NCBI GenBank assembly: GCA_958295895.1
Contig: CATQHI010000003.1
Span: 186,001-250,000, forward strand
Direction: 5' to 3'
DNA length: 64,000 bases
Origin: Saprospiraceae bacterium
GTDB lineage: Bacteria > Bacteroidota > Bacteroidia > Chitinophagales > Saprospiraceae
Position 1 is the stretch's first letter. The number at the start of each line of letters is the position of its first letter. This document shows, piece after piece, positions 1 through 64,000 of this stretch. The position numbers were made by a program, and so were the translations under genes. The notes beneath the pieces were generated by a model that saw only the letters and a list, made by a program, of their open reading frames with translations, was not told the origin of the DNA and ran no database searches.

Positions 1-156
1 GATTCCGGTACCCTTAGCCTAGTGGATCAGTTCGCCCCCGACCGATTTTCCGTCGAGTTCTACGCCGACGTACGCGGCGTGGCTCCGGGCCAGAGTGCGG
101 TGTTCTACGAGGGGCATGATGTCGTGGGTGGTGGACTGATTCACGCCTCGCGGTAA
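1..156 (+). CDS. mnmA: tRNA-specific 2-thiouridylase MnmA, C-terminal end (partial)
   Basis: The window opens inside a gene read in frame 1 that ends with TAA at 154-156. The last 51 codons contain RGVAPGQSAVFYEG followed by VVGGGLI, the characteristic C-terminal beta-barrel signature of MnmA. MnmA uses ATP and a relayed persulfide sulfur to make 2-thiouridine at the wobble position of Glu, Gln and Lys tRNAs. Only the end is present, so catalytic cysteines cannot be checked. It converges on the next gene, whose stop codon abuts it at 157. Confidence 0.85.
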   Translation, partial: DSGTLSLVDQFAPDRFSVEFYADVRGVAPGQSAVFYEGHDVVGGGLIHASR

Positions 157-1305
157 TTATCGACTGCCACGGTAGAGTTCGTACTTGCAGAAGCGCGTCT
201 CCACCGGACCGTTCATCAGTGGCACCTTCTGACTCGTACGCAGGCCCACTCGCTTGACCGCCCGCGCGTTTGCCGAAATCAGCCAGGCTATGTAGCCAGT
301 CCAGTGCTGTTTGAGCGTATCTCCGATGCCGCGGTAGAATGCTTCGATATCTCCGGTTTCCATCCGGAATTCGTAGGGTGGATTCGTGACCAGTAGGCCA
401 GGCGTCTCGAGTGATGCGGGCAGGGGGGTAAGGTCAGCGAAGGCGGAGGTACGTAGTTCCACCAGCGGCAGTACGCCAGCGCGGTCCAGCGTAGCTCGGG
501 CAATGGCGATGGCGACCCCGTCGATGTCCGCTCCCAGGATCGGCTGCCGCAGCGGCACGATCCGATCCATAGCCGCTTGTCGCAAACTCCCCCATTCAGC
601 CGGGTCGAAGTCCGGCCACCGCTCGAAGCCGAAACTCCGCAGTAGCCCCGGCGGACGATTCGTCGCCCGCATCACCGCCTCCGCTACAATGGTTCCCGAA
701 CCGCACATGGGATCGACGAAGGGCTGCTCCCCCGTGTAGCCCGCAATGGCCAGCATTCCCGCCGCCAGTACCTCATTGATGGGTGCCTCCCCGGTGCGGC
801 GGCGGTACCCCCTACAGTGCAGGCCCGCGCCGGAGGAGTCTACACTCAGGTCCACCTCCCCCTCTCCGTGGATCCGCAGGTGAATGCGCAAATCGGGGTT
901 GCCCTTATCCACGGAGGGCCGCGTCTGGTACTTATCGCGCATCTGATCCACAATGGCGTCCTTGGCTAGCTGGGCGATGTAGTGTGTGTTGCGAAACCAC
1001 CGCCCCGGGTCCACTACATCGACATAGAGCGTCCCCTCCGGCCTGAGGTACGCTCGCCAGTTGGTGGCCCGCAGTCGGTCGTAGAGTTCCTGCTCCCGAT
1101 CCACCCGAAAGGCATCGATGTTGATCAATACGCGCAGCGCCGTGCGTACTTCGAGGTTCGCGCGGTACACCAGTTCCCTGTTTCCTCGACCCGTTACTAC
1201 CCGTCGTCCGGTCTGCAGATCGGTCACTCCCAGCTCCCGCAGTTCCGCGGCGAGCACCTCTTCGAGTCCGGCTAGGGTAGGGAAGGCGAGATCAAGCGTA
1301 GCCAT
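157..1305 (-). CDS. THUMP-domain class I SAM-dependent rRNA methyltransferase (RlmL-like)
   Basis: About 382 residues. The N-terminal half (TLAGLEEVLAAELRELG) is a ferredoxin-like plus THUMP RNA-binding region. The C-terminal half is a Rossmann methyltransferase with the SAM-binding segment FVDPMCGSGTIVAEA and catalytic motif TNPPYEFRM (NPPY type, base N-methylation). The family makes m2G in 23S rRNA (G2445 in E. coli RlmL). I chose the ATG at 1305 (MATLDLAF) over an in-frame start 16 codons upstream, because the family begins near this point. A CACCTTTG box, one mismatch from TAnnTTTG, lies at 1351-1358. The target base is inferred from the family. Confidence 0.85.
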   Translation of the reverse strand: MATLDLAFPTLAGLEEVLAAELRELGVTDLQTGRRVVTGRGNRELVYRANLEVRTALRVLINIDAFRVDREQELYDRLRATNWRAYLRPEGTLYVDVVDPGRWFRNTHYIAQLAKDAIVDQMRDKYQTRPSVDKGNPDLRIHLRIHGEGEVDLSVDSSGAGLHCRGYRRRTGEAPINEVLAAGMLAIAGYTGEQPFVDPMCGSGTIVAEAVMRATNRPPGLLRSFGFERWPDFDPAEWGSLRQAAMDRIVPLRQPILGADIDGVAIAIARATLDRAGVLPLVELRTSAFADLTPLPASLETPGLLVTNPPYEFRMETGDIEAFYRGIGDTLKQHWTGYIAWLISANARAVKRVGLRTSQKVPLMNGPVETRFCKYELYRGSR

Positions 1306-1335
1306 GAATTGTAATAAGGGTGAGTAAAGGGTTGG

Positions 1336-1352
1336 CCGGGGACGCAGGTGCA
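1336..1352 (-). repeat. Dispersed GC-rich repeat, copy 1
   Basis: Contains GGGGACGCAGGTGCA on the plus strand, matching the core shared by seven sites in the window (1336, 15134, 24471, 35015, 38726, 43971, 45829). It lies about 30 bases upstream of the RlmL-like start and touches a TTTG promoter-like box. Confidence 0.55.
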
Positions 1353-1361
1353 AAGGTGGTG

Positions 1362-1952
1362 CTAATCCATGGCATCGAGGGGTTCAGATTCGCCCCAGCG
1401 GTAGGCATCGGGCAGCTCGAAGCCGGCTAGGTCGAGTACGCGGTCGACCACCGTGCGTACGATCTCTTCAGCCGTCGTGGCTCCCGAATAGAAGGAGGGT
1501 ACGGCCGGGCAAATTATTCCTCCAGCTTCAGTAATGGTCGTCATATTCCTGAGGTGAATGAGGCTATACGGTGCCTCACGCGGCACCACAATCAACCGGC
1601 GGCGCTCCTTCAGAACGACGTCGGCCGCCCGGGTGATTAGGTCGGTAGACACACCGGAGGCGATCCGCGCCATCAGCCCCATGCTACACGGACAGACCAG
1701 CATGGTATCGTAGTGGGCACTGCCGGAGGCGAAGGGAGCTGTGAAGTCCCGCTGCCCGTAGTAGTCGAAGGGGTAGTCCCGCCACCCCTCGTCCCCCAGC
1801 TCGAATTGCCAGTTGTACTTACCGTTCTCAGTGATTACTACTCCAACATTTTCCCATTTTGGTTTTAATTCCTTTAAGCGGTCAAACAAAACTCTTGCGT
1901 ACAGCGAGCCACTACTCCCACCTACTGCGACTACAAGCTTTCTCTCAGACAT
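1362..1952 (-). CDS. ubiX: Flavin prenyltransferase UbiX-like
   Basis: 196 residues, normal for UbiX/Pad1. The enzyme joins dimethylallyl phosphate to FMN to make prenyl-FMN, the cofactor of UbiD-type decarboxylases. The FMN-binding N-terminus GGSSGSLYARVLFDRL, the PCSMGLMARIASGVS segment and VVPREAPYSLIHLRNM are all visible. In a Bacteroidota genome the likely client is a UbiD-like decarboxylase of the futalosine menaquinone pathway, and mqnD lies 12 kb away. The ATG at 1952 fits the family start. Confidence 0.88.
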   Translation of the reverse strand: MSERKLVVAVGGSSGSLYARVLFDRLKELKPKWENVGVVITENGKYNWQFELGDEGWRDYPFDYYGQRDFTAPFASGSAHYDTMLVCPCSMGLMARIASGVSTDLITRAADVVLKERRRLIVVPREAPYSLIHLRNMTTITEAGGIICPAVPSFYSGATTAEEIVRTVVDRVLDLAGFELPDAYRWGESEPLDAMD

Positions 1953-1999
1953 TGTTCAAACCTTTCGACTGTATACCTCTATTTTTTCTCCGTGCCTCG

Positions 2000-2500
2000 C
2001 TACTTAATCATCGTAAGAAAGGTCGAGAAGAACCAATTGGAGTCAACCTTGACCAGGGCAGCCAGTGCTGAATCCGCCTTATGACTGTACAGCTTTAGCT
2101 CCTTGACCACCTCGCGAAACTCCTCCGCCTCGGCAGTGTCTCCTTCGACACCGGTGAGGTCATCGAGTAAATGCAGCATGGGTTCGAGTTCCCGTTTTTT
2201 GCGGGCGATGATGATGTTCTTGACCACCTTTGACATATCCTTTTCGGCCACGAAAAATTCTTTTCGCTCGCCGGGAATTAACTTCTTGTGGGCCAGCCCC
2301 CAGTCTAGTAGCATCCGTGTGGTCGTATTCACATTACCGCGACTAATCTGTAGTTCCTCCATGATGTCTTCGGCACTGAGGGGATCATTGGCGACGAGTA
2401 GAAGTGCATGAATCTGGGCCATGGTACGGGTCACGCCCCAGGAGCTGCCGAGCGCCCCCCAGGCCTCGATAAACTTATCTTTTCCCTCTTGCAATTCCAT
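2000..2500 (-). CDS. GbsR/MarR-type winged-helix transcriptional regulator
   Basis: 166 residues from the ATG at 2500 (MELQEGKDKFIEAWGALG); an upstream in-frame ATG at 2548 would add 16 residues not typical of the family. The winged-helix core is clear: RTMAQIHALLLVANDPLSAE followed by MEELQISRGNVNTTTRML, and then a charged C-terminal helical part. Relatives (GbsR, PadR-like) repress neighbouring membrane or osmolyte genes. No palindromic operator was recognised here, so the target is unknown. It stands 47 bases upstream of ubiX on the same strand and could share its transcript. Confidence 0.75.
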   Translation of the reverse strand: MELQEGKDKFIEAWGALGSSWGVTRTMAQIHALLLVANDPLSAEDIMEELQISRGNVNTTTRMLLDWGLAHKKLIPGERKEFFVAEKDMSKVVKNIIIARKKRELEPMLHLLDDLTGVEGDTAEAEEFREVVKELKLYSHKADSALAALVKVDSNWFFSTFLTMIK

Positions 2501-2565
2501 AGTGGGGTAAGGTACTTGCGCGTGGCTTGGTTTAACCACCAGTTGCATTTAGCCCGTACATAGCA

Positions 2566-2595
2566 AACCCCGACCGAGCAGACTCGGCCGGGGTT
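2566..2595 (-). terminator. Rho-independent terminator of groESL
   Basis: A 13-bp stem (2566-2578 with 2583-2595, one G-U pair in the minus-strand RNA) has a 4-base loop. In the minus direction it is followed by a short TTTGCTATG stretch. It lies 25 bases after the groEL stop codon. Confidence 0.75.
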
Positions 2596-2620
2596 CGTAG
2601 TTGATGTCGGTAGGATTAGT

Positions 2621-4273
<1,653 letters not shown>

Positions 4274-4322
4274 TTATAATTTTAGAGTTAGTTAAATGGT
4301 GATGGGCGGACTATCCGCCATC

Positions 4323-4586
4323 CTACAGGATAATGAGGATGTCGTCTTCCCGCATGATGAGCAGGTCCTGTCCCTCGTGCTTGAGTTCCTGTCCGGCATA
4401 TTTACCGTAGAGAACAATGTCTCCGGTAGAGACCGTCATGCTGTTACCGTCCTTTCCCGGGCCTACGGCGATAACCTCACCGCGCTGCGGCTTTTCCTTG
4501 GCGGTGTCGGGGACGATGATTCCACCGGCGGTCTTTTCTTCGGCGGGAGCGGGCTTGACCACTACGCGATCATTGATCGGCTTCAT
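4323..4586 (-). CDS. groS: Co-chaperonin GroES (10 kDa)
   Basis: 87 residues from the ATG at 4586 ([17 protein letters not shown]). The longer reading frame upstream to 4652 adds 22 residues foreign to the family. GroES caps the GroEL ring. The mobile loop [17 protein letters not shown] and the C-terminal [12 protein letters not shown] are typical. No CIRCE element was seen upstream. A sigma-54-like -24/-12 box lies at 4662-4677. Confidence 0.96.
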
Positions 4587-4661
4587 GTATGGTATGATTT
4601 GGTTAATGAAAATTGGGTTGTTCCGGTCAGCGGACGAAAGGCCTTCTGACACGCATGCCGT

Positions 4662-4677
4662 TGCTAAGACTGTGCCA
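4662..4677 (-). promoter_or_regulatory. Possible sigma-54-type promoter upstream of groESL
   Basis: The minus strand reads TGGCAC-N5-TAGCA, one mismatch from the -24/-12 consensus TGGCAC-N5-TTGCA with correct spacing. It lies about 76 bases before the groES ATG. It is a short degenerate motif and could be chance. Confidence 0.35.
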
Positions 4678-4748
4678 CCCGGTGCCGGCGGTCAAAATGT
4701 CAGACTACGGACAGTGGGTGCAGCCGGTGGTGTGTCCCTACCGTTGAC

Positions 4749-4756
4749 TACTTTTG
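4749..4756 (+). promoter_or_regulatory. Bacteroidota -7 box (TACTTTTG) upstream of purL
   Basis: TACTTTTG matches TAnnTTTG and lies 20 bases before the purL ATG. No clear TTTG -33 box was found at the usual spacing, so only half of the promoter is supported. Confidence 0.45.
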
Positions 4757-4776
4757 CCGCCTAACCACCTTGTCCT

Positions 4777-7016
4777 ATGGCCACGGCCCCCTCCCCCGCA
4801 GTAAATGCAGACGTAGCTAAGCAACTCGGGCTGACCGCCGAGGAGTTCGACCGGATTGTGGAGATTATGGGTCGGACCCCGAACTTCAACGAGCTGAGCA
4901 TTTCGTGATGTGGTCCGAGCACTGCTCGTACAAGAACTCCATCAGGTGGCTTAAACGCTGCCGCGGGACGGCGAGCGGCTGCTAGTGGGTGCCGGGGAGG
5001 AAAACGCCGGACTGGTGGACATTGGCGACGGGCTGGCCTGCGCCTTCAAGATCGAATCCCACAACCACCCCTCGGCCATCGAGCCCTACCAGGGGGCGGC
5101 TACCGGGGTAGGGGGCATCCACCGGGACATCTTCACCATGGGTGCCCGGCCATCGCCTCCCTCAATAGTCTACGCTTCGGCGACCCGCAACTCGCCCACA
5201 CCAAACACCTGGTGGCCGGCGTGGTCAAGGGGATCGGCGATTACGGCAATTGCTTTGGTGTCCCGGTCGTGGGTGGCGAGGTATATTTTCACCCCAGCTA
5301 TAACCAGAATATTCTGGTCAATGCGATGTCGGTCGGCATCGTACGGGTGGGGCAGACGGTATCCGCCTCGGCCGACGGACCGGGCAATCCGGTTTTTTAT
5401 CGTAGGCTCCGCTACGGGGAAGGACGGCATCCACGGGCCACCTTCGCCTCGGCCGACCTGACCCGAAGACAGCGCCCAGGACCTACCGGCCGTGCAGGTA
5501 GGTGACCTTTTCAGGAAAAACTTCTACTGGAGGGCGAGTCTGGAAGTCATTGCAACCGGGAGCCGTAGTCGGCATGCAGGATATGGGCGCGGCCGGTATC
5601 ACCTGCTCGACCTCCGAGATGAGTGCCAAGTCCGGTACCGGCATGCGCATCGATCTGGACCGGGTTGCCGACCCGTCAGGCTGACATGAAGCCCTGGGAG
5701 ATCCTGCTGAGTGAGAGTCAGGAGCGAATGCTGATCGTGTGCCACCGCGGTCGGGAGGCGGAGCTACTGGCGGTATTTGACAAGTGGGACCTGGAGTGTG
5801 AGCAGATTGGCGAGGTGACCGATACCGGGAGACTGGAGTTCCTGGCGGGGGGCGAGGTGGTGGCTGATGTACCGGCCGAGCCGCTGGTCCTCGGCGGGGG
5901 GGCTCCGGTGTACGAGCGGCAGACCCGGCGGCCTCGGTACCTCGACCGGGTAGAAGCCTTCGACCTAGCCTCCGTACCACTTCCGTCGGACCTGCGCACC
6001 GCCGCCAGACCCTGTTCAGGGCGCCGAGCCTGGTGAGTAAGCAGTGGGTGACCGAGCAGTATGACGGTACGGTGCGGACCAATAGCGTGACCGAGGAGCA
6101 GCCCGCCGCCGCCGCCCTGGTACGAGTGAAGGGAACCACCAAGGGCCCCTGGCCGTAACCACGGATTGTAACTCCGCCTACGTGTACGCCGACCCCTACG
6201 TGGGCACGATGATCGCCGTGGCCGAAGCGGCCGTAATATCGTGTGTGCCGGAGGAGAGCCGGTGGCGATCACCAACTGCCTGAACTTCGGTAATCCGTAT
6301 AATCCGGAGGCTTTCTACCAGTTCGTGCACGCCATCAAGGGGATGGGGGAAGCCTGCCGCGCCTTCAATACACCGGTGACGGGAAGGGAACGTGAGTTTT
6401 TACAACCAATCGCAGTACGAGGACGGTCGCACCGAGCCGGTGTACCCGACGCCCACTATCGGGATGCTGGGCGTGGTGGATAACATCAAGCGGACTATGA
6501 CACTCGGCTTTAGGGATCAGAACGACGTAATCTACCTGGTGGGGGGAAAGCCACAATGACCTGGGCTCATCGGAATACCTACGCACCGTCCACGGCATCG
6601 AGTACAGCCCGGCACCCTACTTCAAGCTGGAGGAGGAGATCAACTTGCAGCGTGCCATTCTGGCGTTGATTCGCGGGCAGCGACGTCAAAAGTGCGCACG
6701 ATGTCAGTGACGGGGGGCTGTTTCAGACCCTGTGTGAGTCGGCCATCGCGGGCGGACACGGCTTTACCGTGGAAACGGACGGAAACTTTCGCACGGATGC
6801 CTATCTGTTCGGTGAGGCGCAGGGTAGGGTAGTGGTGAGCGCGGACGAATCGCAGACGGCGGGCCTGGAGGAGGTGCTGCACGAGCACGGCGTCGCGTTC
6901 CGGGTCCTGGGCGTGTGGAGGGGGACGATTTGACGGTAGATGGGGAGAACTGGGGGCAGCTGATGGAGTGGGAGCTGCGTCACAGCCAGACCCTCGGTAT
7001 GATCCTGGAGGGTTAG
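4777..7016 (+). pseudogene. purL: Phosphoribosylformylglycinamidine synthase II PurL, many frameshifts
   Basis: Read across frames, this gives a near-complete small-type PurL (about 745 residues) from MATAPSPAVNADVAKQL to a TAG at 7014-7016. PurL makes FGAM from FGAR, ATP and glutamine-derived ammonia in purine synthesis. Family motifs are intact in pieces: [66 protein letters not shown] and AHDVSDGGLFQTL. Roughly fifteen small indels break the frame, near 4906, 4955, 5152, 5397, 5439, 5463, 5508, 5561, 5662, 6008, 6148, 6228, 6387, 6547, 6678 and 6912. Most fall in runs of one base and the residues between them are conserved. I suspect consensus errors over a working gene, but as written it is broken. 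Confidence 0.85.
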
Positions 7017-7068
7017 GGTCAACCAAAGGGGCGGGCTACGCTTTTTTTACCCAAAGGACTTCTTGCCT

Positions 7069-8184
7069 ATGTACCGCCTGCTTTTTCTTCCGCTCTGTGC
7101 GCTACTTACCGTGTTGGCGTCGTGTACCCCGGATGGGGGGAGTGCTTCCGGCGGAACCACCATCAGGGTGCAACTCGCCCAGGCGGGTGGCCTTTCCGCA
7201 AACCTGGACCGTATCACCATCGGTGGGGAAAAGGAGATGCTCAAGAGTACCTCGATCGATCAGGCGGGTAACTTCAGCTTCAGCTTCCCCCAGGCACTCG
7301 GGGATGGACTGTACCAAATCAGGGTGGGGGCACAAAAAGCCACCTTTGCCCTGGAGGCGGCCGATTCGGAAGTCGACATTACCGGGGAGCTGGCCAGCTT
7401 CAGTAACTACGACGTGGAGGTCAGCGGTAGCGAGGCGGCGACCGAGACCGTACGGACCATGCAACAATTGCAGCAATTAGGGGAGCTGGCGGAGTTCCAA
7501 TCACTGGTGGACGAAATCAAAAATCCCTACACTGCCGCCTTTGTCACCTTTAATGCCCTACTCCGTGCCGGGGAGCAGGCCCTGCCGATCCACGAGGCCG
7601 TACTAGAGCGGCTACCCAAGGATGCGGATAGCTACACGACCTACTCCACCTACATCACTCAGCTGAAGCAGCAACTTGCCTTTCAGAAGGCGCAGCAGTT
7701 GATCAAGCCCGGACAGCCGGCACCGGATTTGGAGCTCCCTGGTCCCGATGGCGAGATGGTATCTCTCGCTGATCTGAAGGGACAGGTAGTACTCCTCGAC
7801 TTCTGGGCAGCCTGGTGTGGCCCCTGCCGGCGCGAAAACCCCAACGTGGTAAAGGTATATGAGCGGTATAAGGACCGGGGCTTTACCATTTACAGCGTGA
7901 GTCTGGATGGCGTGCGGCCGGAACAAGCGGCGCGCTTCACGCCGGAGGAGCTTGCGGAGGCCACCGAAAACCAGCGGCAGAAGTGGGTGGACGCCATCGC
8001 GCAGGACGGTCTGAGTTGGCCGCACCACGGCAGTGAACTGAAGTTCTGGGGCGGAGAGGCCTCGGCGAAGTACGGGGTGCAGGCCATCCCGGCCACCTTC
8101 TTGATCGACCGCGACGGAAACATTGCGGAGATCGGACTGCGGGGGGCCGCTTCGATTGAGCAAGCCCTGCAGGGGTTGCTTTAG
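7069..8184 (+). CDS. TlpA-family thiol-disulfide oxidoreductase lipoprotein
   Basis: 371 residues from the ATG at 7069; a TTG two codons upstream is less likely. The N-terminus is a lipoprotein signal (LCALLTVLASC), so the protein should be anchored in a periplasm-facing membrane. Residues about 30-200 form a DUF4369-like beta-rich and helical region. From about 215 a thioredoxin fold follows, with the redox pair Cys250-Gly-Pro-Cys253 in FWAAWCGPCRREN and a cis-proline segment AIPATFLIDRDG near the end. It probably reduces disulfides of exported proteins, for example during cytochrome c maturation. Its stop overlaps the convergent galK stop by 4 bases. Confidence 0.85.
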   Translation: MYRLLFLPLCALLTVLASCTPDGGSASGGTTIRVQLAQAGGLSANLDRITIGGEKEMLKSTSIDQAGNFSFSFPQALGDGLYQIRVGAQKATFALEAADSEVDITGELASFSNYDVEVSGSEAATETVRTMQQLQQLGELAEFQSLVDEIKNPYTAAFVTFNALLRAGEQALPIHEAVLERLPKDADSYTTYSTYITQLKQQLAFQKAQQLIKPGQPAPDLELPGPDGEMVSLADLKGQVVLLDFWAAWCGPCRRENPNVVKVYERYKDRGFTIYSVSLDGVRPEQAARFTPEELAEATENQRQKWVDAIAQDGLSWPHHGSELKFWGGEASAKYGVQAIPATFLIDRDGNIAEIGLRGAASIEQALQGLL

Positions 8185-9296
8185 ATCAGTGAGGTACCCG
8201 CCGCTAGTCGGACGGGATAGCACTGGCAATCAATGGCGTAGGTAGCCCGGTAGGCGTCGGATACGGTCTGCTGTACGTCATCCAATCGATCTTCCCGAAC
8301 TAAGTTGAGTGTACACCCGCCGAAGCCGCCCCCCATCATACGGGCGCCGGCTACTCCTTCGAGCGCGGTGGCAGCGCGCTGTAAAAAGTCTAACTCCTCA
8401 CAGCTTACTTCATACTCATCGCGCAGTCCGGCGTGGGTCGCATTGAGTAGCCGGCCGAGCTCGTGGCTGCTGCCCGCCTCCAGCGCGGTGATGGCGGAGC
8501 GTACCCGCTCGTTTTCTTCGATCACGTAGTGGGCCCGGCGGTAGGCGACTTCATCAAGCCGCCCGCTTACGGCTTCCAACTGCTCTAGCGTAGCCGCGCT
8601 CAGGTGAGTAAGTTCCGGCGTCCGTTGCTGGATGGCGGCAAGTGCACGCTGACACTCCGCTACCCGCTCGGCGTAGGCCCCGTCGCTGAGGTCGTGGGAG
8701 ACCATGGAGTTGATGAGCAGGAGGCTATAATCGGTGAGCGCGTCCTTGACCGGCTCGAATTCCAGCGTATGACAGTTGAGTACGATCGGTCCGGTGGCCA
8801 GGCCGTTGAGGCTAGCAAACTGATCCATGATGCCGGAGGGAATGCCAAGAAAGGTATTGCTGGAGCGTTTACACAACTGGGCTAACTCCGGACGACTCAA
8901 CTTCGTATTGAGTAACTCATTGAGCAGGAAGGCCATACCTCCCTCGAGCGCCGCACTGCTACTGACTCCGGAGCCGCTGGGAAGGTTACCTCCGAAGACT
9001 ACTTCCAAACCGGGAAGAAACTGTCCCTGATCCTGGTACTGTACTCCGATACCGGCCAGGTAATTGACCCATAGCTTCGGGCTCGGCCATCAATTGGTAG
9101 GGACAGGGTGTGTTGCTCGGAGAGATCGACGGCGTGTAGTCGCCACTCGGGGGTAGATAGTGGCCTGGCTACGAAGTAGATGGCCTTGTCGATGGCCGCC
9201 GGCATTACCAGTCCGCCGGGTGTAATCGACGTGCTCCCCGATGAGATTGATGCGACCCGGGGAGCGCATCCGAATCGTCCACTCTCCGGAGGCCAC
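8181..9296 (-). pseudogene. galK: Galactokinase GalK, frameshifted in the N-terminal third
   Basis: Galactokinase (GHMP family) phosphorylates galactose at C1. The C-terminal 275 codons (8181 to about 9005) are intact and show the ATP-binding GGNLPSGSGVSSSAALE, MDQFASLNG and the late GGGFGGCTLNLV motif. The N-terminal signature SPGRINLIGEHVDYT lies in another frame near 9240-9270. At least two indels (about 9224 and 9075-9095) separate the pieces. The start is uncertain: a GTG at 9296 opens the first piece, but the gene may begin slightly upstream, where a long C run (near 9338-9347) could hide a further indel. Probably a functional gene with sequencing errors. Confidence 0.8.
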
Positions 9297-9349
9297 CGGA
9301 AGCGATGCCAGGTAAGCAGTGAGGTGGGGCGGAAGGGTGGGGGGGGGTG

Positions 9350-10079
9350 CTATGCTTCACCCTCATCCATTGTGTGGAAGACGTTGGCTACGTCATCGTC
9401 CTCCTCCAGCATGTCGATCAGGCGAATGACCGCCTCCGCTTCATCGTCGGAAAGTGTTTTAGTGTGACTGGGCAGGCGCACCAGCTCGGCACTATCCACC
9501 TCGATCTTGCGCCGCTCGAGCTCCTGTTGAAAGCGTCCCGAAATCTTCAAAGGCGGGTGTAGAACGTTACCTCGTCCTCGTCCTGTTCCATGCCCGTCGA
9601 GACCGGCATCGAATCAGTTCCAGTTCCAGCTCCTCCAAATCGTCCTTGATGGCGCTACGCTCGACCCGAAACTGTCCCTTACGGGAAAACATGTAGTCGA
9701 CCGATCCATTGACACCCATACTGCCGCCGTTACTTCGAAAATACGTGGCGAATATTGGCTACGGTGCGGTTGTTATTGTCGGAAGTGGCCTCCACGAGAA
9801 CGGCAATACCGTGCGGGCCGTAGCCCTCAAAGGTCACCTCGTCGTAATTGGTGGAATCCTTATCCGTAGCGCGCTTGATGGCGGCATCTACGTTCGCCTT
9901 GGGCATATTGACGGCCTTGGCGTTGGCGATCGCCAGGCGCAGGCGGGGGTTATAGTCGGGGTCCGGGCCGCCTTCCTTAATGGCGATGTTGATCTCCCGT
10001 CCTACCTTGGTGAAGGCCTTGGCCATACCGGCCCAGCGTTTCACTTGCGGGCCTTCCGGTATTCGAATGCGCGTCCCAT
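9350..10079 (-). pseudogene. yebC: YebC/PmpR-family protein, frameshifted
   Basis: YebC-family proteins are about 240 residues long and act as transcriptional regulators or translation factors for proline-rich nascent chains. The start at 10079 gives MGRAFEYRKARK, then a missing base near 10045 breaks the frame before KRWAGMAKAFTKVGREINIA. The central segment GPHGIAVLVEATSDNNNRTV and the acidic C-terminus (LIDMLEEDDDVANVFHTMDE) are conserved. More indels occur near 9735 and between 9550 and 9700. Together the pieces make one full-length family member. A perfect TATCTTTG promoter box lies 20 bases upstream. Confidence 0.82.
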
Positions 10080-10098
10080 GCAGTGTCTGAATTTTGCG

Positions 10099-10106
10099 CA
10101 AAGATA
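10099..10106 (-). promoter_or_regulatory. Bacteroidota -7 box TATCTTTG of yebC
   Basis: The minus strand reads TATCTTTG followed by CGCA, 20 bases ahead of the yebC ATG at 10079. It is a perfect TAnnTTTG match in the gap between ribBA and yebC. No TTTG was found at -33. Confidence 0.5.
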
Positions 10107-10139
10107 AACCGTGGGCCCGGGCCGGCGGTGTAGTCTTAC

Positions 10140-11321
10140 CTACATTGACACAAACTCTACGACTTCCAGTCCGTAGCCCTCCAGCCCGATACGGGTCTTG
10201 GGAGCATTGCTGAGCACGCGGAGTTTGGATACCCCCAGATCGCGTAAGATCTGGGCACCAATACCAAAATCGCGTTGTTCCTCGCTACGCGGATCGGTGG
10301 GGCGGACGGACTTACCATCCTGCATCCGGCTCTTGAGCAGGCGCAGGCCGGCAATGATGTCGTTGGCATCTTGGTGGGGGCGCATGAAGAGCAGGATGCC
10401 CTTACCGGCCTCGGCGATCTTTTCGAGCGGACCGTGCAGTCCGGTGCTGTAACCACTCAGCAGGCTGTGTAGGAGATCGCGGCTGCTGGTGCTGCTGTGC
10501 ACCCGGGTGAGTACGGGCTCGTCCGGCAGCCACTCGCCGTGGGTGAGGGCCAGGTGGACGTCCTCGTTGGTGGTCTGTCGGTAGGCCGTGAGCCGAAAGG
10601 GGCCGTAGCGGGTGTCGAGGTCCATGGTGAACTCCGCTTCCACCAGCCGTTCGGTGCGCAGGCGGTAGGCGACCAGGTCCTCGATGGTGATGATCTTGAG
10701 CTGGTGCTGCTCGGCCAGGCGGATCAGATCGGGTAGGCGGGCCATGGTACCGTCTGGCTTGAGGATCTCGACGACCACGCCGGCGGGGAAGAGGTTGGCC
10801 ATACGGGCCAGGTCGACGGCGGCCTCCGTGTGACCGGTGCGCCGCAGCACGCCACCCTTGACCGCCCGCAGCGGAAAGACGTGTCCCGGGCGGGCAAAGT
10901 CAGAAGGCCGGGCGCTACGCTCGGTGAGCCGCCGGATGCAGGTGGCCCGGTCGTAGCTACTGATGCCGGTGGTGCAACCGTGGCCGATCAGGTCGATGCT
11001 GACCGAAAAGGCCGTCTCGTGAATGTCGGTATTGGTGCTCACCATCATGGGCAGATCGAGCTCGTCGGCGTGGCGCTCCTCGATGGGTGTGCAGATCAGT
11101 CCGCGGCCATGGGTGGCCATGAAGGTGATGATCTCCGGGGTGATGCGCTCGGCGGCACAGATGAAGTCGCCCTCGTTCTCCCGGTCCTCGTCGTCGACGA
11201 CAATGATCAGTTTGCCGGCGCGGATATCCATGATGGCCTCCTCAATGGTGTTGAGTTTGGCCCGTATTTCACGGCGGTCCGTCAGGGCGGGGGGGGAGTC
11301 GGGAAGAGGGTTGCCAGACAT
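10140..11321 (-). CDS. RibBA-type protein: active-looking DHBP synthase with degenerate GTP cyclohydrolase II domain
   Basis: 393 residues from the ATG at 11321. Residues about 22-220 are 3,4-dihydroxy-2-butanone-4-phosphate synthase (RibB), which makes a riboflavin precursor from ribulose 5-phosphate. Its acidic metal site DDEDRENEGDF and HGRGLICTP, GHVFPLRA and RTGHTEAAVDLA are intact. Residues about 225-393 have the GTP cyclohydrolase II fold and end in LEGYGLEV, but the zinc-binding cysteines are missing: the VHSECLTGD-like segment reads VHSSTSSRD (274-282), and the CDCG and RQEGR motifs are gone. I infer that only RibB activity remains. The start overlaps the upstream glycosyltransferase gene by 53 bases. 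Confidence 0.85.
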   Translation of the reverse strand: MSGNPLPDSPPALTDRREIRAKLNTIEEAIMDIRAGKLIIVVDDEDRENEGDFICAAERITPEIITFMATHGRGLICTPIEERHADELDLPMMVSTNTDIHETAFSVSIDLIGHGCTTGISSYDRATCIRRLTERSARPSDFARPGHVFPLRAVKGGVLRRTGHTEAAVDLARMANLFPAGVVVEILKPDGTMARLPDLIRLAEQHQLKIITIEDLVAYRLRTERLVEAEFTMDLDTRYGPFRLTAYRQTTNEDVHLALTHGEWLPDEPVLTRVHSSTSSRDLLHSLLSGYSTGLHGPLEKIAEAGKGILLFMRPHQDANDIIAGLRLLKSRMQDGKSVRPTDPRSEEQRDFGIGAQILRDLGVSKLRVLSNAPKTRIGLEGYGLEVVEFVSM

Positions 11322-12537
11322 TGGAGTGGATTCCGGTGAGGTAGCGCGCAAAACCCACCAGCAGGGCGGCGTTCATCGCCAGAAAATAGTGCAGGCTGCG
11401 CAGGGGGGCAAGATGGACTCCGCAGCGGCTAAGCGCTCCGTCGAGCAGCACGGTCAGCAGCGTCATACCTACCGCTGTTGTCAACAGTAGCCCCGCCCAA
11501 TAGTTGCCCCCCGCCCGGTACAGTAGCAGTAGGCAGACGGCCAGCAATAGCAGAAACAGCGGAGTCAACCACCGCAGTATCTTGTGACTGAATAGCGCAA
11601 AGGCCAGTGGCCCACGGTGGGGTGGCCACCATAGATCGGCAAATTCCACGAGGTTCTGCCAGTTGCCGCTGCCGATACGCACCTTGCGCCGGAACTCCTG
11701 ATCGAGCCGCTGGCCCACCCCTTCGTACACCACCGCCCGCTCGCTACTCAGGCCCCGCCAGCCGGCCCGGTACGCGCTCATGCAGAGGTAAAAATCGTCG
11801 ACCAGAAAGTTGTCCGGGACCGCCGTAAAGGCCTCCGCGCGCAGGGCCCAGCACCCGCCGAAGGGACCGATGGGGTAGCCCAGGACCCGCCCTTCTGCCT
11901 GCTTGATGGCTACCTCGCGGTCGATGTAGGCCTCCTCCGTACGGCCGATGCCACTGGCCAGCGCCCCGGTGTGGACCATGCGGCTGTCCACGAGGCCAAG
12001 TCCGGCATCGGTAAGTAGGGGGCGGACGAGTTCGCGGATCGTGTCGCTGCGCAGCATAACGCTTGCATCAGTGAGGATAAATACGGAATGGTCGCCGGCC
12101 GCCTGTCGCGCTAAACGATTGATCGTACCCGGTTTGCCGAGCCGGTGGTGGTTCCGACTATAGTATAGGTGGTGATTGTCGGCGGAAAAGGCAAACTGCG
12201 CTAGAATACCGGCGGTGGCATCGGTGCTCAGGTCATCTCCGATGTAGACGTCCAGTCTACCGGCATAGTCTTGTTCGGCCAGGGTATCCAGCTTTTCCCT
12301 GAGCACAAGGGCTTCGTTGTGCACCGACATCAGTACCGCTACCGGGGGCCAGTCTACCGGGTCGGGGGTAGGGGGGGAGGCGGAGTACCATGCCGCCTGC
12401 CGCAGGATCCACCAGGGGTAGAGCAGGTAAGTATGCACAATGGCAAGTGTACCTATTCCGACCGTACCGACGAGCACCCACTCCACCCGGTAAAGGTAAC
12501 CGCTACGCGCGAAGGGCAACCGCCTTAGTTGGAACAC
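11269..12537 (-). CDS. Membrane-anchored family 2 glycosyltransferase
   Basis: 422 residues. An N-terminal hydrophobic helix (VLVGTVGIGTLAIVHTYLLY) is followed by a GT-A domain from VAVLMSVHNEALVLREKL, with nucleotide-sugar motifs GDDLSTD and ILTDASV, the acceptor-side GGCWALRAE and DDFYLC, and a QxxRW-like RIGSGNWQN region. About three membrane helices close the protein (LTPLFLLLLAVCLLLLY onward). The layout resembles processive or polysaccharide glycosyltransferases at the inner membrane. Donor and product cannot be read from the sequence. It lies directly upstream of ribBA and overlaps it, which suggests co-transcription without an obvious functional link. Confidence 0.82.
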   Translation of the reverse strand: MFQLRRLPFARSGYLYRVEWVLVGTVGIGTLAIVHTYLLYPWWILRQAAWYSASPPTPDPVDWPPVAVLMSVHNEALVLREKLDTLAEQDYAGRLDVYIGDDLSTDATAGILAQFAFSADNHHLYYSRNHHRLGKPGTINRLARQAAGDHSVFILTDASVMLRSDTIRELVRPLLTDAGLGLVDSRMVHTGALASGIGRTEEAYIDREVAIKQAEGRVLGYPIGPFGGCWALRAEAFTAVPDNFLVDDFYLCMSAYRAGWRGLSSERAVVYEGVGQRLDQEFRRKVRIGSGNWQNLVEFADLWWPPHRGPLAFALFSHKILRWLTPLFLLLLAVCLLLLYRAGGNYWAGLLLTTAVGMTLLTVLLDGALSRCGVHLAPLRSLHYFLAMNAALLVGFARYLTGIHSNVWQPSSRLPPRPDGPP

Positions 12538-12583
12538 TTACACCGTGGCGGCGTTAGGCCCGTACACAAACCACCCCCGTACC

Positions 12584-12823
12584 ATGGCTGCTAACGACAA
12601 GCAAACCCTCAAGGACACCCAAACCTGGCCCGAGCTGGCCATCGGACTCTTCGATAAGCTTACCGGCCGGGGCGCCGAGATCGCTTACGAATTTGAGAAC
12701 TTCGAGCTCGATGTGCCCAGCGGCACCAATAGTGACGAATCCGCGCACTGGAAGATGAACGGCACGCTGCGCATCCGTACCTCCGACCACACCTCGCGCG
12801 ACGGCAGCAAGCAGCAGTCCTAG
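12584..12823 (+). CDS. Hypothetical small protein
   Basis: 79 residues from the ATG at 12584 (MAANDKQTLKDTQTWPELAIG). It has an amphipathic start, then an alternating polar/hydrophobic segment (YEFENFELDVPSG, WKMNGTLRIRTS) that looks beta-rich. There is no signal peptide, membrane segment or recognised motif. The next gene starts 4 bases later on the same strand, so the two probably form an operon. Function unknown. Confidence 0.6.
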   Translation: MAANDKQTLKDTQTWPELAIGLFDKLTGRGAEIAYEFENFELDVPSGTNSDESAHWKMNGTLRIRTSDHTSRDGSKQQS

Positions 12824-12826
12824 ATC

Positions 12827-13165
12827 ATGCTCGATGCGGCTTACGCCCTGCTCGGTAAGGTAGCTATCACTGCCGATCTTCGACTGGACACTCCGGGTGG
12901 CGGCCGCATCGACGTGACTACTAGTGAAGCCAACGATCTCATAATCCGGTGCAGCGACGAGAACGCCCTTTGGGCCGCCTTTCAGTTGGGCGAAAAGCTA
13001 GAACTGGTGGAGTTAAACTACCGGTCGCTAACGCAGTTGCGCAACCCCCTGTTACAGACTATCGAAGTAATCATCGGTGAGCGTACCCTGCTGCAATGGC
13101 CACCGGATAAGTACCCCAGGGTGAAGAGCCTACGGGCAGTGCTCAATATCCTGCGCAAGCGCTAG
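12827..13165 (+). CDS. Hypothetical protein
   Basis: 112 residues, cytoplasmic and mixed alpha/beta (RIDVTTSEANDLIIRCSDENALWAAFQ, then a Leu/Arg-rich C-terminal helix ending in LRAVLNILRKR). No family was recognised. It follows the small gene at 12584-12823 with a 3-base gap and converges on fbaA, whose stop codon begins 2 bases beyond. Confidence 0.6.
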   Translation: MLDAAYALLGKVAITADLRLDTPGGGRIDVTTSEANDLIIRCSDENALWAAFQLGEKLELVELNYRSLTQLRNPLLQTIEVIIGERTLLQWPPDKYPRVKSLRAVLNILRKR

Positions 13166-13166
13166 G

Positions 13167-14264
13167 CTAGACCTCCTGTGCGACCGCTTTTTCGGCAAGC
13201 ACGTCCACGCAGTTCAGGTCGGTGAAGGCCTGCTTGAGCCGCTCTACGAAACTGATCTCCGCGCTACGTATCCAGACGCGCGGGTCGTAAGACTTTTTGT
13301 TGGGCTTATCCGTACCGTCGGGATTACCGATCTGCGCCTGCAGGTAATCGCGCTTACCGGCCTCGTACTTACGTACCCCATCCCAGTAGGCCCACTGCAG
13401 ATCGGTATCGATGTTCATCTTAATGGCGCCGTAGCCGATCGCCTCGCGGATATCCTCCTGGCTCGAACCCGACCCGCCGTGAAACACGAAGTGGATGGGA
13501 TCCTTATCTACCCCAAGCTTTTGCTTAGCGTACTCCTGGGAGTTCTTCAGGATCTCGGGTCGTAGAGTTACGTTCCCCGGCTTATACACCCCGTGTACGT
13601 TACCGAAGGCCGCGGCAATGGTGAACCGATCGCTGATGGCATTCAGTTTTTGGTAGCTCTCAAATACTTCTTCGGGTTGGGTGTAGAGGCGGTGGCTTTC
13701 TACCCCCGAATTGTCGACGCCATCTTCCTCTCCGCCAGTCACGCCGAGTTCGATCTCCAGCGTCATGCCGATTTTAGCCATCCGCTCGAAGTACCTGGCG
13801 CTGATGTCCAGATTTTCCTCCAGCGGCTCCTCGCTCAGGTCGAGCATGTGACTAGAGTACAGTGGAAAACCGCGCTTGGCGTAGAACTTCTCTCCGGCCT
13901 CGAGCAGCCCATCAATCCAGGGCAGTAGTTTTTTCGCACAGTGATCGGTGTGCAGTATGACCGGCACGCCGTAAACCTCGGCCAGCGTGTGTACGTGCAT
14001 GGCCGCACTGAGTCCGCCGGCGATCGAAGCCTGCTGCTGGCTATTGTCCAACCCCTTGCCGGCGTAGAACTGTGCCCCGCCATTGCTCAGCTGGATGATC
14101 ACCGGGCTATTTACATCCCTGGCGCACTCCAGAACAGCGTTGATCGTGCTGCTACTAGTTACATTTACCGCCGGCAGGGCATAATTATTGGCCTGGGCGT
14201 GGTTGAATACGTCGGTTACTTCATCACCGTAGAGTACACCGGCGCGAAAACTGGGCTTAGCCAT
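13167..14264 (-). CDS. fbaA: Fructose-bisphosphate aldolase, class II
   Basis: 365 residues, the size of the E. coli FbaA (class IIA) type. The zinc enzyme cleaves fructose 1,6-bisphosphate to DHAP and glyceraldehyde 3-phosphate. Visible are the zinc-ligand segment VILHTDHCAKKLLPW, the LEIELGVTGGEEDGVDN loop, VHGVYKPGNV, and the phosphate-binding FHGGSGSS with NIDTDLQWA. The ATG at 14264 (MAKPSFRAGVLYGDEVTDVFN) matches the family start. A TTTCTTTG promoter-like box lies 27 bases upstream. Confidence 0.95.
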   Translation of the reverse strand: MAKPSFRAGVLYGDEVTDVFNHAQANNYALPAVNVTSSSTINAVLECARDVNSPVIIQLSNGGAQFYAGKGLDNSQQQASIAGGLSAAMHVHTLAEVYGVPVILHTDHCAKKLLPWIDGLLEAGEKFYAKRGFPLYSSHMLDLSEEPLEENLDISARYFERMAKIGMTLEIELGVTGGEEDGVDNSGVESHRLYTQPEEVFESYQKLNAISDRFTIAAAFGNVHGVYKPGNVTLRPEILKNSQEYAKQKLGVDKDPIHFVFHGGSGSSQEDIREAIGYGAIKMNIDTDLQWAYWDGVRKYEAGKRDYLQAQIGNPDGTDKPNKKSYDPRVWIRSAEISFVERLKQAFTDLNCVDVLAEKAVAQEV

Positions 14265-14290
14265 AGCAGAATGGGTAGTTAGTACGGGCG

Positions 14291-14298
14291 CAAAGAAA
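14291..14298 (-). promoter_or_regulatory. Promoter-like -7 box (TTTCTTTG) of fbaA
   Basis: The minus strand reads TTTCTTTGCGCC in the 41-base gap between the mqnD stop and the fbaA ATG, one mismatch from TAnnTTTG. It would allow fbaA to be expressed independently of mqnD. Confidence 0.35.
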
Positions 14299-14305
14299 CG
14301 AAAAG

Positions 14306-15133
14306 CTACACAATGTAGTCGGCGCTCCCCGGGGGGATGATGCCCTTCGATCGCCCATCGGTCAAGAAGTAGTCCACAGCCGCCAGGCCATCCCTACCCA
14401 ACTTCAGCGTATACTCATTCACGTACAGCGCAATGTGCTTGCGCCTCACCCCGGCATCCATCTCCTGCGCGTACGCGCGAACGTAGGCGGCACTGGCCTG
14501 CGGATGGGCGAAGGCGTAACGCACCGAGCGCGCCAGTACCCGGTCAACGCTTAGCTGCACCTCCCGCGGCAGACCTCGCCTTACGGTGATCCCCCCGAGC
14601 GGTATGGGTAGCCCCGTCGTCTCCTCCCAGTAGGTACCGAGATCGGCAATTTTACGTAGCCCCCGCTCCGCGTAGGTGAACCGGTTTTCGTGGATCAACA
14701 CGCCGGCGTCATAGACGTCCTCCAGCACCAACCGCTCGATGTCACTGAAAAGAACCGCCCGTTTCTGGGTAAGCTGCGGGTAGGCAAGCCCCAGTAAATA
14801 ATTTGCCGTTGTGTACCTCCCGGGAATCGCGACCTGACTGTCTTCGTTTACTCCTCCGAAATTTTCTTTTTTCGTAACTAATAATGGACCCACACCTCTT
14901 CCAAGCGCACTGCCGCTCTGCAGCAGCCGATAAGTTTCCGTGAGGTACCCGAAGGCATGGTAGCTCAGCTTCGTCACGTCTAACTCTGCTCTGAATGCCC
15001 GCTCATTAAGTTCCTCCACATCTGCTAGCAGCACGTCGAATTGGAGCCCCTCGGTGTCGATCCGGCCGTGGACCAGGGCGTCAAAAATGTAGGTATCGTT
15101 CGGGCAGGGACTGAAGCCAAGGCTAAGTTTCAT
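14306..15133 (-). CDS. mqnD: 1,4-dihydroxy-6-naphthoate synthase MqnD
   Basis: 275 residues with the MqnA/MqnD periplasmic-binding-protein-like fold. MqnD converts cyclic dehypoxanthinyl futalosine to 1,4-dihydroxy-6-naphthoate in the futalosine route to menaquinone. The N-terminal signature GFSPCPNDTYIFDALVHG is diagnostic for MqnD rather than MqnA. Later segments (VTKLSYHAFGYL, GRGVGPLLV, IPLGGITVRRGL) also fit. The ATG at 15133 is the family start. With ubiX in the same window, this indicates respiratory menaquinone made by the futalosine route. Confidence 0.9.
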   Translation of the reverse strand: MKLSLGFSPCPNDTYIFDALVHGRIDTEGLQFDVLLADVEELNERAFRAELDVTKLSYHAFGYLTETYRLLQSGSALGRGVGPLLVTKKENFGGVNEDSQVAIPGRYTTANYLLGLAYPQLTQKRAVLFSDIERLVLEDVYDAGVLIHENRFTYAERGLRKIADLGTYWEETTGLPIPLGGITVRRGLPREVQLSVDRVLARSVRYAFAHPQASAAYVRAYAQEMDAGVRRKHIALYVNEYTLKLGRDGLAAVDYFLTDGRSKGIIPPGSADYIV

Positions 15134-15154
15134 GGGCGGGGTCGCGGGTGCAAG
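15134..15154 (-). repeat. Dispersed GC-rich repeat, copy 2
   Basis: GGGCGGGGTCGCGGGTGCA on the plus strand, directly before the mqnD start on the minus strand. One base differs from the GGGGNCGCAGGTGCA core. Confidence 0.5.
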
Positions 15155-15234
15155 CAGGGTGGAGGGGGTGGGAGAGCGCCGGTAAATTATATCGTTACTT
15201 CGCCCTACCGTTTGCTCCCCCTAAAGACACTCCC

Positions 15235-15933
15235 ATGCAACTCCAGGTTTTGTACGAAGACAATCACCTGCTGGCGGTCAACAAACCGGCCGGCTACCTG
15301 AGTCAGGGCGACGAAACGGGTGACGTGACGGTGATGGACCTGGCTAAGGAATACATCAAACTGCGGTACGACAAACCTGGGGAGGTGTTCCTGGGCTCTA
15401 TCCACCGGCTGGACCGGCCGGTCAGCGGAGTAATTTTATTTGCCCGCACCTCGAAGGCCCTCTCGCGGATGACGCAGGTATTTCGCGACCGTAAGGTGAC
15501 CAAGACCTACTGGGCGATCGTTACTGAGCAGCCGAGCCCCATCGAGGGGCGACTCACCGGCTACATCTACAAAGACGCTAAGAAGAACCTCAGCAAACTG
15601 CTACCCAAGGCGAATAGCAACCGCCACCAGGGGGCCAAGGAAGCCGTGCTCGACTACAAGTTACTCGGTCGCATTGGCACGAACGTGCTCCTGGAGGTAC
15701 GCCCGCTGACCGGCCGGCCCCACCAGATTCGGGTGCAACTGGCCCAGCAGCTCGACTGTCCGATCCGCGGCGACCTAAAGTACGGCTTCCGCCAGGCCAA
15801 TGAGGACGGGAACATCAATCTGCACAGCCGTAGCCTGGAGTTCCTACACCCCGTAAAGAAGGAGCAGGTTAAAATCACGGCCGAACCTCCGCGCGACGAT
15901 CAAATCTGGCAACTGTTTCGGGGTATCGGATAG
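15235..15933 (+). CDS. RluA-family RNA pseudouridine synthase
   Basis: 232 residues from the ATG at 15235 (MQLQVLYEDNHLLAVNKPAGYL); the open frame extends further 5' without family similarity. The catalytic aspartate is in GSIHRLDRPVSGVILFA, and the later GRPHQIRVQLA motif is typical. There is no S4 domain, so it is the short RluA/RluF-like type. It isomerises uridines in rRNA or tRNA; the target cannot be read. It starts divergently from mqnD and converges on the S41 protease gene with a 1-base gap. Confidence 0.88.
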   Translation: MQLQVLYEDNHLLAVNKPAGYLSQGDETGDVTVMDLAKEYIKLRYDKPGEVFLGSIHRLDRPVSGVILFARTSKALSRMTQVFRDRKVTKTYWAIVTEQPSPIEGRLTGYIYKDAKKNLSKLLPKANSNRHQGAKEAVLDYKLLGRIGTNVLLEVRPLTGRPHQIRVQLAQQLDCPIRGDLKYGFRQANEDGNINLHSRSLEFLHPVKKEQVKITAEPPRDDQIWQLFRGIG

Positions 15934-15934
15934 A

Positions 15935-17590
15935 TTAAATCTTGTTACTTGCGCCGCGCGCTGCCGCTAGGGGGTCGGCGTTACGTAGTAGTCGCAGGGC
16001 CTGCTGGACGATTTCGTCCTCCTGATTGTACACCCGGAAGTACGCCGCCGCTCCGAAGAGCTGGCGCGCCGTGCGCGCACGAAAAAAGAGGGCTAGTTCC
16101 CGCTGCAACGCCGGGGTAAGCACCGTTTCTACACTGCCGTACTCCTTATGGGCAAGCCTGGTCAGCCCGTTGACTACCTCACGCATGTCGGGTCGGAACG
16201 ATCGCCGAAAGGCCTCCAGATCGGCGAGCTGTTTTACCTCCGGATGATCGCGCAGGTAGCTGAATACGTAGGTAGGCACCTGCTGGCGCAGTTGGAGGAA
16301 GTTTTCCTGGTTCAGGCTACTATCGAGGGGTACGTAGTGATCGGGGGTGATGCCTCCCCCGCCGAAGACCGGGTGTCCGCTATCGGTGTAGAATAGCTGG
16401 GAGCTATCGACGGCAACGGCGGTGCGGCCGGTCAGTTCACCGCTTTCGTACCGGCGGTTCAGGTCACCCCGGTAGTCCGCGCCGTCGTGGTAGTCTCGCT
16501 GGATACTGCGGTCACTAGGTGTGTAATAGCGTGCGACCGTTAAACGCAGCGCCCCGCCGTCGCTGAGGGGATACTGCTCCTGGACCAGTCCCTTGCCAAA
16601 CGTACGCCGCCCCACTACGATCCCGCGATCGTGGTCCTGTACCGCGCCGGCCACGATTTCGCTGGCGCTGGCCGAGCCACCGTCGACTAAAATGGCCACA
16701 TTCTGAATGTTGTACCGAGCCCGGCCACTGCTTTTGTAGGACTGCCGGCTGGAACTCCTTCCCTGGGTATACACCAGCAGCACGCCGCGCTCTACGAACA
16801 GCTCACTGAGTAGTTTGGTCGCCTCCTGTAGGTAGCCGCCCGGGTTGCCCCGTAGGTCGATGATCAGGTGTTTGGCCCCGGCCCGTTCGAGGTGTTCCTC
16901 CAGCGTAGCCATAAACTCCGCGTACGTGGTCTTACTAAACCGGTTGATGCGCACGTAGGCAATGTCGGGGTCGATGGTGTAGGCTGCATCCACGCTGGTG
17001 AGCGGAATGCTGGCACGGCTGACGTTGAGGGAAATTAATTCATCCTCCGGATCGCGACGCAGGCGGATGCGCACCTCGCTACCCTCCGGTCCCTGCATGA
17101 GACTGGCCGGATCGAGTTGCTTTTCGGTGACGTTGGTGACCAGGCTATCGTCGACGTAGATGATCTGGTCGCCCGAACGGATACCGGCGGTCTCGGAGGG
17201 TCCTCCGGGCAGGGCGCTTACCACGGTGATGGTATCGTCGATCACCAGGTACTCAATACCGATGCCCTTAAAATTACCCTCCATATTATCGTTGAGGGCC
17301 TGCAACTCGTCGGCGGCGATGTAGCTACTGTGGGGATCCAGATCGTTCAGGACCGCATCGATGGCCGCGCGGTACAACTTCTCGGGATCGGGTTCATCGA
17401 CGTAGCGGGCCTCGATGTAGCTAAGCAGTTGCTCGACCCGGCCGTTGCCGTTACCGGGCTGGCCACTTGGGTTACCTCCCAGGGAGACGAGCGGGGCATC
17501 GCTGTTTAATACATACCCTACCACCAGCCCCACGGCAAGCAGTAGACTGTATACCAGGGGAGTCCAGATTGTAGCGGGGCGGTTTTCCAT
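15935..17590 (-). CDS. S41-family C-terminal processing peptidase (CtpA-like)
   Basis: 551 residues from the ATG at 17590 (MENRPATIWTP). The ATG 10 codons upstream is disfavoured because it would lie upstream of a TATCTTCG promoter-like box at 17607-17614. An N-terminal membrane helix (VYSLLLAVGLVVGYVL) places the enzyme in the periplasm. A PDZ domain (MEGNFKGIGIEYLV to GSEVRIRLRR) precedes the protease domain, with catalytic serine in DGGSASASEIVAGAV and lysine in GRRTFGKGLVQ. The C-terminal helical tail is long. It likely degrades or trims exported proteins from their C-termini. Confidence 0.9.
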   Translation of the reverse strand: MENRPATIWTPLVYSLLLAVGLVVGYVLNSDAPLVSLGGNPSGQPGNGNGRVEQLLSYIEARYVDEPDPEKLYRAAIDAVLNDLDPHSSYIAADELQALNDNMEGNFKGIGIEYLVIDDTITVVSALPGGPSETAGIRSGDQIIYVDDSLVTNVTEKQLDPASLMQGPEGSEVRIRLRRDPEDELISLNVSRASIPLTSVDAAYTIDPDIAYVRINRFSKTTYAEFMATLEEHLERAGAKHLIIDLRGNPGGYLQEATKLLSELFVERGVLLVYTQGRSSSRQSYKSSGRARYNIQNVAILVDGGSASASEIVAGAVQDHDRGIVVGRRTFGKGLVQEQYPLSDGGALRLTVARYYTPSDRSIQRDYHDGADYRGDLNRRYESGELTGRTAVAVDSSQLFYTDSGHPVFGGGGITPDHYVPLDSSLNQENFLQLRQQVPTYVFSYLRDHPEVKQLADLEAFRRSFRPDMREVVNGLTRLAHKEYGSVETVLTPALQRELALFFRARTARQLFGAAAYFRVYNQEDEIVQQALRLLRNADPLAAARGASNKI

Positions 17591-17606
17591 ACGCGAGCAC
17601 AAGGTG

Positions 17607-17614
17607 CGAAGATA
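17607..17614 (-). promoter_or_regulatory. -7-like box TATCTTCG of the S41 protease gene
   Basis: The minus strand reads TATCTTCGCACC, one mismatch from TAnnTTTG. It sits 17 bases before the chosen ATG at 17590 and supports that start over the one at 17620. Confidence 0.4.
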
Positions 17615-17678
17615 CCGCATAGTTTAGCCGCTCCGCCGATTGTTTGGTTATTTTGGCCCCCCCCAGCAGCTACCGCCT

Positions 17679-19727
17679 ATGTCCGCTTTTGCCCTTACCT
17701 ATAGCGCCGAAGACCAGTCGGTCGCCCGGCAGATCGCCGCCTTGGTGGGCGGTGGTGCCGTACCGGTACACATACCCATCGGTAGGGACAACGAGGGACC
17801 CCTGCTAACCGAGCAGCTCGGAGCGGTGGGCGGACCGGCCGTCCTGCTGCTCACCACGGCCTTTCTAACAAACCCGAACTGTCTGCTGGGACTGGAAGAT
17901 GTGCTTACGGGGGGCAGAGCCTACTTCGGCGTGCAAGAAGGGGTGGACCTGAGTAGTCGACGGGACCGGCTACGGTTCGTGAGCCACTGGCAGGACCGCT
18001 ACATCGACCTGCGGCGGGGGCTGGATACCTACGGGGAATCGGAACAACTCGCCTTTGATCGGTACTTGCAAAAGATCCGGGAGACCAGCATCGCGGTGCC
18101 CAGCCTGCTCGACCGCTTAGGCCAACTCCCGAGTGTGCAGTGGGCAGAACCGACCACCGGCGCCACCGGTGAACTGGAAGCCTTTCTCACCAGCCCCGCA
18201 CCCGCGGCCCCGGCCCAACCCCTGCCGGAAAATGTGGGACGGGTTGATGAACTGAGGAGTGATGAGGCGATGGAGGAAGCCTGGGAGTACTATGACCGCG
18301 GGGAGGAGCGTACGGCACTCGGTATGTTACAGCAGGCAGCAGCGCGCCTACCCGAGGAGATCGAGCTACGGTACCAGTATGCGCTGATGTTGGCACTCAC
18401 CGATCGCAGCGGCGGCGGACAGGCTGCACGTGAAGTACTCGATGAGGTGCTGGATGACGACCCTTACCACCCCGGTGCCCTGCTGCTAAGCGGGGAGCTT
18501 TATACCGCGGCGGGAGCTACCGAACGGGCGCGTAACGACTACGAGCGGGTCTATGAATTTGCCCCCGACACGCCGGGACTGCGGGAAAAATTGGGGGTCC
18601 TGGTGGCCGAGCATTTTCCCACCCAGGAAGTAACTGCCAGGCAGTACCTGGAAGAAGCGGAGGCGCGGGGGGAGCTCCGTGCAGCCGGGCTATACACCTA
18701 CGCGCAGCTGCTCGAAGCGCGGGGAGAACACGCGCGGGCGGAAGAAATCCTACTTAGCTGCCTGGCCCAGGATGCAGCCTATGCGCCTGCGTACTACCAA
18801 CTAGCCGTGCTCAGTTACCGGACGGGACGGCGCACGGAGGCCCGCGAGTACTTCGAACGGGCTGCTGGCCTGGAGCCGGCCTTTGCCACACCGGCCAACG
18901 AGGCTGCCTTTGGGGAGCAGGCGGAGTCGGGGGGGGAGCAGAGCGAAAAAACCGTACTGATCTCGGGGGCTACGAGTGGTATTGGAAAAGCGACGGCGCG
19001 GCGTCTGGCCGAGGATGGCTACCGACTGATCCTGCTCGGCCGCCGGGAGGAACTGCTCGATGCGTTGCACGACGAACTCCGGGAGGCACACGGTACGCTC
19101 AGTCACCGCGCGCAGGTCGATGTTCGCGACCGGGAGGCCGTAGGGAAGCTGCTCCACCAGCTACCAGAGGAGTGGAAACAGGTAGATATACTGATCAACA
19201 ACGCCGGTAAGGCGAAGGGCTTCGATCCGATCCAGGAGGGTCAGCTCGACCACTGGGACGAGATGATCGATGTAAACCTGCGGGGACTCCTCTACCTGAC
19301 GCGCGCCGTCACCCCGGGTATGGTGGAGCGCGGCCGGGGAATGGTCCTCAACGTAGCCAGTACGGCCGGTAAGGAAGTGTACCCCAACGGCAACGTATAC
19401 TGCGCTACGAAACACGCCGTGGATGCGCTGACCTACGCCATGCGCCTCGACCTGGTGAAGCACGGGATCCGGGTAGGGCAGATCTGTCCGGCCCACGTGG
19501 AGGAAACCGAGTTTGCCGTCGTGCGCTTCGACGGCGATCGGGAGCGGGCCCGGATCTACGACGACTTCCAGCCCCTGCGGGCCAGTGATGTAGCGGAGGC
19601 CATCGCCTTTATGGTCAATCAGCCGCCGCACGTGAATGTCCTGGACATGGTGCTCCAGGGCACCCAGCAGGCGAGCTCTACGGTGGTAGATCGCAGCGGC
19701 CGCGATCGATTCGCTCCGAACGACTAA
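17679..19727 (+). CDS. TIR-like / TPR / short-chain dehydrogenase fusion protein
   Basis: 682 residues from the ATG at 17679. Residues about 1-95 resemble a TIR domain: FALTYSAEDQSVARQIA matches the first beta strand and box 1, and PAVLLLTTAFLTNPNCLLGLE matches the later strand and the WCxxE region. The position of the catalytic glutamate is Gly71 and the Trp is Asn67, so NAD cleavage is doubtful. A helical linker leads to TPR-like repeats (about 188-410). Residues 424-660 are a complete classical SDR: NAD(P)-binding SGATSGIG (429-436), NNAG, and catalytic Tyr574-x3-Lys578 in YCATKHA. No signal peptide, so cytoplasmic. The tmk ATG follows after 7 bases, suggesting one transcript. The SDR is certain; the TIR call is by pattern only. 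Confidence 0.75.
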   Translation: MSAFALTYSAEDQSVARQIAALVGGGAVPVHIPIGRDNEGPLLTEQLGAVGGPAVLLLTTAFLTNPNCLLGLEDVLTGGRAYFGVQEGVDLSSRRDRLRFVSHWQDRYIDLRRGLDTYGESEQLAFDRYLQKIRETSIAVPSLLDRLGQLPSVQWAEPTTGATGELEAFLTSPAPAAPAQPLPENVGRVDELRSDEAMEEAWEYYDRGEERTALGMLQQAAARLPEEIELRYQYALMLALTDRSGGGQAAREVLDEVLDDDPYHPGALLLSGELYTAAGATERARNDYERVYEFAPDTPGLREKLGVLVAEHFPTQEVTARQYLEEAEARGELRAAGLYTYAQLLEARGEHARAEEILLSCLAQDAAYAPAYYQLAVLSYRTGRRTEAREYFERAAGLEPAFATPANEAAFGEQAESGGEQSEKTVLISGATSGIGKATARRLAEDGYRLILLGRREELLDALHDELREAHGTLSHRAQVDVRDREAVGKLLHQLPEEWKQVDILINNAGKAKGFDPIQEGQLDHWDEMIDVNLRGLLYLTRAVTPGMVERGRGMVLNVASTAGKEVYPNGNVYCATKHAVDALTYAMRLDLVKHGIRVGQICPAHVEETEFAVVRFDGDRERARIYDDFQPLRASDVAEAIAFMVNQPPHVNVLDMVLQGTQQASSTVVDRSGRDRFAPND

Positions 19728-19734
19728 TCAACCC

Positions 19735-20355
19735 ATGAGAAACGGACCTTACTTTATTGTTGTCGAGGGACTGGACGGCAGCGGCAAGACTACCCAGATC
19801 AAGCATCTGCGCGACTACTTCCAGGCACGCGGGGAGGCGTGCCACCTTACGGCTGAACCTACCGATTTGCCTACGGGCACGTTTATCCGCCGGGTACTGC
19901 GCGGTCAGGAACGTGTGGATCCCCGTACCCTGGCCGCGCTCTTTGCCGCCGACCGGGTAGAACACCTGTTTCACGCCACGGAGGGTATGCTCGCAAAGCT
20001 GGCAGCTGGCTACCACGTGATCAGTAGTCGGTATTATTTCAGCAGCCTGGCCTACCAGAGCGAGTACGTCGATCCGGCCTGGGTGGCTAGTCTTAACCGC
20101 CTGGCAAAAGCGACACTACCGGCCGATCTGACCCTTTTCCTGGACCTCGATCCCGAGGTGAGTATGCAGCGCATTGCCGGCCGGGGTGAGGGCAGCGAGT
20201 TATTTGAAACGCTGGAAAAACTGCGGCAGGTGCGGGAGGACTTTCACCAGGCCTTTGCGGTCTACGGAGAGGGAGAGCGCATCGTGGTGATTGATGCAGG
20301 GGACACGAAGGGTGTGGTTGCGGAGCAGATAATGAAGGAGGTACAAAAGCTATAG
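19735..20355 (+). CDS. tmk: Thymidylate kinase
   Basis: 206 residues, the usual size. It phosphorylates dTMP to dTDP. The P-loop GLDGSGKTTQ near the N-terminus, the DR segment ALFAADRVEHL, the SSRYYFSSLAYQ substrate region and the LID segment AGRGEGSELFE are present. It begins 7 bases after the TIR/SDR fusion gene and is probably co-transcribed with it. The ATG at 19735 (MRNGPYFIVVEGLDGSG) fits the family. Confidence 0.94.
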   Translation: MRNGPYFIVVEGLDGSGKTTQIKHLRDYFQARGEACHLTAEPTDLPTGTFIRRVLRGQERVDPRTLAALFAADRVEHLFHATEGMLAKLAAGYHVISSRYYFSSLAYQSEYVDPAWVASLNRLAKATLPADLTLFLDLDPEVSMQRIAGRGEGSELFETLEKLRQVREDFHQAFAVYGEGERIVVIDAGDTKGVVAEQIMKEVQKL

Positions 20356-20382
20356 AGTATACTCATCCAAAATTTTCTTTTT

Positions 20383-21270
20383 ATGACTAAAATACTTGAC
20401 CTACAGTTTCTACGTACAAGTCATTCAATAGCATCCTTCCTGGTCGAGGATACCGACGGTTACACCCTCGTCGAATCCGGTCCATATTCCACCCACAAAA
20501 CCTTACTAGAGGCGCTGGATGAACTAGCTGTCGACCCTAGCGATATTCACACCCTGCTCCTGACCCACATCCATTTTGACCACGCCGGAGCCGCCTGGTG
20601 GTGGGCCGAGCGGGGGACACAGGTGTATGTACACCCCCGTGGACTGCGGCACATGATCAGTCCGGAGCGTCTGTACGAGTCGGCCCGTCAGATCTACGGC
20701 GACCGTATGGAGGAACTTTGGGGAGAGATGCGCCCCATCGCTGAAGACCGGATCACGGCGGTAGCGGACCAGGAGCAACTCACCATTGGTGGACGAGAGT
20801 GGATCGCCCACCACACCCCGGGCCACGCCTCCCACCACATCGCCTGGCAACTCGGCAGTGAGGTATTTACGGGTGATGTAGGGGGGTGCCGGATCGGTTC
20901 CGGGCCGGTGGTGCCTCCACTTCCCCCGCCGGATATTGACCGGGACGCATGGGCCCAATCCCTAGCCCGGTTGAGCGAGCTAGGGGCCTCCGCCTTCTAC
21001 CTGACCCACTTTGGTAGGGTCACGGATGTCGATCACCACCTGGAGGAGCTGGCGCAGCGCCTCACCGACTACTTTGCCTGGATCGAACCCTACTACCGGG
21101 ATGGTAGCAAGGCAGCGATGGTCGAACCACTCTTCAAACGCTACGTAACCGGCGAGTTACGGGAGCTTGGGGTGGGGGAGGAGGACCTACAGTCCTACCT
21201 AGCGGCCAATCCCCCCTACATGAGCGTGGTGGGCATGCTACGGGCGTTGCGTAAGGCGGATGAGGCTTAG
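20383..21270 (+). CDS. MBL-fold metallo-hydrolase
   Basis: 295 residues with the metallo-beta-lactamase fold. The zinc motif HIHFDH appears in LLLTHIHFDHAGAAWWW, further ligands in HHTPGHASHHIAW and FTGDVGG, and the last histidine in FYLTHFGRVTDVDHH. A C-terminal helical domain of about 80 residues follows, as in many glyoxalase II-like or hydrolase relatives. The substrate cannot be predicted. It lies 27 bases after tmk on the same strand, and its stop overlaps the convergent miaE-like gene by 4 bases. Confidence 0.85.
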   Translation: MTKILDLQFLRTSHSIASFLVEDTDGYTLVESGPYSTHKTLLEALDELAVDPSDIHTLLLTHIHFDHAGAAWWWAERGTQVYVHPRGLRHMISPERLYESARQIYGDRMEELWGEMRPIAEDRITAVADQEQLTIGGREWIAHHTPGHASHHIAWQLGSEVFTGDVGGCRIGSGPVVPPLPPPDIDRDAWAQSLARLSELGASAFYLTHFGRVTDVDHHLEELAQRLTDYFAWIEPYYRDGSKAAMVEPLFKRYVTGELRELGVGEEDLQSYLAANPPYMSVVGMLRALRKADEA

Positions 21271-21872
21271 TGCATCCGGTCCCCCCGCACCTCCAGCCCC
21301 GCCAGTAACTCGGCCTCGAAAGCTAGGTATTCCGTCCAACGCGCGTCGACCTCTGCCCGCGGGAAGTACTTGCGCGCCAGCTCGATGAAGAGTACGTAAT
21401 GGCCCGCCTCGGCCACCATGAATTTATGGTACCACTTACGGAGGGCCGCATCCCTGACGTACAAACTCATGAGCCGAAAGCGCTCGCAGCTGCGTGCCTC
21501 AATGAGGGCAAAGATGAGCAGGCGCTCGAGGAGGGCCGCATCCCGGCCCCGCCCCTTACGGGAAAAGTCCAGCAGTCCGTTGACGTACTCATCCTTCCGC
21601 TGGCGGCCCAGGGGGAGCCCCCGCCGGTCGAGCTCGGCCAGCACGGCGCGAAAGTGCCCCCACTCCTCGGTGACGATGGGGGCAAGTTCGCGGACCAGTT
21701 CGTGCCGCTCGGGGTAGCCCTGAATGAGGGAGATACAGCTGGTGGCGGCCTTCTGCTCGCAGTAGGCGTGGTCGGTCAGTATCTCGCCCAGGTCCATCTC
21801 CGCCAGGTTCACCCACCGCGGGTCGGTCGGCAGGCGGAGGTTGAGCATCTGTACGGTAGCGGGGGTCTCCAT
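21267..21872 (-). CDS. miaE: tRNA-(ms2io6A)-hydroxylase-like diiron protein (MiaE-like)
   Basis: 201 residues of the MiaE/ferritin-like family, which hydroxylates the isopentenyl side chain of modified A37 in tRNA. Four helices supply diiron ligands: DHAYCEQKAATS, EEWGHFRAVL, EARSCERFRLM and AEAGHYVLFIEL. Length and spacing match the family. It stands alone between the convergent MBL gene and glgP, and is transcribed in the glgP direction with a 13-base gap. Whether it acts on ms2i6A here depends on MiaA/MiaB, which are not in the window. Confidence 0.85.
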   Translation of the reverse strand: METPATVQMLNLRLPTDPRWVNLAEMDLGEILTDHAYCEQKAATSCISLIQGYPERHELVRELAPIVTEEWGHFRAVLAELDRRGLPLGRQRKDEYVNGLLDFSRKGRGRDAALLERLLIFALIEARSCERFRLMSLYVRDAALRKWYHKFMVAEAGHYVLFIELARKYFPRAEVDARWTEYLAFEAELLAGLEVRGDRMH

Positions 21873-21885
21873 CGTGTCAGCTAAC

Positions 21886-24444
21886 TTATACCCAGTAGAC
21901 CAAAGGCAGGTCCTGAGCGTGGGGCATCAACTCGTGCTGCGGACGCAGGCGAAAGCCGTACTCGTACACCCCGGCCAGGTGGGGATCGATGGAGATACTA
22001 TACGTGGCCTTACCCTCCGAGCTATCCTTCAGTTTAAAGGGTTGGGTACGCCGTAGTACGATCTTTTCCTCGCTCATGCGCTGGTAGAAGAGTGCCTCGA
22101 GCAGTAGGTGCTCGGGATCGATACCGTTGGTAGCGATGACCACCTCGGCGCTGAAGTTCTCGCCCACCGGTAGGGCGTGGTTGACGGTATCGAGGGTATT
22201 ATTTTCGACGGTGTCAATGCCGTCCCACTTACCGGCGGTGTCTTCTTTCCAGGCGGCGTAGTCCTTGCCGGCCTGCATATCCTGCTGGCGGACGGCAGCG
22301 GCACTTTTGCCCAGTGGTAGGTAGAAGCGTGCGTAGTAGTCATCCATCATCCGCTTCATGGTGAAGGTGGGGGCCACCTCGGCGATGATCTGCTTGACGT
22401 AGCTCATCCAGCGCTCACTCACCCCCCGCTGATCGCGGTCGAAGTAGATGGGGATGATCTCGTCCTCCAGCACGCTATACATCGTCTCGGCGTCCAGCTC
22501 GTTCTGCAGGTGCTGATCTTCGTAGGTGCGTTCCAGCGGCAGGGCCCAGCCGGCGTCGGGGCGGTAGCCCTCGGCCCACCAGCCGTCGAGCACGCTGAAG
22601 TTGACCGATCCGTTGAGGGCGGCCTTCATGCCCGAGGTGCCGGAGGCCTCCAGCGGGCGGGTCGGCGTGTTGAGCCAGATGTCAACGCCCTGGGTGAGGA
22701 GCTTGGCCATCTCCATATTGTAGTCCTCCAGAAAAATGATCTTACCGGCGAAGTCGGGCTCCTTACTGATCTGTACGATCTGGCGGATGAGGTCCTGCCC
22801 GCCCTGATCGGCCGGGTGGGCCTTACCGGCGAAGAGGAAGATCACCGGCTGGTCCTTGCGGTTGACCAGTTCGCGCAGGCGGTCGCGGTTGATGAACAGA
22901 AGGGTAGCGCGCTTGTAGGTCGCAAAGCGGCGGGCGAAGCCGAGTACCAAAGCCCGCTCGTTGATCTTACTGAGCACGTCGAAGGTCATGCGGGGCGACT
23001 CCCCGCGGCGGCGCATATCGACCTGTAACTTAGCCTTTACGTAGTTGAGCAATCGCACCTTAAGGGCATGTCGGGTATCGGCAAGCTCCTTGTTATCGAT
23101 CTTGTGGACGTTGCGCCACACGTCCTTGTTGCTCTGATCGCGCACCCAGTCCTTGCCAAACTCGGTAGAGAAGAGCTCGTGGATCGAGTCAGCCACCCAG
23201 GTGGGGTAGTGCACGGAGTTGGTGACGTAGCCGATGTGCACTTCCTCGGCGGTGTAACCGGGGTAGAGGTCGGTAAACATCTCCTGACTCACCTCCCCGT
23301 GCAGCTTCGATACGCCATTGACGCGCTGGGAGAGCCGGATGGAGAGCTTCGACATATTGAAGTCCTCGCCCGCATCGTCGGCGTTGAGCCGGCCCAGGGC
23401 CATGAAGTCCCCCCACTCGATGCCCAGGTCGGCGGCGTAGTTGTACAGGTAGCCCCGCATGAGGTGTTCCGGGAAGTGGTCGTGGCCGGCGGGCACCGGC
23501 GTGTGGGTGGTGTAGAGGCTCGAGGCGCGCACCATCTCGCGGGCCTCGGCGAAGCTCAGCCCCTGGTCTACGTAATTCTTGAGCCGTTCCAGACTAAGGA
23601 AGCCGGCGTGGCCCTCGTTGAGGTGGTAGATGTCGGGGGCAAGGCCCATCGCCTCAATGGCCCGTACCCCACCGATGCCGAGTAGTATTTCCTGCTTCAG
23701 GCGGTGCTCGTTGTCGCCGCCGTAGAGCATGTGGGTCAGCGCGCGGTCCTCGGGGGTGTTGTCCTCATGATCGGTATCGAGTAGGTAGAGCTTGATGCGG
23801 CCGATGGCCAGGCTCCAGACCTTGGCCTGTACGATGCGCCCCTGAATGCTCACCGGTACCTTCAGCCAGTTGCCGTCGTCGCCGCGCACGGGCTCGACGG
23901 GCAGTTGGGTGAATTTTTGCGCCGGATAGTGGTGAATCTGGTCGCCGTTCATGCTCAGCCCCTGGTTGAAGTAGCCGTAGCGGTACAGCAGGCCCACGCC
24001 AAACAGATCGACGTTGCTGTCACTGGCCTCCTTGAGGTAGTCACCGGCCAGCACGCCCAGCCCGCCGCTGTAAAGCTTGAGACTGATGTGCAGTCCGTAC
24101 TCCATGCTGAAGTAGGCCACCCGGGGCAGGTCCTGCTTCATGGGTTCGGCCAGGTAGGCATCGAACTGCTTTTCTGCGGCGCGTACCCGCTTGAGGAAGT
24201 CCTGGTCGGCGGCCAGCTCCTGCAGGCGGGCGGGGGCCAGCGTTTCGAGGAGGGCGACCGGATTGTAGTTCAGCTCGACGAACTGCTGGGGATCGATGCT
24301 ACGGAACAGCTCGGCCACCCGCGGCATCCAGCTCCAGAGGATATTATGGCTCATACGCGTCAGGGCGGAGAGCTCGTCGGGTGTCTGGTTCTGGATGAAA
24401 ATGCGCTTAAGTTTCATTTCCTGCTGTGCGGTGGCGAGGGTCAT
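21886..24444 (-). CDS. glgP: Alpha-glucan phosphorylase (GT35, DUF3417 type)
   Basis: 852 residues. It uses phosphate to release glucose 1-phosphate from glycogen or maltodextrins, with pyridoxal phosphate as cofactor. The N-terminal about 110 residues are the DUF3417 region found in bacterial and archaeal glucan phosphorylases. The core shows VAYFSMEYGLHISLKLYSGG, HLNEGHAGFLSLERL, HTPVPAGHDHF and the PLP-lysine segment EASGTSGMKAALNG. About 90 residues of C-terminal beta-rich extension follow the catalytic core. No other glycogen gene lies nearby. A copy of the dispersed repeat sits about 30 bases upstream of the ATG. Confidence 0.93.
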   Translation of the reverse strand: MTLATAQQEMKLKRIFIQNQTPDELSALTRMSHNILWSWMPRVAELFRSIDPQQFVELNYNPVALLETLAPARLQELAADQDFLKRVRAAEKQFDAYLAEPMKQDLPRVAYFSMEYGLHISLKLYSGGLGVLAGDYLKEASDSNVDLFGVGLLYRYGYFNQGLSMNGDQIHHYPAQKFTQLPVEPVRGDDGNWLKVPVSIQGRIVQAKVWSLAIGRIKLYLLDTDHEDNTPEDRALTHMLYGGDNEHRLKQEILLGIGGVRAIEAMGLAPDIYHLNEGHAGFLSLERLKNYVDQGLSFAEAREMVRASSLYTTHTPVPAGHDHFPEHLMRGYLYNYAADLGIEWGDFMALGRLNADDAGEDFNMSKLSIRLSQRVNGVSKLHGEVSQEMFTDLYPGYTAEEVHIGYVTNSVHYPTWVADSIHELFSTEFGKDWVRDQSNKDVWRNVHKIDNKELADTRHALKVRLLNYVKAKLQVDMRRRGESPRMTFDVLSKINERALVLGFARRFATYKRATLLFINRDRLRELVNRKDQPVIFLFAGKAHPADQGGQDLIRQIVQISKEPDFAGKIIFLEDYNMEMAKLLTQGVDIWLNTPTRPLEASGTSGMKAALNGSVNFSVLDGWWAEGYRPDAGWALPLERTYEDQHLQNELDAETMYSVLEDEIIPIYFDRDQRGVSERWMSYVKQIIAEVAPTFTMKRMMDDYYARFYLPLGKSAAAVRQQDMQAGKDYAAWKEDTAGKWDGIDTVENNTLDTVNHALPVGENFSAEVVIATNGIDPEHLLLEALFYQRMSEEKIVLRRTQPFKLKDSSEGKATYSISIDPHLAGVYEYGFRLRPQHELMPHAQDLPLVYWV

Positions 24445-24470
24445 ACGTAGTGGGGGTTAAGAAGCAGTCC

Positions 24471-24491
24471 GGCGGGGCCGCAGGTGCAACG
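24471..24491 (-). repeat. Dispersed GC-rich repeat, copy 3
   Basis: GGCGGGGCCGCAGGTGCAACG on the plus strand, in the 5' region of glgP on the minus strand. It matches the core exactly. Confidence 0.6.
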
Positions 24492-24543
24492 TTTAGGGGG
24501 GAAGGGCGGCAAAAATGGGGCTTTTCCAACGGAATAACAAACA

Positions 24544-24573
24544 AGGCCCACCTCCCTAACGGAAAGCGGGCCT
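24544..24573 (-). terminator. Terminator of the HEXXH lipoprotein gene
   Basis: The stem AGGCCC/GGGCCT (24544-24549 with 24568-24573) in the minus direction is followed by a T-rich stretch (TTGTTTGTTATT). It lies about 22 bases past the stop codon at 24596. Confidence 0.6.
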
Positions 24574-24595
24574 GTGCTATTGGGTCGTCTTCCGA

Positions 24596-25474
24596 CTAGT
24601 AGATGTACTCCAGGGCCACGCGGTCGTAGTAACCGAACTCGCCGTCTTCGTTGGCACCAAAGCAGGAGAGCATGACGGAGTTGGCATCGAATCCAGAGGG
24701 TGTGCCGGGGATCAGCACCGCCCCGTCGGGGTCACGACCTTCGCCGGTACCATTACAGCTCTGGCGGCTGAACCAGTCCGTATGCCGCAGGCCCATGCAG
24801 TGGCCCATCTCGTGGGTCATGACGTGCTCATTGGTATTGGTGTCGTAGCCACTCATGCCGTCGTAGATCTGCACCCATTTGTAGGGCCGTCCGCCGCTCG
24901 GGAACCCGGCTACCCCACCGGCGCCCTTGTTATCGGGGTTGCGGTACACGACGATGTCGGCATTGGTCGCATTTGCGAAACGCAGGGTAAAGGTCTTGTT
25001 CGTTGTGAGCGCATTGTAATTATTGACGGCCCACTGTAGCGCGGTACGCATCTTTTCGGTCAGGGCATTTCTCCCCCCGGTGTAGCCGATCACGGTGATA
25101 TTGTTGCGCGATACTAAATTGTTGGTACGGTACTGCTTTTCGAGGGTGGCGTCCATGGCGCTGAGCTCGCGGAGCTGCTCCTTGGTCAGGGCAATGTCCT
25201 CGTCCACGAGGTAGAGGGTTTCGGTGGTCCCGTCGGGGCGGGTTTCGGTGATCAGGCGGGCATCGGCGAAGCGGGCGGAGTGGCCGTCGACGTGGGCCCG
25301 GATGGGGGCTTCGAGGCCCAAATCGGCTACCTGCACGTGACCGTCCTCGCCCTCATCGATGAGGAAGCCGGTGGCGGTGGGCAGTTCGGTGACCTCGGGG
25401 GTGAGGCTGTCCTCAGTACACGAACTGAGCAGGGCACCGAGGAGGAGGGGGAGAAGAAGGAGACGTAGCGTCAT
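24596..25474 (-). CDS. Zinc-metalloprotease-like lipoprotein (HEXGHXXGXXH; M57/HEIGH type)
   Basis: 292 residues from the ATG at 25474; the open frame continues upstream but the lipoprotein signal MTLRLLLLPLLLGALLSSC fixes the start. The zinc-binding motif HEMGHCMGLRHTDW is complete. After the signal there is a 50-60-residue beta-rich region, then YTGGRNALTEKMRTALQWAVNNYN typical of the dual-action HEIGH peptidase family, and a C-terminal GTPSGFDANSVMLSCF. It is probably exported and anchored at the cell surface. A terminator follows at 24544-24573. Family assignment is by motif only. Confidence 0.82.
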   Translation of the reverse strand: MTLRLLLLPLLLGALLSSCTEDSLTPEVTELPTATGFLIDEGEDGHVQVADLGLEAPIRAHVDGHSARFADARLITETRPDGTTETLYLVDEDIALTKEQLRELSAMDATLEKQYRTNNLVSRNNITVIGYTGGRNALTEKMRTALQWAVNNYNALTTNKTFTLRFANATNADIVVYRNPDNKGAGGVAGFPSGGRPYKWVQIYDGMSGYDTNTNEHVMTHEMGHCMGLRHTDWFSRQSCNGTGEGRDPDGAVLIPGTPSGFDANSVMLSCFGANEDGEFGYYDRVALEYIY

Positions 25475-25877
25475 GATAAATAAGGTATGGGTGAACCCAG
25501 GCAGTGATGGTCGCTGACGGCAGGGCCGGACCGCATCATTCGCCAGGGGGTGAATAAGCACGATAATAAATAAGGGGCTTAGCGCGGGGGGGGGGGGCAG
25601 CCACAACTGGCTACGGTATGGGTTTATTCGAGGGTAAACGAAAGACGTAAGGTGTCAAATTTTTTTCGGGTGTGCTGCAAGTTAGGTCTCTAAGGATAAA
25701 AACCAAATGTTTCGGTAATTTTTTTGTTATACGGATAAAATTTGTCGTACTTATCCCTTTCAGAAATATGTTAGCAAGTGGACCGGTGGGTGAAGAAATT
25801 TATGACGGCGATGCAGTTGTCAGCTACCTTCCGCAGAAGCTTGAACCTGCGGCCCCGCCCGGGTTGTTTAGCTAGGT
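25475..25877. other. Intergenic region between divergent lipoprotein genes
   Basis: 403 bases with no credible gene. It holds a long G run (about 25589-25602) and a low-GC part (25650-25760) with several T tracts, where promoters for the plus-strand sugar dehydrogenase would be expected. ATAAAATTTG at 25735-25744 resembles a -7 box with one extra base. Nothing more specific is supported. Confidence 0.4.
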
Positions 25878-27164
25878 ATGAAAATGATCGCCCTGGTTTT
25901 ACCGGTACTGATTGGCCTTGCGACGAGCTCGTGCGCCTCACAAGTAAGTGCGGAGCGCAAGGACACGCTCGGTCAGCAAGCCGCCGATACGGTCACCACC
26001 ACCATCGGACCGCTGACCCTACCGAGCCCCTACAGCACCCCCTCCGTCGCTAAGTCGAGCGAGGTGATCGACTGGCCCGCCGGACGGACGCCCCAGGCCC
26101 CCCGGGGATTTCGGGTGGAGCGCTACGCCGACGGACTACAGCATCCCCGCAGCACCTACATCTCTCCGGCGGGGGAAACCTTCGTGGTGGAAAGTAACAC
26201 CCGTAACAGTGCTAACCGCATCCTACGGCTGGTCGATGAGGACGGCGATGGAAGGGTAGACGAGCAACAGGTGTTCATCGATGACTTGAACCAGCCCTTC
26301 GGGATGCTGGTACTAGACGGCTACTTCTACGTAGCTAATACCGATGCCACCTGGCGCTACCCCTATACGGAGGGGCAGGAGCACCTCGATCCGGCCAGCG
26401 GAGAGAAGATTCTCTCGACCCCGCCACAGGGGTACAACAACCACTGGACGCGCAACCTGCTAGCCAGCCCCGACGGCAGTAAGATTTACGTTTCCGTGGG
26501 CAGCGGCAGTAACGTAGGGGAGAATGGCATGGAAGCCGAGACGAATCGGGCCAACATCCTGGAAATCAACCCCGACGGCAGCGGCATGCGCGAGTATGCC
26601 ACGGGCCTGCGCAATCCCGTCGGCATGGACTGGAACCCCGTGACGGGCGAGCTCTGGACGGCGGTCAACGAGCGCGATGAGCTCGGCGACGGACTGGTAC
26701 CGGACTACGCGACGAGCGTGCACGAGGGCGGCTTTTACGGCTGGCCCTACAGCTACTACGGACAACTACGCGATCCGCGCTGGGCGGAGGATCCCCACGC
26801 GGACCTCGTGCAGCAGGCCATCGTGCCGGACGTGCCGCTCGGTGCCCATACGGCCTCGCTCGGACTGGTATTTTACACCAAGGATGCCTTTCCCGATGCC
26901 TACCGGCACGGGGCATTCGTGGGCCAGCACGGCAGCTGGAACCGCTCGGCGTTCGCTGGGTATAAGGTAGTGTATATACCCTTCGATGCCGAGGGTAAAC
27001 CGCAGCCCCCCCAGGACTTCCTGACCGGATTTATTGCCGACGGGGATGCGGGTAAGGTGTGGGGGCGTCCCGTGGGCGTGAGCCAGACGCCGGAGGGCGA
27101 TCTGCTGGTGTGCGACGACGAGTCGGGCATTGTATGGCGGGTCAGCGCGGAGGAGGCTAGGTAA
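25878..27164 (+). CDS. PQQ-type sugar dehydrogenase lipoprotein (L-sorbosone dehydrogenase-like)
   Basis: 428 residues. The signal MKMIALVLPVLIGLATSSC marks a lipoprotein. The body is a six-bladed beta-propeller of the soluble glucose/sorbosone dehydrogenase type: FVVESNTRNSANRILRLVD, NQPFGMLVLDGYFYVANTD, YATGLRNPVGMDWNP, and the metal/PQQ-side EGGFYGWPYSYYGQ. Family members oxidise aldoses or sorbosone outside the cytoplasm. The catalytic substrate is not predictable and PQQ synthesis genes are absent here. It is followed after 50 bases by a small membrane protein gene. Confidence 0.85.
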   Translation: MKMIALVLPVLIGLATSSCASQVSAERKDTLGQQAADTVTTTIGPLTLPSPYSTPSVAKSSEVIDWPAGRTPQAPRGFRVERYADGLQHPRSTYISPAGETFVVESNTRNSANRILRLVDEDGDGRVDEQQVFIDDLNQPFGMLVLDGYFYVANTDATWRYPYTEGQEHLDPASGEKILSTPPQGYNNHWTRNLLASPDGSKIYVSVGSGSNVGENGMEAETNRANILEINPDGSGMREYATGLRNPVGMDWNPVTGELWTAVNERDELGDGLVPDYATSVHEGGFYGWPYSYYGQLRDPRWAEDPHADLVQQAIVPDVPLGAHTASLGLVFYTKDAFPDAYRHGAFVGQHGSWNRSAFAGYKVVYIPFDAEGKPQPPQDFLTGFIADGDAGKVWGRPVGVSQTPEGDLLVCDDESGIVWRVSAEEAR

Positions 27165-27214
27165 ATCGGCCCTACCTTAGTGGTGTCAGATTACTGCGTC
27201 AAATCACCTCTGCT

Positions 27215-27481
27215 ATGCCATTACTCGTCCTACTGCTGGGGTTCTTCTTCCCCCGCCTCATTATCGTGTTGCTCTGGTTTTTCACCGGCTGGTTTCGCGA
27301 TGCCTTTGGTGGAATTTTACTGCCGCTGCTGGGACTTATCTTCTTACCCCTGACCACCCTCTGGTACGGTATTTCGGAGGTGTACTTCCCCGGTACCGTA
27401 CAGACCGTGGGATTAGTGGTCGCCGTGCTGCTGGACCTCGGTATCCTGGGAGGTGGAGCGCGCCGGCGTCGCACGGCCTAA
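27215..27481 (+). CDS. Small inner-membrane protein, hypothetical
   Basis: 88 residues with three hydrophobic helices ([58 protein letters not shown]) and a basic tail ARRRRTA. Length and layout recall small YggT/Pmp3-like membrane proteins, but no family is certain. Its stop overlaps the convergent carboxyltransferase gene by 4 bases. Confidence 0.65.
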
Positions 27482-29016
27482 AGTGGGATGTTGCCGTGTT
27501 TCTTTTTGGGTAGTATGGCCACTTTGTGCTCGAGACTGGCGAAGGCGCGGATGAGCTTGCGGCGCGTATCGCGGGGATAGATCACCTCGTCGATGAACCC
27601 CCGCTCGGCGGCGCGGTAGGGATTGGCAAAGGTGTCGGCGTACTCCCGTTCCTTGTCGGCGAGTTTGGCGGCGGGATCGGCGGCGGCGTCGATTTCCCGC
27701 TTGAAGATGATCTCACTGGCCCCCCTGGCCCCCATGACGGCGATCTCCGCTCCGGGCCAGGCGAAGTTGAAGTCCGCACCAATGTGCTTGGAGTTCATCA
27801 CATCGTAGGCCCCGCCGTAGGCCTTGCGGGTGATGACGGTGATGCGGGGCACGGTAGCCTCACTCAGGGCGTAGAGCAGTTTGGCACCGTTGGTGATGAT
27901 GCCGTTCCACTCCTGGTCGGTGCCGGGGAGGAAGCCGGGTACGTCGACCAGCACCAGCAGGGGCACGTTGAAGCAGTCGCAGGTACGGGTGAAGCGAGCC
28001 GCCTTTTTGGAGCTGTCTACATCCAGTACGCCGGCGAGGCTGTAGGGCTGATTGGCCACAATGCCGATACTGCGACCGGCCAGGCGGGCGAAGCCCACCA
28101 CGATGTTTTCGGCGTAGCGGGGGTGGATCTCCAGGAAGCTTTCCTGATCCACGATGCCCGCGATCACCTCGCGCATGTCGTAGGGCTGGCTGGCGTTGTC
28201 CGGTACGATGGACTCCAGCGCCTCCCGTACCTCGGTGCCGAGGGTGTAGGGGAGGGTAGTGGGCTGCTCCTCGCAGTTCTGGGGGAGGTAGCTGAGCAGC
28301 CGGCGCAGTTGCTGCAGACAGAGTACGTCGTTGGCGGCGGTGAGGTGGGTGACGCCGGACTTGGTGGAGTGCGCGCTGGCCCCGCCGAGCTCCTCGCTAC
28401 TGACCTCCTCGTTGGTGACGGTTTTTACTACGTTCGGACCGGTGACGAACATGTAGCTGGTGTGCTCCACCATGATGGTAAAATCGGTCATGGCCGGGGA
28501 GTACACCGCGCCCCCCGCGCAGGGACCCATAATGGCCGAGAGCTGGGGAATCAGCCCCGAGGCCTGCACGTTGCGGTAGAAAATATCGGCGTAGCCCCCC
28601 AGCGAGCGCACCCCCTCCTGGATGCGGGCCCCACCGCTGTCGTTGAGCCCGATCAGGGGAGCGCCTACCTTGACGGCCATATCCATCACCTTGCAGATCT
28701 TCTCGGCATGGGTCTCCGATAGCGAGCCCCCGAAGACGGTGAAGTCCTGGGCGAATACGTAGACCAGTCGCCCGTCGATACTTCCGTATCCCGTGACCAC
28801 CCCGTCCCCGAGAAAAACCTGCTCCTGCATCCCGAAGTCGGTGGTGCGGTGGGTAACTAGGGCGCCGATCTCCTCGAAGCTGCCCTCGTCCAGTAGGTAG
28901 TGCACCCGCTCGCGGGCGGTAAGCTTTCCCTTTTGGTGCTGCTTATCGATGCGTTTCTGACCGCCACCGAGCTGGGTGGTGGCGAGTTTCTGGGCGAGTA
29001 GCTCGTTCTTAGTCAT
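27478..29016 (-). CDS. pccB: Acyl-CoA carboxylase, carboxyltransferase (beta) subunit
   Basis: 512 residues of the propionyl/methylmalonyl-CoA carboxyltransferase family. It transfers carboxylate from carboxybiotin to an acyl-CoA. Crotonase-like halves are clear: [21 protein letters not shown] and [16 protein letters not shown] in the first; [37 protein letters not shown] and [15 protein letters not shown] in the second. It is the last gene of the operon BCCP, biotin carboxylase, carboxyltransferase, 9 bases after the biotin carboxylase gene. Propionyl-CoA is the most likely substrate, which I infer from the family. Confidence 0.9.
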
Positions 29017-29025
29017 GGGCGGGGG

Positions 29026-30486
29026 CTATCGGCGGGCACGCCAGGCGGCCGAGGGGGTGGGTACGGTGAGTTGGTCCTGCTGACTCTGGTGTACGTAGGC
29101 GGCAAAGAGGGCAGCAACCTCCTCGACCGCACGGTCCTGCTCGGCTACGGCCTCCGGGGTGAAGTACTTGGCTACGAAATTGGTGCTGAAGGCCCCACTG
29201 CGGAAGGCCGGGTGCTGGCACACGAAGCGGCCGAAGGGTAGGGTGGTCTCGATGCCGGTGATGGTAAAGTCATTGATCGCCGCGAGCATGCGCTCGATCG
29301 CCTCGGCACGGGTAGCCCCGTGTACGATCAGCTTGGCGATCATAGGATCGTAGTTGATGGGTACGGTCATGCCCTCACGAAAGCCCCCGTCTACGCGGGC
29401 ATCCGCGGGCGGGCGGTAAGTCGTCAGTGTGCCAATGCTAGGTAGGAAGTTATTCGCCGGGTCCTCGGCGTAGACGCGCAGTTCCAGGGCGTGGCCCGTA
29501 ATGGAGAGCTCCTCCTGCGAAAAGGCGAGCCGCTCGCCCCGGGCAACTCGGATCTGTTGCTCGACCAGGTCCACGCCCGTGATGAGCTCCGTGACCGGGT
29601 GCTCCACCTGAAGCCGGGTGTTCATCTCCAGGAAGTAGAAGTTGTGCGCCTCGTCGAGCAGGAACTCCACCGTTCCTGCCCCCACATAGTCGCAGGCTTG
29701 GGCCACCTGCACCGCCGCTTCGCCCATACGGCGACGCAGCTCCGGGGAGAGCACGGCCGAGGGGGCCTCCTCCACAACCTTCTGGTGCCGCCGCTGGATG
29801 CTGCAGTCGCGCTCGAAGAGGTACAGGCAGCTACCGTGGGTATCGGCCAGCACCTGGACCTCGATGTGGCGGGGGGCGGCTACGTACTTCTCAATGAATA
29901 CCGCCCCGTCGCCGAAGGCGGACTCGGCCTCCGAGATGGCCCGTTGCATCTGTTCGGCTACCTCTCCGGCAGACTCTACCACCCGCATACCCTTACCACC
30001 CCCCCCGGCGGCCGCCTTGATGAGGATGGGAAAGCCAATATCCTCCGCGATGGCCGTAGCCTGGGCCACGTCCCTTACCGCCTCATCAATACCCGGCACC
30101 ATGGGGATATCGTAGTCGGCCACCGCCGCCTTTGCCGCTAGTTTATTACCCATCACCTCGATGGCGTGCGGTCGCGGACCCACGAAGGTGATCCCAGCGG
30201 CCTCTACCTGCCGGGCAAACTCCGCATTCTCACTTAAGAAACCGTAGCCGGGGTGGATGGCATCGGCCCCCGTTTGCCGGGCGGCGTCAATTACTTTATC
30301 GATGCGCAGGTACGACTGCGCGGAGGGTGCCGGTCCGAGCAGCACGGCCTCGTCGGCGTAGGCTACGTGGGGTGCGTCGCGGTCCACCTCCGAGTATACC
30401 GCTACGGTGGCGATGCCCATGCGGCGGGCGGTGCGCATCACGCGCAGAGCGATCTCACCGCGGTTGGCTACCAGTAGTTTCTTCAT
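29026..30486 (-). CDS. Acyl-CoA carboxylase, biotin carboxylase subunit
   Basis: 486 residues. ATP-dependent carboxylation of biotin on the partner carrier protein. The ATP-grasp core is intact: MKKLLVANRGEIALRVMRTA at the start, KAAAGGGGKGMRVV glycine loop, EKYVAAPRHIEVQVL, RDCSIQRRHQKVVEEAPS, and MNTRLQVEHPVTE. The C-terminal 40 residues are a loose extension (AEQDRAVEEVAALFAAY). It overlaps the carrier-protein gene by 4 bases (ATGA), a sign of translational coupling. Confidence 0.93.
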   Translation of the reverse strand: MKKLLVANRGEIALRVMRTARRMGIATVAVYSEVDRDAPHVAYADEAVLLGPAPSAQSYLRIDKVIDAARQTGADAIHPGYGFLSENAEFARQVEAAGITFVGPRPHAIEVMGNKLAAKAAVADYDIPMVPGIDEAVRDVAQATAIAEDIGFPILIKAAAGGGGKGMRVVESAGEVAEQMQRAISEAESAFGDGAVFIEKYVAAPRHIEVQVLADTHGSCLYLFERDCSIQRRHQKVVEEAPSAVLSPELRRRMGEAAVQVAQACDYVGAGTVEFLLDEAHNFYFLEMNTRLQVEHPVTELITGVDLVEQQIRVARGERLAFSQEELSITGHALELRVYAEDPANNFLPSIGTLTTYRPPADARVDGGFREGMTVPINYDPMIAKLIVHGATRAEAIERMLAAINDFTITGIETTLPFGRFVCQHPAFRSGAFSTNFVAKYFTPEAVAEQDRAVEEVAALFAAYVHQSQQDQLTVPTPSAAWRARR

Positions 30487-30962
30487 GCGAGTTCGATGAG
30501 GAGCTGCCGCTTGTCGACGGCCTGTCCCTGGGTGACGTGAATCGCCTTCACCGTGCCCGGGGCGCTTGCCTTGATTACATTTTCCATTTTCATTGCTTCC
30601 AGTACCACCAGGGGCGTGCCGGCCTCGATGGCATCCCCCGCCGCAACGGCAATGCTGAGGATGAGGCCCGGCATGGGTGCGGTAATGTCCGTATCGGCGC
30701 TAGCCGCCGTGGTGGCAAAGCCCAGCTGCTTCACGAGTTGCTGGAGCGGCCCGTCGATACGCACCGTGAAAATTCTTCCGTTGACCTTCAAGTCAAGCTT
30801 TAGGTCACTAGGATCATAAATCAGTAATTCACAATGGTAGACCTTTCCGTTGCGGATCAGGTGAGCCTCACTTTCAGTAAATGTTATCGCGTCCAACGCC
30901 GCCAGCTCTGCTGCGGAAATCTCGTGCGTGTTGTTTTCACCGACCGTAACCGTGTACTGCAT
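30483..30962 (-). CDS. Biotin carboxyl carrier protein of acyl-CoA carboxylase
   Basis: 159 residues from the ATG at 30962; a TTG three codons upstream is ignored. The C-terminal biotinyl domain carries the biotinylated lysine in LEAMKMENVIKAS, after TDITAPMPGLI. The N-terminal about 80 residues form the linker/BT-like region of separate carrier subunits of propionyl-CoA carboxylase-type enzymes. It is the first carboxylase gene of the operon and lies 42 bases after an SDR gene on the same strand. Confidence 0.9.
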   Translation of the reverse strand: MQYTVTVGENNTHEISAAELAALDAITFTESEAHLIRNGKVYHCELLIYDPSDLKLDLKVNGRIFTVRIDGPLQQLVKQLGFATTAASADTDITAPMPGLILSIAVAAGDAIEAGTPLVVLEAMKMENVIKASAPGTVKAIHVTQGQAVDKRQLLIELA

Positions 30963-31004
30963 GGGGGACAACCTACTGAAATAAACCGAAAACAGTCCTA
31001 AAAC

Positions 31005-31768
31005 CTAGCGCGCCTGCATTCTGATGCCCGCGTCCATCCGCACGCACTCGCCGTTCATGTAGTTGTTCTCGACCAGGTGCTGAGCTAGTCGGGCCACCTC
31101 CTCCGGTTTGCCGAGGCGCACGGGGTAGAGGGGCTGCTTAGCTAGCGAATCGTACACCTCCTGCGGAAAGGCATCGAACATCGGGGTGTGGATCAATCCC
31201 GGCGCAATGGCGTTGACGCGGATGCCGTTGCGGGCCAGGTCGCGCGCCATAGTCAGCGTCAGACTCACGATTCCCCCCTTGGAGGCGCTGTAGGCGGACT
31301 GGCCGATCTGGCCCTCGTAGGCCGCCACGGAGGCGGTGTGGAGGATGACGCCGCGGCTGCCGTCCTCGTCCAGGGGCTCGTTCTTAGCCATGGCCCAGGC
31401 GGCTAGGCGCGCTACATTAAAGGAACCGATGAGGTTGATCTGAATGACTTTCGTGAAGAGCTCCAGGTCCCCCGGTCCGTCGCGTCCGATCGTTTTCACG
31501 GCCGGGGCAACGCCAGCGAAATTACAGCAGATGTGTAGCGCCCCAAAACGGCCCACAACGCCATCGATTACGGCCTGCACGGCCTCGCCACCGGTGATGT
31601 CCACCGCGAAGAATGCCGCCCGGTCGCTACCCAGTTCTTCCACCACCTGCTGCCCCCGCTCGACGTTCAGATCCAGGATCGCCACCCGGGCTCCAAGGCG
31701 GTGAAAGTGGCGTGCCGTAGCCTCTCCGAGTCCCGAGTGATGAGGGCGGTCTTATTGCTAATTTCCAT
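31005..31768 (-). pseudogene. Short-chain dehydrogenase (HSD10/3-hydroxyacyl-CoA type), frameshift at N-terminus
   Basis: The frame from about 31700 to the stop reads a good SDR: ARVAILDLNVERGQQVV, CNFAGVAPA, ILHTASVAAYEGQIGQ with catalytic YSASKGG, and IAPGLIHTPMFD. The C-terminus VENNYMNGECVRMDAGIRM is typical of 3-hydroxy-2-methylbutyryl-CoA dehydrogenase-type SDRs. The N-terminal piece MEISNKTALIT (ATG at 31768) is in another frame, and the glycine-rich NAD motif between them (near 31730) is short by some bases. It precedes the acyl-CoA carboxylase operon, which fits a role in branched-chain or propionate metabolism. The indel may be a consensus error. Confidence 0.78.
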
Positions 31769-31976
31769 GCCGCAACCTAGCGGTTTTTGGTGAAAACACT
31801 GGCTTTGATTGGAATTTACCGCGGACTGCGTGGATATCTCTATCCCAATTGGTGTATGCACACCATCTTTGTACCAATTGGCGACGGGAGCGTTTACTCC
31901 CTTCCACCCACGGCTATTTTGGTCCCTTCCATGGGACTGTGTATTCTAGATTGAGACGCTATTTACAAACACTTCC

Positions 31977-32012
31977 GCGCGCAGCACGAGATCCGTGCTG
32001 CGCGCCTTTTTT
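31977..32012. terminator. Perfect 12-bp hairpin with T6 tract, after the ZIP gene
   Basis: Arms 31977-31988 and 31994-32005 are perfectly complementary, with a 5-base loop and a C then six T on the plus strand. It begins 5 bases after the ZIP stop codon (minus strand), so it most likely ends that gene. The best U tract, however, belongs to a plus-strand transcript, and no plus-strand gene lies upstream. Confidence 0.7.
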
Positions 32013-32855
32013 ACCCCAGGCCTACGTCGAGCGTCATCATGACGATGAAGCCCAGTACGAAGCCCAACGTGGCGATATCCGTGTTTGCCTCCAGTTGCGT
32101 TTCCGGCACCACCTCCTCGATCACCACGAAGATCATGGCCCCGGCCGCAAAGGCCAGCGCGTAGGGAAGGACCGGTGTAAAAAACGTTACGGCTAGCGCG
32201 CCCGTCACCGCGGCCACCGGCTCCACCACCGCCGAGAGCTGTCCGTACCACCAGCTCTTGAATGGACTCACCCCCTGCCTCCGCAGGGGCATCGATACGG
32301 CCAGTCCTTCGGGGAAAGTTCTGAATGCCGATGCCGATGGCCAGGGCCACCGCCGCCCCGATCGAGGCCCCCGGCATACCGGCCGCCACCCCACCGAAGA
32401 GCACGCCCACGGCCAGTCCCTCCGGAATGTTGTGGAGCGTGATCGCCAGCACCAGTAGGGTAGTGCGCCGCCAGGGGCGAGTGGATGCCCTCCGCCTCGC
32501 TCATGTCATTAAAGAGGTGCAAGTGGGGGCAGCACCTTATCGAGTCCGAAGATGAATAGTGCCCCGCTCCCAAACCCCACTGCCGCCGGGATCACCTTGA
32601 CGAATCCCTCCCCCGGACTCATCTCAATACCCGGCGCCAGCAGGCTCCAGAAGGAGGCGGCCACCATCACCCCCCCAGTAAAGCCCAGGGCACCGTCGAG
32701 CAGCGTGCGGTTCATGCCCCGAAAAGGGAAAAACTAGCGCTGCGAAAAACTAGCGCTGCGCCAAGTGCGGTCAGGATCCAGGTAAAGAGGGAGGCATAGA
32801 ACGCAGCTAGGATGGGGTCGATGGACTCCAGGTAGGCAATAATGGTATCGAACAT
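32011..32855 (-). pseudogene. ZIP-family divalent metal transporter, frameshifted
   Basis: Pieces in three frames assemble into one ZIP (ZupT/GufA-like) transporter with about eight membrane helices. The N-terminus is MFDTIIAYLESIDPILAAFY (ATG at 32855). Then come GALGFTGGVMVAASFWSLLAP, the metal-site helix [18 protein letters not shown], the second metal motif [13 protein letters not shown], and C-terminal helices ([20 protein letters not shown]). ZIP proteins import Zn, Fe or related ions. At least four indels break it, one linked to a 16-bp tandem duplication at 32728-32759. Conserved pieces suggest consensus errors or very recent inactivation. Confidence 0.8.
32728..32759. repeat. Perfect 16-bp tandem duplication inside the ZIP gene
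   Basis: GAAAAACTAGCGCTGC occurs twice back to back (32728-32743 and 32744-32759). Sixteen is not a multiple of three, so the duplication alone shifts the ZIP frame. Confidence 0.9.
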
Positions 32856-32918
32856 AGCAGGGGCTTAGGCTGCTAATACCCCAACCGTGGCGGATTGTTT
32901 GATGACTCTAACTTGCTA

Positions 32919-34088
32919 CTATTCAAACGCAGCCCTAAGCTGGTCGGCGGCAAAATCCTGCGCCTCATCGGCCGGAGGTACCACGGCATAGGTTCCAAAA
33001 AACTCGTGGGTAGTGCCGGGGTAGAGCTGGTAGGTGGTGGTGACCCCGGCGGCTTCCAGCCGGTCGGCTAGTAACCTACCTTCGGTTTGCAGCGGATCGA
33101 TCTCAGCCGCAATGATGGTAGCGGGCGGCAGGCCGCTCAGGTCGGCCTCATCTACCAGTGAAATCAGGGGATCATCGCCGTCGGCCGGCGAGCTGAAGTA
33201 GCGCTCGGTGAAGTAGATTACGTTGGGCTTATTTAGCGGCTGGGCATTGGCGTACTCCTGGTAGGATTCCGTAGTAAGATCGTTGTTGGCTACGGGGTAC
33301 ACCAGCAATTGGTGGACGGGTAGGGTGACGCCGCGATCCCTAGCCAGTAGGCAAACGGCGGCAGCCATGTTGCCGCCCGCGCTCTCGCCGGCCGTCGCAA
33401 TTCTGGTGGAATCAATACCGATGCTGGCAGCACTATCACGTACCCACTTGTAGGCGGCGTAGGCATCTTCGTGGGCGGCCGGAAACTTATTCATGGTCTC
33501 CGAAGCTAAGCGGTAGTCTACCGACACGACCACCGCCCCGGTGCGCTCAGCGAGGGCCTGCGCCGAGGGTTCGTATACCTCCAGGGAGCCAATCACCCAA
33601 CCGCCGCCGTGGTAGTACACAATCCCGGGGCGGGCCCCCGTGGCCCCTTCCGTAGGGGTGTAAATGCGCACGGGTACTCCGTCGGGTGCCGAGCCCGGCG
33701 TGTAGTTCGGTGGCAGTACGCGCTGATCGGTCGTAACGGCGGGCGCGGGAGCCGAAAGGTTATTCTTCGCCAGCAGGGTATTCACCGCATCGGTTACGCT
33801 ATGGGTCATGCGGGCCTGCCGGGCCGTAAGGGTGGGTAGTGGCGGATCCCCAAAGGCCACGAACTGCTCGACCACGGCCCACATCTGGTCGTCCATATCG
33901 GGAGCGTAGCTGGGTTTGGGGCCGGTAGGCTGAACCAGTTCATCCCCCGTGAACGGATTAAAATCGTCATCATCGTCACAACCGGTCAGCGAACCGGCCA
34001 GTACCGCGGCTACCGTAGCCAGAAGGAGGAATCGGGATATACTAGTTTTGCTGAGAAGAACTACAGAAGTTAGGGATACGTACATCAT
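32919..34088 (-). CDS. Alpha/beta hydrolase lipoprotein, HSL-type esterase
   Basis: 389 residues. A lipoprotein signal ends at LAGSLTGC, followed by an acidic run (DDDDD). The hormone-sensitive-lipase motif YYHGGGWVIGS forms the oxyanion hole, the nucleophile elbow is GESAGGNMAAAV, and the acid/base part is EIDPLQTEGRLLADRL with the final histidine in GTTHEFFGTY. It should hydrolyse short acyl or aryl esters at the cell envelope. Two adjacent ATG codons begin the signal peptide; either could be used. It stands alone on the minus strand. Confidence 0.87.
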   Translation of the reverse strand: MMYVSLTSVVLLSKTSISRFLLLATVAAVLAGSLTGCDDDDDFNPFTGDELVQPTGPKPSYAPDMDDQMWAVVEQFVAFGDPPLPTLTARQARMTHSVTDAVNTLLAKNNLSAPAPAVTTDQRVLPPNYTPGSAPDGVPVRIYTPTEGATGARPGIVYYHGGGWVIGSLEVYEPSAQALAERTGAVVVSVDYRLASETMNKFPAAHEDAYAAYKWVRDSAASIGIDSTRIATAGESAGGNMAAAVCLLARDRGVTLPVHQLLVYPVANNDLTTESYQEYANAQPLNKPNVIYFTERYFSSPADGDDPLISLVDEADLSGLPPATIIAAEIDPLQTEGRLLADRLEAAGVTTTYQLYPGTTHEFFGTYAVVPPADEAQDFAADQLRAAFE

Positions 34089-34317
34089 TCGAAGTCAAAT
34101 TGGGAAGAGGAATTACAGCACCGGTTACTGGACGTGCAAATTGAGAAACACTAGCCTCCGCGCTGTTTTTACTGATATTTAAGCAAAAACCGTAGAACTA
34201 TCCCAATGTTGAGTAGAAAGTACTCAGCATTGTGAATACTGTTTGCACTTTTCCAAAGGTAATGCACCCGCGTTCCCGCAAAAATCACTTGCCGGGTCGA
34301 GCCACCGGCGCTGTAAC

Positions 34318-34768
34318 CTACCGCTTCAACCCCAACTTTTTCATCTTACTAAAGAGCGTCTGGGGGTGCATCTTCAGTATTTCAGCCGCTCCACCCTGCC
34401 CACTCACCTTCCCGTCAGTGCGCTTAAGCACGCAGGTAAGGTAGCTGCGCTGATTTTCCTCAAAGGAGAGGAACTCGGTAGGATGACTGTTCCACGACTC
34501 TCCGTTCGGCACCAGCATACAGCATATGCAGGACTTACAGGCCGACAGATCCAGCCTGATCAAGTGGAAGGTATAGTGTTCATGCTCCCCCACCGTGAGG
34601 TAGCGGACCGCGCAGTTTCCTTTTTCAAGATGGGTAAATAAATCATCTTCGGAAAGGTGACCGCGCAGTAATTCTTTGGCTCCCAGCACCAGCTGGGCCA
34701 GTAGCTTCGTGAACGCCTCATTGACCGCCAGGGGGCTCCAGGTCCTTAGTGACAAGTAGCGTGGGCAT
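34318..34768 (-). CDS. Stand-alone PAS-like plus Fis-type HTH regulator (one frameshift)
   Basis: From the ATG at 34768, the sequence MPTLLVTKDLEP joins LAVNEAFTKLLAQLV after removal of one base from a C run near 34732. The merged protein has about 149 residues. Residues about 1-90 look like a PAS sensor. The C-terminus EENQRSYLTCVLKRTDGKVS then AAEILKMHPQTLFSKMKKLG is a Fis-type HTH as found at the end of sigma-54 enhancer-binding proteins. No AAA+ domain is present, so it cannot itself activate sigma-54. CxxCxCC in SACKSCICCML is unusual. A longer frame up to 34953 exists but has no family likeness. Confidence 0.6.
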
Positions 34769-35144
34769 CGGGTTGGCGTGCACCCATTCCCCTCACGATC
34801 GAGGGTACGGTAGGAGGAGGTGCGTTTGTAATGGACATGGGAGCAGCAGTTAAAGAATGAGACTAGGTGAGTCCGGGGCGGGTGAAGATCTTCGGCGGTC
34901 TTGTCCGGTGGCGGCAAGCGGCGATCCGTTACGATAGCTACTGCGCGTTGCACCTAAGGTACGAATAAATTAGTCTACGCATGTTGCACCATTTACCGTG
35001 TTTTCTTAAGGTATCGGGCGGGGCCGCAGGTGCAGCGTCTGTCGGGGTGACAACTAGCTAGTACGTACGACTGTCGAGAGCTACCCCGCCAAGCGCGAGC
35101 AGTGGGCGGCTAGCTTGGCTGCGACGTGGGTGTATTTTAACAAG
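34769..35144. other. Intergenic region with one dispersed repeat
   Basis: 376 bases without a supported gene. It contains repeat copy 4 at 35015-35037. Elsewhere I see no promoter or hairpin I would defend. Confidence 0.4.
35015..35037 (-). repeat. Dispersed GC-rich repeat, copy 4
   Basis: The core GGGGCCGCAGGTGCA is exact. Similarity to the copy inside hsdR extends to about 30 bases (through GCGTC and a following CGGGG), which makes these two the longest matching pair. Confidence 0.65.
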
Positions 35145-36180
35145 CTACTTTTTCAAGTCTAATAGGTGCTTTTCGTAGTAAGCTTTCGTCCGCAAGTATT
35201 CTTCTTCCTCCATCCCGGAGCGCCCGGCGGCAAGTACGGAAATGGCCGCCTCGTACGCCAACCGCGCCTCTTTGATCCGGCCGAGGGACTGGAGCATCTC
35301 TCCCTGACTATCGCGTAGGTTACTGTCGTCAGGAAAGCGTGCTACGGCAAAATTGAGGATGGTGAGGGCTCCTTCGGTATTGCCATCCTTATTGGCGAAA
35401 TAGGCCATACCGTTCACAAGGTTCGGATTTAGCGAGCGGTGTCCTTCGGTCTCCAGCTGCTTCAGATAAGCTACCGCGTTGTCTCCGTCCTGAAACGCAC
35501 CGGCGAAGAAGTGCTCCAGTGCCGAGGGTAGCGCCCGTACGAAGGATTTCATGTGGCTTTGCTCCGGAAAGGCCTCCATAACGATGCCCATTTTGCCGGT
35601 TTGGCTTAGGCTATCTAAGCGTTCCCAGCCGGCGTCCGCCGCGGTGTCCCAGCCGTTAAATCCGGTAGCGGGGCCCCTCACTGCCGCGGCTGACGTAATT
35701 CGCCCCATTGCTATGGCCCACGGCGACCCGGCGGGGGAGGGTAGGGTAGTTGTCATCCACCCAGGGTAGAAGCTCCCGTTCCAGGAAGAGCAGTAGACTG
35801 TCCGCCTTACCGGCATAGCCGTTGTACCGTTCGATCCATTCGGGGTTGTCCGGGGCGGGTAGCATTTCGGTGTTCCGGTTCCACTGCCGGTCCGCGATGT
35901 AGGGACTCTTCACCCCCACAACCAAGAATGGCATAGGGCCGGGACCGTAGAGATCGACTGTCGCATGTACCAAGTCGAAGAACGACCGCGCCTGGGCGTC
36001 GAAGACGTAGATCACGTTCACTTTGGCGTCGTCGAATTCCTCCAGTTGCCAGGGGGTATAGACCAGGAGTTCGCGGTCCATGTCAAGCACATCACTGTGA
36101 ATGGTATGCTCCGTTATTTTCTGGGCGTGACCCAGACTGGTCGTTAGCAGCAGTAAGAAGAACAAGTAAAATAGGCGCAT
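35145..36180 (-). pseudogene. Esterase-D-type hydrolase with TPR tail, frameshifted and internally deleted
   Basis: The N-terminal piece (35656-36180) has a signal peptide (LFYLFFLLLLTTSLGHAQ), ELLVYTPWQLEEF, and the nucleophile elbow VAVGHSNGANY. The C-terminal piece (from about 35690 down) continues with GKMGIVMEAFPEQSHMKSF, where the catalytic histidine should be, and a TPR-like region (AYLKQLETEGHRSLNPNL, EGALTILNFAVARFPDDSNL). Between them roughly 60-100 residues normally found after the elbow, including the catalytic acid, are missing as well as the frame being shifted. That is more than a one-base error, so this looks like a real pseudogene of an exported esterase. Confidence 0.7.
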
Positions 36181-36244
36181 CGGTAAGGATTTACTACAAA
36201 AGTAACCTCGTGCTCCGCGCCAAAATTGAACGAATGGGACATGC

Positions 36245-37058
36245 CTACTTCAGCCGGTGCCAGAATGTATCTGCCTGACCGAGCAGTTTACCCTTGGTGA
36301 AAAATTGCCGGGGCGCGTTGTGGGTCAGCTTGCGAAAAACCTTAATCATATGCGCTTGATCGCTATAGTTAGCCGCGTAGGCCAGCTGGGTAAAATTCTC
36401 ATCTGCTTCACCCGATAGCTTACGGTCGATAACACTACGCAGTACGACGATCTCGTGAAATTTCTTGATCGAAACGCCAAGGGTGCCCTTAAAGGACGCG
36501 GTGGAGATGCCGGCGGCTAAGCTGCATAGACTCGGCCATTCTAGTTACCGAGAAGTCTCCGGAGTGCGCAAAAACATAGCTCACCGCACTCGCCACCAAA
36601 TTGGAAGCTCGGGGACGGTAACGTGCCTTCAGATGGCCATCAAGGCACTGTGTGAGCAGCTCGGTATCATCAGTGGCAAAAAGTTGACACAGCTCTTTCT
36701 CCGAGAAAAAGGGATGTCCGATAAGGTAGTCCGTAAAGGATAGGTCGGGCCAAAACTGTTGTACGCCGAGGATACAAAAGACGATCACGACGCGATGCAC
36801 CGGCCCGGTCTGCGTCACCCGTAGGACGTCGTCTCGCAAAGGGGTAAATACCTGGAGAGGGGGTGCAACGGCATCATAGACAATCTGACCAACGCCCGGC
36901 ATCCGGTGACTGGCGTAGAGCGAAATGGTCGTGTTGTAATGCGGAAAGCACTCGAAGGTGGTCACCTCATTAACTGGTTTGCGATCCAGGTAGTAGTAGT
37001 CGACGTAGCGCGCTACGGTGGGATCGGCGGGCCGGAAGGTTTTGAAGGTGGTGGACAA
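36245..37058 (-). CDS. AraC-family transcriptional regulator (one-base frameshift)
   Basis: About 270 residues if one T is removed from CTTTAAG near 36490. The N-terminal half (FRPADPTVARYVDYYYLDRK and on) is the sensor region seen in Bacteroidota AraC proteins. The C-terminal half has two HTH motifs: RMAESMQLSRRHLHRVLKGTLGV and, after the shift, FTQLAYAANYSDQAHMIKVF, followed by FRKLTHNAP. As written, the protein stops after the first HTH and would not bind DNA well. The rest of the frame is clean, so the indel may be an error. Target genes are unknown. Confidence 0.78.
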
Positions 37059-37204
37059 GGCTTATACGGTTGACGTATTTACAATGACGAGGAGCGTATT
37101 GCAGGGTTGCATCTCAGCGTCATCTCACCTCAATCCCGAATCGATTACCTGCCCCCTTAGCCGTCGACTACCACCATACTATATCTATCTTCCTTCAGTA
37201 CTAG

Positions 37205-37577
37205 AAAGACCTCACGACCTCCCGGTTCGACCTCGACTAGCGGCCTCTAGGATGTAATTGACTGCCGGTACCGGTCTGTAAATACCCTTCAATGAATCTA
37301 TCTCGTGATTGGCGAAGGTGCGTCCCAGTGACTTACCCATGGCGAGGTCCCAGTTCGTGAGGGGCACTTTTATGGTCTCCCTTCATGGCGTAAGCCGACG
37401 CTGCCCGCTGGTACTTGTAGCCGTTGAAGTGAGAACTGGTGCTGGTATCGCTGTCAATCTCATGCTGATGTCAGCATCGAACTGGTAGACTGGCTTGAAG
37501 GTGATGTGTTCTACCTCTCTGGTGTCCGCGCAGGCGGTGACAAAGAGTATCACGATGACTAGATCGACTGGACGCAT
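37205..37577 (-). pseudogene. Remnant of a small lipoprotein gene
   Basis: Starts as a lipoprotein (MRPVDLVIVILFVTAC, ATG at 37577) and continues VEHITFKPVYQFDADISM, then frameshifts. Other frames continue with FNGYKYQRAASAYAMKGDH and YWDLAMGKSLGRTFANHEI, then YRPVPAVNYILEAAS, after which no similarity is visible. The last part resembles N-terminal regions of Bacteroidota proteins with an erythromycin-esterase-like domain, but that domain itself is absent. Several frameshifts plus the truncation point to a decayed gene. Family link is a guess. Confidence 0.45.
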
Positions 37578-37816
37578 GGTGAGTTACCTTGGGGTACGTG
37601 TGGGCCTAATGTTGGGCAAACGAGTAGTCTCTACCTCCGAACTGCAGACTGCATAAGTACTCGAGCGCCTCTTTATCACTACCCGCTTTGATCGAGAAAG
37701 GTTACTGGAGCGGTTAAAAAGTAACCCATGTAACTTTACAGCAGGGGGGCACCTCTTATCGTCTATTTAGAAGCGCCGACCCGGTAGGCTGATTGTATGG
37801 CAAAGCGATATACTGC

Positions 37817-38614
37817 ATGAAAAAGTTCCTTCTCCCCGTATTGCTATCTTTTCTGGGCTATTGGGTCCTCGCGATAAACCCGTTACGGGAGTACACCATG
37901 ACGCCGGATAAATTTGGCATTTCGTACCAGGAGGTGAGGGTAGGAGTTGAAGGGGCCGATCTCAACGTGTGGATCATGAGTGATTCTACCGCCGCGTCCA
38001 AGCAGATGACCGTGGTGATTGCCGGTAGCGATGCCGGTAACATGGGCTTTTCGCTGCCCTACGCCAGGCAGTTGCTTAGCGCAGGTTACGACGTGGTTAC
38101 GTTCGATTATCGTGGATTCGGGGCTAGCTCCGATTTCGAGCATCACCCCGATAACCTTTATCATCGGGAGTACATCCAGGATTTTACCGGCGTTCTGCAG
38201 TTCAGCAAAACTCACTTTGCCACAAATCGGACGGCTGTGCTAGCTTTCTCCATGGGCACCCTCATTGCAAGTAGCGGTTATCAGCATACGGCTTACGATG
38301 CGCTGATCGCGGAGGGGTTTGTACTCTCTCCCCGCAGCAATATCCGCCGAACACACGAGCTGAACGGCAAGAACCTCAAATTGCCGGAAGGCTACGCGGA
38401 CGATGCTGCCGCGGTACACGAGATTGACGTACCGATGCTCCTCTTCTCTGCAGCGAATGATGAGGTCACCACCGATCGGGACGCGAGAGCCGTCGTGGCT
38501 ATGAAGACAAACCGACAACTCGTCACCTTTGAGGGAGAGCACTTGCGGGGGGCAGCGAGCCTTGGTTTTGCTACCTACTTCGAAAAGATAGTATTGTTCT
38601 TAAATTACGTTTAG
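37817..38614 (+). CDS. Alpha/beta hydrolase, exported or membrane-anchored
   Basis: 265 residues from the ATG at 37817, which opens a signal/anchor (MKKFLLPVLLSFLGYWVLA). Alpha/beta hydrolase fold: FDYRGFGASSDF, nucleophile elbow VLAFSMGTLIAS (Ser in FSMGT), acid in LLFSAANDEVTTD, and histidine in FEGEHLRGAASL. It resembles BEM46/YqkD-type serine hydrolases. The substrate is unknown. It stands alone between minus-strand genes. Confidence 0.8.
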   Translation: MKKFLLPVLLSFLGYWVLAINPLREYTMTPDKFGISYQEVRVGVEGADLNVWIMSDSTAASKQMTVVIAGSDAGNMGFSLPYARQLLSAGYDVVTFDYRGFGASSDFEHHPDNLYHREYIQDFTGVLQFSKTHFATNRTAVLAFSMGTLIASSGYQHTAYDALIAEGFVLSPRSNIRRTHELNGKNLKLPEGYADDAAAVHEIDVPMLLFSAANDEVTTDRDARAVVAMKTNRQLVTFEGEHLRGAASLGFATYFEKIVLFLNYV

Positions 38615-38725
38615 CCTAGTTTCGCTTATCAGGTACTGTATCATCACCTGCGCAGCCGTTACGGGGCTGCTCATCAGGATCCCGCGCAGCGTGACTACAC
38701 GCATCAGACGTACCGTTCTATGGTA

Positions 38726-38745
38726 GGGGCGGGGGGCGCAGGTGC
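38726..38745 (-). repeat. Dispersed GC-rich repeat, copy 5
   Basis: GGGGCGGGGGGCGCAGGTGCG on the plus strand, between convergent genes, so this copy is not next to any start codon on the minus strand. Confidence 0.5.
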
Positions 38746-38852
38746 GCAGGAAGCCGGTAGAGGTGGATCGGTACTTGCAGCAGTTTACTGGGCTTGTTTA
38801 TTTGGGGGCGTCTTCTCCGGTAGTGCCGCCAGGGGAGTGATGGTCTAATCTA

Positions 38853-39680
38853 TTACAAACCATTGAACTCCACCAGTTCATACCGGGGCGAACTCTCAAA
38901 CTGCTGCCGTAAAATGCCCAAATGACCGGCTCCGAAGAGTACCAAAATGCGGTCGTCAGTAGAAGTAGTTGCTCGTTGAATAGTACGATAGATGCGCAGG
39001 TTGCGGGAATACCAACCGATCGCCAGTCCGTCGGGATCGGGGTCGGCGGTGAACTCCAGGTAGTGACCGTGTCCACGTAGAATGCGTTTTGGGGAATTCA
39101 TGTACTTGAAAACCTCCAGCAGACTATGGTCCTTCAGCAGTTTGTCGTCGTGGGTGTATAGTTCAAAGTACTTCGCGTTCATCGTCGTGTCGGCACCGGG
39201 TTCGGCAGCTACGTAGAAACCGTCGATTAAGGGGCGCAGCAGGGTGGAGTCCGGACCATAGTACAATTCCCAGGCAAGGTTGTCCGCGTCACCAGGAATA
39301 AGGCTGTCGATGCCAAATTGCTCTGCCAGCCGGAAGGCGATCTGGTGGATTTCGTCGCGCGATAGCTCGAAGTTGCCCGCCAGGTAGCGGCGGTAATTTT
39401 CGTTTACGGAACTTCCGGGGTCCCGTTCTACGATGATTTTGGTAGGGCGGAAGCGCGCGATGTAGGCGTTAAGCTCAGTGACTTCCTCGGCACGGCGGCC
39501 GGTCAGCACATCTATCTCGTCTTCCTTCGAGGTCTTATGGTCATCTCGTCCTGGGTAATCGAAGTGGAAAGAGCCGACGAGCAGTATTTTGGTTTGGCCA
39601 GCGCCGTCAACTAAAATACTATCGGGGTCGAAGGTTATGGCTGACTGGGCAGCGGAGCGTAGGGGGGCTAGATCACAGCG
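38853..39680 (-). CDS. DUF5694-like (TraB/GumN-related) protein, 5' end unclear
   Basis: The frame is open from about 39730 to the stop at 38853. Conserved parts are TKILLVGSFHFDYPG, DVLTGRRAEEVTELNAYI, FRPTKIIVERDP and the C-terminal VLFGAGHLGILRQQFESSP. The GSFHF and GAGHLG elements recall the TraB/PrgY/GumN fold. A GTG at 39509 would cut off the first conserved strand, so the true start is upstream, but no ATG lies there in frame. A frameshift or an unusual start is likely, and a signal peptide is expected but not readable. Function unknown. The 5' boundary given is approximate. Confidence 0.6.
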   Translation of the reverse strand, partial: RCDLAPLRSAAQSAITFDPDSILVDGAGQTKILLVGSFHFDYPGRDDHKTSKEDEIDVLTGRRAEEVTELNAYIARFRPTKIIVERDPGSSVNENYRRYLAGNFELSRDEIHQIAFRLAEQFGIDSLIPGDADNLAWELYYGPDSTLLRPLIDGFYVAAEPGADTTMNAKYFELYTHDDKLLKDHSLLEVFKYMNSPKRILRGHGHYLEFTADPDPDGLAIGWYSRNLRIYRTIQRATTSTDDRILVLFGAGHLGILRQQFESSPRYELVEFNGL

Positions 39681-39898
39681 ATACGTGCTAGAGCGAGCTC
39701 GGAGTAAGAGAGGGTGGTAGGGTAGGGGGGGGCTTGATTTTTACAGCGGATGCCACTGGGGGGCAACGAGGGTTCGTTTTCTGTGAAGGTGTGTCCTAGA
39801 AGTTGGTGAAACACTCTTACCAATAGCGTTGCAACGCCGAAGTGAGTACGTATTCTATGGAAACTAAGAATATTCAGCGGCGTCTTATGTGATCTAAC

Positions 39899-40912
39899 TT
39901 ACTTAAAAGTGTCGCCATAGTTGCTCTTGGCGAGAAATTCTTCGTAGTCATTCATTTCAACAATCACTTTGATTGCTTGAGCTTTGTCTTCAGCCTTTTG
40001 GTAGTAGGCTTGACAAATTTTATAACCCACATAATAACCCATATCGCTAGGAAAGCTCTCCGTGCTGGCGTTGTAGAACCAATCGGAAGCGTTTGACTCC
40101 TGCATATCAGATTGAAATCTCTTCCAGATTTCTTCCTCGTAGGTTTCCCCGAAGGCGAAGGCGCGCCGATTAACACCTGCTCCACCAATCAGACTTTCTC
40201 CTTCCGTAGCTAGGGCCGCTATAAACACCGCACCACCTTCCATCAAAGCTAACGACAACAACTCATTACTTCCTGGCGGCGGTAGCCGTTGCTGTCCGTG
40301 AGTATATTCATGGGCTAATATTTGGTTTAACTTACTTGCCGGACCTGCCAAATCTTTCAGCCAAAAGTCATCAGGAAATTCAGTGTAATCAGGAGAGTCA
40401 GCAATAGCAAATATTTCAGCTCCTATGTACATTTTTCCGTCCGGGAAACTTCTAGCACCCGTGTTCATGAAACCTATACCGAAGTAAGCGTCCGGAAATT
40501 TGAAGGCGGGGTAAAGCTCCTTCAACCTGTTGAAGGTTACCGTAATCTCTGGCTTTAAGCTATCTACGCTTTCTGTAGCTTTTCGAATAGATGCTAGATA
40601 TCTTGGATAGCTCGCCATCATACGTAAATATGCCATTTGAATGTCCTCTGGGCTTCTCTGGTTATCATAATTCTCTACTGCAAGATATTTTTCTAACCCC
40701 TCACTGGCTTTGTCAAGATAGTCCTCTCTCAATATAATCAGTGAGTCTTGTGTAGACTTGGCATTTTCGAGTCTATCGTACATTTGCCAAAAATTGGCAA
40801 TATCTGAAGTCACAAATTCCGCTTTTGCTGAATCATGAGTTGCGACGTCCTGAGCGAAGTTTGAACTGGAGTACAAGAGAGCTAACGATACATAGAATAC
40901 TTTGAAGTTCAT
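39899..40912 (-). CDS. Exported HEXXH protein, DUF2268-like putative Zn-protease
   Basis: 337 residues from the ATG at 40912, which gives a clean signal peptide (FYVSLALLYSSSNFAQ). The motif ILAHEYTHGQQRLP contains HEYTH, and a downstream MEGGAVFIAAL supplies the likely third ligand (gluzincin pattern HExxH...E), as in DUF2268 predicted proteases. The gene is visibly lower in GC than its neighbours, which suggests transfer. A TAAATTTG promoter box overlapped by a palindrome lies about 80 bases upstream. Confidence 0.72.
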   Translation of the reverse strand: MNFKVFYVSLALLYSSSNFAQDVATHDSAKAEFVTSDIANFWQMYDRLENAKSTQDSLIILREDYLDKASEGLEKYLAVENYDNQRSPEDIQMAYLRMMASYPRYLASIRKATESVDSLKPEITVTFNRLKELYPAFKFPDAYFGIGFMNTGARSFPDGKMYIGAEIFAIADSPDYTEFPDDFWLKDLAGPASKLNQILAHEYTHGQQRLPPPGSNELLSLALMEGGAVFIAALATEGESLIGGAGVNRRAFAFGETYEEEIWKRFQSDMQESNASDWFYNASTESFPSDMGYYVGYKICQAYYQKAEDKAQAIKVIVEMNDYEEFLAKSNYGDTFK

Positions 40913-40985
40913 ATAGATATTTTTATACCGTTCTGGGTTATCAAATTTGGTGTGGCACACTGGGTTAGTGTGAAGCTATCCCGAT

Positions 40986-41004
40986 GAGCACAAATTTAGT
41001 GCTC
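40986..41004 (-). promoter_or_regulatory. TAAATTTG promoter box inside a small palindrome
   Basis: GAGCAC/GTGCTC arms (40986-40991 and 40999-41004) enclose a 7-base loop. The minus strand of 40991-40998 reads TAAATTTG, a perfect TAnnTTTG. The arrangement would suit an operator over the -7 box of the metalloprotease gene. Confidence 0.4.
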
Positions 41005-41062
41005 CTTCGCCAAACGTTTTTACTAAGTTCACCGCCTTACTTGCTGATGTGACTACCTGACG

Positions 41063-41166
41063 TAGGTTATACTTCCTGTAGAAGTGTAACCTAGAAAAAA
41101 GAATTAATTTGCTGTTGCTCAGCTAGTTAGACAAAATAGGCTTTAGCACTTTCACTTCTAGGTTAC
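41063..41166. repeat. Inverted-repeat recombination-site candidate next to the integrase
   Basis: Arms 41063-41075 (TAGGTTATACTTC) and 41081-41093 (GAAGTGTAACCTA) are complementary at 12 of 13 positions with a 5-base centre. A third related copy, TTCTAGGTTAC at 41156-41166, is an exact inverted match to 41086-41096 and lies 54 bases before the recombinase ATG. Two 13-bp arms around a short spacer is the layout of tyrosine-recombinase core sites. Confidence 0.6.
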
Positions 41167-41219
41167 GTTTGCCTGCGCGGACGTCGGTTTTTATAACCTC
41201 CCGGCCGTACCTTAAGTGC

Positions 41220-41813
41220 ATGGCAAAACCAGGACGCAAGAGCGCCACCGCCCCCCTGCGGTGGACCCAGGCCAACACCCTCATCAAGGGGCTGATGGCC
41301 GACCGCCGTCACAACACCGCCCTCCTGATCGGTGCCGGCATCTACTTCGGCCTCCGGATCGGGGACATCCTCCAGCTGCGGTGGGATCAGATCCAGTCGG
41401 ATCAGTTCGTCCTGAAGGAGGGCAAGACCGGGAAAGAAAGAATGGTCGACGTCCACGGCAACTTCCTGAAGCTGGCCAGGAGGGTAGGGGGACAGTTGAA
41501 AATCTCCGCCGATCACACCGGCCTGGTCTTCGTCCACCAGCGGAGTGATGGCGACCTCGAAAAATCGATCTCGGTGACCGCCGCCAACAAGCGCATCCGA
41601 AAAGCCTTCGCGACCTACGGGATTGATTCGCAGAACTCCAGCTCTCATACCTTGCGCAAGACCTTCGGCCGGCGCATCTACGAGAACAACGGGCAGAGCG
41701 AGCACGCGCTCATCTTGCTCTCACACATCTTTGGCCACCGGGATATAGGGGTGACGCGGCGGTACATTGGGCTGACGCAGGAGACAATTTCTAGCGCTTA
41801 CCTTTCCCTGTAA
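41220..41813 (+). CDS. Minimal tyrosine recombinase/integrase
   Basis: 197 residues from the ATG at 41220 (MAKPGRKSATAPLRW). All catalytic residues of the family are present: Arg46 (GLRIGDILQLRW), Lys69 (EGKTGKER), His143-x-x-Arg146 (SHTLRKTFG), His173 (FGHRDI) and the nucleophile Tyr182 (RRYIGLT). The SAM-like core-binding domain usually found before the catalytic domain is missing, so this is a catalytic-domain-only protein. A palindrome with recombination-site geometry lies just upstream. It marks the left side of the accessory island that includes the restriction-modification locus. No partner excisionase was found. Confidence 0.85.
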   Translation: MAKPGRKSATAPLRWTQANTLIKGLMADRRHNTALLIGAGIYFGLRIGDILQLRWDQIQSDQFVLKEGKTGKERMVDVHGNFLKLARRVGGQLKISADHTGLVFVHQRSDGDLEKSISVTAANKRIRKAFATYGIDSQNSSSHTLRKTFGRRIYENNGQSEHALILLSHIFGHRDIGVTRRYIGLTQETISSAYLSL

Positions 41814-41939
41814 ACCACAGTTTTTAACCAGGGCAGAACGTAGTGGTCTCCATGATAAGTTTGCTAGTGACAGTAGATGCTTCGAGTTGTAGAGCAAGAG
41901 GTTAGGCAGTACAGACCTCTAAAATAAAACTATTTGTGT

Positions 41940-41947
41940 TATATTTG
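41940..41947 (+). promoter_or_regulatory. -7 box TATATTTG upstream of the beta-flower gene
   Basis: A perfect TAnnTTTG match 60 bases before the ATG at 42007. A TTTG exists only 3 bases upstream, so no -33 element is supported. Confidence 0.4.
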
Positions 41948-42006
41948 TACTGATGATGATGCCGCCTGAGCAGCCCCCCCTTAAGTCCTAAATTCGATAA
42001 GCTACC

Positions 42007-42375
42007 ATGAACGCATTATTTAGCAAAGACTCTACCTTAGTTGGATGGATTGATGATCAAAGCAACCACGTTTTCGATACTGCCATGAACTGGGTCGCCT
42101 ACATAAAAAATGGTCACGTCTGGTCCTCAAACAGCACCAATTGGTGTGGGTCACTTAATGGCTTGAACATACTAGACACAAGCGGAAAGGTTGCTTTTTG
42201 GAACCCTTCACACCGTGTAAAAGGAACTACGCGTTCTAGTAGACCGCCCCGTCCAGCAAAGCCATCCCGGCCCGTAAAGCCATCCACACCGGCAAAGCCG
42301 TCCACACCTTCTAAGCCTTCAACTCCTGCGGGGGGATGGTCGGACCTGAGCTTTAGCGCTTTTATAAATCAGTAA
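42007..42375 (+). CDS. 4-fold beta flower domain protein with Pro-Lys repeat tail
   Basis: 122 residues. Residues 1-70 match the beta-flower pattern of short strands with recurring aromatic/Gly turns: LVGWIDDQSNHVFD, NWVAYIKNGHVWSS, NWCGSLNGLNILD and GKVAFWNPS. Residues 71-108 are a low-complexity tail of PxKPS repeats, and the end is GGWSDLSFSAFIN, a motif I associate with this family. No signal peptide. Function of the family is not established. It is an isolated, rather low-GC gene between the integrase and hsdR. Confidence 0.65.
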   Translation: MNALFSKDSTLVGWIDDQSNHVFDTAMNWVAYIKNGHVWSSNSTNWCGSLNGLNILDTSGKVAFWNPSHRVKGTTRSSRPPRPAKPSRPVKPSTPAKPSTPSKPSTPAGGWSDLSFSAFINQ

Positions 42376-42574
42376 GCTGTTCCTAACCCGTACCAACTAC
42401 CAGCATAAATCACTAATCTAGGATCTCTCTGAAAAAACGTTAGCGGTAGGTATCTTCTACCACAGGCGCACGTACGGGCTAGTCAAGGAACCGTGGTACC
42501 GGTGTTAGGGATGGGCTCAATTGAAAAGGGTGGATGTACTAGCGAGTGTACCAGATAAAAGAGGTGTGTGAAGA

Positions 42575-45500
42575 TCACCGATTCCGCTTATAGCTCTCCG
42601 CCTGCTCAAAGATCTCTCGGTACACCTCATCCCGGTCGATGGGCGGATAGCCGTGATTGGCGAGCAGAATGATCAGGTCCATCTTGAGCGAGGCCTGGAT
42701 GTCGGCGCGATCGTGCCAGTCGGTGTACTTGGCTTTGTCGTCGACTACCTTTTTGACCTCCCGGGCCAGCACGAGCAGCTTGTCCTCCGGGAACTTGAAG
42801 TCGTACTTGGCGCAGAGTTGTTGGAGGATGTCGTAGAAGGCCTTTTCCTCGAAGTCAATGCCGAGGTCTTCGTAGCTCTGCCACTCGGTGCGGACTTTGC
42901 GGATTAAGTCCATGATCTCGTCGGTAAACTCGTCCATCACCTCGCCTCGCCACATGTCGTTTTCTGTACGGTCGTTGTAACGCTCGACCAGCGACCGCAG
43001 CTTGTCGCTGAAGTTGATGCCCTGCGCCCGGTTCACCTTGCGGAAGGCGTCGATGGCTTTCTTCAGCAGTTGCTGCAGCAGCTTGATGCGGGTGTTGGGC
43101 AGCTTGATCTTTTCGAGCTTCTTTAGGTAGTCGTCGCTGAAGATGTCCTGGGTGCCGTCCTGCCCGTCGAAAGTGAAGAGCTCCTCCACGCCGTCGCTGG
43201 CCAGGGCCTGGTCGATCATCTCCCGTACGCGGGCGTTCATCTGGGCAGTATCGGGGGCATCGCCCTTGGTGAGCTTGTGGATGATGGAGCGTACCGCCAG
43301 GTAGAAGTGTACGTGGTCGCGCTCCTCCTGCGTCAGGGCTTCGCTGCCGGTACAGATGTCGTAGGCCGCCTTCATGCGCTTGGCCAGTTCCAGGAACCGC
43401 TTTTCCACCGGCTGGGTAACCTGCACGTATTCCCCCGCCCGGCGCAGTGCTTCCAGCTGCTGTAGGGGGGTGCCGTGGAAGTAATCAGTACTGTCGAAGC
43501 GGTGGAACACCTGCCGCAGCAGGTCCAGCTGGTCGCGCAGGGCGACGATCGACTGGTCCACTTCCTCGAGGTTCTTTTCCTCCCCCTTCCCGTAGAGTGC
43601 CATGGCCAGGTTCAGCTGCCGCTTGATGCCGATGTAGTCGACCACCAAGCCCTTCTCCTTGCCGGCGTAGCGCCGGTTGACGCGGCTGATGGTCTGGATG
43701 AGGTTGTGCCGCTGGATCGGCTTGTCGATGTAGATGGAATCCAGGAAGGGCACGTCGAAACCCGTCAGCCACATGTCCACCACGATGGCGATCTTGAAGT
43801 TACTCTTGGCCTCCTTGAACTGGCGGTCCAGCTCCTTGCGGTAGTCCTTCGTGCCGAGGGCGTCGTAGAGCTCATGGGGGTCGTCCTTGTCGCGGGTCAT
43901 GATCATCTTGACGCGGGTCATGGGCTTTACGGTAGCTGGGCTTACAACGGGGGCCCCTCCCCCCGTTGACGCAGCACCTGCGTCCCCGCCCTCCTCCGCA
44001 CCTTCCCCGGGCACTTCCGCCCACTCCGGCCGCAGGGCAATGACCTGCTGGTAGAAGGCGTAGGCAATCTGGCGGGTGCTGCAGACGAACATGGCCTTGC
44101 CGATCACCGTAGCCCCCTCGCTGACCCGCCGCTCGTAGTGGGCGACAAAGTCCTCCGCGAGGGCCTGCAGGCGCTCGGGATTGCCGAGAATGCTGCTCAT
44201 GCCCGAGGTGGTGCGCTTGCTCTCCTCAATCTGGTGCTCGTTGGCTCCCTCCTCCGCTGCTTGTGCGTAATATTCCTCGATGCGCTCCAGTTCGCTGTTG
44301 CGGAGGGCGACCCGGGCGGCGCGGCCCTCGCGTACGATACCGACCGTAATGCCGTCCTTGACCGACTCGGTCATGGTGTAGCTCTCCACCACCGGACCGA
44401 ATACGTCCAGCGTAGCGTCCACCGGCGTACCCGTGAAGCCGACATAGGTGGCGTTGGGCAGGCTCTCGTGCAGGTGGTAGGCAAAGCCGTAGCGCTTGCG
44501 GACCCCCTGCTCGGTGACGGTCACCTTCTGGTCCAGGTTGATCTGGCTGCGGTGGGCCTCGTCGCTGATGCAGATGATGTTGGTGCGCGCGCTGAGCAGG
44601 TCGGTATCCTCGTTGAATTTGTGGATGGTGGTAAGGAAGACGCCGCCGCTCTTCCGCCCGCCCAGTTGCTCGCGCAGGTCGGCGCGGCTGGTTACGCTGC
44701 GCACGCTCTGGTCGCCGATGTAGCGCTGGGCCGACTCGAACTGCCCGCTGAGCTGGTCGTCCAGGTCGGTACGATCGGTGATCAGCACGATGGTCGGACT
44801 GCGCAGGTGCACGCTCTTCATCAGCAGCCGCGTCAGGAAGAGCATGGTGTAGCTCTTGCCGCACCCTGTAGCCCCGAAGTAGGTGCCGCCCTTTCCGTCG
44901 CCGAGGGGTCGCTGGTGGCCGAGGATGTTTTCGTACAGGGCGCGGGCCGCGTAGTACTGCGGGTAGCGGCAGAGGATCTTGTGGTCCGGCGGCGCGGTAT
45001 CGGGGAAGAAGATGAAGTTGCGGACGATGTCCCGCAGCCGCCGCTTGTCCAGCATCCCCCGCACCATGGTGTAGAGGGCGTCGATACCGTCGCGGTCGGT
45101 GAAGTCGTTCTCCACCCGCCGCCAGCCGTAGAAGAATTCGTAGGAGGCAAAGAGGCTGCCGGCCTTGGTATTCACGCCGTCACTGATGACGCAGAAGGCG
45201 TTGTACTTTAACAGCTGCGGGATGTCGCGCTTGTACCGTACGGTGAGCTGGGTGTAGGCCTCCACCAGCTGCACCTCCTCCCGCACCGCGCTCTTGAACT
45301 CAAAGACCACCAGGGGCAGCCCGTTGATGTACAGGATGCCGTCGGGGATGCGCAGCTGATCGTCCCTCCCCAGAATCTCCAGCTGGGTGACGAAGCGGTA
45401 GGTGTTGCGCTCGCCGTATTCGTAGAAAACTTCGTTCGTTTGCGTCTCGTCCCCCGCCGGCACGGGTTCGTAGTGGGGGTCTAGGTCCGTGAAGTCGAGC

Positions 45501-45826
45501 AGGTGGATGTAGAGGTCCTTGGCCCGGTGGTCGTCGCGCTTCAGGATGAATCCGTCCATCACCTTTCGGATGATTGTCCGGTTACTGGCGTATAGGTCAG
45601 AGGCCGGCAGTACTTCCAGTTCACGGACGATGCGGTCGGCTTCCGCTTCCGTCAGCCCCTCACGCCCGTAACGCCTACGTAGGTAGGCGTGGAGGTCGTC
45701 GCGCAGCAGTACGCTCTCCTTCGAGGGGCGGTTTAGGGTAGCGCCGAGGGCGTGGGGGTAGCCCTGTTCGTCCAGTAGTTCGACGACCGCGGCTTCTAGT
45801 TGGGCTTCGTTGAAGGGCTTAGACAT
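42575..45826 (-). CDS. hsdR: Type I restriction enzyme, R subunit HsdR
   Basis: 1083 residues. HsdR translocates DNA and cuts it at a distance when HsdS finds an unmethylated site. The nuclease motif is PDG...EFK (Pro161-Asp162 to Glu176-x-Lys178). The motor has Walker A GATGCGKS (318-325), DEAH 422-425 and GFTGTP later, then SNFKIAIVVDMWLTGFDVP and RVNRRY. The C-terminal helical domain that docks on the methylase is complete. A Gly/Ala-rich insertion (about residues 610-635) contains a copy of the dispersed repeat. The gene is separated from hsdM-hsdS by a two-gene module on the other strand. Confidence 0.95.
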   Translation of the reverse strand: MSKPFNEAQLEAAVVELLDEQGYPHALGATLNRPSKESVLLRDDLHAYLRRRYGREGLTEAEADRIVRELEVLPASDLYASNRTIIRKVMDGFILKRDDHRAKDLYIHLLDFTDLDPHYEPVPAGDETQTNEVFYEYGERNTYRFVTQLEILGRDDQLRIPDGILYINGLPLVVFEFKSAVREEVQLVEAYTQLTVRYKRDIPQLLKYNAFCVISDGVNTKAGSLFASYEFFYGWRRVENDFTDRDGIDALYTMVRGMLDKRRLRDIVRNFIFFPDTAPPDHKILCRYPQYYAARALYENILGHQRPLGDGKGGTYFGATGCGKSYTMLFLTRLLMKSVHLRSPTIVLITDRTDLDDQLSGQFESAQRYIGDQSVRSVTSRADLREQLGGRKSGGVFLTTIHKFNEDTDLLSARTNIICISDEAHRSQINLDQKVTVTEQGVRKRYGFAYHLHESLPNATYVGFTGTPVDATLDVFGPVVESYTMTESVKDGITVGIVREGRAARVALRNSELERIEEYYAQAAEEGANEHQIEESKRTTSGMSSILGNPERLQALAEDFVAHYERRVSEGATVIGKAMFVCSTRQIAYAFYQQVIALRPEWAEVPGEGAEEGGDAGAASTGGGAPVVSPATVKPMTRVKMIMTRDKDDPHELYDALGTKDYRKELDRQFKEAKSNFKIAIVVDMWLTGFDVPFLDSIYIDKPIQRHNLIQTISRVNRRYAGKEKGLVVDYIGIKRQLNLAMALYGKGEEKNLEEVDQSIVALRDQLDLLRQVFHRFDSTDYFHGTPLQQLEALRRAGEYVQVTQPVEKRFLELAKRMKAAYDICTGSEALTQEERDHVHFYLAVRSIIHKLTKGDAPDTAQMNARVREMIDQALASDGVEELFTFDGQDGTQDIFSDDYLKKLEKIKLPNTRIKLLQQLLKKAIDAFRKVNRAQGINFSDKLRSLVERYNDRTENDMWRGEVMDEFTDEIMDLIRKVRTEWQSYEDLGIDFEEKAFYDILQQLCAKYDFKFPEDKLLVLAREVKKVVDDKAKYTDWHDRADIQASLKMDLIILLANHGYPPIDRDEVYREIFEQAESYKRNR
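43945..43991 (+). repeat. Dispersed GC-rich repeat, copy 6, in frame inside hsdR
   Basis: A 9-bp hairpin (43945-43953 with 43960-43968) is followed by CACCTGCGTCCCCGCCC at 43975-43991. It is in the opposite orientation to the six intergenic copies. It encodes the low-complexity EEGGDAGAASTGGGAP segment of HsdR without breaking the frame. Confidence 0.6.
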
Positions 45827-45828
45827 AT

Positions 45829-45850
45829 GGGCGGCGGGGCGCGGGTGCAG
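45829..45850 (-). repeat. Dispersed GC-rich repeat, copy 7
   Basis: GGCGGGGCGCGGGTGCAG lies directly upstream of the hsdR start on the minus strand. It differs from the core by one base and a one-base gap. Confidence 0.45.
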
Positions 45851-45958
45851 GGGTTATGGCGTAAAGCAATAGCTTCGGATAGGGTCACTAATGTAAAGTT
45901 ATTTTTCTGAGATTTTAGCGGGGGTGGCGTAGTACGGTATATTGGAGTCCCCCACGAT

Positions 45959-46795
45959 ATGTACATACCCCCTACATTGACGAGCATAGAGGAACTCAGA
46001 CCGGCCGACGTAGTGGCAGATACGCTCACCAAGCCCATCCGCTTGTTGGCATCCGATTTCAACGATTACTACGTCAAGGTGCAGCGAAGCCAGCAGGATG
46101 CAGGGGTCGTGAAGGAGTGGCTGGCCGCTCACTTTCTCAAACTTTGGGAGTTGCCGGTTCCCGATTTTACGGTTGTACAAATACTGCCGGAGCACGTTCC
46201 GGTGGGTTTCCATCCTGACTACCAGCCGTACCACTTTGATCGCCCCGCCTTCGCATCCCGTGCGGAAGAGAATGCGCTGGAGGTCAGTAAGCTACTGGAG
46301 ACCCCCAATGACTACCAGCGCAACCTCAGCGGTATCGGTGGCGAACTGATCTGGCTAGCCCTGTTCGACGTCTGGATTTCCAACAACGACCGTCATGCGA
46401 ATCACTACAATTTAATGTACTCCGCCGCTGAAGCTCCTAAGTTCCTACCCATCGATCATGGCCTGACGCTAGATAGTATTGACTACGGAAATGACCCGGA
46501 ACGGCAGACCGAAAACGACAACCTAAGTGATTCGCCGGTTTTCGATCGTTTCGTGACCAGAAAGGAAATGGTCGACTTCGGTCACGGTGCCGCTGAGCGG
46601 CGGGCACTTTTCCGCGAAAAAGCCGAGGCCTGTAAGACTAATCTGAAGGATATCATCGCTCAAATGCCGGAAGCATGGCAGCTTGCCAAACCTACCTTGC
46701 ACCACGACCTGCAATCAACTATTTTTAGCGACCAATGGTTAGCAACGACCTGGGAGACCTACCTTGGCTTCCTCGAAAGCGCCGCCAGACGTTAA
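45959..46795 (+). CDS. HipA-like serine/threonine kinase (HipA_2 type)
   Basis: 278 residues. The kinase elements can be placed: Lys40 (DYYVKVQ) and Glu53 (VVKEWLAAHF) for ATP, the catalytic loop SNNDRHANHYN (Asp144, Asn148), and the metal-binding Asp166 in LPIDHGLTLD. All key residues appear intact, so it should be an active kinase. The N-terminal region is short and lacks the HipA N-subdomain, as in the HipA_2 group. It is followed after 3 bases by a DUF3037-like gene, a known family pairing. The pair sits between hsdR and hsdS, pointing against both. TATATTGG, one mismatch from a -7 box, lies at 45938-45945. Confidence 0.8.
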   Translation: MYIPPTLTSIEELRPADVVADTLTKPIRLLASDFNDYYVKVQRSQQDAGVVKEWLAAHFLKLWELPVPDFTVVQILPEHVPVGFHPDYQPYHFDRPAFASRAEENALEVSKLLETPNDYQRNLSGIGGELIWLALFDVWISNNDRHANHYNLMYSAAEAPKFLPIDHGLTLDSIDYGNDPERQTENDNLSDSPVFDRFVTRKEMVDFGHGAAERRALFREKAEACKTNLKDIIAQMPEAWQLAKPTLHHDLQSTIFSDQWLATTWETYLGFLESAARR

Positions 46796-46798
46796 ATC

Positions 46799-47650
46799 AT
46801 GTCTACCTTCTACTCCATCCTCTACGCCCAACTCAACGCCGCGACCCACGAGCGGCTGACCATCGGCATGGTCATGGTGTCGGAAGAAACGGGGCTGGCC
46901 ATTGCCGACTACTCGCGCCGTAAGCTGAAGATCGTCACCGAACTGAACGGAGCCGCCGCCAGCCGAAACCTCAAGTGGGCGCTGACCGGCTTCCTCAAGG
47001 CGCAGCAGCAGCTAACCGCCGAACGGGATGATCTCGCCCTGTTTAAGGAGGAGAGTTTTCATCGGTCGGTCTTTACGGAACGGTACCTGAAGTACCTGTC
47101 GTCCTACCAGAACAACTTGCTGATCGTGGATCCTCCACGCAGGATCAGCCTCCCCGCCACGGAGGAATTGTTCAACAAGCTCTACGCGCGTAATGTCGAT
47201 GCTACCGGCCGCTGGAAAGCTGAACGGGTCCGGCAGGAACGGCGATTCGCGGAGATTAAGAGCCGGGAGGACATTCGCGATCACTTCCGCATCGATGTCA
47301 CCATCGACCGCGATGTTGCCCCCAAAATCCGCATTCCCGTCAGAGTGGACCTGGCCGGCCAGAATGACCTACTTACGGTCGCTAAGTTCGTGGATACGGA
47401 CCGACCCACCCGCTTCACCAACCAGGATGCCCACGCCTTCAACAGCCTGTTGATCGACACTCCGGAGGCCAAGCACTGGCTCGTCAGTTCGGAACCTAAC
47501 AAGATCACGCAGCCGGAACACCACTACGCCTGGAAGAACCTGTACGAGGCTTTTAAAGGGTACTACCTGGACCTCTCAGAAGTAGAGGAGATCGAGCAGT
47601 ACGCCGAAGCCCACCACGTCGAGCCCCTGGCCGCTTCCTCTGAGGAATAG
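46799..47650 (+). CDS. DUF3037-like partner of the HipA-like kinase
   Basis: 283 residues. The N-terminus MSTFYSILYAQLNAATHERLTIGMVMVSEETGL fits DUF3037, whose usual proteins are near 110-130 residues. Here an extra about 150-residue C-terminal part follows (RIPVRVDLAGQNDLLTVAKFVD onward), with no motif I recognise. A Lys/Arg-rich helical middle (RWKAERVRQERRFAEIKS) may bind nucleic acid. It starts 3 bases after the kinase gene, so the two are certainly one operon. It converges on hsdS with a 16-base gap. Possible roles are kinase substrate, antitoxin or activator; none can be proven from sequence. Confidence 0.65.
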   Translation: MSTFYSILYAQLNAATHERLTIGMVMVSEETGLAIADYSRRKLKIVTELNGAAASRNLKWALTGFLKAQQQLTAERDDLALFKEESFHRSVFTERYLKYLSSYQNNLLIVDPPRRISLPATEELFNKLYARNVDATGRWKAERVRQERRFAEIKSREDIRDHFRIDVTIDRDVAPKIRIPVRVDLAGQNDLLTVAKFVDTDRPTRFTNQDAHAFNSLLIDTPEAKHWLVSSEPNKITQPEHHYAWKNLYEAFKGYYLDLSEVEEIEQYAEAHHVEPLAASSEE

Positions 47651-47666
47651 CGCCCATGACCCTGTT

Positions 47667-49020
47667 TTAGTCGGTTACCGCGCCTTCGGTGGTCGTGAAG
47701 TTTTCTACGGATAGTTTGCCGGAGATGAGGGGTGGGAGGAGAGTATCTCTCATCATTTCCAAGGCAATAACTTTCTGATTGTTGCACCGAAGTTTTTCAA
47801 CGAACGAACCCATACTCTTATCAAATTTTCTAACGAGATCCGGAGTGGAATACAGAATTGATAGGTCTCCAATTTGGTCAGGACGTATTGCAGGGTAAGC
47901 AGCCCCGTCCGCTATGTGGGCAAAATAATTGACGCTCTCAGGAAGTGTCAAAAAGCTATAGATCCAATTCTGTTCAGTAGCTTCTTTTGCACGTATAACC
48001 GCAAATCCTGTGCTTCCTGTCAATCCCTTTCTGTCGACTCGGGCGTAAGACTTATTTCCAGGTCTCACTAATCCATATATGATATCATTTACCCTCAGAA
48101 TTCTTCTGGCTCGAGAGGGGGCTTCACTCTTATTTGTCAGAGTCACCGAATCGATGTTGCCAGAGTTTACTCCACTTAGGTCAACGTAATTAACTACATC
48201 AGGAAATGTTTTGTGTGACCAGCTTTCAGGATTGAACTTCACCAAATCACCAACTTTTCTGCAACACCACCCCTCAGGCACCCACTTCCCCAACTCTTCC
48301 GAAAACACGAAGCGGTCGGGAAAGAGGGCCAGTACATCCTCGGGCAGGTGGGGATAGTGGTCGTGGGCCAGCACCTTACGCCGCTTGGCGACCCGGCTAG
48401 CGAGCGCCTCGGGTAGCTCGCGGCCGGCGGCCAGGGCCTTGTCGATCACCGGGTCGAAGTCCACGAACCAGCTGTGGAAGAGGGTTTGCGCCATCGCCTC
48501 CAGGGTGGCGTTTTGGCGGCGGAGTAGGTCTAGTTTTGCCAGGACTCCGGCTATTCTTGCCTGTGTTAGAATCGACAAATTTGGCACCTTCAGCTCCAGA
48601 ATGTCAGGTTTCAACACCCTGGGTACTGTCGAACCTCGGCCGCTCCTCGACAGCAATTCTTGTTGGATTGGCCGACTCTGAAGGTAGTAAAATAGATATT
48701 TATTGTTTAAGACCTCAGGATTGACTCGTAATGCGATAACTCTTCTAGTTATCAAATAGGTATTTCCATCTTCCGGGTACAAAGCCAGTTCGCCGACTGG
48801 TGCTTCTGTAGTAATTAGAACATCTCCTGGTTCAGTAAAGCCCCTTGTAGTCCATTTCCTATAGTCGTCTACACTGATGCGTTTAGGAGAGGAGAAGTCA
48901 AGTCTACCTGCTTTGACATTAGCGGCACTTATAGTGAGATAACCAGTTTTGCTTTTCGGCGGGGTTTTTCCTCGGTAATCAATGACTGCCTTTAGTCCAG
49001 TCTTTAGTTGGACAAAATCA

Positions 49021-49031
<11 letters not shown>
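47667..49031 (-). CDS. hsdS: Type I restriction-modification specificity subunit HsdS
   Basis: 454 residues with two target-recognition domains. TRD1 is about residues 1-155 and is closed by a conserved helix (LSILTQARIAGVLAKLDLLRRQNATLEAMAQTLF). TRD2 starts near WVPEGWCCRKVGDLVKF and ends with the second helix. The spacer carries the common FHSWFVDFDPV segment. HsdS reads the bipartite DNA target for both methylation and cleavage. The TRD regions are visibly lower in GC than the helices, as expected for swapped modules. It overlaps hsdM by 11 bases. Confidence 0.93.
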
Positions 49032-50574
<1,543 letters not shown>

Positions 50575-50660
50575 AGGGTCTTGGGTGGATGGCCAAAATA
50601 CAAAGGGCTGTTTGATTGTGGGGGTGGGGGAGGGTAGGCTTACAAATCGCTAATTTCCCT

Positions 50661-50685
50661 CCTACTTAACATAACCCCACTTATG
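50661..50685. repeat. Direct repeat with CATAA-N6-TTATG dyad, left copy
   Basis: CCTACTTAACATAA, six bases, then TTATG. The same 14 and 5 bases recur at 52716-52740 with a different 6-base middle. The CATAA/TTATG ends form a dyad. It lies upstream of hsdM and downstream of the serine hydrolase gene. Confidence 0.6.
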
Positions 50686-50742
50686 ATTTTTCACTGAATA
50701 GAGAAGCACCGTCATCAACTTACTCAGCTTACCACTCATTCG

Positions 50743-52584
50743 CTAGTAGCTCCACAAACGCAGTCCGATTAGACCCCAGTAAAAGAGATATACGAAAATC
50801 GTCATACTCACTAGTGTCAGCATGAGCAATTCAATCCTGAGAAAGACGCTGAACCGCAGTGTGACCAGGTAACGAACAGCAAAGTAAACGCTGGCTAGTA
50901 CGGCTAACCCAAACACGCAGCTAAGAATGAGGTAAAGCACTGCGCCTGGACTGTAGAGGACCGTTGTATCATAGAGTATCAGCCACTGACCGACGGCAAG
51001 GGCAAGTACAGCGAAGGGTAGGTAAACAACCAGTAGCGGCCACGCAGTGGGAGAGCGGCGAAGCCAGGCAATCAGTAACTGGATGGGTACTACAATCAGT
51101 GCCAGTACAAAACTTACTGTACAAATTGCAGCAAGCCAAAACTGTAGGTAGGCCGAACCGGTGCCGATCCGATGGTAATCCGTACCATCGCTCCGCAGCA
51201 CCTGCTGCCCGACCTCTGCTACGATTAAACCCGTACCGACTGGCTGGTGTAGTTCTTTGAGTACATGCTTATTGACAAATTCCAAGACTCGATCACCACC
51301 CAGCATACTGCGTTGGACCAATTGACCCTCTTCACTGCGCAACAATTGAATGTCGGCCAGGCGGAGGAAGGGATGCAGCAGGCTTAGTGGACTGCCGGTA
51401 AGCTGGTAGCCGCCCGTAAGTGAGTCTAAGTAGTCGCCGGCGGGTACGTATGGAACCGAAGCTGTGATAGCGGAATGTTGCTCCGGAATGATGGCTTGCT
51501 TTAGCTCCTTGATGGCCTGGCTACCGTCCCGACTGTTGAGTAGAATGACGTAGCCAAAATTGAGCTCTTCAGCGTAGCCAAACTCAGAAGCGAATCCCCC
51601 ATACTGACCAGTATGACCGATAAAGTGTTGACTCTTCTCTAGTGTATGGATTAGGCCCTTACCGTAACCAAAGGTTAAGCCGTAAGACGCACCGAGGTAA
51701 GACTCGGGGCGCTGCATACTTTCTACTTCTGCGGCTCGCATCACTCGTTTACCGTGCAGCGATCCACCCTGAAGCAACATGCGTACGAAGTGGGCCAGGT
51801 CCACTCCGGTCATGCTGAGGGCACCGACCGGCCACTGCGCCACGTCGGGAAAAGGTACGACCTCATCCTTATTTTGGTAGCCGGTAGCAAACTGTGCACC
51901 GCCGGGCTGGTAGGTAGCGCTGGTTAGTCCGAGTGGACTGAAGATCTGCCGATCCAGGTAGGTTGCTAAGTCACTACCCGTAGCGGATTCTAGTATGTGA
52001 GCCACTACGATTACTCCCAAGTTGTTGTATACATTAGCAGTTCCCGGTTTCCACTGTGCATGCAGTGATGAAGTACTTAGGGCAACGATTTCAGCTAGGG
52101 GAGTACGGCTGTTGGCGCGGGCCTCCAGATCAAAATGGGCATCATCAAATCCAGAGGTGTGTTCGAGTAAATGGACTAGTGTAATCGGAGAGTTAGCCTC
52201 CCAAATATTGTCATAGTCTAGACTAGGAACTAATTCGCTGAGGGGCTGATGAACGTCAAGGATACCCGCCGTGTGTGCCTTCAAAACGGCAGCGGCAACA
52301 AAAGACTTAGCAATGGACCCAGTACAAAATCGGGTTTCGGAAGTGACGGGACGGTCGCCAGCTATATCAGCGGAGCCAAGGTAAAATTCCTGATCGATGC
52401 TCTCCGCTGAAAAGGTCAGGATGCTAGCCCCCGGTACCTCATTGCGCGCTAGTATCGCCAGCAAAGAATCTTTCGACACAGTTGTCGGATTCGACTGAGC
52501 GTAGGAAGGCCAGGAGCATAGCCCAGAGAGCATAAGTAGCAGATAAGTACGGAGGTAGCGGAAAGAGATATAGGAGGCGATCAT
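50743..52584 (-). CDS. Beta-lactamase-fold serine hydrolase with C-terminal membrane domain
   Basis: 613 residues. After a signal sequence (LLLMLSGLCSWPSYAQ) comes a class C beta-lactamase/DD-peptidase-like domain: Ser-x-x-Lys in TGSIAKSFVAAAV, Tyr-x-Asn in VYNNLGVIVVAHI, and HTG in FIGHTGQYGGFASEF. Residues about 400-480 form a beta-rich domain, and four or five membrane helices follow (from FWLAAICTVSFVLALIVVPI). Similar proteins are peptidases or esterases of the cell envelope, not true resistance enzymes. It stands between two copies of a 25-bp imperfect direct repeat. Confidence 0.85.
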   Translation of the reverse strand: MIASYISFRYLRTYLLLMLSGLCSWPSYAQSNPTTVSKDSLLAILARNEVPGASILTFSAESIDQEFYLGSADIAGDRPVTSETRFCTGSIAKSFVAAAVLKAHTAGILDVHQPLSELVPSLDYDNIWEANSPITLVHLLEHTSGFDDAHFDLEARANSRTPLAEIVALSTSSLHAQWKPGTANVYNNLGVIVVAHILESATGSDLATYLDRQIFSPLGLTSATYQPGGAQFATGYQNKDEVVPFPDVAQWPVGALSMTGVDLAHFVRMLLQGGSLHGKRVMRAAEVESMQRPESYLGASYGLTFGYGKGLIHTLEKSQHFIGHTGQYGGFASEFGYAEELNFGYVILLNSRDGSQAIKELKQAIIPEQHSAITASVPYVPAGDYLDSLTGGYQLTGSPLSLLHPFLRLADIQLLRSEEGQLVQRSMLGGDRVLEFVNKHVLKELHQPVGTGLIVAEVGQQVLRSDGTDYHRIGTGSAYLQFWLAAICTVSFVLALIVVPIQLLIAWLRRSPTAWPLLVVYLPFAVLALAVGQWLILYDTTVLYSPGAVLYLILSCVFGLAVLASVYFAVRYLVTLRFSVFLRIELLMLTLVSMTIFVYLFYWGLIGLRLWSY

Positions 52585-52953
52585 AAGGTCAAGATGGATC
52601 TACGAACGAATCAGAACAAGCTTTTTGGATGAAGGTCAGTATTGAGTAGACAAACCAGATAGCATGATCTGCACTTCAGTTTTGTCCAGTTATGAGTAGG
52701 GGTGCACCCAAACCCCCTACTTAACATAATATAAATTATGGGCATAATTATTTTCGCCTCGAAAGTTAAATTCTGTCATCTCAATTGTCCGATGCGAAGG
52801 CAGAGTTCAAGTGCTTGTCTGATTAACGTAGGCGAAATCTTATAGCGATGGTTTTGCTTACCGTGGCGGATGAGCCCATTTTAACTAATTTTGTCGACCA
52901 GCAGTTCGGCCACTTGGTATTCGCTGTTTTTTCCCGTCCACCATCTGTTTCTT
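52585..52953. other. Divergent promoter region of serine hydrolase and rhamnosidase genes
   Basis: 369 bases without a gene. It holds the right copy of the direct repeat (52716-52740), a GTAGGGG/CCCCTAC hairpin (52696-52702 with 52714-52720), and a TATTTTCG box at 52749-52756 that could drive the plus-strand rhamnosidase gene. The low-GC part near 52730-52790 suits a promoter. Confidence 0.4.
52716..52740. repeat. Direct repeat with CATAA-N6-TTATG dyad, right copy
   Basis: CCTACTTAACATAA, six bases, then TTATG, matching 50661-50685. About 130 bases upstream of the serine hydrolase start. Confidence 0.6.
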
Positions 52954-55677
52954 ATGCACTTTCTTCGTCCCGCCAGCCTTACCGTGATCGGCCTACTGCT
53001 CATTGCTTTCGTCATTCGCGCCCAACCGTCAGGCATGGCAGTGGCACTGCGCTGTGAGCACTTGGAGAATCCGCTAGGCCTGGATGTGGCCCATCCCCGT
53101 TTATCCTGGCAACTGGCTGATCCCCGCCGCGGAGCCGTTCAAACAGCCTATCAAGTGGTTGTGGGTACCGACTCAGCGGCCGTGAGCCAGGGCCGAGCCG
53201 ACACCTGGGGCCCCACCAAAGCTAGTTCCGACCATCAGCTCATCTCATACGCCGGGCCGACGCTACAGCCCTTTACAACCTACTACTGGCAGGTGCGTAC
53301 CTGGGACCAAAACCAAGAGTCGCACGCCAGCCAGGTTGCCCGCTTTGAGACGGGTATGATGGATCGAGGTAACTGGCAGGGGGCCTGGATCAGCGACAAT
53401 CAAGACCCGGAGGAGAAGCCAGCCCCCTACTTCCGACGCGTAGTAACGCTACCGAAAACGGTGCAGTCAGCCCGGGCCTATATTGCTGTAGCGGGGCTCT
53501 ACGAGCTGTACATCAACGGCAAAAAGGTCGGCAACCACCGTCTCGACCCCATGTACACCCGCTTTGACCGGCGCACACTCTACGTCACGTACGATGTAAC
53601 ACCCTACCTGAAGCCCGGCCCGAACGCCATTGGCGTATTACTGGGCAACGGCTGGTACAACCACCAATCTACAGCCGTGTGGGATTTTCACGACGCGCCC
53701 TGGCGCAATCGACCCGCCTTCTGCCTGGACGTGCGCTTGAAGTACGCCGACGGAACTACGGAAACCGTGACGACGGGCAAAGACTGGAAAACAGACACCG
53801 GGCCACTGGTCTTTAATAGTATTTACACCGCCGAGCATTACGACGCCCGCCTGGAGCAGCCCGGCTGGCACACTGCCGCCTTTGACGATGGCCAGTGGAA
53901 GGAAGTGATCTACCGTGATGCACCCTCCACCAACATCGTGGCCCAGTCGCTGGTACCCATCCGTAACGTAGAACGGGTACCGTCCGCGACCGTGCATCAG
54001 CTCAACGATACTACTTACGTTTTTGACCTGGGTCGTAACATCGCCGGCGTGAGCGAGCTGTCCGTCCGGGCGCCGGCAGGTACGGTGCTGCACCTGCGGC
54101 ACGGCGAGCGACTTTATCCCGACGGTCACGTCGACCTATCCAACATTGACGTACATTACCGGCCCACTGACGGAAGCGATCCGTTTCAGACCGACATTTA
54201 TACCCTGGCCGGCACCGGTACGGAGACCTTTATGCCCCGCTTCAACTACAAAGGCTTCCGTTACGTAGAGGTAACCAGCAGCCAGCCCGTGACGCTGACG
54301 GCGGCAAGTCTGACGGGGCACTTCATGCACAGCGATGTGCCCGCGGTGGGCCGGGTAAACTGCTCGAACCCAACAATCAATAAAATTTGGGCAGCGACTA
54401 ATAATTCATACCTCTCCAACCTATTCGGCTACCCCACCGACTGCCCCCAGCGGGAGAAGAACGGATGGACCGGCGACGCCCACATTGCCTCCGAAACGGG
54501 CCTGTATAACTTCGACGGCTTCACAGTATATGAAAAGTGGCTGGCCGATCACCGTGATGAGCAACAGCCCAATGGCGTGCTACCCTCCATCATCCCTACC
54601 GGTGGCTGGGGTTACGAATGGGGTAATGGCCCCGATTGGACCAGCACCATCGCCATCATTCCCTGGAACCTATACCTGTTTTCCGGCGACAGTAAGCCAC
54701 TGGCCGATTGCTACGATAATCTAAAGCGCTACATAGATCAAATCACCGCCCGCAGCCCCTCCGGCCTTACCGACTGGGGCCTCGGTGACTGGGTTCCGGT
54801 AAAGTCGGAAACACCCGTCGAGCTGACGTCCACGGTCTATTACTTTGCCGACGTCTCCATCCTGGCCCAGGCCGCTCAACTCCTTGGTCATCCCAACGAC
54901 TACGCTCACTACACCGCCCTGGCTGCCAAGATCCGCACGGCATTCAATACGAAGTATCTTGACCCCCTGACCGCCTCATACGGCACCGGCCTGCAAACTG
55001 AGTTGAGCGCCCCACTCTACTGGGGCCTGGTACCTGATGAACTGCGCGCGTCGGTTGCGACTAATCTGGCCCATCGGGTGGCGGCCGACGACTACCACCT
55101 TGATGTGGGTCTGCTCGGCACGAAGGCCATATTGACCGCGCTCAGCGACAATGGGCAGAGCGACGTAGCCTACCGCCTAGCGGCGCAGGAAACCTTCCCT
55201 TCCTGGGGCTGGTGGATAGTGAATGGGGCCACTACACTCTATGAAAACTGGCCCATTAACGCTACCCGCGACATTTCTATGAACCACATCATGTTCGGAG
55301 AAATCGGGGCCTGGCTTTACAAGGGTTTGGGTGGTATCCGGCCCGATCCCGACCAACCGGGGTTCAAAAACACAGTACTGACCCCCCACTTCGTGGCTGG
55401 CCTCGATCACTTCGAAGCCACTCATCAAGGTCCCTATGGCTTAATTCGCTCGGCCTGGCAGCGCCAGGGCAACGCTATTGCCTACACCGTAACCGTGCCA
55501 CCTAACACGACGGCCACGCTGCTGCTGCCCGTAGCAGCCGGACAGCGCCTGTATGCAGACGACGGCCAGGACGTAGATGCCGTTCGGCAGAGAGGCATCA
55601 ATCCCGTGGCAACCGTAACTAGTAGTGTGCAGCGGTATCAGCTAGAGGCCGGCACCTACCAACTAGAAATCAGGTAG
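52954..55677 (+). CDS. Alpha-L-rhamnosidase, GH78 family, exported
   Basis: 907 residues from the ATG at 52954, which opens a signal peptide (FLRPASLTVIGLLLIAFVIRAQ). Domains in order: N-terminal fibronectin-like (LRCEHLENPLGLDVAHPRLSW), the two beta-sandwich domains (YIAVAGLYELYINGKKVG; GRNIAGVSELSVRAPAGT), the (alpha/alpha)6 catalytic barrel with general acid region FGYPTDCPQREKNGWTGDA and EWGNGPDW, and a C-terminal beta domain (TVPPNTTATLLLPV). It removes terminal alpha-L-rhamnose from plant glycosides or polysaccharides in the periplasm or outside. No SusC/SusD pair is present, so it is not in a typical utilisation locus. Confidence 0.93.
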   Translation: MHFLRPASLTVIGLLLIAFVIRAQPSGMAVALRCEHLENPLGLDVAHPRLSWQLADPRRGAVQTAYQVVVGTDSAAVSQGRADTWGPTKASSDHQLISYAGPTLQPFTTYYWQVRTWDQNQESHASQVARFETGMMDRGNWQGAWISDNQDPEEKPAPYFRRVVTLPKTVQSARAYIAVAGLYELYINGKKVGNHRLDPMYTRFDRRTLYVTYDVTPYLKPGPNAIGVLLGNGWYNHQSTAVWDFHDAPWRNRPAFCLDVRLKYADGTTETVTTGKDWKTDTGPLVFNSIYTAEHYDARLEQPGWHTAAFDDGQWKEVIYRDAPSTNIVAQSLVPIRNVERVPSATVHQLNDTTYVFDLGRNIAGVSELSVRAPAGTVLHLRHGERLYPDGHVDLSNIDVHYRPTDGSDPFQTDIYTLAGTGTETFMPRFNYKGFRYVEVTSSQPVTLTAASLTGHFMHSDVPAVGRVNCSNPTINKIWAATNNSYLSNLFGYPTDCPQREKNGWTGDAHIASETGLYNFDGFTVYEKWLADHRDEQQPNGVLPSIIPTGGWGYEWGNGPDWTSTIAIIPWNLYLFSGDSKPLADCYDNLKRYIDQITARSPSGLTDWGLGDWVPVKSETPVELTSTVYYFADVSILAQAAQLLGHPNDYAHYTALAAKIRTAFNTKYLDPLTASYGTGLQTELSAPLYWGLVPDELRASVATNLAHRVAADDYHLDVGLLGTKAILTALSDNGQSDVAYRLAAQETFPSWGWWIVNGATTLYENWPINATRDISMNHIMFGEIGAWLYKGLGGIRPDPDQPGFKNTVLTPHFVAGLDHFEATHQGPYGLIRSAWQRQGNAIAYTVTVPPNTTATLLLPVAAGQRLYADDGQDVDAVRQRGINPVATVTSSVQRYQLEAGTYQLEIR

Positions 55678-56115
55678 CATAATACATCGGCAGATATAGG
55701 CCACGGCGACCCTGCCACTCACTTCTCCTGAATACATCTCCGAGCAGGGCCCTCAGGAGTGGATTGAACGGTTTCATGTGCCGAAGATACGCTCGGTCCA
55801 CCCCCCCCTACCCTACCCTGTCTACTACTCGAGCCGCAGCGGAGCACGCCGCCTACTTAGAGGGCTACTATAATGCCAGCTTACCGTCATTCCACTAGCT
55901 TTATCCCCTGAAGTTTTCTACGAGGATAGACTAAAGGAAGCACCCGCCACAAGAACAAATCAAATACCGTTGCGAACCCCCTCCCCTACCCCTTTAGTTT
56001 CACTAGGTGAACTACCCCCCGGCCAAGGACCGGCCGCCGCCAGTGCTGCTCTGTTCCGCCGGGTAGCTTGGGTAAGTCATTCTTCAGAGTAATTTATCCT
56101 TACCTAATTTTCTAT
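55678..56115. other. Intergenic region, no gene seen
   Basis: 438 bases with several C-rich tracts (CCACCCCCCCCTACCC near 55800; CCCCTCCCCTACCC near 55980). No open frame has family likeness and no TAnnTTTG box lies near the next ATG. A terminator for the rhamnosidase gene was looked for and not found. Confidence 0.4.
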
Positions 56116-57807
56116 ATGACAAGCCCCAAGAACAAACAACCCTTCGACATTGATGTGCTCATCATCGGAGCCGGGCCCATCGGCCTGACCACCGCCAACG
56201 CGCTGCGCCACCACGGCGTACAGTGCCGCATTCTGGAAGAAAAACCGGAACCCAGCAAGTTTTCCAAGGCCAACAACGTCTGGGCCCGTACCCAGGAACT
56301 GCTCGATAGTATCGACCTGCGCGGGCCACTGGCCGAAAAATCCTACTTGGTGGGCACGATTAACGTCTTCATCGACGAACAGCCACTCGACGAAGTCAAG
56401 CACGACCAGGTAGCCAGTCCCTTTCCCGAGGCGCTCTACTCGGGCCAAGACGTAGTGGAGAAAACGCTCACCGAGGAGCTGGAAAAACGGGGCGTGAACG
56501 TGGAGCGCGGGCGCAAAGCCGTGACCGTGGAGTCTGACGAAAAAGGCGTAACCGTCCTGGTGACGGCCACTGAAGAAAGAGACACACCCAGCGGCGAGTT
56601 CGAGCGCATCCGCTGCCGTTACCTGGTGGGGGCCGATGGCACCGAGGGTACCGTGCGCAAGGCATTGGGCCTTGATTTCAAGACTAAGAAATTTGAGGGC
56701 CGCGCCAACCACCAAGCCGACGCCAAGCTGAGCTGGCAACGCTCGACCGAGCCCAACCAGCTCTGGTTCTTCACTTACCACAACGGCTTCGCGGGCGTAA
56801 TGCCGGTGTGGGGCGGCTATCACCGCTTGTTCTTTCTAGAGGATGAAAAGCTAGTACCCGACCGTGACCCCACTATTGAGGAAATTCAGCAGCGCGCCCG
56901 CGAAGTGACCGGCGATGACACGCTTACACTCACCGATCCTATCTGGCTTTCACACAGCAAGTTTCAGCACGCCGTATCAGCCGCCTATTCTAAAGGGCGG
57001 GTATACTTGGCTGGCGACGCAGGCCACTTCACGCTGCCCATCGGTGGGCAGGGCATGAACGCGGGCTTCCACGACGCGGTGGGTCTGGCCTGGCGGCTGG
57101 CTCAAACACTACAGGGCCACGCCAGCCCTCTTGTTCTCGACAGCTACTCGCCCGAGCACCAGGGCACCCACGCCGACCTGGACGAGCGGCAGGCCACCGG
57201 CTTTGAGCGCCTGATGTACCGTAACCGGGTGCAAGACGCGCTGCTGAGCGCCGTGGGTAAGGCCGTGCCCAACATCGGCTCGCAGCTCTTCGGCAGCGAC
57301 GACTTGCAGCAGCTCTCCATTAGCTACCCCAAAAGCCCCCTGAGCGAAGACCACTTCGAGATACGTCAACTCTTGCACCCCGGCGCGCCCAAGGCTGGCG
57401 ACCGCGCCCCCGATGCCAAAGTGACCGACCTGCAGGGCGACACCATTACGCTGTTTTCTAGCATCTACAATCCTGACGGCCAAAGCTACGGCTGGAGCCT
57501 CCTGGCCTTCGATGGTCGTCAGGCCGAGGCCACGCCAGCGCTGCTCACGGCCATAGCCACCGTGGGCGGCTGGGACTGGGTACGCCCGCGGTTGGTGCTG
57601 GCCGCCCCGCTTACGCCCGAGGCCGAGGCCAGCACCGCCACTCGCCTGGCTGACCGCGACGGCCACGCCCACTCGGCCTTCGGCTTCGAAGGCAAGCCCG
57701 CGCTGGTGCTGGTACGCCCCGATGGCCACGTGGCCTTCCGGGGTCCCGCTGACGAGCCGGAGCTGCTGCACCAGTACTGCGAGAAGGTGTTTGGGCCCGC
57801 GAAGTAA
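56116..57807 (+). CDS. FAD-dependent aromatic monooxygenase (phenol hydroxylase / TfdB-like)
   Basis: 563 residues from the ATG at 56116; an upstream in-frame TTG is ignored. Flavin group A hydroxylase: N-terminal dinucleotide motif VLIIGAGPIGLTTANAL, the DG motif YLVGADGTEGTVRKALG, and the GD motif VYLAGDAGHFTLPIGGQGMN. The C-terminal 140 residues are thioredoxin-like as in phenol 2-monooxygenase relatives (PDAKVTDLQGDTITLFS, LVLVRPDGHVAFRGP). It hydroxylates an aromatic or polyketide-like ring using NAD(P)H and oxygen. Codon choice (mostly GGC, GCC, CTG) differs from the GTA/CTA-rich genes of the first half of the window. Confidence 0.87.
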   Translation: MTSPKNKQPFDIDVLIIGAGPIGLTTANALRHHGVQCRILEEKPEPSKFSKANNVWARTQELLDSIDLRGPLAEKSYLVGTINVFIDEQPLDEVKHDQVASPFPEALYSGQDVVEKTLTEELEKRGVNVERGRKAVTVESDEKGVTVLVTATEERDTPSGEFERIRCRYLVGADGTEGTVRKALGLDFKTKKFEGRANHQADAKLSWQRSTEPNQLWFFTYHNGFAGVMPVWGGYHRLFFLEDEKLVPDRDPTIEEIQQRAREVTGDDTLTLTDPIWLSHSKFQHAVSAAYSKGRVYLAGDAGHFTLPIGGQGMNAGFHDAVGLAWRLAQTLQGHASPLVLDSYSPEHQGTHADLDERQATGFERLMYRNRVQDALLSAVGKAVPNIGSQLFGSDDLQQLSISYPKSPLSEDHFEIRQLLHPGAPKAGDRAPDAKVTDLQGDTITLFSSIYNPDGQSYGWSLLAFDGRQAEATPALLTAIATVGGWDWVRPRLVLAAPLTPEAEASTATRLADRDGHAHSAFGFEGKPALVLVRPDGHVAFRGPADEPELLHQYCEKVFGPAK

Positions 57808-57920
57808 GAACTGCCCTGCCACCCTCCCGCCCCACTATATCGCTTTATACATGGGATCCGGGAAGCAAGACGGTTTCAACTGGTCGATTCAACAACTGTT
57901 TAAGTTCAGCGTCGTATACT

Positions 57921-57942
57921 TCAATGGTCCGTGGAGAATTTG
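57921..57942. repeat. IS left terminal inverted repeat
   Basis: TCAATGGTCCGTGGAG followed by AATTTG. It matches the reverse complement of 59246-59266 with one substitution and a small indel. Confidence 0.8.
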
Positions 57943-57980
57943 CGGGTCAGGCAGCGTGTCGTAGTCCGAAATTACTTACC

Positions 57981-59173
57981 TCATCCCATACCTGCGTAAT
58001 TAAGTCTTCGTGTAGGTGTACTCGACACAGCTTTAATATTCGACGGGCCTGGAAGACGGTTACGGTGGCGCGTCTTGGCATCGGCGATAGAAAAGGGTTC
58101 GGTAGCCTCTCCCGGAGCCCGCAAATTGTAGACGACTTTAGCCAGAGAACCCACCGTCAGGGCGGTGTTAAAGTGGAAGTCGTTCTTCTGCCAGGTGTAG
58201 GCCTGACCGTGCTCGAGGCCGAGTTCCTGTTTGGCATCCCGGTAGAGGAATTCCTGCTGAAAACGGCACTGGTACCTATGCAGGATCTCGCCTCCGTCCA
58301 GGCTCGCATCGGTGGATAGGTAGACCCGGTGCTGCCGGATGAGTCCCGCTTCGTCCAGGTCATGCACTACGACCACGGCCAGATCGCGTCCGAGGGCCTT
58401 GGCATTGACTACCGCCTGGTAGGCAATCCACTTAGCCCGCTCGTCCTGGGCACAGGGGGTGAAGACATCGGGCCGTAAGCTTCGGCAATTGATGGGGCCA
58501 TCAAACGTTTTTGGCTGTCCCCGTCCCCCCGAGCTTGGCCCCCCCGGTAAAGGTAGCGTAGGCTCACATCGTGGCGAAAACGGCTAATGAGGTGCAGGCC
58601 GCTATTGCGTACGCGATCCACGAAGGGTCGGCGCGAAAAGAAGGCATCTACGGCCAGATACTGGGAGAGCTGACCGAGTCGCTGGCTACGCGCTACGATG
58701 GTGCTGGCGTAATAGTCCAGTAAGCTCTCGTCCTCCTCGCGGCCTACCGTTTGCACCATATCCAAGTGCAGGGCTACCTTGTTCTTGAGATCGATCGCCG
58801 CGATACCGCTGGCTTCCAGGCCCCACTTGGTCTGACCGGCCGCCCCACTGTAGAAGGGACCCACGCCTTGGGTGTGCTTACCGGCTTTGGTGATGTAGCA
58901 GGGGTCGAAGGCCAGCACAAGTTGGTCGCTGAGGTGCTGCTTGACCAGCAAAAAGTTGAACGCGAAAAAGTCAAAGGGCTTGGCAAAGTTGCTGCGGTAG
59001 GTGCTCTCGTGCCGCGATCCGTAGCGGGCCAGGTGGGTGAAGTTATACCGCCCGTGGAGACACAACCACAGATCGAACAGGTCCAGTAAAAAGTCACGCT
59101 GCCAGGCACCAATGCCATCCATTTGTTGTAGTATTGAATGAGCGAGGGCTCTGGTCTTCGTAGGACAAGTCAT
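57981..59173 (-). pseudogene. IS4/IS701-like DDE transposase, one frameshift
   Basis: The N-terminal frame starts with MTCPTKTRALAHSILQQMDG and contains the first catalytic Asp (LVLAFDPCYITKAGKHT) and the second (LAVDAFFSRRPFVD). A frameshift in a C/G run near 58549-58555 breaks it. The next frame continues FDGPINCRSLRPDVFTPC, then the third catalytic residue in FQQEFLYRDAKQELGLEH. Merged, the product would be about 397 residues and complete. The 4-bp target duplication of the element favours IS701 within this superfamily, but the family is not certain. A programmed shift is possible but unproven. Confidence 0.82.
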
Positions 59174-59245
59174 ATCGTGGCAAGTGTGGTTACTACCAAG
59201 ATAGTGACTTGTCCGCTTTTATACCTGCTGCCCCAACGGCCGACT

Positions 59246-59266
59246 CAAACCTCCACGAACCATTGA
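59246..59266. repeat. IS right terminal inverted repeat
   Basis: The reverse complement reads TCAATGGTTCGTGGAGG then TTTG, pairing with 57921-57942. Confidence 0.8.
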
Positions 59267-59335
59267 TACTTCGCAGACGAGAAATATAGTAGGACAACCT
59301 CCTGCTGCGTATTTAGCCTCTGAAAGGTGTGCATT

Positions 59336-60613
59336 ATGAATAGAACAGAATTTATCGCTACGCTAGCCGGGTTACCCGTTCTGTCGGCCGCTGCCCGGCA
59401 AGCTCGGCGTGCGACGGATGAACTAGCGGGCAGTATGGTAACTGATGAATCTTACTGGGAGCGGATTCGCCGGGATTTTTATCTGGATGAGCAGTGGTTG
59501 GATTTTCGGGCCTTTGCCTCCAGTCCGGTGCCGAAGGTGACGATGAACCGGTTAACGGACGACTACCGCTCCATCCAGCAGCTTCCCTCACTACGGGGAT
59601 ATCAGCCGGCAGCGGGCAATCAGGATACGGTACGCGCGCAAATCGCGCAGGAATTAAATTGCCTACCGGAGGAAATTGCCCTTATGCGCAGCACCACGGA
59701 CGCTCTCAATAATGCCTTGATGGGTTTCCCGTTTCAGAAAGGGGATGAAGTGTTGGCCTCCGTCCACGAGTATGACAGCATGCTCGGTAGCTTATACCAG
59801 CGGCAGTTGCGGGATGGCATCGTGGTGACACAGGTAGAAGTGCCCTACCAGCCGGCTACCCCGGAACAGATTGTGGAGTGTTTCAAGCGGCGCGTTTCGC
59901 CTAAAACTAGAATGCTCCTGATATCGCACATCGTCTGGATTAGCGGTCAAATTTACCCGATTCAGGAACTGTGTCAGTGGGCCAGTGCCAGGGGTATCGT
60001 GACGGTGATTGACGCGGCTCAGAGCTTCTCCCACTTGCCTATTGACGTGAGGCAAATTGACTGCGACTACTTAGGCGCTGCGTTACATAAGTGGTGCGCG
60101 GGTCCACTCGGCACGGGATTCCTGTACGTTAAGAGGACGCACATAGCGCAAACTTACCCGCTTGCCGGCCATTATGCTTATGCAGCCGACTCCGACCGAA
60201 TCGAGAAGTTTGAAAATTTTGGTGCCCTAGCGCCCGTATTTCCCGCCGCCAGTGTCAGCCTTACCTATTGGCGGACGATGGGGCTGGCTACTAAGCGGGA
60301 AAGGATGCAGTTCCTGAAAGAGTACGGGATGGAGGCGTTGCAGCGGATTCCCCAGGTCAAGATCGTCACGAATCAATCTCCGGAGCATTCGTGCGGCATT
60401 GGTTTTTTTACGGTACAGGGGCACCGAGCCAGCCAGATCAAAGAGCAGTTGCTGAAGCAGGACGGCATTGTCGTGCAGGCAATAGAAAACTACAGGAACA
60501 GAAACGTTAACTACCGAGGCGTTAATGCTGTCGGAATCGCAACGCCGGTGTTTATCCTACCCGTTCATCTGGATCAGTTGGCTACCAGTTTACGTGCGCT
60601 GCTGAAAGCCTAA
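59336..60613 (+). CDS. PLP-dependent class V aminotransferase-fold enzyme, exported-like N-terminus
   Basis: 425 residues from the ATG at 59336; a GTG three codons upstream is less likely. The first 20 residues (MNRTEFIATLAGLPVLSAAA) look like the twin-arginine-like leader seen on Bacteroidota proteins, with the Arg pair imperfect. The fold is class V: LMRSTTDALNNALMGF, TVIDAAQSFSHLPIDV (PLP-binding Asp), and the Schiff-base lysine in GAALHKWCAGPLGTGFLYV. It resembles isopenicillin N epimerase/cysteine desulfurase-like proteins. It begins 70 bases after the IS element. Confidence 0.85.
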   Translation: MNRTEFIATLAGLPVLSAAARQARRATDELAGSMVTDESYWERIRRDFYLDEQWLDFRAFASSPVPKVTMNRLTDDYRSIQQLPSLRGYQPAAGNQDTVRAQIAQELNCLPEEIALMRSTTDALNNALMGFPFQKGDEVLASVHEYDSMLGSLYQRQLRDGIVVTQVEVPYQPATPEQIVECFKRRVSPKTRMLLISHIVWISGQIYPIQELCQWASARGIVTVIDAAQSFSHLPIDVRQIDCDYLGAALHKWCAGPLGTGFLYVKRTHIAQTYPLAGHYAYAADSDRIEKFENFGALAPVFPAASVSLTYWRTMGLATKRERMQFLKEYGMEALQRIPQVKIVTNQSPEHSCGIGFFTVQGHRASQIKEQLLKQDGIVVQAIENYRNRNVNYRGVNAVGIATPVFILPVHLDQLATSLRALLKA

Positions 60614-60673
60614 CTACTGCAAAAACTTGACGTACTTAGACTTCATCATTCAACGCTAATCAAACGTACTGCT

Positions 60674-61191
60674 ATGTCCCAGACAAGCGCCCCGGAACCC
60701 GCCGCCTTCACTGCCGCACAGCGCCAGGTGGCCCGCTTCCGCCCCGCCGATATTAAGGCTCCCAATCAGAACGACCTGCGCGCCTTCGTGCACGCGTGGT
60801 TTGCCGGCTTTGACCATATTGAGCCCACCGAGTTTTTCTGGCCCACTGGGACGATGCCGACATGACCTTTAACATGGATGGCCAGGTGCTGGCCCACGAC
60901 CATGCCTCCTTTCGTGCTTGGTTCGCCGATGCGCTTGAGCACATTCCCTGGGATTTTCACGATATTCTCGACCTGCACGTGACGGGCACCCAGACCAGCG
61001 GCTGGGCGGCGGAGTTCTTCATTCACCACGTTGGGGAGTGGCACGACCAGCCGCCGCACGATGCTTCTCCCGCACCGGGCCGCTACTTCAACCGCCTCAT
61101 CCGGGCCAATTGGCGCGTGGAGCATGATGGGCAGCGCTTTATCATCCGGCGCTACGAACTTACGACTGCTCAGACACTGCTGGAGCAGTAG
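60674..61191 (+). pseudogene. NTF2/SnoaL-like protein, one frameshift
   Basis: Two overlapping frames form one protein of about 171 residues: MSQTSAPEPAAFTAAQRQVA through LRAFVHAWFAGFDHIEPTEFF, then, after removal of one base in the CCC run near 60842, HWDDADMTFNMDG through HDILDLHVTGTQTSGWAAEFF and WRVEHDGQRFIIRRYEL. The predicted cone-shaped alpha+beta fold of NTF2-like proteins covers ketosteroid isomerase-like and ring-cyclising enzymes as well as non-enzymatic members. It lies 61 bases after the aminotransferase-fold gene and 46 before the amidohydrolase, on the same strand, so it is likely in one operon. Confidence 0.65.
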
Positions 61192-61236
61192 CAGAGCCAG
61201 GGCCAGCGCTGCGGCAGATTAACCTAATCGCACAAT

Positions 61237-62211
61237 ATGAAAATCATTGGTTTAGAAGAGCATTTTCACACGCCGGAACTGATGGCCGCGCTTCGGCGCG
61301 CCAACGACGACACGATGCTGCTGTTTCAGGACAAGGAGTCGCGGAACCGGCTGCTGGATCTGGGCGAGGGTCGGCTGCGGCAAATGGACCTAATTGGTCT
61401 GGACCGGATGGTGCTCTCCGTGACCACGCCCGCCACCCAGGCCCTGCCCCCGGCCGAAGCCGTACCCCTCGCCCGCCAGGCCAACGACCGGCTAGCCGCC
61501 GCCGTGCGGGCCCACCCCGACCGCTTTAGCGGCTTCGCTACGCTGCCCACGCCCGACCCGGCCGCCGCCGTGCGGGAGCTGCGGCGCAGCGTGCAGGAGC
61601 TGGGCTTTGTGGGGGCCATGCTCCATGGCCGCACCGGCGAGCGGTACCTCGACCACCTCGACTTCCGGCCCCTGCTGGCCGAGGCCGCCGCGCTCGGGGT
61701 ACCCCTGTACCTGCACCCGCAGATGCCACCCCGTTCCGTGCGGGAGGTATACTACGAGGGCTTTGGTGAGAAGCTCGACAACGTGTTTGCCGCCGGCGGC
61801 TGGGGCTGGCACATCGACGCGGGCATCGGGGCGCTGCGCCTGATTGTGGCGGGCGTATTCGACGAATATCCTGATTTGCAGCTCATTCTGGGTCACTGGG
61901 GCGAGACGGTAACTTTCTTTTTGGAGCGGGCCAACCTACTAACGTCGCAGCTGCCCGCCGGCCGTAAATCGGTGGCCGACTGCTTCCGTCAGCACTTCTA
62001 CGTTGCCGGCAGCGGTATTTACCACCTACCTTACCTGCTGAGCGCCATTGAGATTATGGGCATCGATCGGGTAATGTACGCCACGGACTACCCCTTCGTG
62101 TACCATCCCGACGGCCTGGCCCGGCACTTTCTGGAAACCGCGCCCCTGTCGGAAACTGATAGGACGAAAATCGCGCACGGTAACGCCGAACGGCTGCTAC
62201 GGTTGAGCTGA
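61237..62211 (+). CDS. ACMSD-like amidohydrolase (putative aromatic decarboxylase)
   Basis: 324 residues of the amidohydrolase-2 superfamily. The N-terminus MKIIGLEEHFHTPEL has the ExHF variant found in gamma-resorcylate and related non-oxidative decarboxylases. Further metal-site parts are LYLHPQMPPR, LILGHWGETVTFFLERAN and MYATDYPFVYHPDG. I infer decarboxylation of a hydroxybenzoate-like acid rather than amide hydrolysis. It follows the NTF2-like gene, and together with the flavin monooxygenase upstream suggests aromatic-compound chemistry. Its codon use is strongly GCC/GGC/CTG-rich. Confidence 0.82.
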   Translation: MKIIGLEEHFHTPELMAALRRANDDTMLLFQDKESRNRLLDLGEGRLRQMDLIGLDRMVLSVTTPATQALPPAEAVPLARQANDRLAAAVRAHPDRFSGFATLPTPDPAAAVRELRRSVQELGFVGAMLHGRTGERYLDHLDFRPLLAEAAALGVPLYLHPQMPPRSVREVYYEGFGEKLDNVFAAGGWGWHIDAGIGALRLIVAGVFDEYPDLQLILGHWGETVTFFLERANLLTSQLPAGRKSVADCFRQHFYVAGSGIYHLPYLLSAIEIMGIDRVMYATDYPFVYHPDGLARHFLETAPLSETDRTKIAHGNAERLLRLS

Positions 62212-62362
62212 AAACATGATTCTTGAAGAATTTAGATGGAGGTAGCGGCTCTTTGTGGCTGAGAGAATCACACTTATCAACTCTAAGGCTATGGTATGAG
62301 GCGCCCGTTGAACGAGGTTGAACATCAATTGCGCTTGAGTATAACAGCTAGCAACCGACAGC

Positions 62363-63130
62363 TCAGAGATTAGCTAACGCCGGTTCTAGTCCCTTGCTGA
62401 GCTGCTTGAGTACCAAGCCGGGTGCCAGCCGGCTCATGATGCGTAGGACGCCGGCCAGGCCGGGATACATCGTCTTCTTGTCGCGTTGGATATCCCGAAG
62501 GGCACCGGCAACCAATTTGGTGGGAGTTAACAGGCTGGTCATGTCCTCGCCTCCAGCAAACCGATCGTTCATGGGCGTATCTACGGCCGGCGGTACTAAC
62601 TCAAATACCTGCACGCGGGTCTGCGCCAGCTGCACCCGCAGCGCCTGGGTGTAGGAGCGCAGGCCGGCCTTGGTAGCGCCGTAGATGGGCGCGAGCGGGA
62701 AAGGCGTCAGGGCTAGCCCCGAAGTCACGTTCACGATGGCGGCCGTGGGCTGCCGAAGCAGGTGCGGCAGAAACTGCTGCACCATGTGAATCGGCCCCGC
62801 CAGATTGATGTCCACTTCCCGCGTAATGTCGGCGACTTCGGAGTCTTGCAGGTTGAGCTTGCGCAACTCGCCCGCGTTGTTAATCAGCAGGTTGAGGGAC
62901 GGAAACTGCGCGGTTACCCGCGCAAACAGCTCCCGGATGGCGGCCGGGTCGCGCAGGTCGCTCTGGAAGGTGTGCACCTGGGGCAGGCGCTGCTTGGTTT
63001 GGTCGAGCTTGGCCTGGTCGCGGCCCGTGACCAGCACGGTATTGCCCAGCTGAAGCAATTGGGCGGCAAACTCGTAGCCGATGCCGCTGGTGCCCCCGGT
63101 GATGAGGACGGTGTTGTGGTGCAGTTCCAT
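62363..63130 (-). CDS. Short-chain dehydrogenase, DltE-like
   Basis: 255 residues, a classical SDR. The cofactor motif is LITGGTSGIGYEFA, then NLLINNAGELRKLN, catalytic serine in NVTSGLALTPF, and Tyr-x3-Lys in IYGATKAGLRSYT. The C-terminus SRLAPGLVLKQLSKGLEP resembles DltE-like SDRs. It is transcribed away from the CGNR regulator gene. It has the best promoter of the window (63176-63206), followed by an operator-like palindrome over the start of the transcript. Probable regulation by the divergent regulator is inferred. Confidence 0.88.
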   Translation of the reverse strand: MELHHNTVLITGGTSGIGYEFAAQLLQLGNTVLVTGRDQAKLDQTKQRLPQVHTFQSDLRDPAAIRELFARVTAQFPSLNLLINNAGELRKLNLQDSEVADITREVDINLAGPIHMVQQFLPHLLRQPTAAIVNVTSGLALTPFPLAPIYGATKAGLRSYTQALRVQLAQTRVQVFELVPPAVDTPMNDRFAGGEDMTSLLTPTKLVAGALRDIQRDKKTMYPGLAGVLRIMSRLAPGLVLKQLSKGLEPALANL

Positions 63131-63145
63131 GAAGTAATGGTATTG

Positions 63146-63173
63146 ACTTTACCGCCTAAATAATTTTAGGTGG
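63146..63173. promoter_or_regulatory. Operator-like palindrome downstream of the SDR promoter
   Basis: CCGCCTAAA-TAAT-TTTAGGTGG (63152-63173) has 9-bp arms with one mismatch. It overlaps ACTTTACCGCCTAAA (63146-63160), which recurs as ACTTTACCGTCTGAAA at 63282-63297 near the CGNR promoter. GTAAAGTAAC is also repeated at 63181-63190 and 63220-63229. Confidence 0.6.
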
Positions 63174-63175
63174 TC

Positions 63176-63206
63176 CAAAGGTAAAGTAACTATTCCTACC
63201 ACCAAA
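63176..63206 (-). promoter_or_regulatory. Full Bacteroidota promoter of the SDR gene
   Basis: The minus strand reads TTTG (63203-63206), a 19-base spacer, then TACCTTTG (63176-63183). Both boxes and the spacing match the TTTG-N19-TAnnTTTG consensus exactly. The ATG lies 45 bases downstream. Confidence 0.8.
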
Positions 63207-63281
63207 AATTATTTTTGAAGTAAAGTAACACGGATTTGCTAACCCTTTGTTAAACGGTTAGTTAAAGGTTGTAATGGGTCA

Positions 63282-63306
63282 ACTTTACCGTCTGAAAGTA
63301 TTTTTG
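63282..63306 (+). promoter_or_regulatory. -7 box and operator-like repeat of the CGNR regulator gene
   Basis: TATTTTTG at 63299-63306 is a TAnnTTTG match. ACTTTACCGTCTGAAA lies directly upstream (63282-63297) and repeats the motif found at the SDR promoter. No TTTG -33 box at normal spacing. Confidence 0.5.
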
Positions 63307-63382
63307 CTGGCCGCTTATCTTCCCACAGCGTACCTTGCCAGACGGCCACTAGCCTGGCTTCCATCACCTTAGTTCCCTTCTC

Positions 63383-63973
63383 GTGTCCGACTCGCCCAGC
63401 CCGAACAAGTACCTCTGCATCGACTTTTTGAACACCGAGTATGCGCTGAAGAACACCCGCGTGGAGACGCTGACGACGGCCGCGCAGGTGGCGGACTGGC
63501 TCCTGGCCCAGGGCCTGTTCGCGGAGCCCGCCGACCAGGCGCGCCTGCAAAGTTGGGTTCAGCAGGTGCCCTACGAGCTACTGGCTCTTTTTCAGGCGCT
63601 GCGAGCGGATATGCGGCAATTGCTAACCGCCTGGCAGCAGCAGCAGCCGTTGCCGCAGGCCGAGCTGGCGCGCTTGCAGGCGCTGCTGCAAAGCAGCAGC
63701 CGCTCATCCACCCTAGTAAAGGGAGCGGAAGGCTGGCAACTGCACTCGCGCCTCGCGCTGCCGCGGCCGGCGGCCCTGACCATTCCGGTAGCCGAGTCAC
63801 TGGCCAGTTTGCTCTTAGCGGACGAAGCCGGGCGCATTAAAAGCTGCGCTAACTCCGCCTGCTCCATTTTGTTCTACGATACTACCAAAAACCGAGGTCG
63901 GATCTGGTGCAGCGCGTGCGGCACGAGGGCCAAAGCCCTGCGTTACTACCACAAACAAAAAACGGCCGATTAG
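63383..63973 (+). CDS. CGNR zinc-finger / ABATE-domain transcriptional regulator
   Basis: 196 residues from a GTG start at 63383 (MSDSPSPNKYLCIDFLNTEYALKNTR). The N-terminal ABATE stress-related domain begins with the LCIDFLNTE pattern. The C-terminal CGNR-type zinc finger is CANSACSILFYDTTKNRGRI with WCSACGTRAKALRYYHK, where the name-giving CGNR reads CGTR. Members are putative transcription factors. It is divergent from the SDR gene, and the 252-base gap carries repeated operator-like motifs, so autoregulation and control of the SDR are plausible. The start codon is not supported by a clear alternative ATG. Confidence 0.82.
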   Translation: MSDSPSPNKYLCIDFLNTEYALKNTRVETLTTAAQVADWLLAQGLFAEPADQARLQSWVQQVPYELLALFQALRADMRQLLTAWQQQQPLPQAELARLQALLQSSSRSSTLVKGAEGWQLHSRLALPRPAALTIPVAESLASLLLADEAGRIKSCANSACSILFYDTTKNRGRIWCSACGTRAKALRYYHKQKTAD

Positions 63974-64000
63974 TCGCGCGCTTACCGCTAGTCTATTCTC

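Follow-up and report, generated by a model that had tools for sequence, protein, structure and literature searches.

TIR domains of bacteria are best known as immunity-linked enzymes that consume NAD+. The NADase action of prokaryotic TIR domains requires a glutamate (PMC10022894), TIR and TPR domains occur in bacterial conflict systems (PMC7159879), TIR domains acting as scaffolds are an established class in animals (PMC8635717), and the short-chain dehydrogenase (SDR) YdfG depends on NADPH, malonic semialdehyde being a substrate that it reduces (PMC10655335). The gene described here, from a Saprospiraceae bacterium, lies in a stretch of 64,000 nucleotides that was analysed as a whole and is called the window below; it joins a TIR-like domain, a TPR solenoid and an SDR.

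The fusion protein is like the scaffold TIRs MyD88 and MAL in that the profile of its family matches the MyD88 TIR (2.6e-5), which in the profile alignment has Gln at the position of the glutamate, and in that 51 of 54 family members lack the NADase glutamate; it is unlike them in being bacterial and fused to TPRs and a metabolic enzyme. Its nearest TIR relatives found by profile are ordinary Bacteroidota TIR_2 proteins (e.g., L138 and L141), in which, unlike in the fusion, the glutamate is kept (10 aligned) and of which three were tested and contain TIR_2; in some the TIR is linked to other parts (EAD11 in L138; judged by eye, leucine-rich-repeat-like in L140), and others have membrane-like segments, also judged by eye. 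The SDR half resembles YdfG in having kept the catalytic tetrad and the two arginines after beta-2, the difference being that the YdfG model NF007829 is 248 positions long and comprises neither TIR nor TPR. The stand-alone SDR found in Saprospiraceae behind a TlpA-type gene shares the SDR clade and the gene order with the fusion and is without the TIR-TPR arm.

In open-licence PMC text, the literature searched, the TIR-TPR-SDR architecture is not named in titles or opening abstracts, and within that literature it appears to be new. That conflict systems contain TIR and TPR domains (PMC7159879) was already known, as were YdfG-like SDRs; what appears to be new is that they are combined, in conserved form, at a metabolic locus. 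Our tentative explanation, which we put just short of an even chance, is that a YdfG-type SDR with a housekeeping, NADP(H)-dependent function bears an N-terminal pseudo-TIR/TPR interaction arm. That an ordinary-looking SDR carries an arm from which the glutamate has usually been lost suggests that an immune module has been put to new use in organising or controlling everyday metabolism.

The gene and its three modules

A reading frame of 682 amino acids is unbroken across positions 17679-19727 of the plus strand. Its features, and the gene that follows it, are given with their positions in the window.

17679-19727, plus strand: TIR-TPR-SDR fusion gene, 682 amino acids, stop codon at 19725-19727 (translation, full-length relatives)
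17679-18029, plus strand: TIR-like domain, residues 1-117 (MyD88 profile match, TIR_2 in relatives, AlphaFold2, Foldseek)
17889-17891, plus strand: Gly71, at the position of the TIR catalytic glutamate (alignment with ordinary TIRs)
17988-17990, plus strand: Trp104, the tryptophan of the motif HWQDRY, unchanged in all 46 aligned proteins (alignment)
18030-18191, plus strand: helices after the TIR core, residues 118-171 (AlphaFold2 secondary structure)
18192-18263, plus strand: linker, residues 172-195, of low confidence at 175-187 (AlphaFold2 model)
18264-18911, plus strand: TPR solenoid, residues 196-411 (Pfam TPR families, modelled helix pairs)
18942-19724, plus strand: classical SDR domain, residues 422-682 (PF00106, 4.9e-54; 3ASU/3ASV, 2.4e-56)
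18963-18986, plus strand: cofactor motif SGATSGIG, residues 429-436 (sequence, alignment)
19041-19046, plus strand: Arg455-Arg456, where beta-2 ends; an NADP(H) preference is predicted (Arg455 in 46 of 46, Arg456 in 44 of 46)
19398-19412, plus strand: catalytic Tyr574 and Lys578 (Tyr574 in 45 of 46, Lys578 in 46 of 46)
19735-20355, plus strand: tmk-like gene, neighbour outside the fusion (adjoins the fusion in 17 of 17 loci, L001-L017)

The order TIR-TPR-SDR in one polypeptide, which the preliminary description had read from the window, is borne out by the open reading frame, by Pfam (TPR families between residues 208 and 401, PF00106 at residues 424-613 of the window protein) and by the family, full-length TIR-TPR-SDR proteins being found across many Saprospiraceae genomes; the nearest named relative is from Neolewinella maritima, which agrees with the Saprospiria named in the preliminary description. 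That an assembly error had joined a separate SDR gene to the arm can be rejected because the same domain order occurs in named isolates and in many independent assemblies. In the AlphaFold2 model of the full-length protein the mean pLDDT is 90.8 (below 50 at residues 175-187 and 415-421) and the pTM 0.50, so that the modules are well predicted and their mutual arrangement is not. The TPR-S sensor domain (PF20308) was considered for the window protein and rejected, its score of 13.6 bits (E 0.11) lying below the threshold of 27.6. Rfam gave no match at gathering scores anywhere in the window.

For the N-terminus an alignment (A2) was made of the window protein and 45 relatives, thus of 46 members; like alignment A1 it is without L118, which has a doubtful long N-terminus, and without L116, a partial ORF. 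Pfam TIR_2 is matched at E<=1 by 32 of these 46 N-termini (best 8.8e-8) and Pfam TIR by 5; the window protein by itself has no Pfam TIR match. A search of the PDB with the 46-member profile retrieved the MyD88 TIR at 2.6e-5. Residues 1-177 were modelled by AlphaFold2 with a pLDDT of 93.8, and seven of the ten best Foldseek matches of this model are TIR domains, with a best E of 2.2e-3, none at or below 1e-3, TM values of about 0.4-0.5 and an rmsd that is often large; the TIRs matched are those of flax L6, RPS4/RRS1, MAL/TIRAP, Brucella and Paracoccus. In genome searches the profile also picks other TIR proteins at about 1e-20 and weaker, and the three of them tested with Pfam have TIR_2 at 2.4e-10 to 7.8e-16. 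Among the 119 genomes matched by the profile the window TIR ranks 94th (counted by hand), and after residue 86 it is shorter than in the relatives shown in the alignment. Taken together, Pfam in the relatives, the MyD88 profile match and Foldseek make it very likely that the N-terminus is a TIR domain in diverged form. The TIR domain proposed in the preliminary description thus holds on the strength of the family profile and of a confident TIR-like fold; taken from the window protein alone the case is weak, and the Foldseek scores are modest.

The SDR half was said to be complete, with SGATSGIG and Tyr574/Lys578, and these motifs are intact (PF00106 4.9e-54). As in classical SDRs there is a glycine-rich cofactor motif and an N-S-Y-K tetrad, of which Asn533, Ser561 and Lys578 are found in 46 of 46 aligned proteins, the window included, and Tyr574 in 45. 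The best NCBIfam model is that of YdfG (NF007829), which scores 224.6 bits against an equivalog cut-off of 411; the SDR is YdfG-like and is not filed as YdfG. The best solved structures are 3ASU/3ASV (2.4e-56), which we take to be YdfG, 2NWQ, YMR226C and a sulfoacetaldehyde reductase. In SDRs, arginines where beta-2 ends point to NADP(H) as the cofactor, and the fusion SDR is predicted to be NADP(H)-dependent. Its substrate class, judged from the YdfG resemblance only, would be that of 3-hydroxy acids or short aldehydes. The window contains a second, unfused SDR (31005-31685, minus strand), which lies beside acyl-CoA carboxylase-type subunits; the latter, a biotin carrier protein and this SDR, all named from sequence, are encoded within 27478-31685 on the minus strand.

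Distribution, history and selection

In 164 of 199 Saprospiraceae genomes the SDR was found at E<=1e-55, with one match per genome except in G088 and G178. Open reading frame lengths were counted for 150 listed genomes of these 164: the SDR-bearing frame has at least 500 amino acids in 89, fewer than 300 in 59 and an intermediate length in 2. The N-terminal profile matched 119 of the 199 genomes at E<=0.001 and 112 at E<=1e-20. At the latter level a match is present in all 89 genomes with a long frame and in 4 of the 59 with a short one, of which two (G164, G152) are explained by contig ends and two (G090, G189) are true splits. Thus 55 of the 150 listed genomes have a short SDR with no arm found, which indicates that the arm is dispensable. 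In G104 the fusion, 827 amino acids long, is on one contig.

Among 298 genomes of the order the profile matched 58 at E<=1e-8, 56 of them in Saprospiraceae (four only at the level of ordinary TIRs) and two outside, in G038 (452-amino-acid frame) and G353 (529-amino-acid frame); among 395 genomes of the phylum it matched 7, 3 of them in Saprospiraceae. From these outcomes the fusion looks limited to Saprospiraceae. In members of the order outside the family the best SDR matches listed sit in frames of about 240-310 amino acids.

Arm and SDR are adjacent separate genes (L131, L132) in both species opened of one genus (G090/G189), in which the TIR-TPR frame stops and the SDR starts about ten bases on in a different frame. 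In G144, a genome that is 100% complete, a TIR-TPR frame of 843 amino acids has a C-terminus that is not an SDR; no SDR match was found within 12 kb around the arm, and none with more than 37% identity genome-wide. Since G225, of the same genus, carries the fusion (its frame is cut inside the SDR), the arm can outlive the SDR too. The 843-amino-acid arm of G144 (L191, 5197-7725, minus strand) continues at its C-terminal part into a different sequence. Among the loci opened, G090/G189 are the only true split and G144 the only arm without SDR. Ten short TIR frames (G164, G064, G179, G192, G173, G027, G152, G212, G220 and G029) each stop at a contig end and are therefore uninformative on splitting. 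Other irregular cases are G232, whose short TIR frame holds a stretch of unknown sequence, G101 (L135), with an in-frame stop within the TPR region, G207 (L187), with a stop after the TIR and unrelated sequence beyond, and G087, in which the SDR that continues the frame has diverged (34%).

When the labels fused and alone are placed on a tree built from 97 SDRs, the family base of which is without resolution and the bootstrap not fully settled, they need about 7 changes each, as compared with means of 32 and 27 when shuffled. Owing to frame irregularities of the kind described above, L135 and L148 are counted with the fused, and L134 with the stand-alone SDRs, the latter a contig-end artefact. 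Judged from this tree, one old gain followed by repeated losses and several gains are both possible.

The TIR, TPR and SDR modules are under purifying selection. Six pairs were compared, in which synonymous sites approach saturation; the dN/dS values lie at 0.06-0.27 in the TIR (5 defined values), 0.08-0.21 in the TPR and 0.07-0.10 in the SDR, and at 0.10-0.28 (one undefined) in the stretch between TIR and TPR. Compared with the SDR, dN is higher for the TIR in 5 of the 6 pairs and for the TPR in all 6; in one of the pairs, L112/L113, TIR and TPR both have a smaller dN/dS than the SDR.

These patterns could also mean that a TIR-TPR gene was placed before the SDR gene and became fused to it, the two halves being loosely coupled and working separately. 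The adjacent genes of L131 and L132, the 55 of 150 listed genomes with a short SDR and no arm, the arm kept without SDR in G144 and the roughly seven label changes on the SDR tree are all in line with such a history. We nevertheless consider it unlikely: the halves are fused in 89 of the 150 listed genomes, the modules are under purifying selection, and the ten opened short TIR frames, ending at contig ends, lend it nothing.

Gene neighbourhood

Directly behind the fusion lies what is presumably tmk, by sequence a dTMP kinase gene, in all 17 of the loci L001-L017, which come from Neolewinella/Lewinella and a single "Bacteroidia bacterium"; in 8 of these 17 the surroundings from fba to glgP are like those in the window, with an insertion in 2 of the 8. 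Outside the window's genus a lipoprotein-like gene lies directly upstream on the same strand; its product has an AhpC/TSA-redoxin match and a CPNC motif, from which we read it as probably of the TlpA type. The gene lies upstream of the fusion in 29 of 35 loci at any distance, in 24 of them within -60 to +200 bases; two of the six fused loci without it are cut by contig ends. It is also found upstream of the stand-alone SDR in 23 of 32 loci, 7 of these 23 showing an overlap of 4 bases; of the nine remaining loci five are from other families of the order and one is at a contig end. In the split loci (2 of 2) the order is TlpA type, TIR-TPR, SDR. Since the order of TlpA-type gene and SDR is common to fused, stand-alone and split loci, in most sampled loci of the family the arm has a conserved position, with a constant partner on either side. 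Farther upstream one repeatedly meets a dicarboxylate symporter and a small protein for which Pfam gave no match above cut-off.

The window's genus has kept the TlpA-type gene in 20 of 21 genomes, in 19 away from the fusion (in G000, for example, at C7:122454-123752) and in G011 still adjoining it. A representative of the TlpA-type lipoproteins that, in much of the family, are encoded directly upstream of the SDR is L111, 6414-7757, with its homologues.

The glutamate position and the role of the arm

The preliminary description had placed Gly71 at the position of the TIR catalytic glutamate, and alignment with ten ordinary TIRs confirmed this: where these have the glutamate of C-x-x-E, as expected of a TIR NADase, the window protein has Gly71. 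The position was scored in 54 TIRs of the family, comprising the 46 members of A2 (window included) and 8 further loci. It is occupied by R in 17, G in 15, N in 7, H in 4, E in 3, K, Q and D in 2 each, and S and A in 1 each, so that the glutamate is absent in 51 of 54. The ordinary relatives have kept it in 10 of 10 aligned, these ten being a subset, namely those opened among the weaker profile matches; by eye, it is also kept in 5 of 5 further ordinary TIRs from families elsewhere in the order, class and phylum. With the glutamate in only 3 of 54 family TIRs, a scaffold or sensor role rather than that of an NADase, as had been proposed, is favoured.

The three exceptions are L001, which is the window's nearest relative, L129 and L130. 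The fusion TIRs of L129 (4555-5124) and L130 (3166-3735) have a near-canonical glutamate in CMFE and CMYE (CMxE), and by their sequence could possibly be active NADases within a family that mostly lacks the glutamate. Among the ordinary TIR proteins, L140 (104-3664) is a frame of 1187 amino acids with leucine-rich repeats, a middle part that looks GTPase-like by eye, and a C-terminal TIR that keeps the glutamate.

If the protein is a housekeeping dehydrogenase with an interaction arm, the SDR would carry out the routine NADP(H)-dependent interconversion of small 3-hydroxy acids or short aldehydes; the TIR, mostly glutamate-less, would most likely act, in the manner of scaffold TIRs, through contacts with other TIRs or with a partner; the TPR solenoid would bind a partner; and TIR and TPR together would assemble, place or regulate the dehydrogenase. 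The sequences show the architecture and its conservation, purifying selection, the missing glutamate, intact SDR motifs and a conserved gene order; from them we infer the cofactor, the substrate class, the scaffold role and any functional link to the TlpA-type protein; that the arm may assemble or regulate the SDR is suggested by analogy with the scaffold TIRs of animals. In favour of this explanation we count the prevalence of the fusion, purifying selection, the loss of the glutamate, the intact SDR tetrad with Arg455, the nearness of the SDR to the NADPH-dependent YdfG, the adjacent split genes (2 of 2 species), the TlpA-type gene before fused and stand-alone SDRs, and the existence of scaffold TIRs as a class. 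Against it we count the pTM of 0.50, the 3 of 54 TIRs that keep the glutamate, the 55 of 150 armless SDRs, the arm without SDR in G144, the divergence of the window TIR (94th of 119) and the pair L112/L113, in which dN/dS is lower in TIR and TPR.

A more far-reaching version, which seems to us somewhat unlikely, is that the TIR was taken from immunity and kept family-wide as an arm that assembles or controls an NADP(H) dehydrogenase with a housekeeping function, forming a metabolic "signalosome" in which TIR contacts would cluster or switch an oxidoreductase tied to the periplasmic thioredoxin system. The nearly single-copy, widespread fusion and its natural armless, split and SDR-less versions constitute a comparative system for the question whether bacterial TIRs also act as metabolic scaffolds.

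The TIR fold, like the SDR fold, commonly deals with nucleotides. The arm could therefore be a nucleotide sensor, the dead TIR binding NAD(P), ADP-ribose or a relative and switching the SDR allosterically; two nucleotide-handling folds are joined in one chain, and the TIR fold and Trp104 are retained despite the loss of the glutamate. Since the residues that replace the glutamate vary freely across the 54 TIRs, which is unlike a conserved new pocket, we regard nucleotide sensing as improbable. Still less probable is that the window member is degenerating, with a decaying TIR and only the SDR of importance here. Its TIR is shortened after residue 86 and has a low profile score, as such decay would have it; against this stand dN/dS values relative to L001 of 0.18 (TIR) and 0.21 (TPR), with synonymous sites near saturation, and the confident predicted fold of residues 1-177.

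A role in immunity, the TIR being an NADase or signal generator and the SDR its effector or sensor, is the least likely of the readings and to our mind very improbable: TIR and TPR domains in described conflict systems (PMC7159879), the glutamate kept in 3 of 54 family TIRs and a type I restriction-like cluster about 23 kb off in the window speak for it, against which stand the loss of the glutamate in 51 of 54, PADLOC, which matched no anti-phage system model and yielded only PrimPol at 0.023 (chance level), one SDR match per genome nearly everywhere, constant metabolic or TlpA-type neighbours, and an SDR that persists without arm in many genomes. The immune link made in the preliminary description is thus not upheld, and a defence gene encoding an NADase is disfavoured by the glutamate loss, PADLOC and the housekeeping or TlpA-type neighbours.

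The type I restriction-modification-like cluster of the window extends over 42575-50574 on the minus strand, about 23 kb away from the fusion, and includes the following genes, named from sequence.

42575-45826, minus strand: HsdR-like
47667-49031, minus strand: HsdS-like
49021-50574, minus strand: HsdM-like
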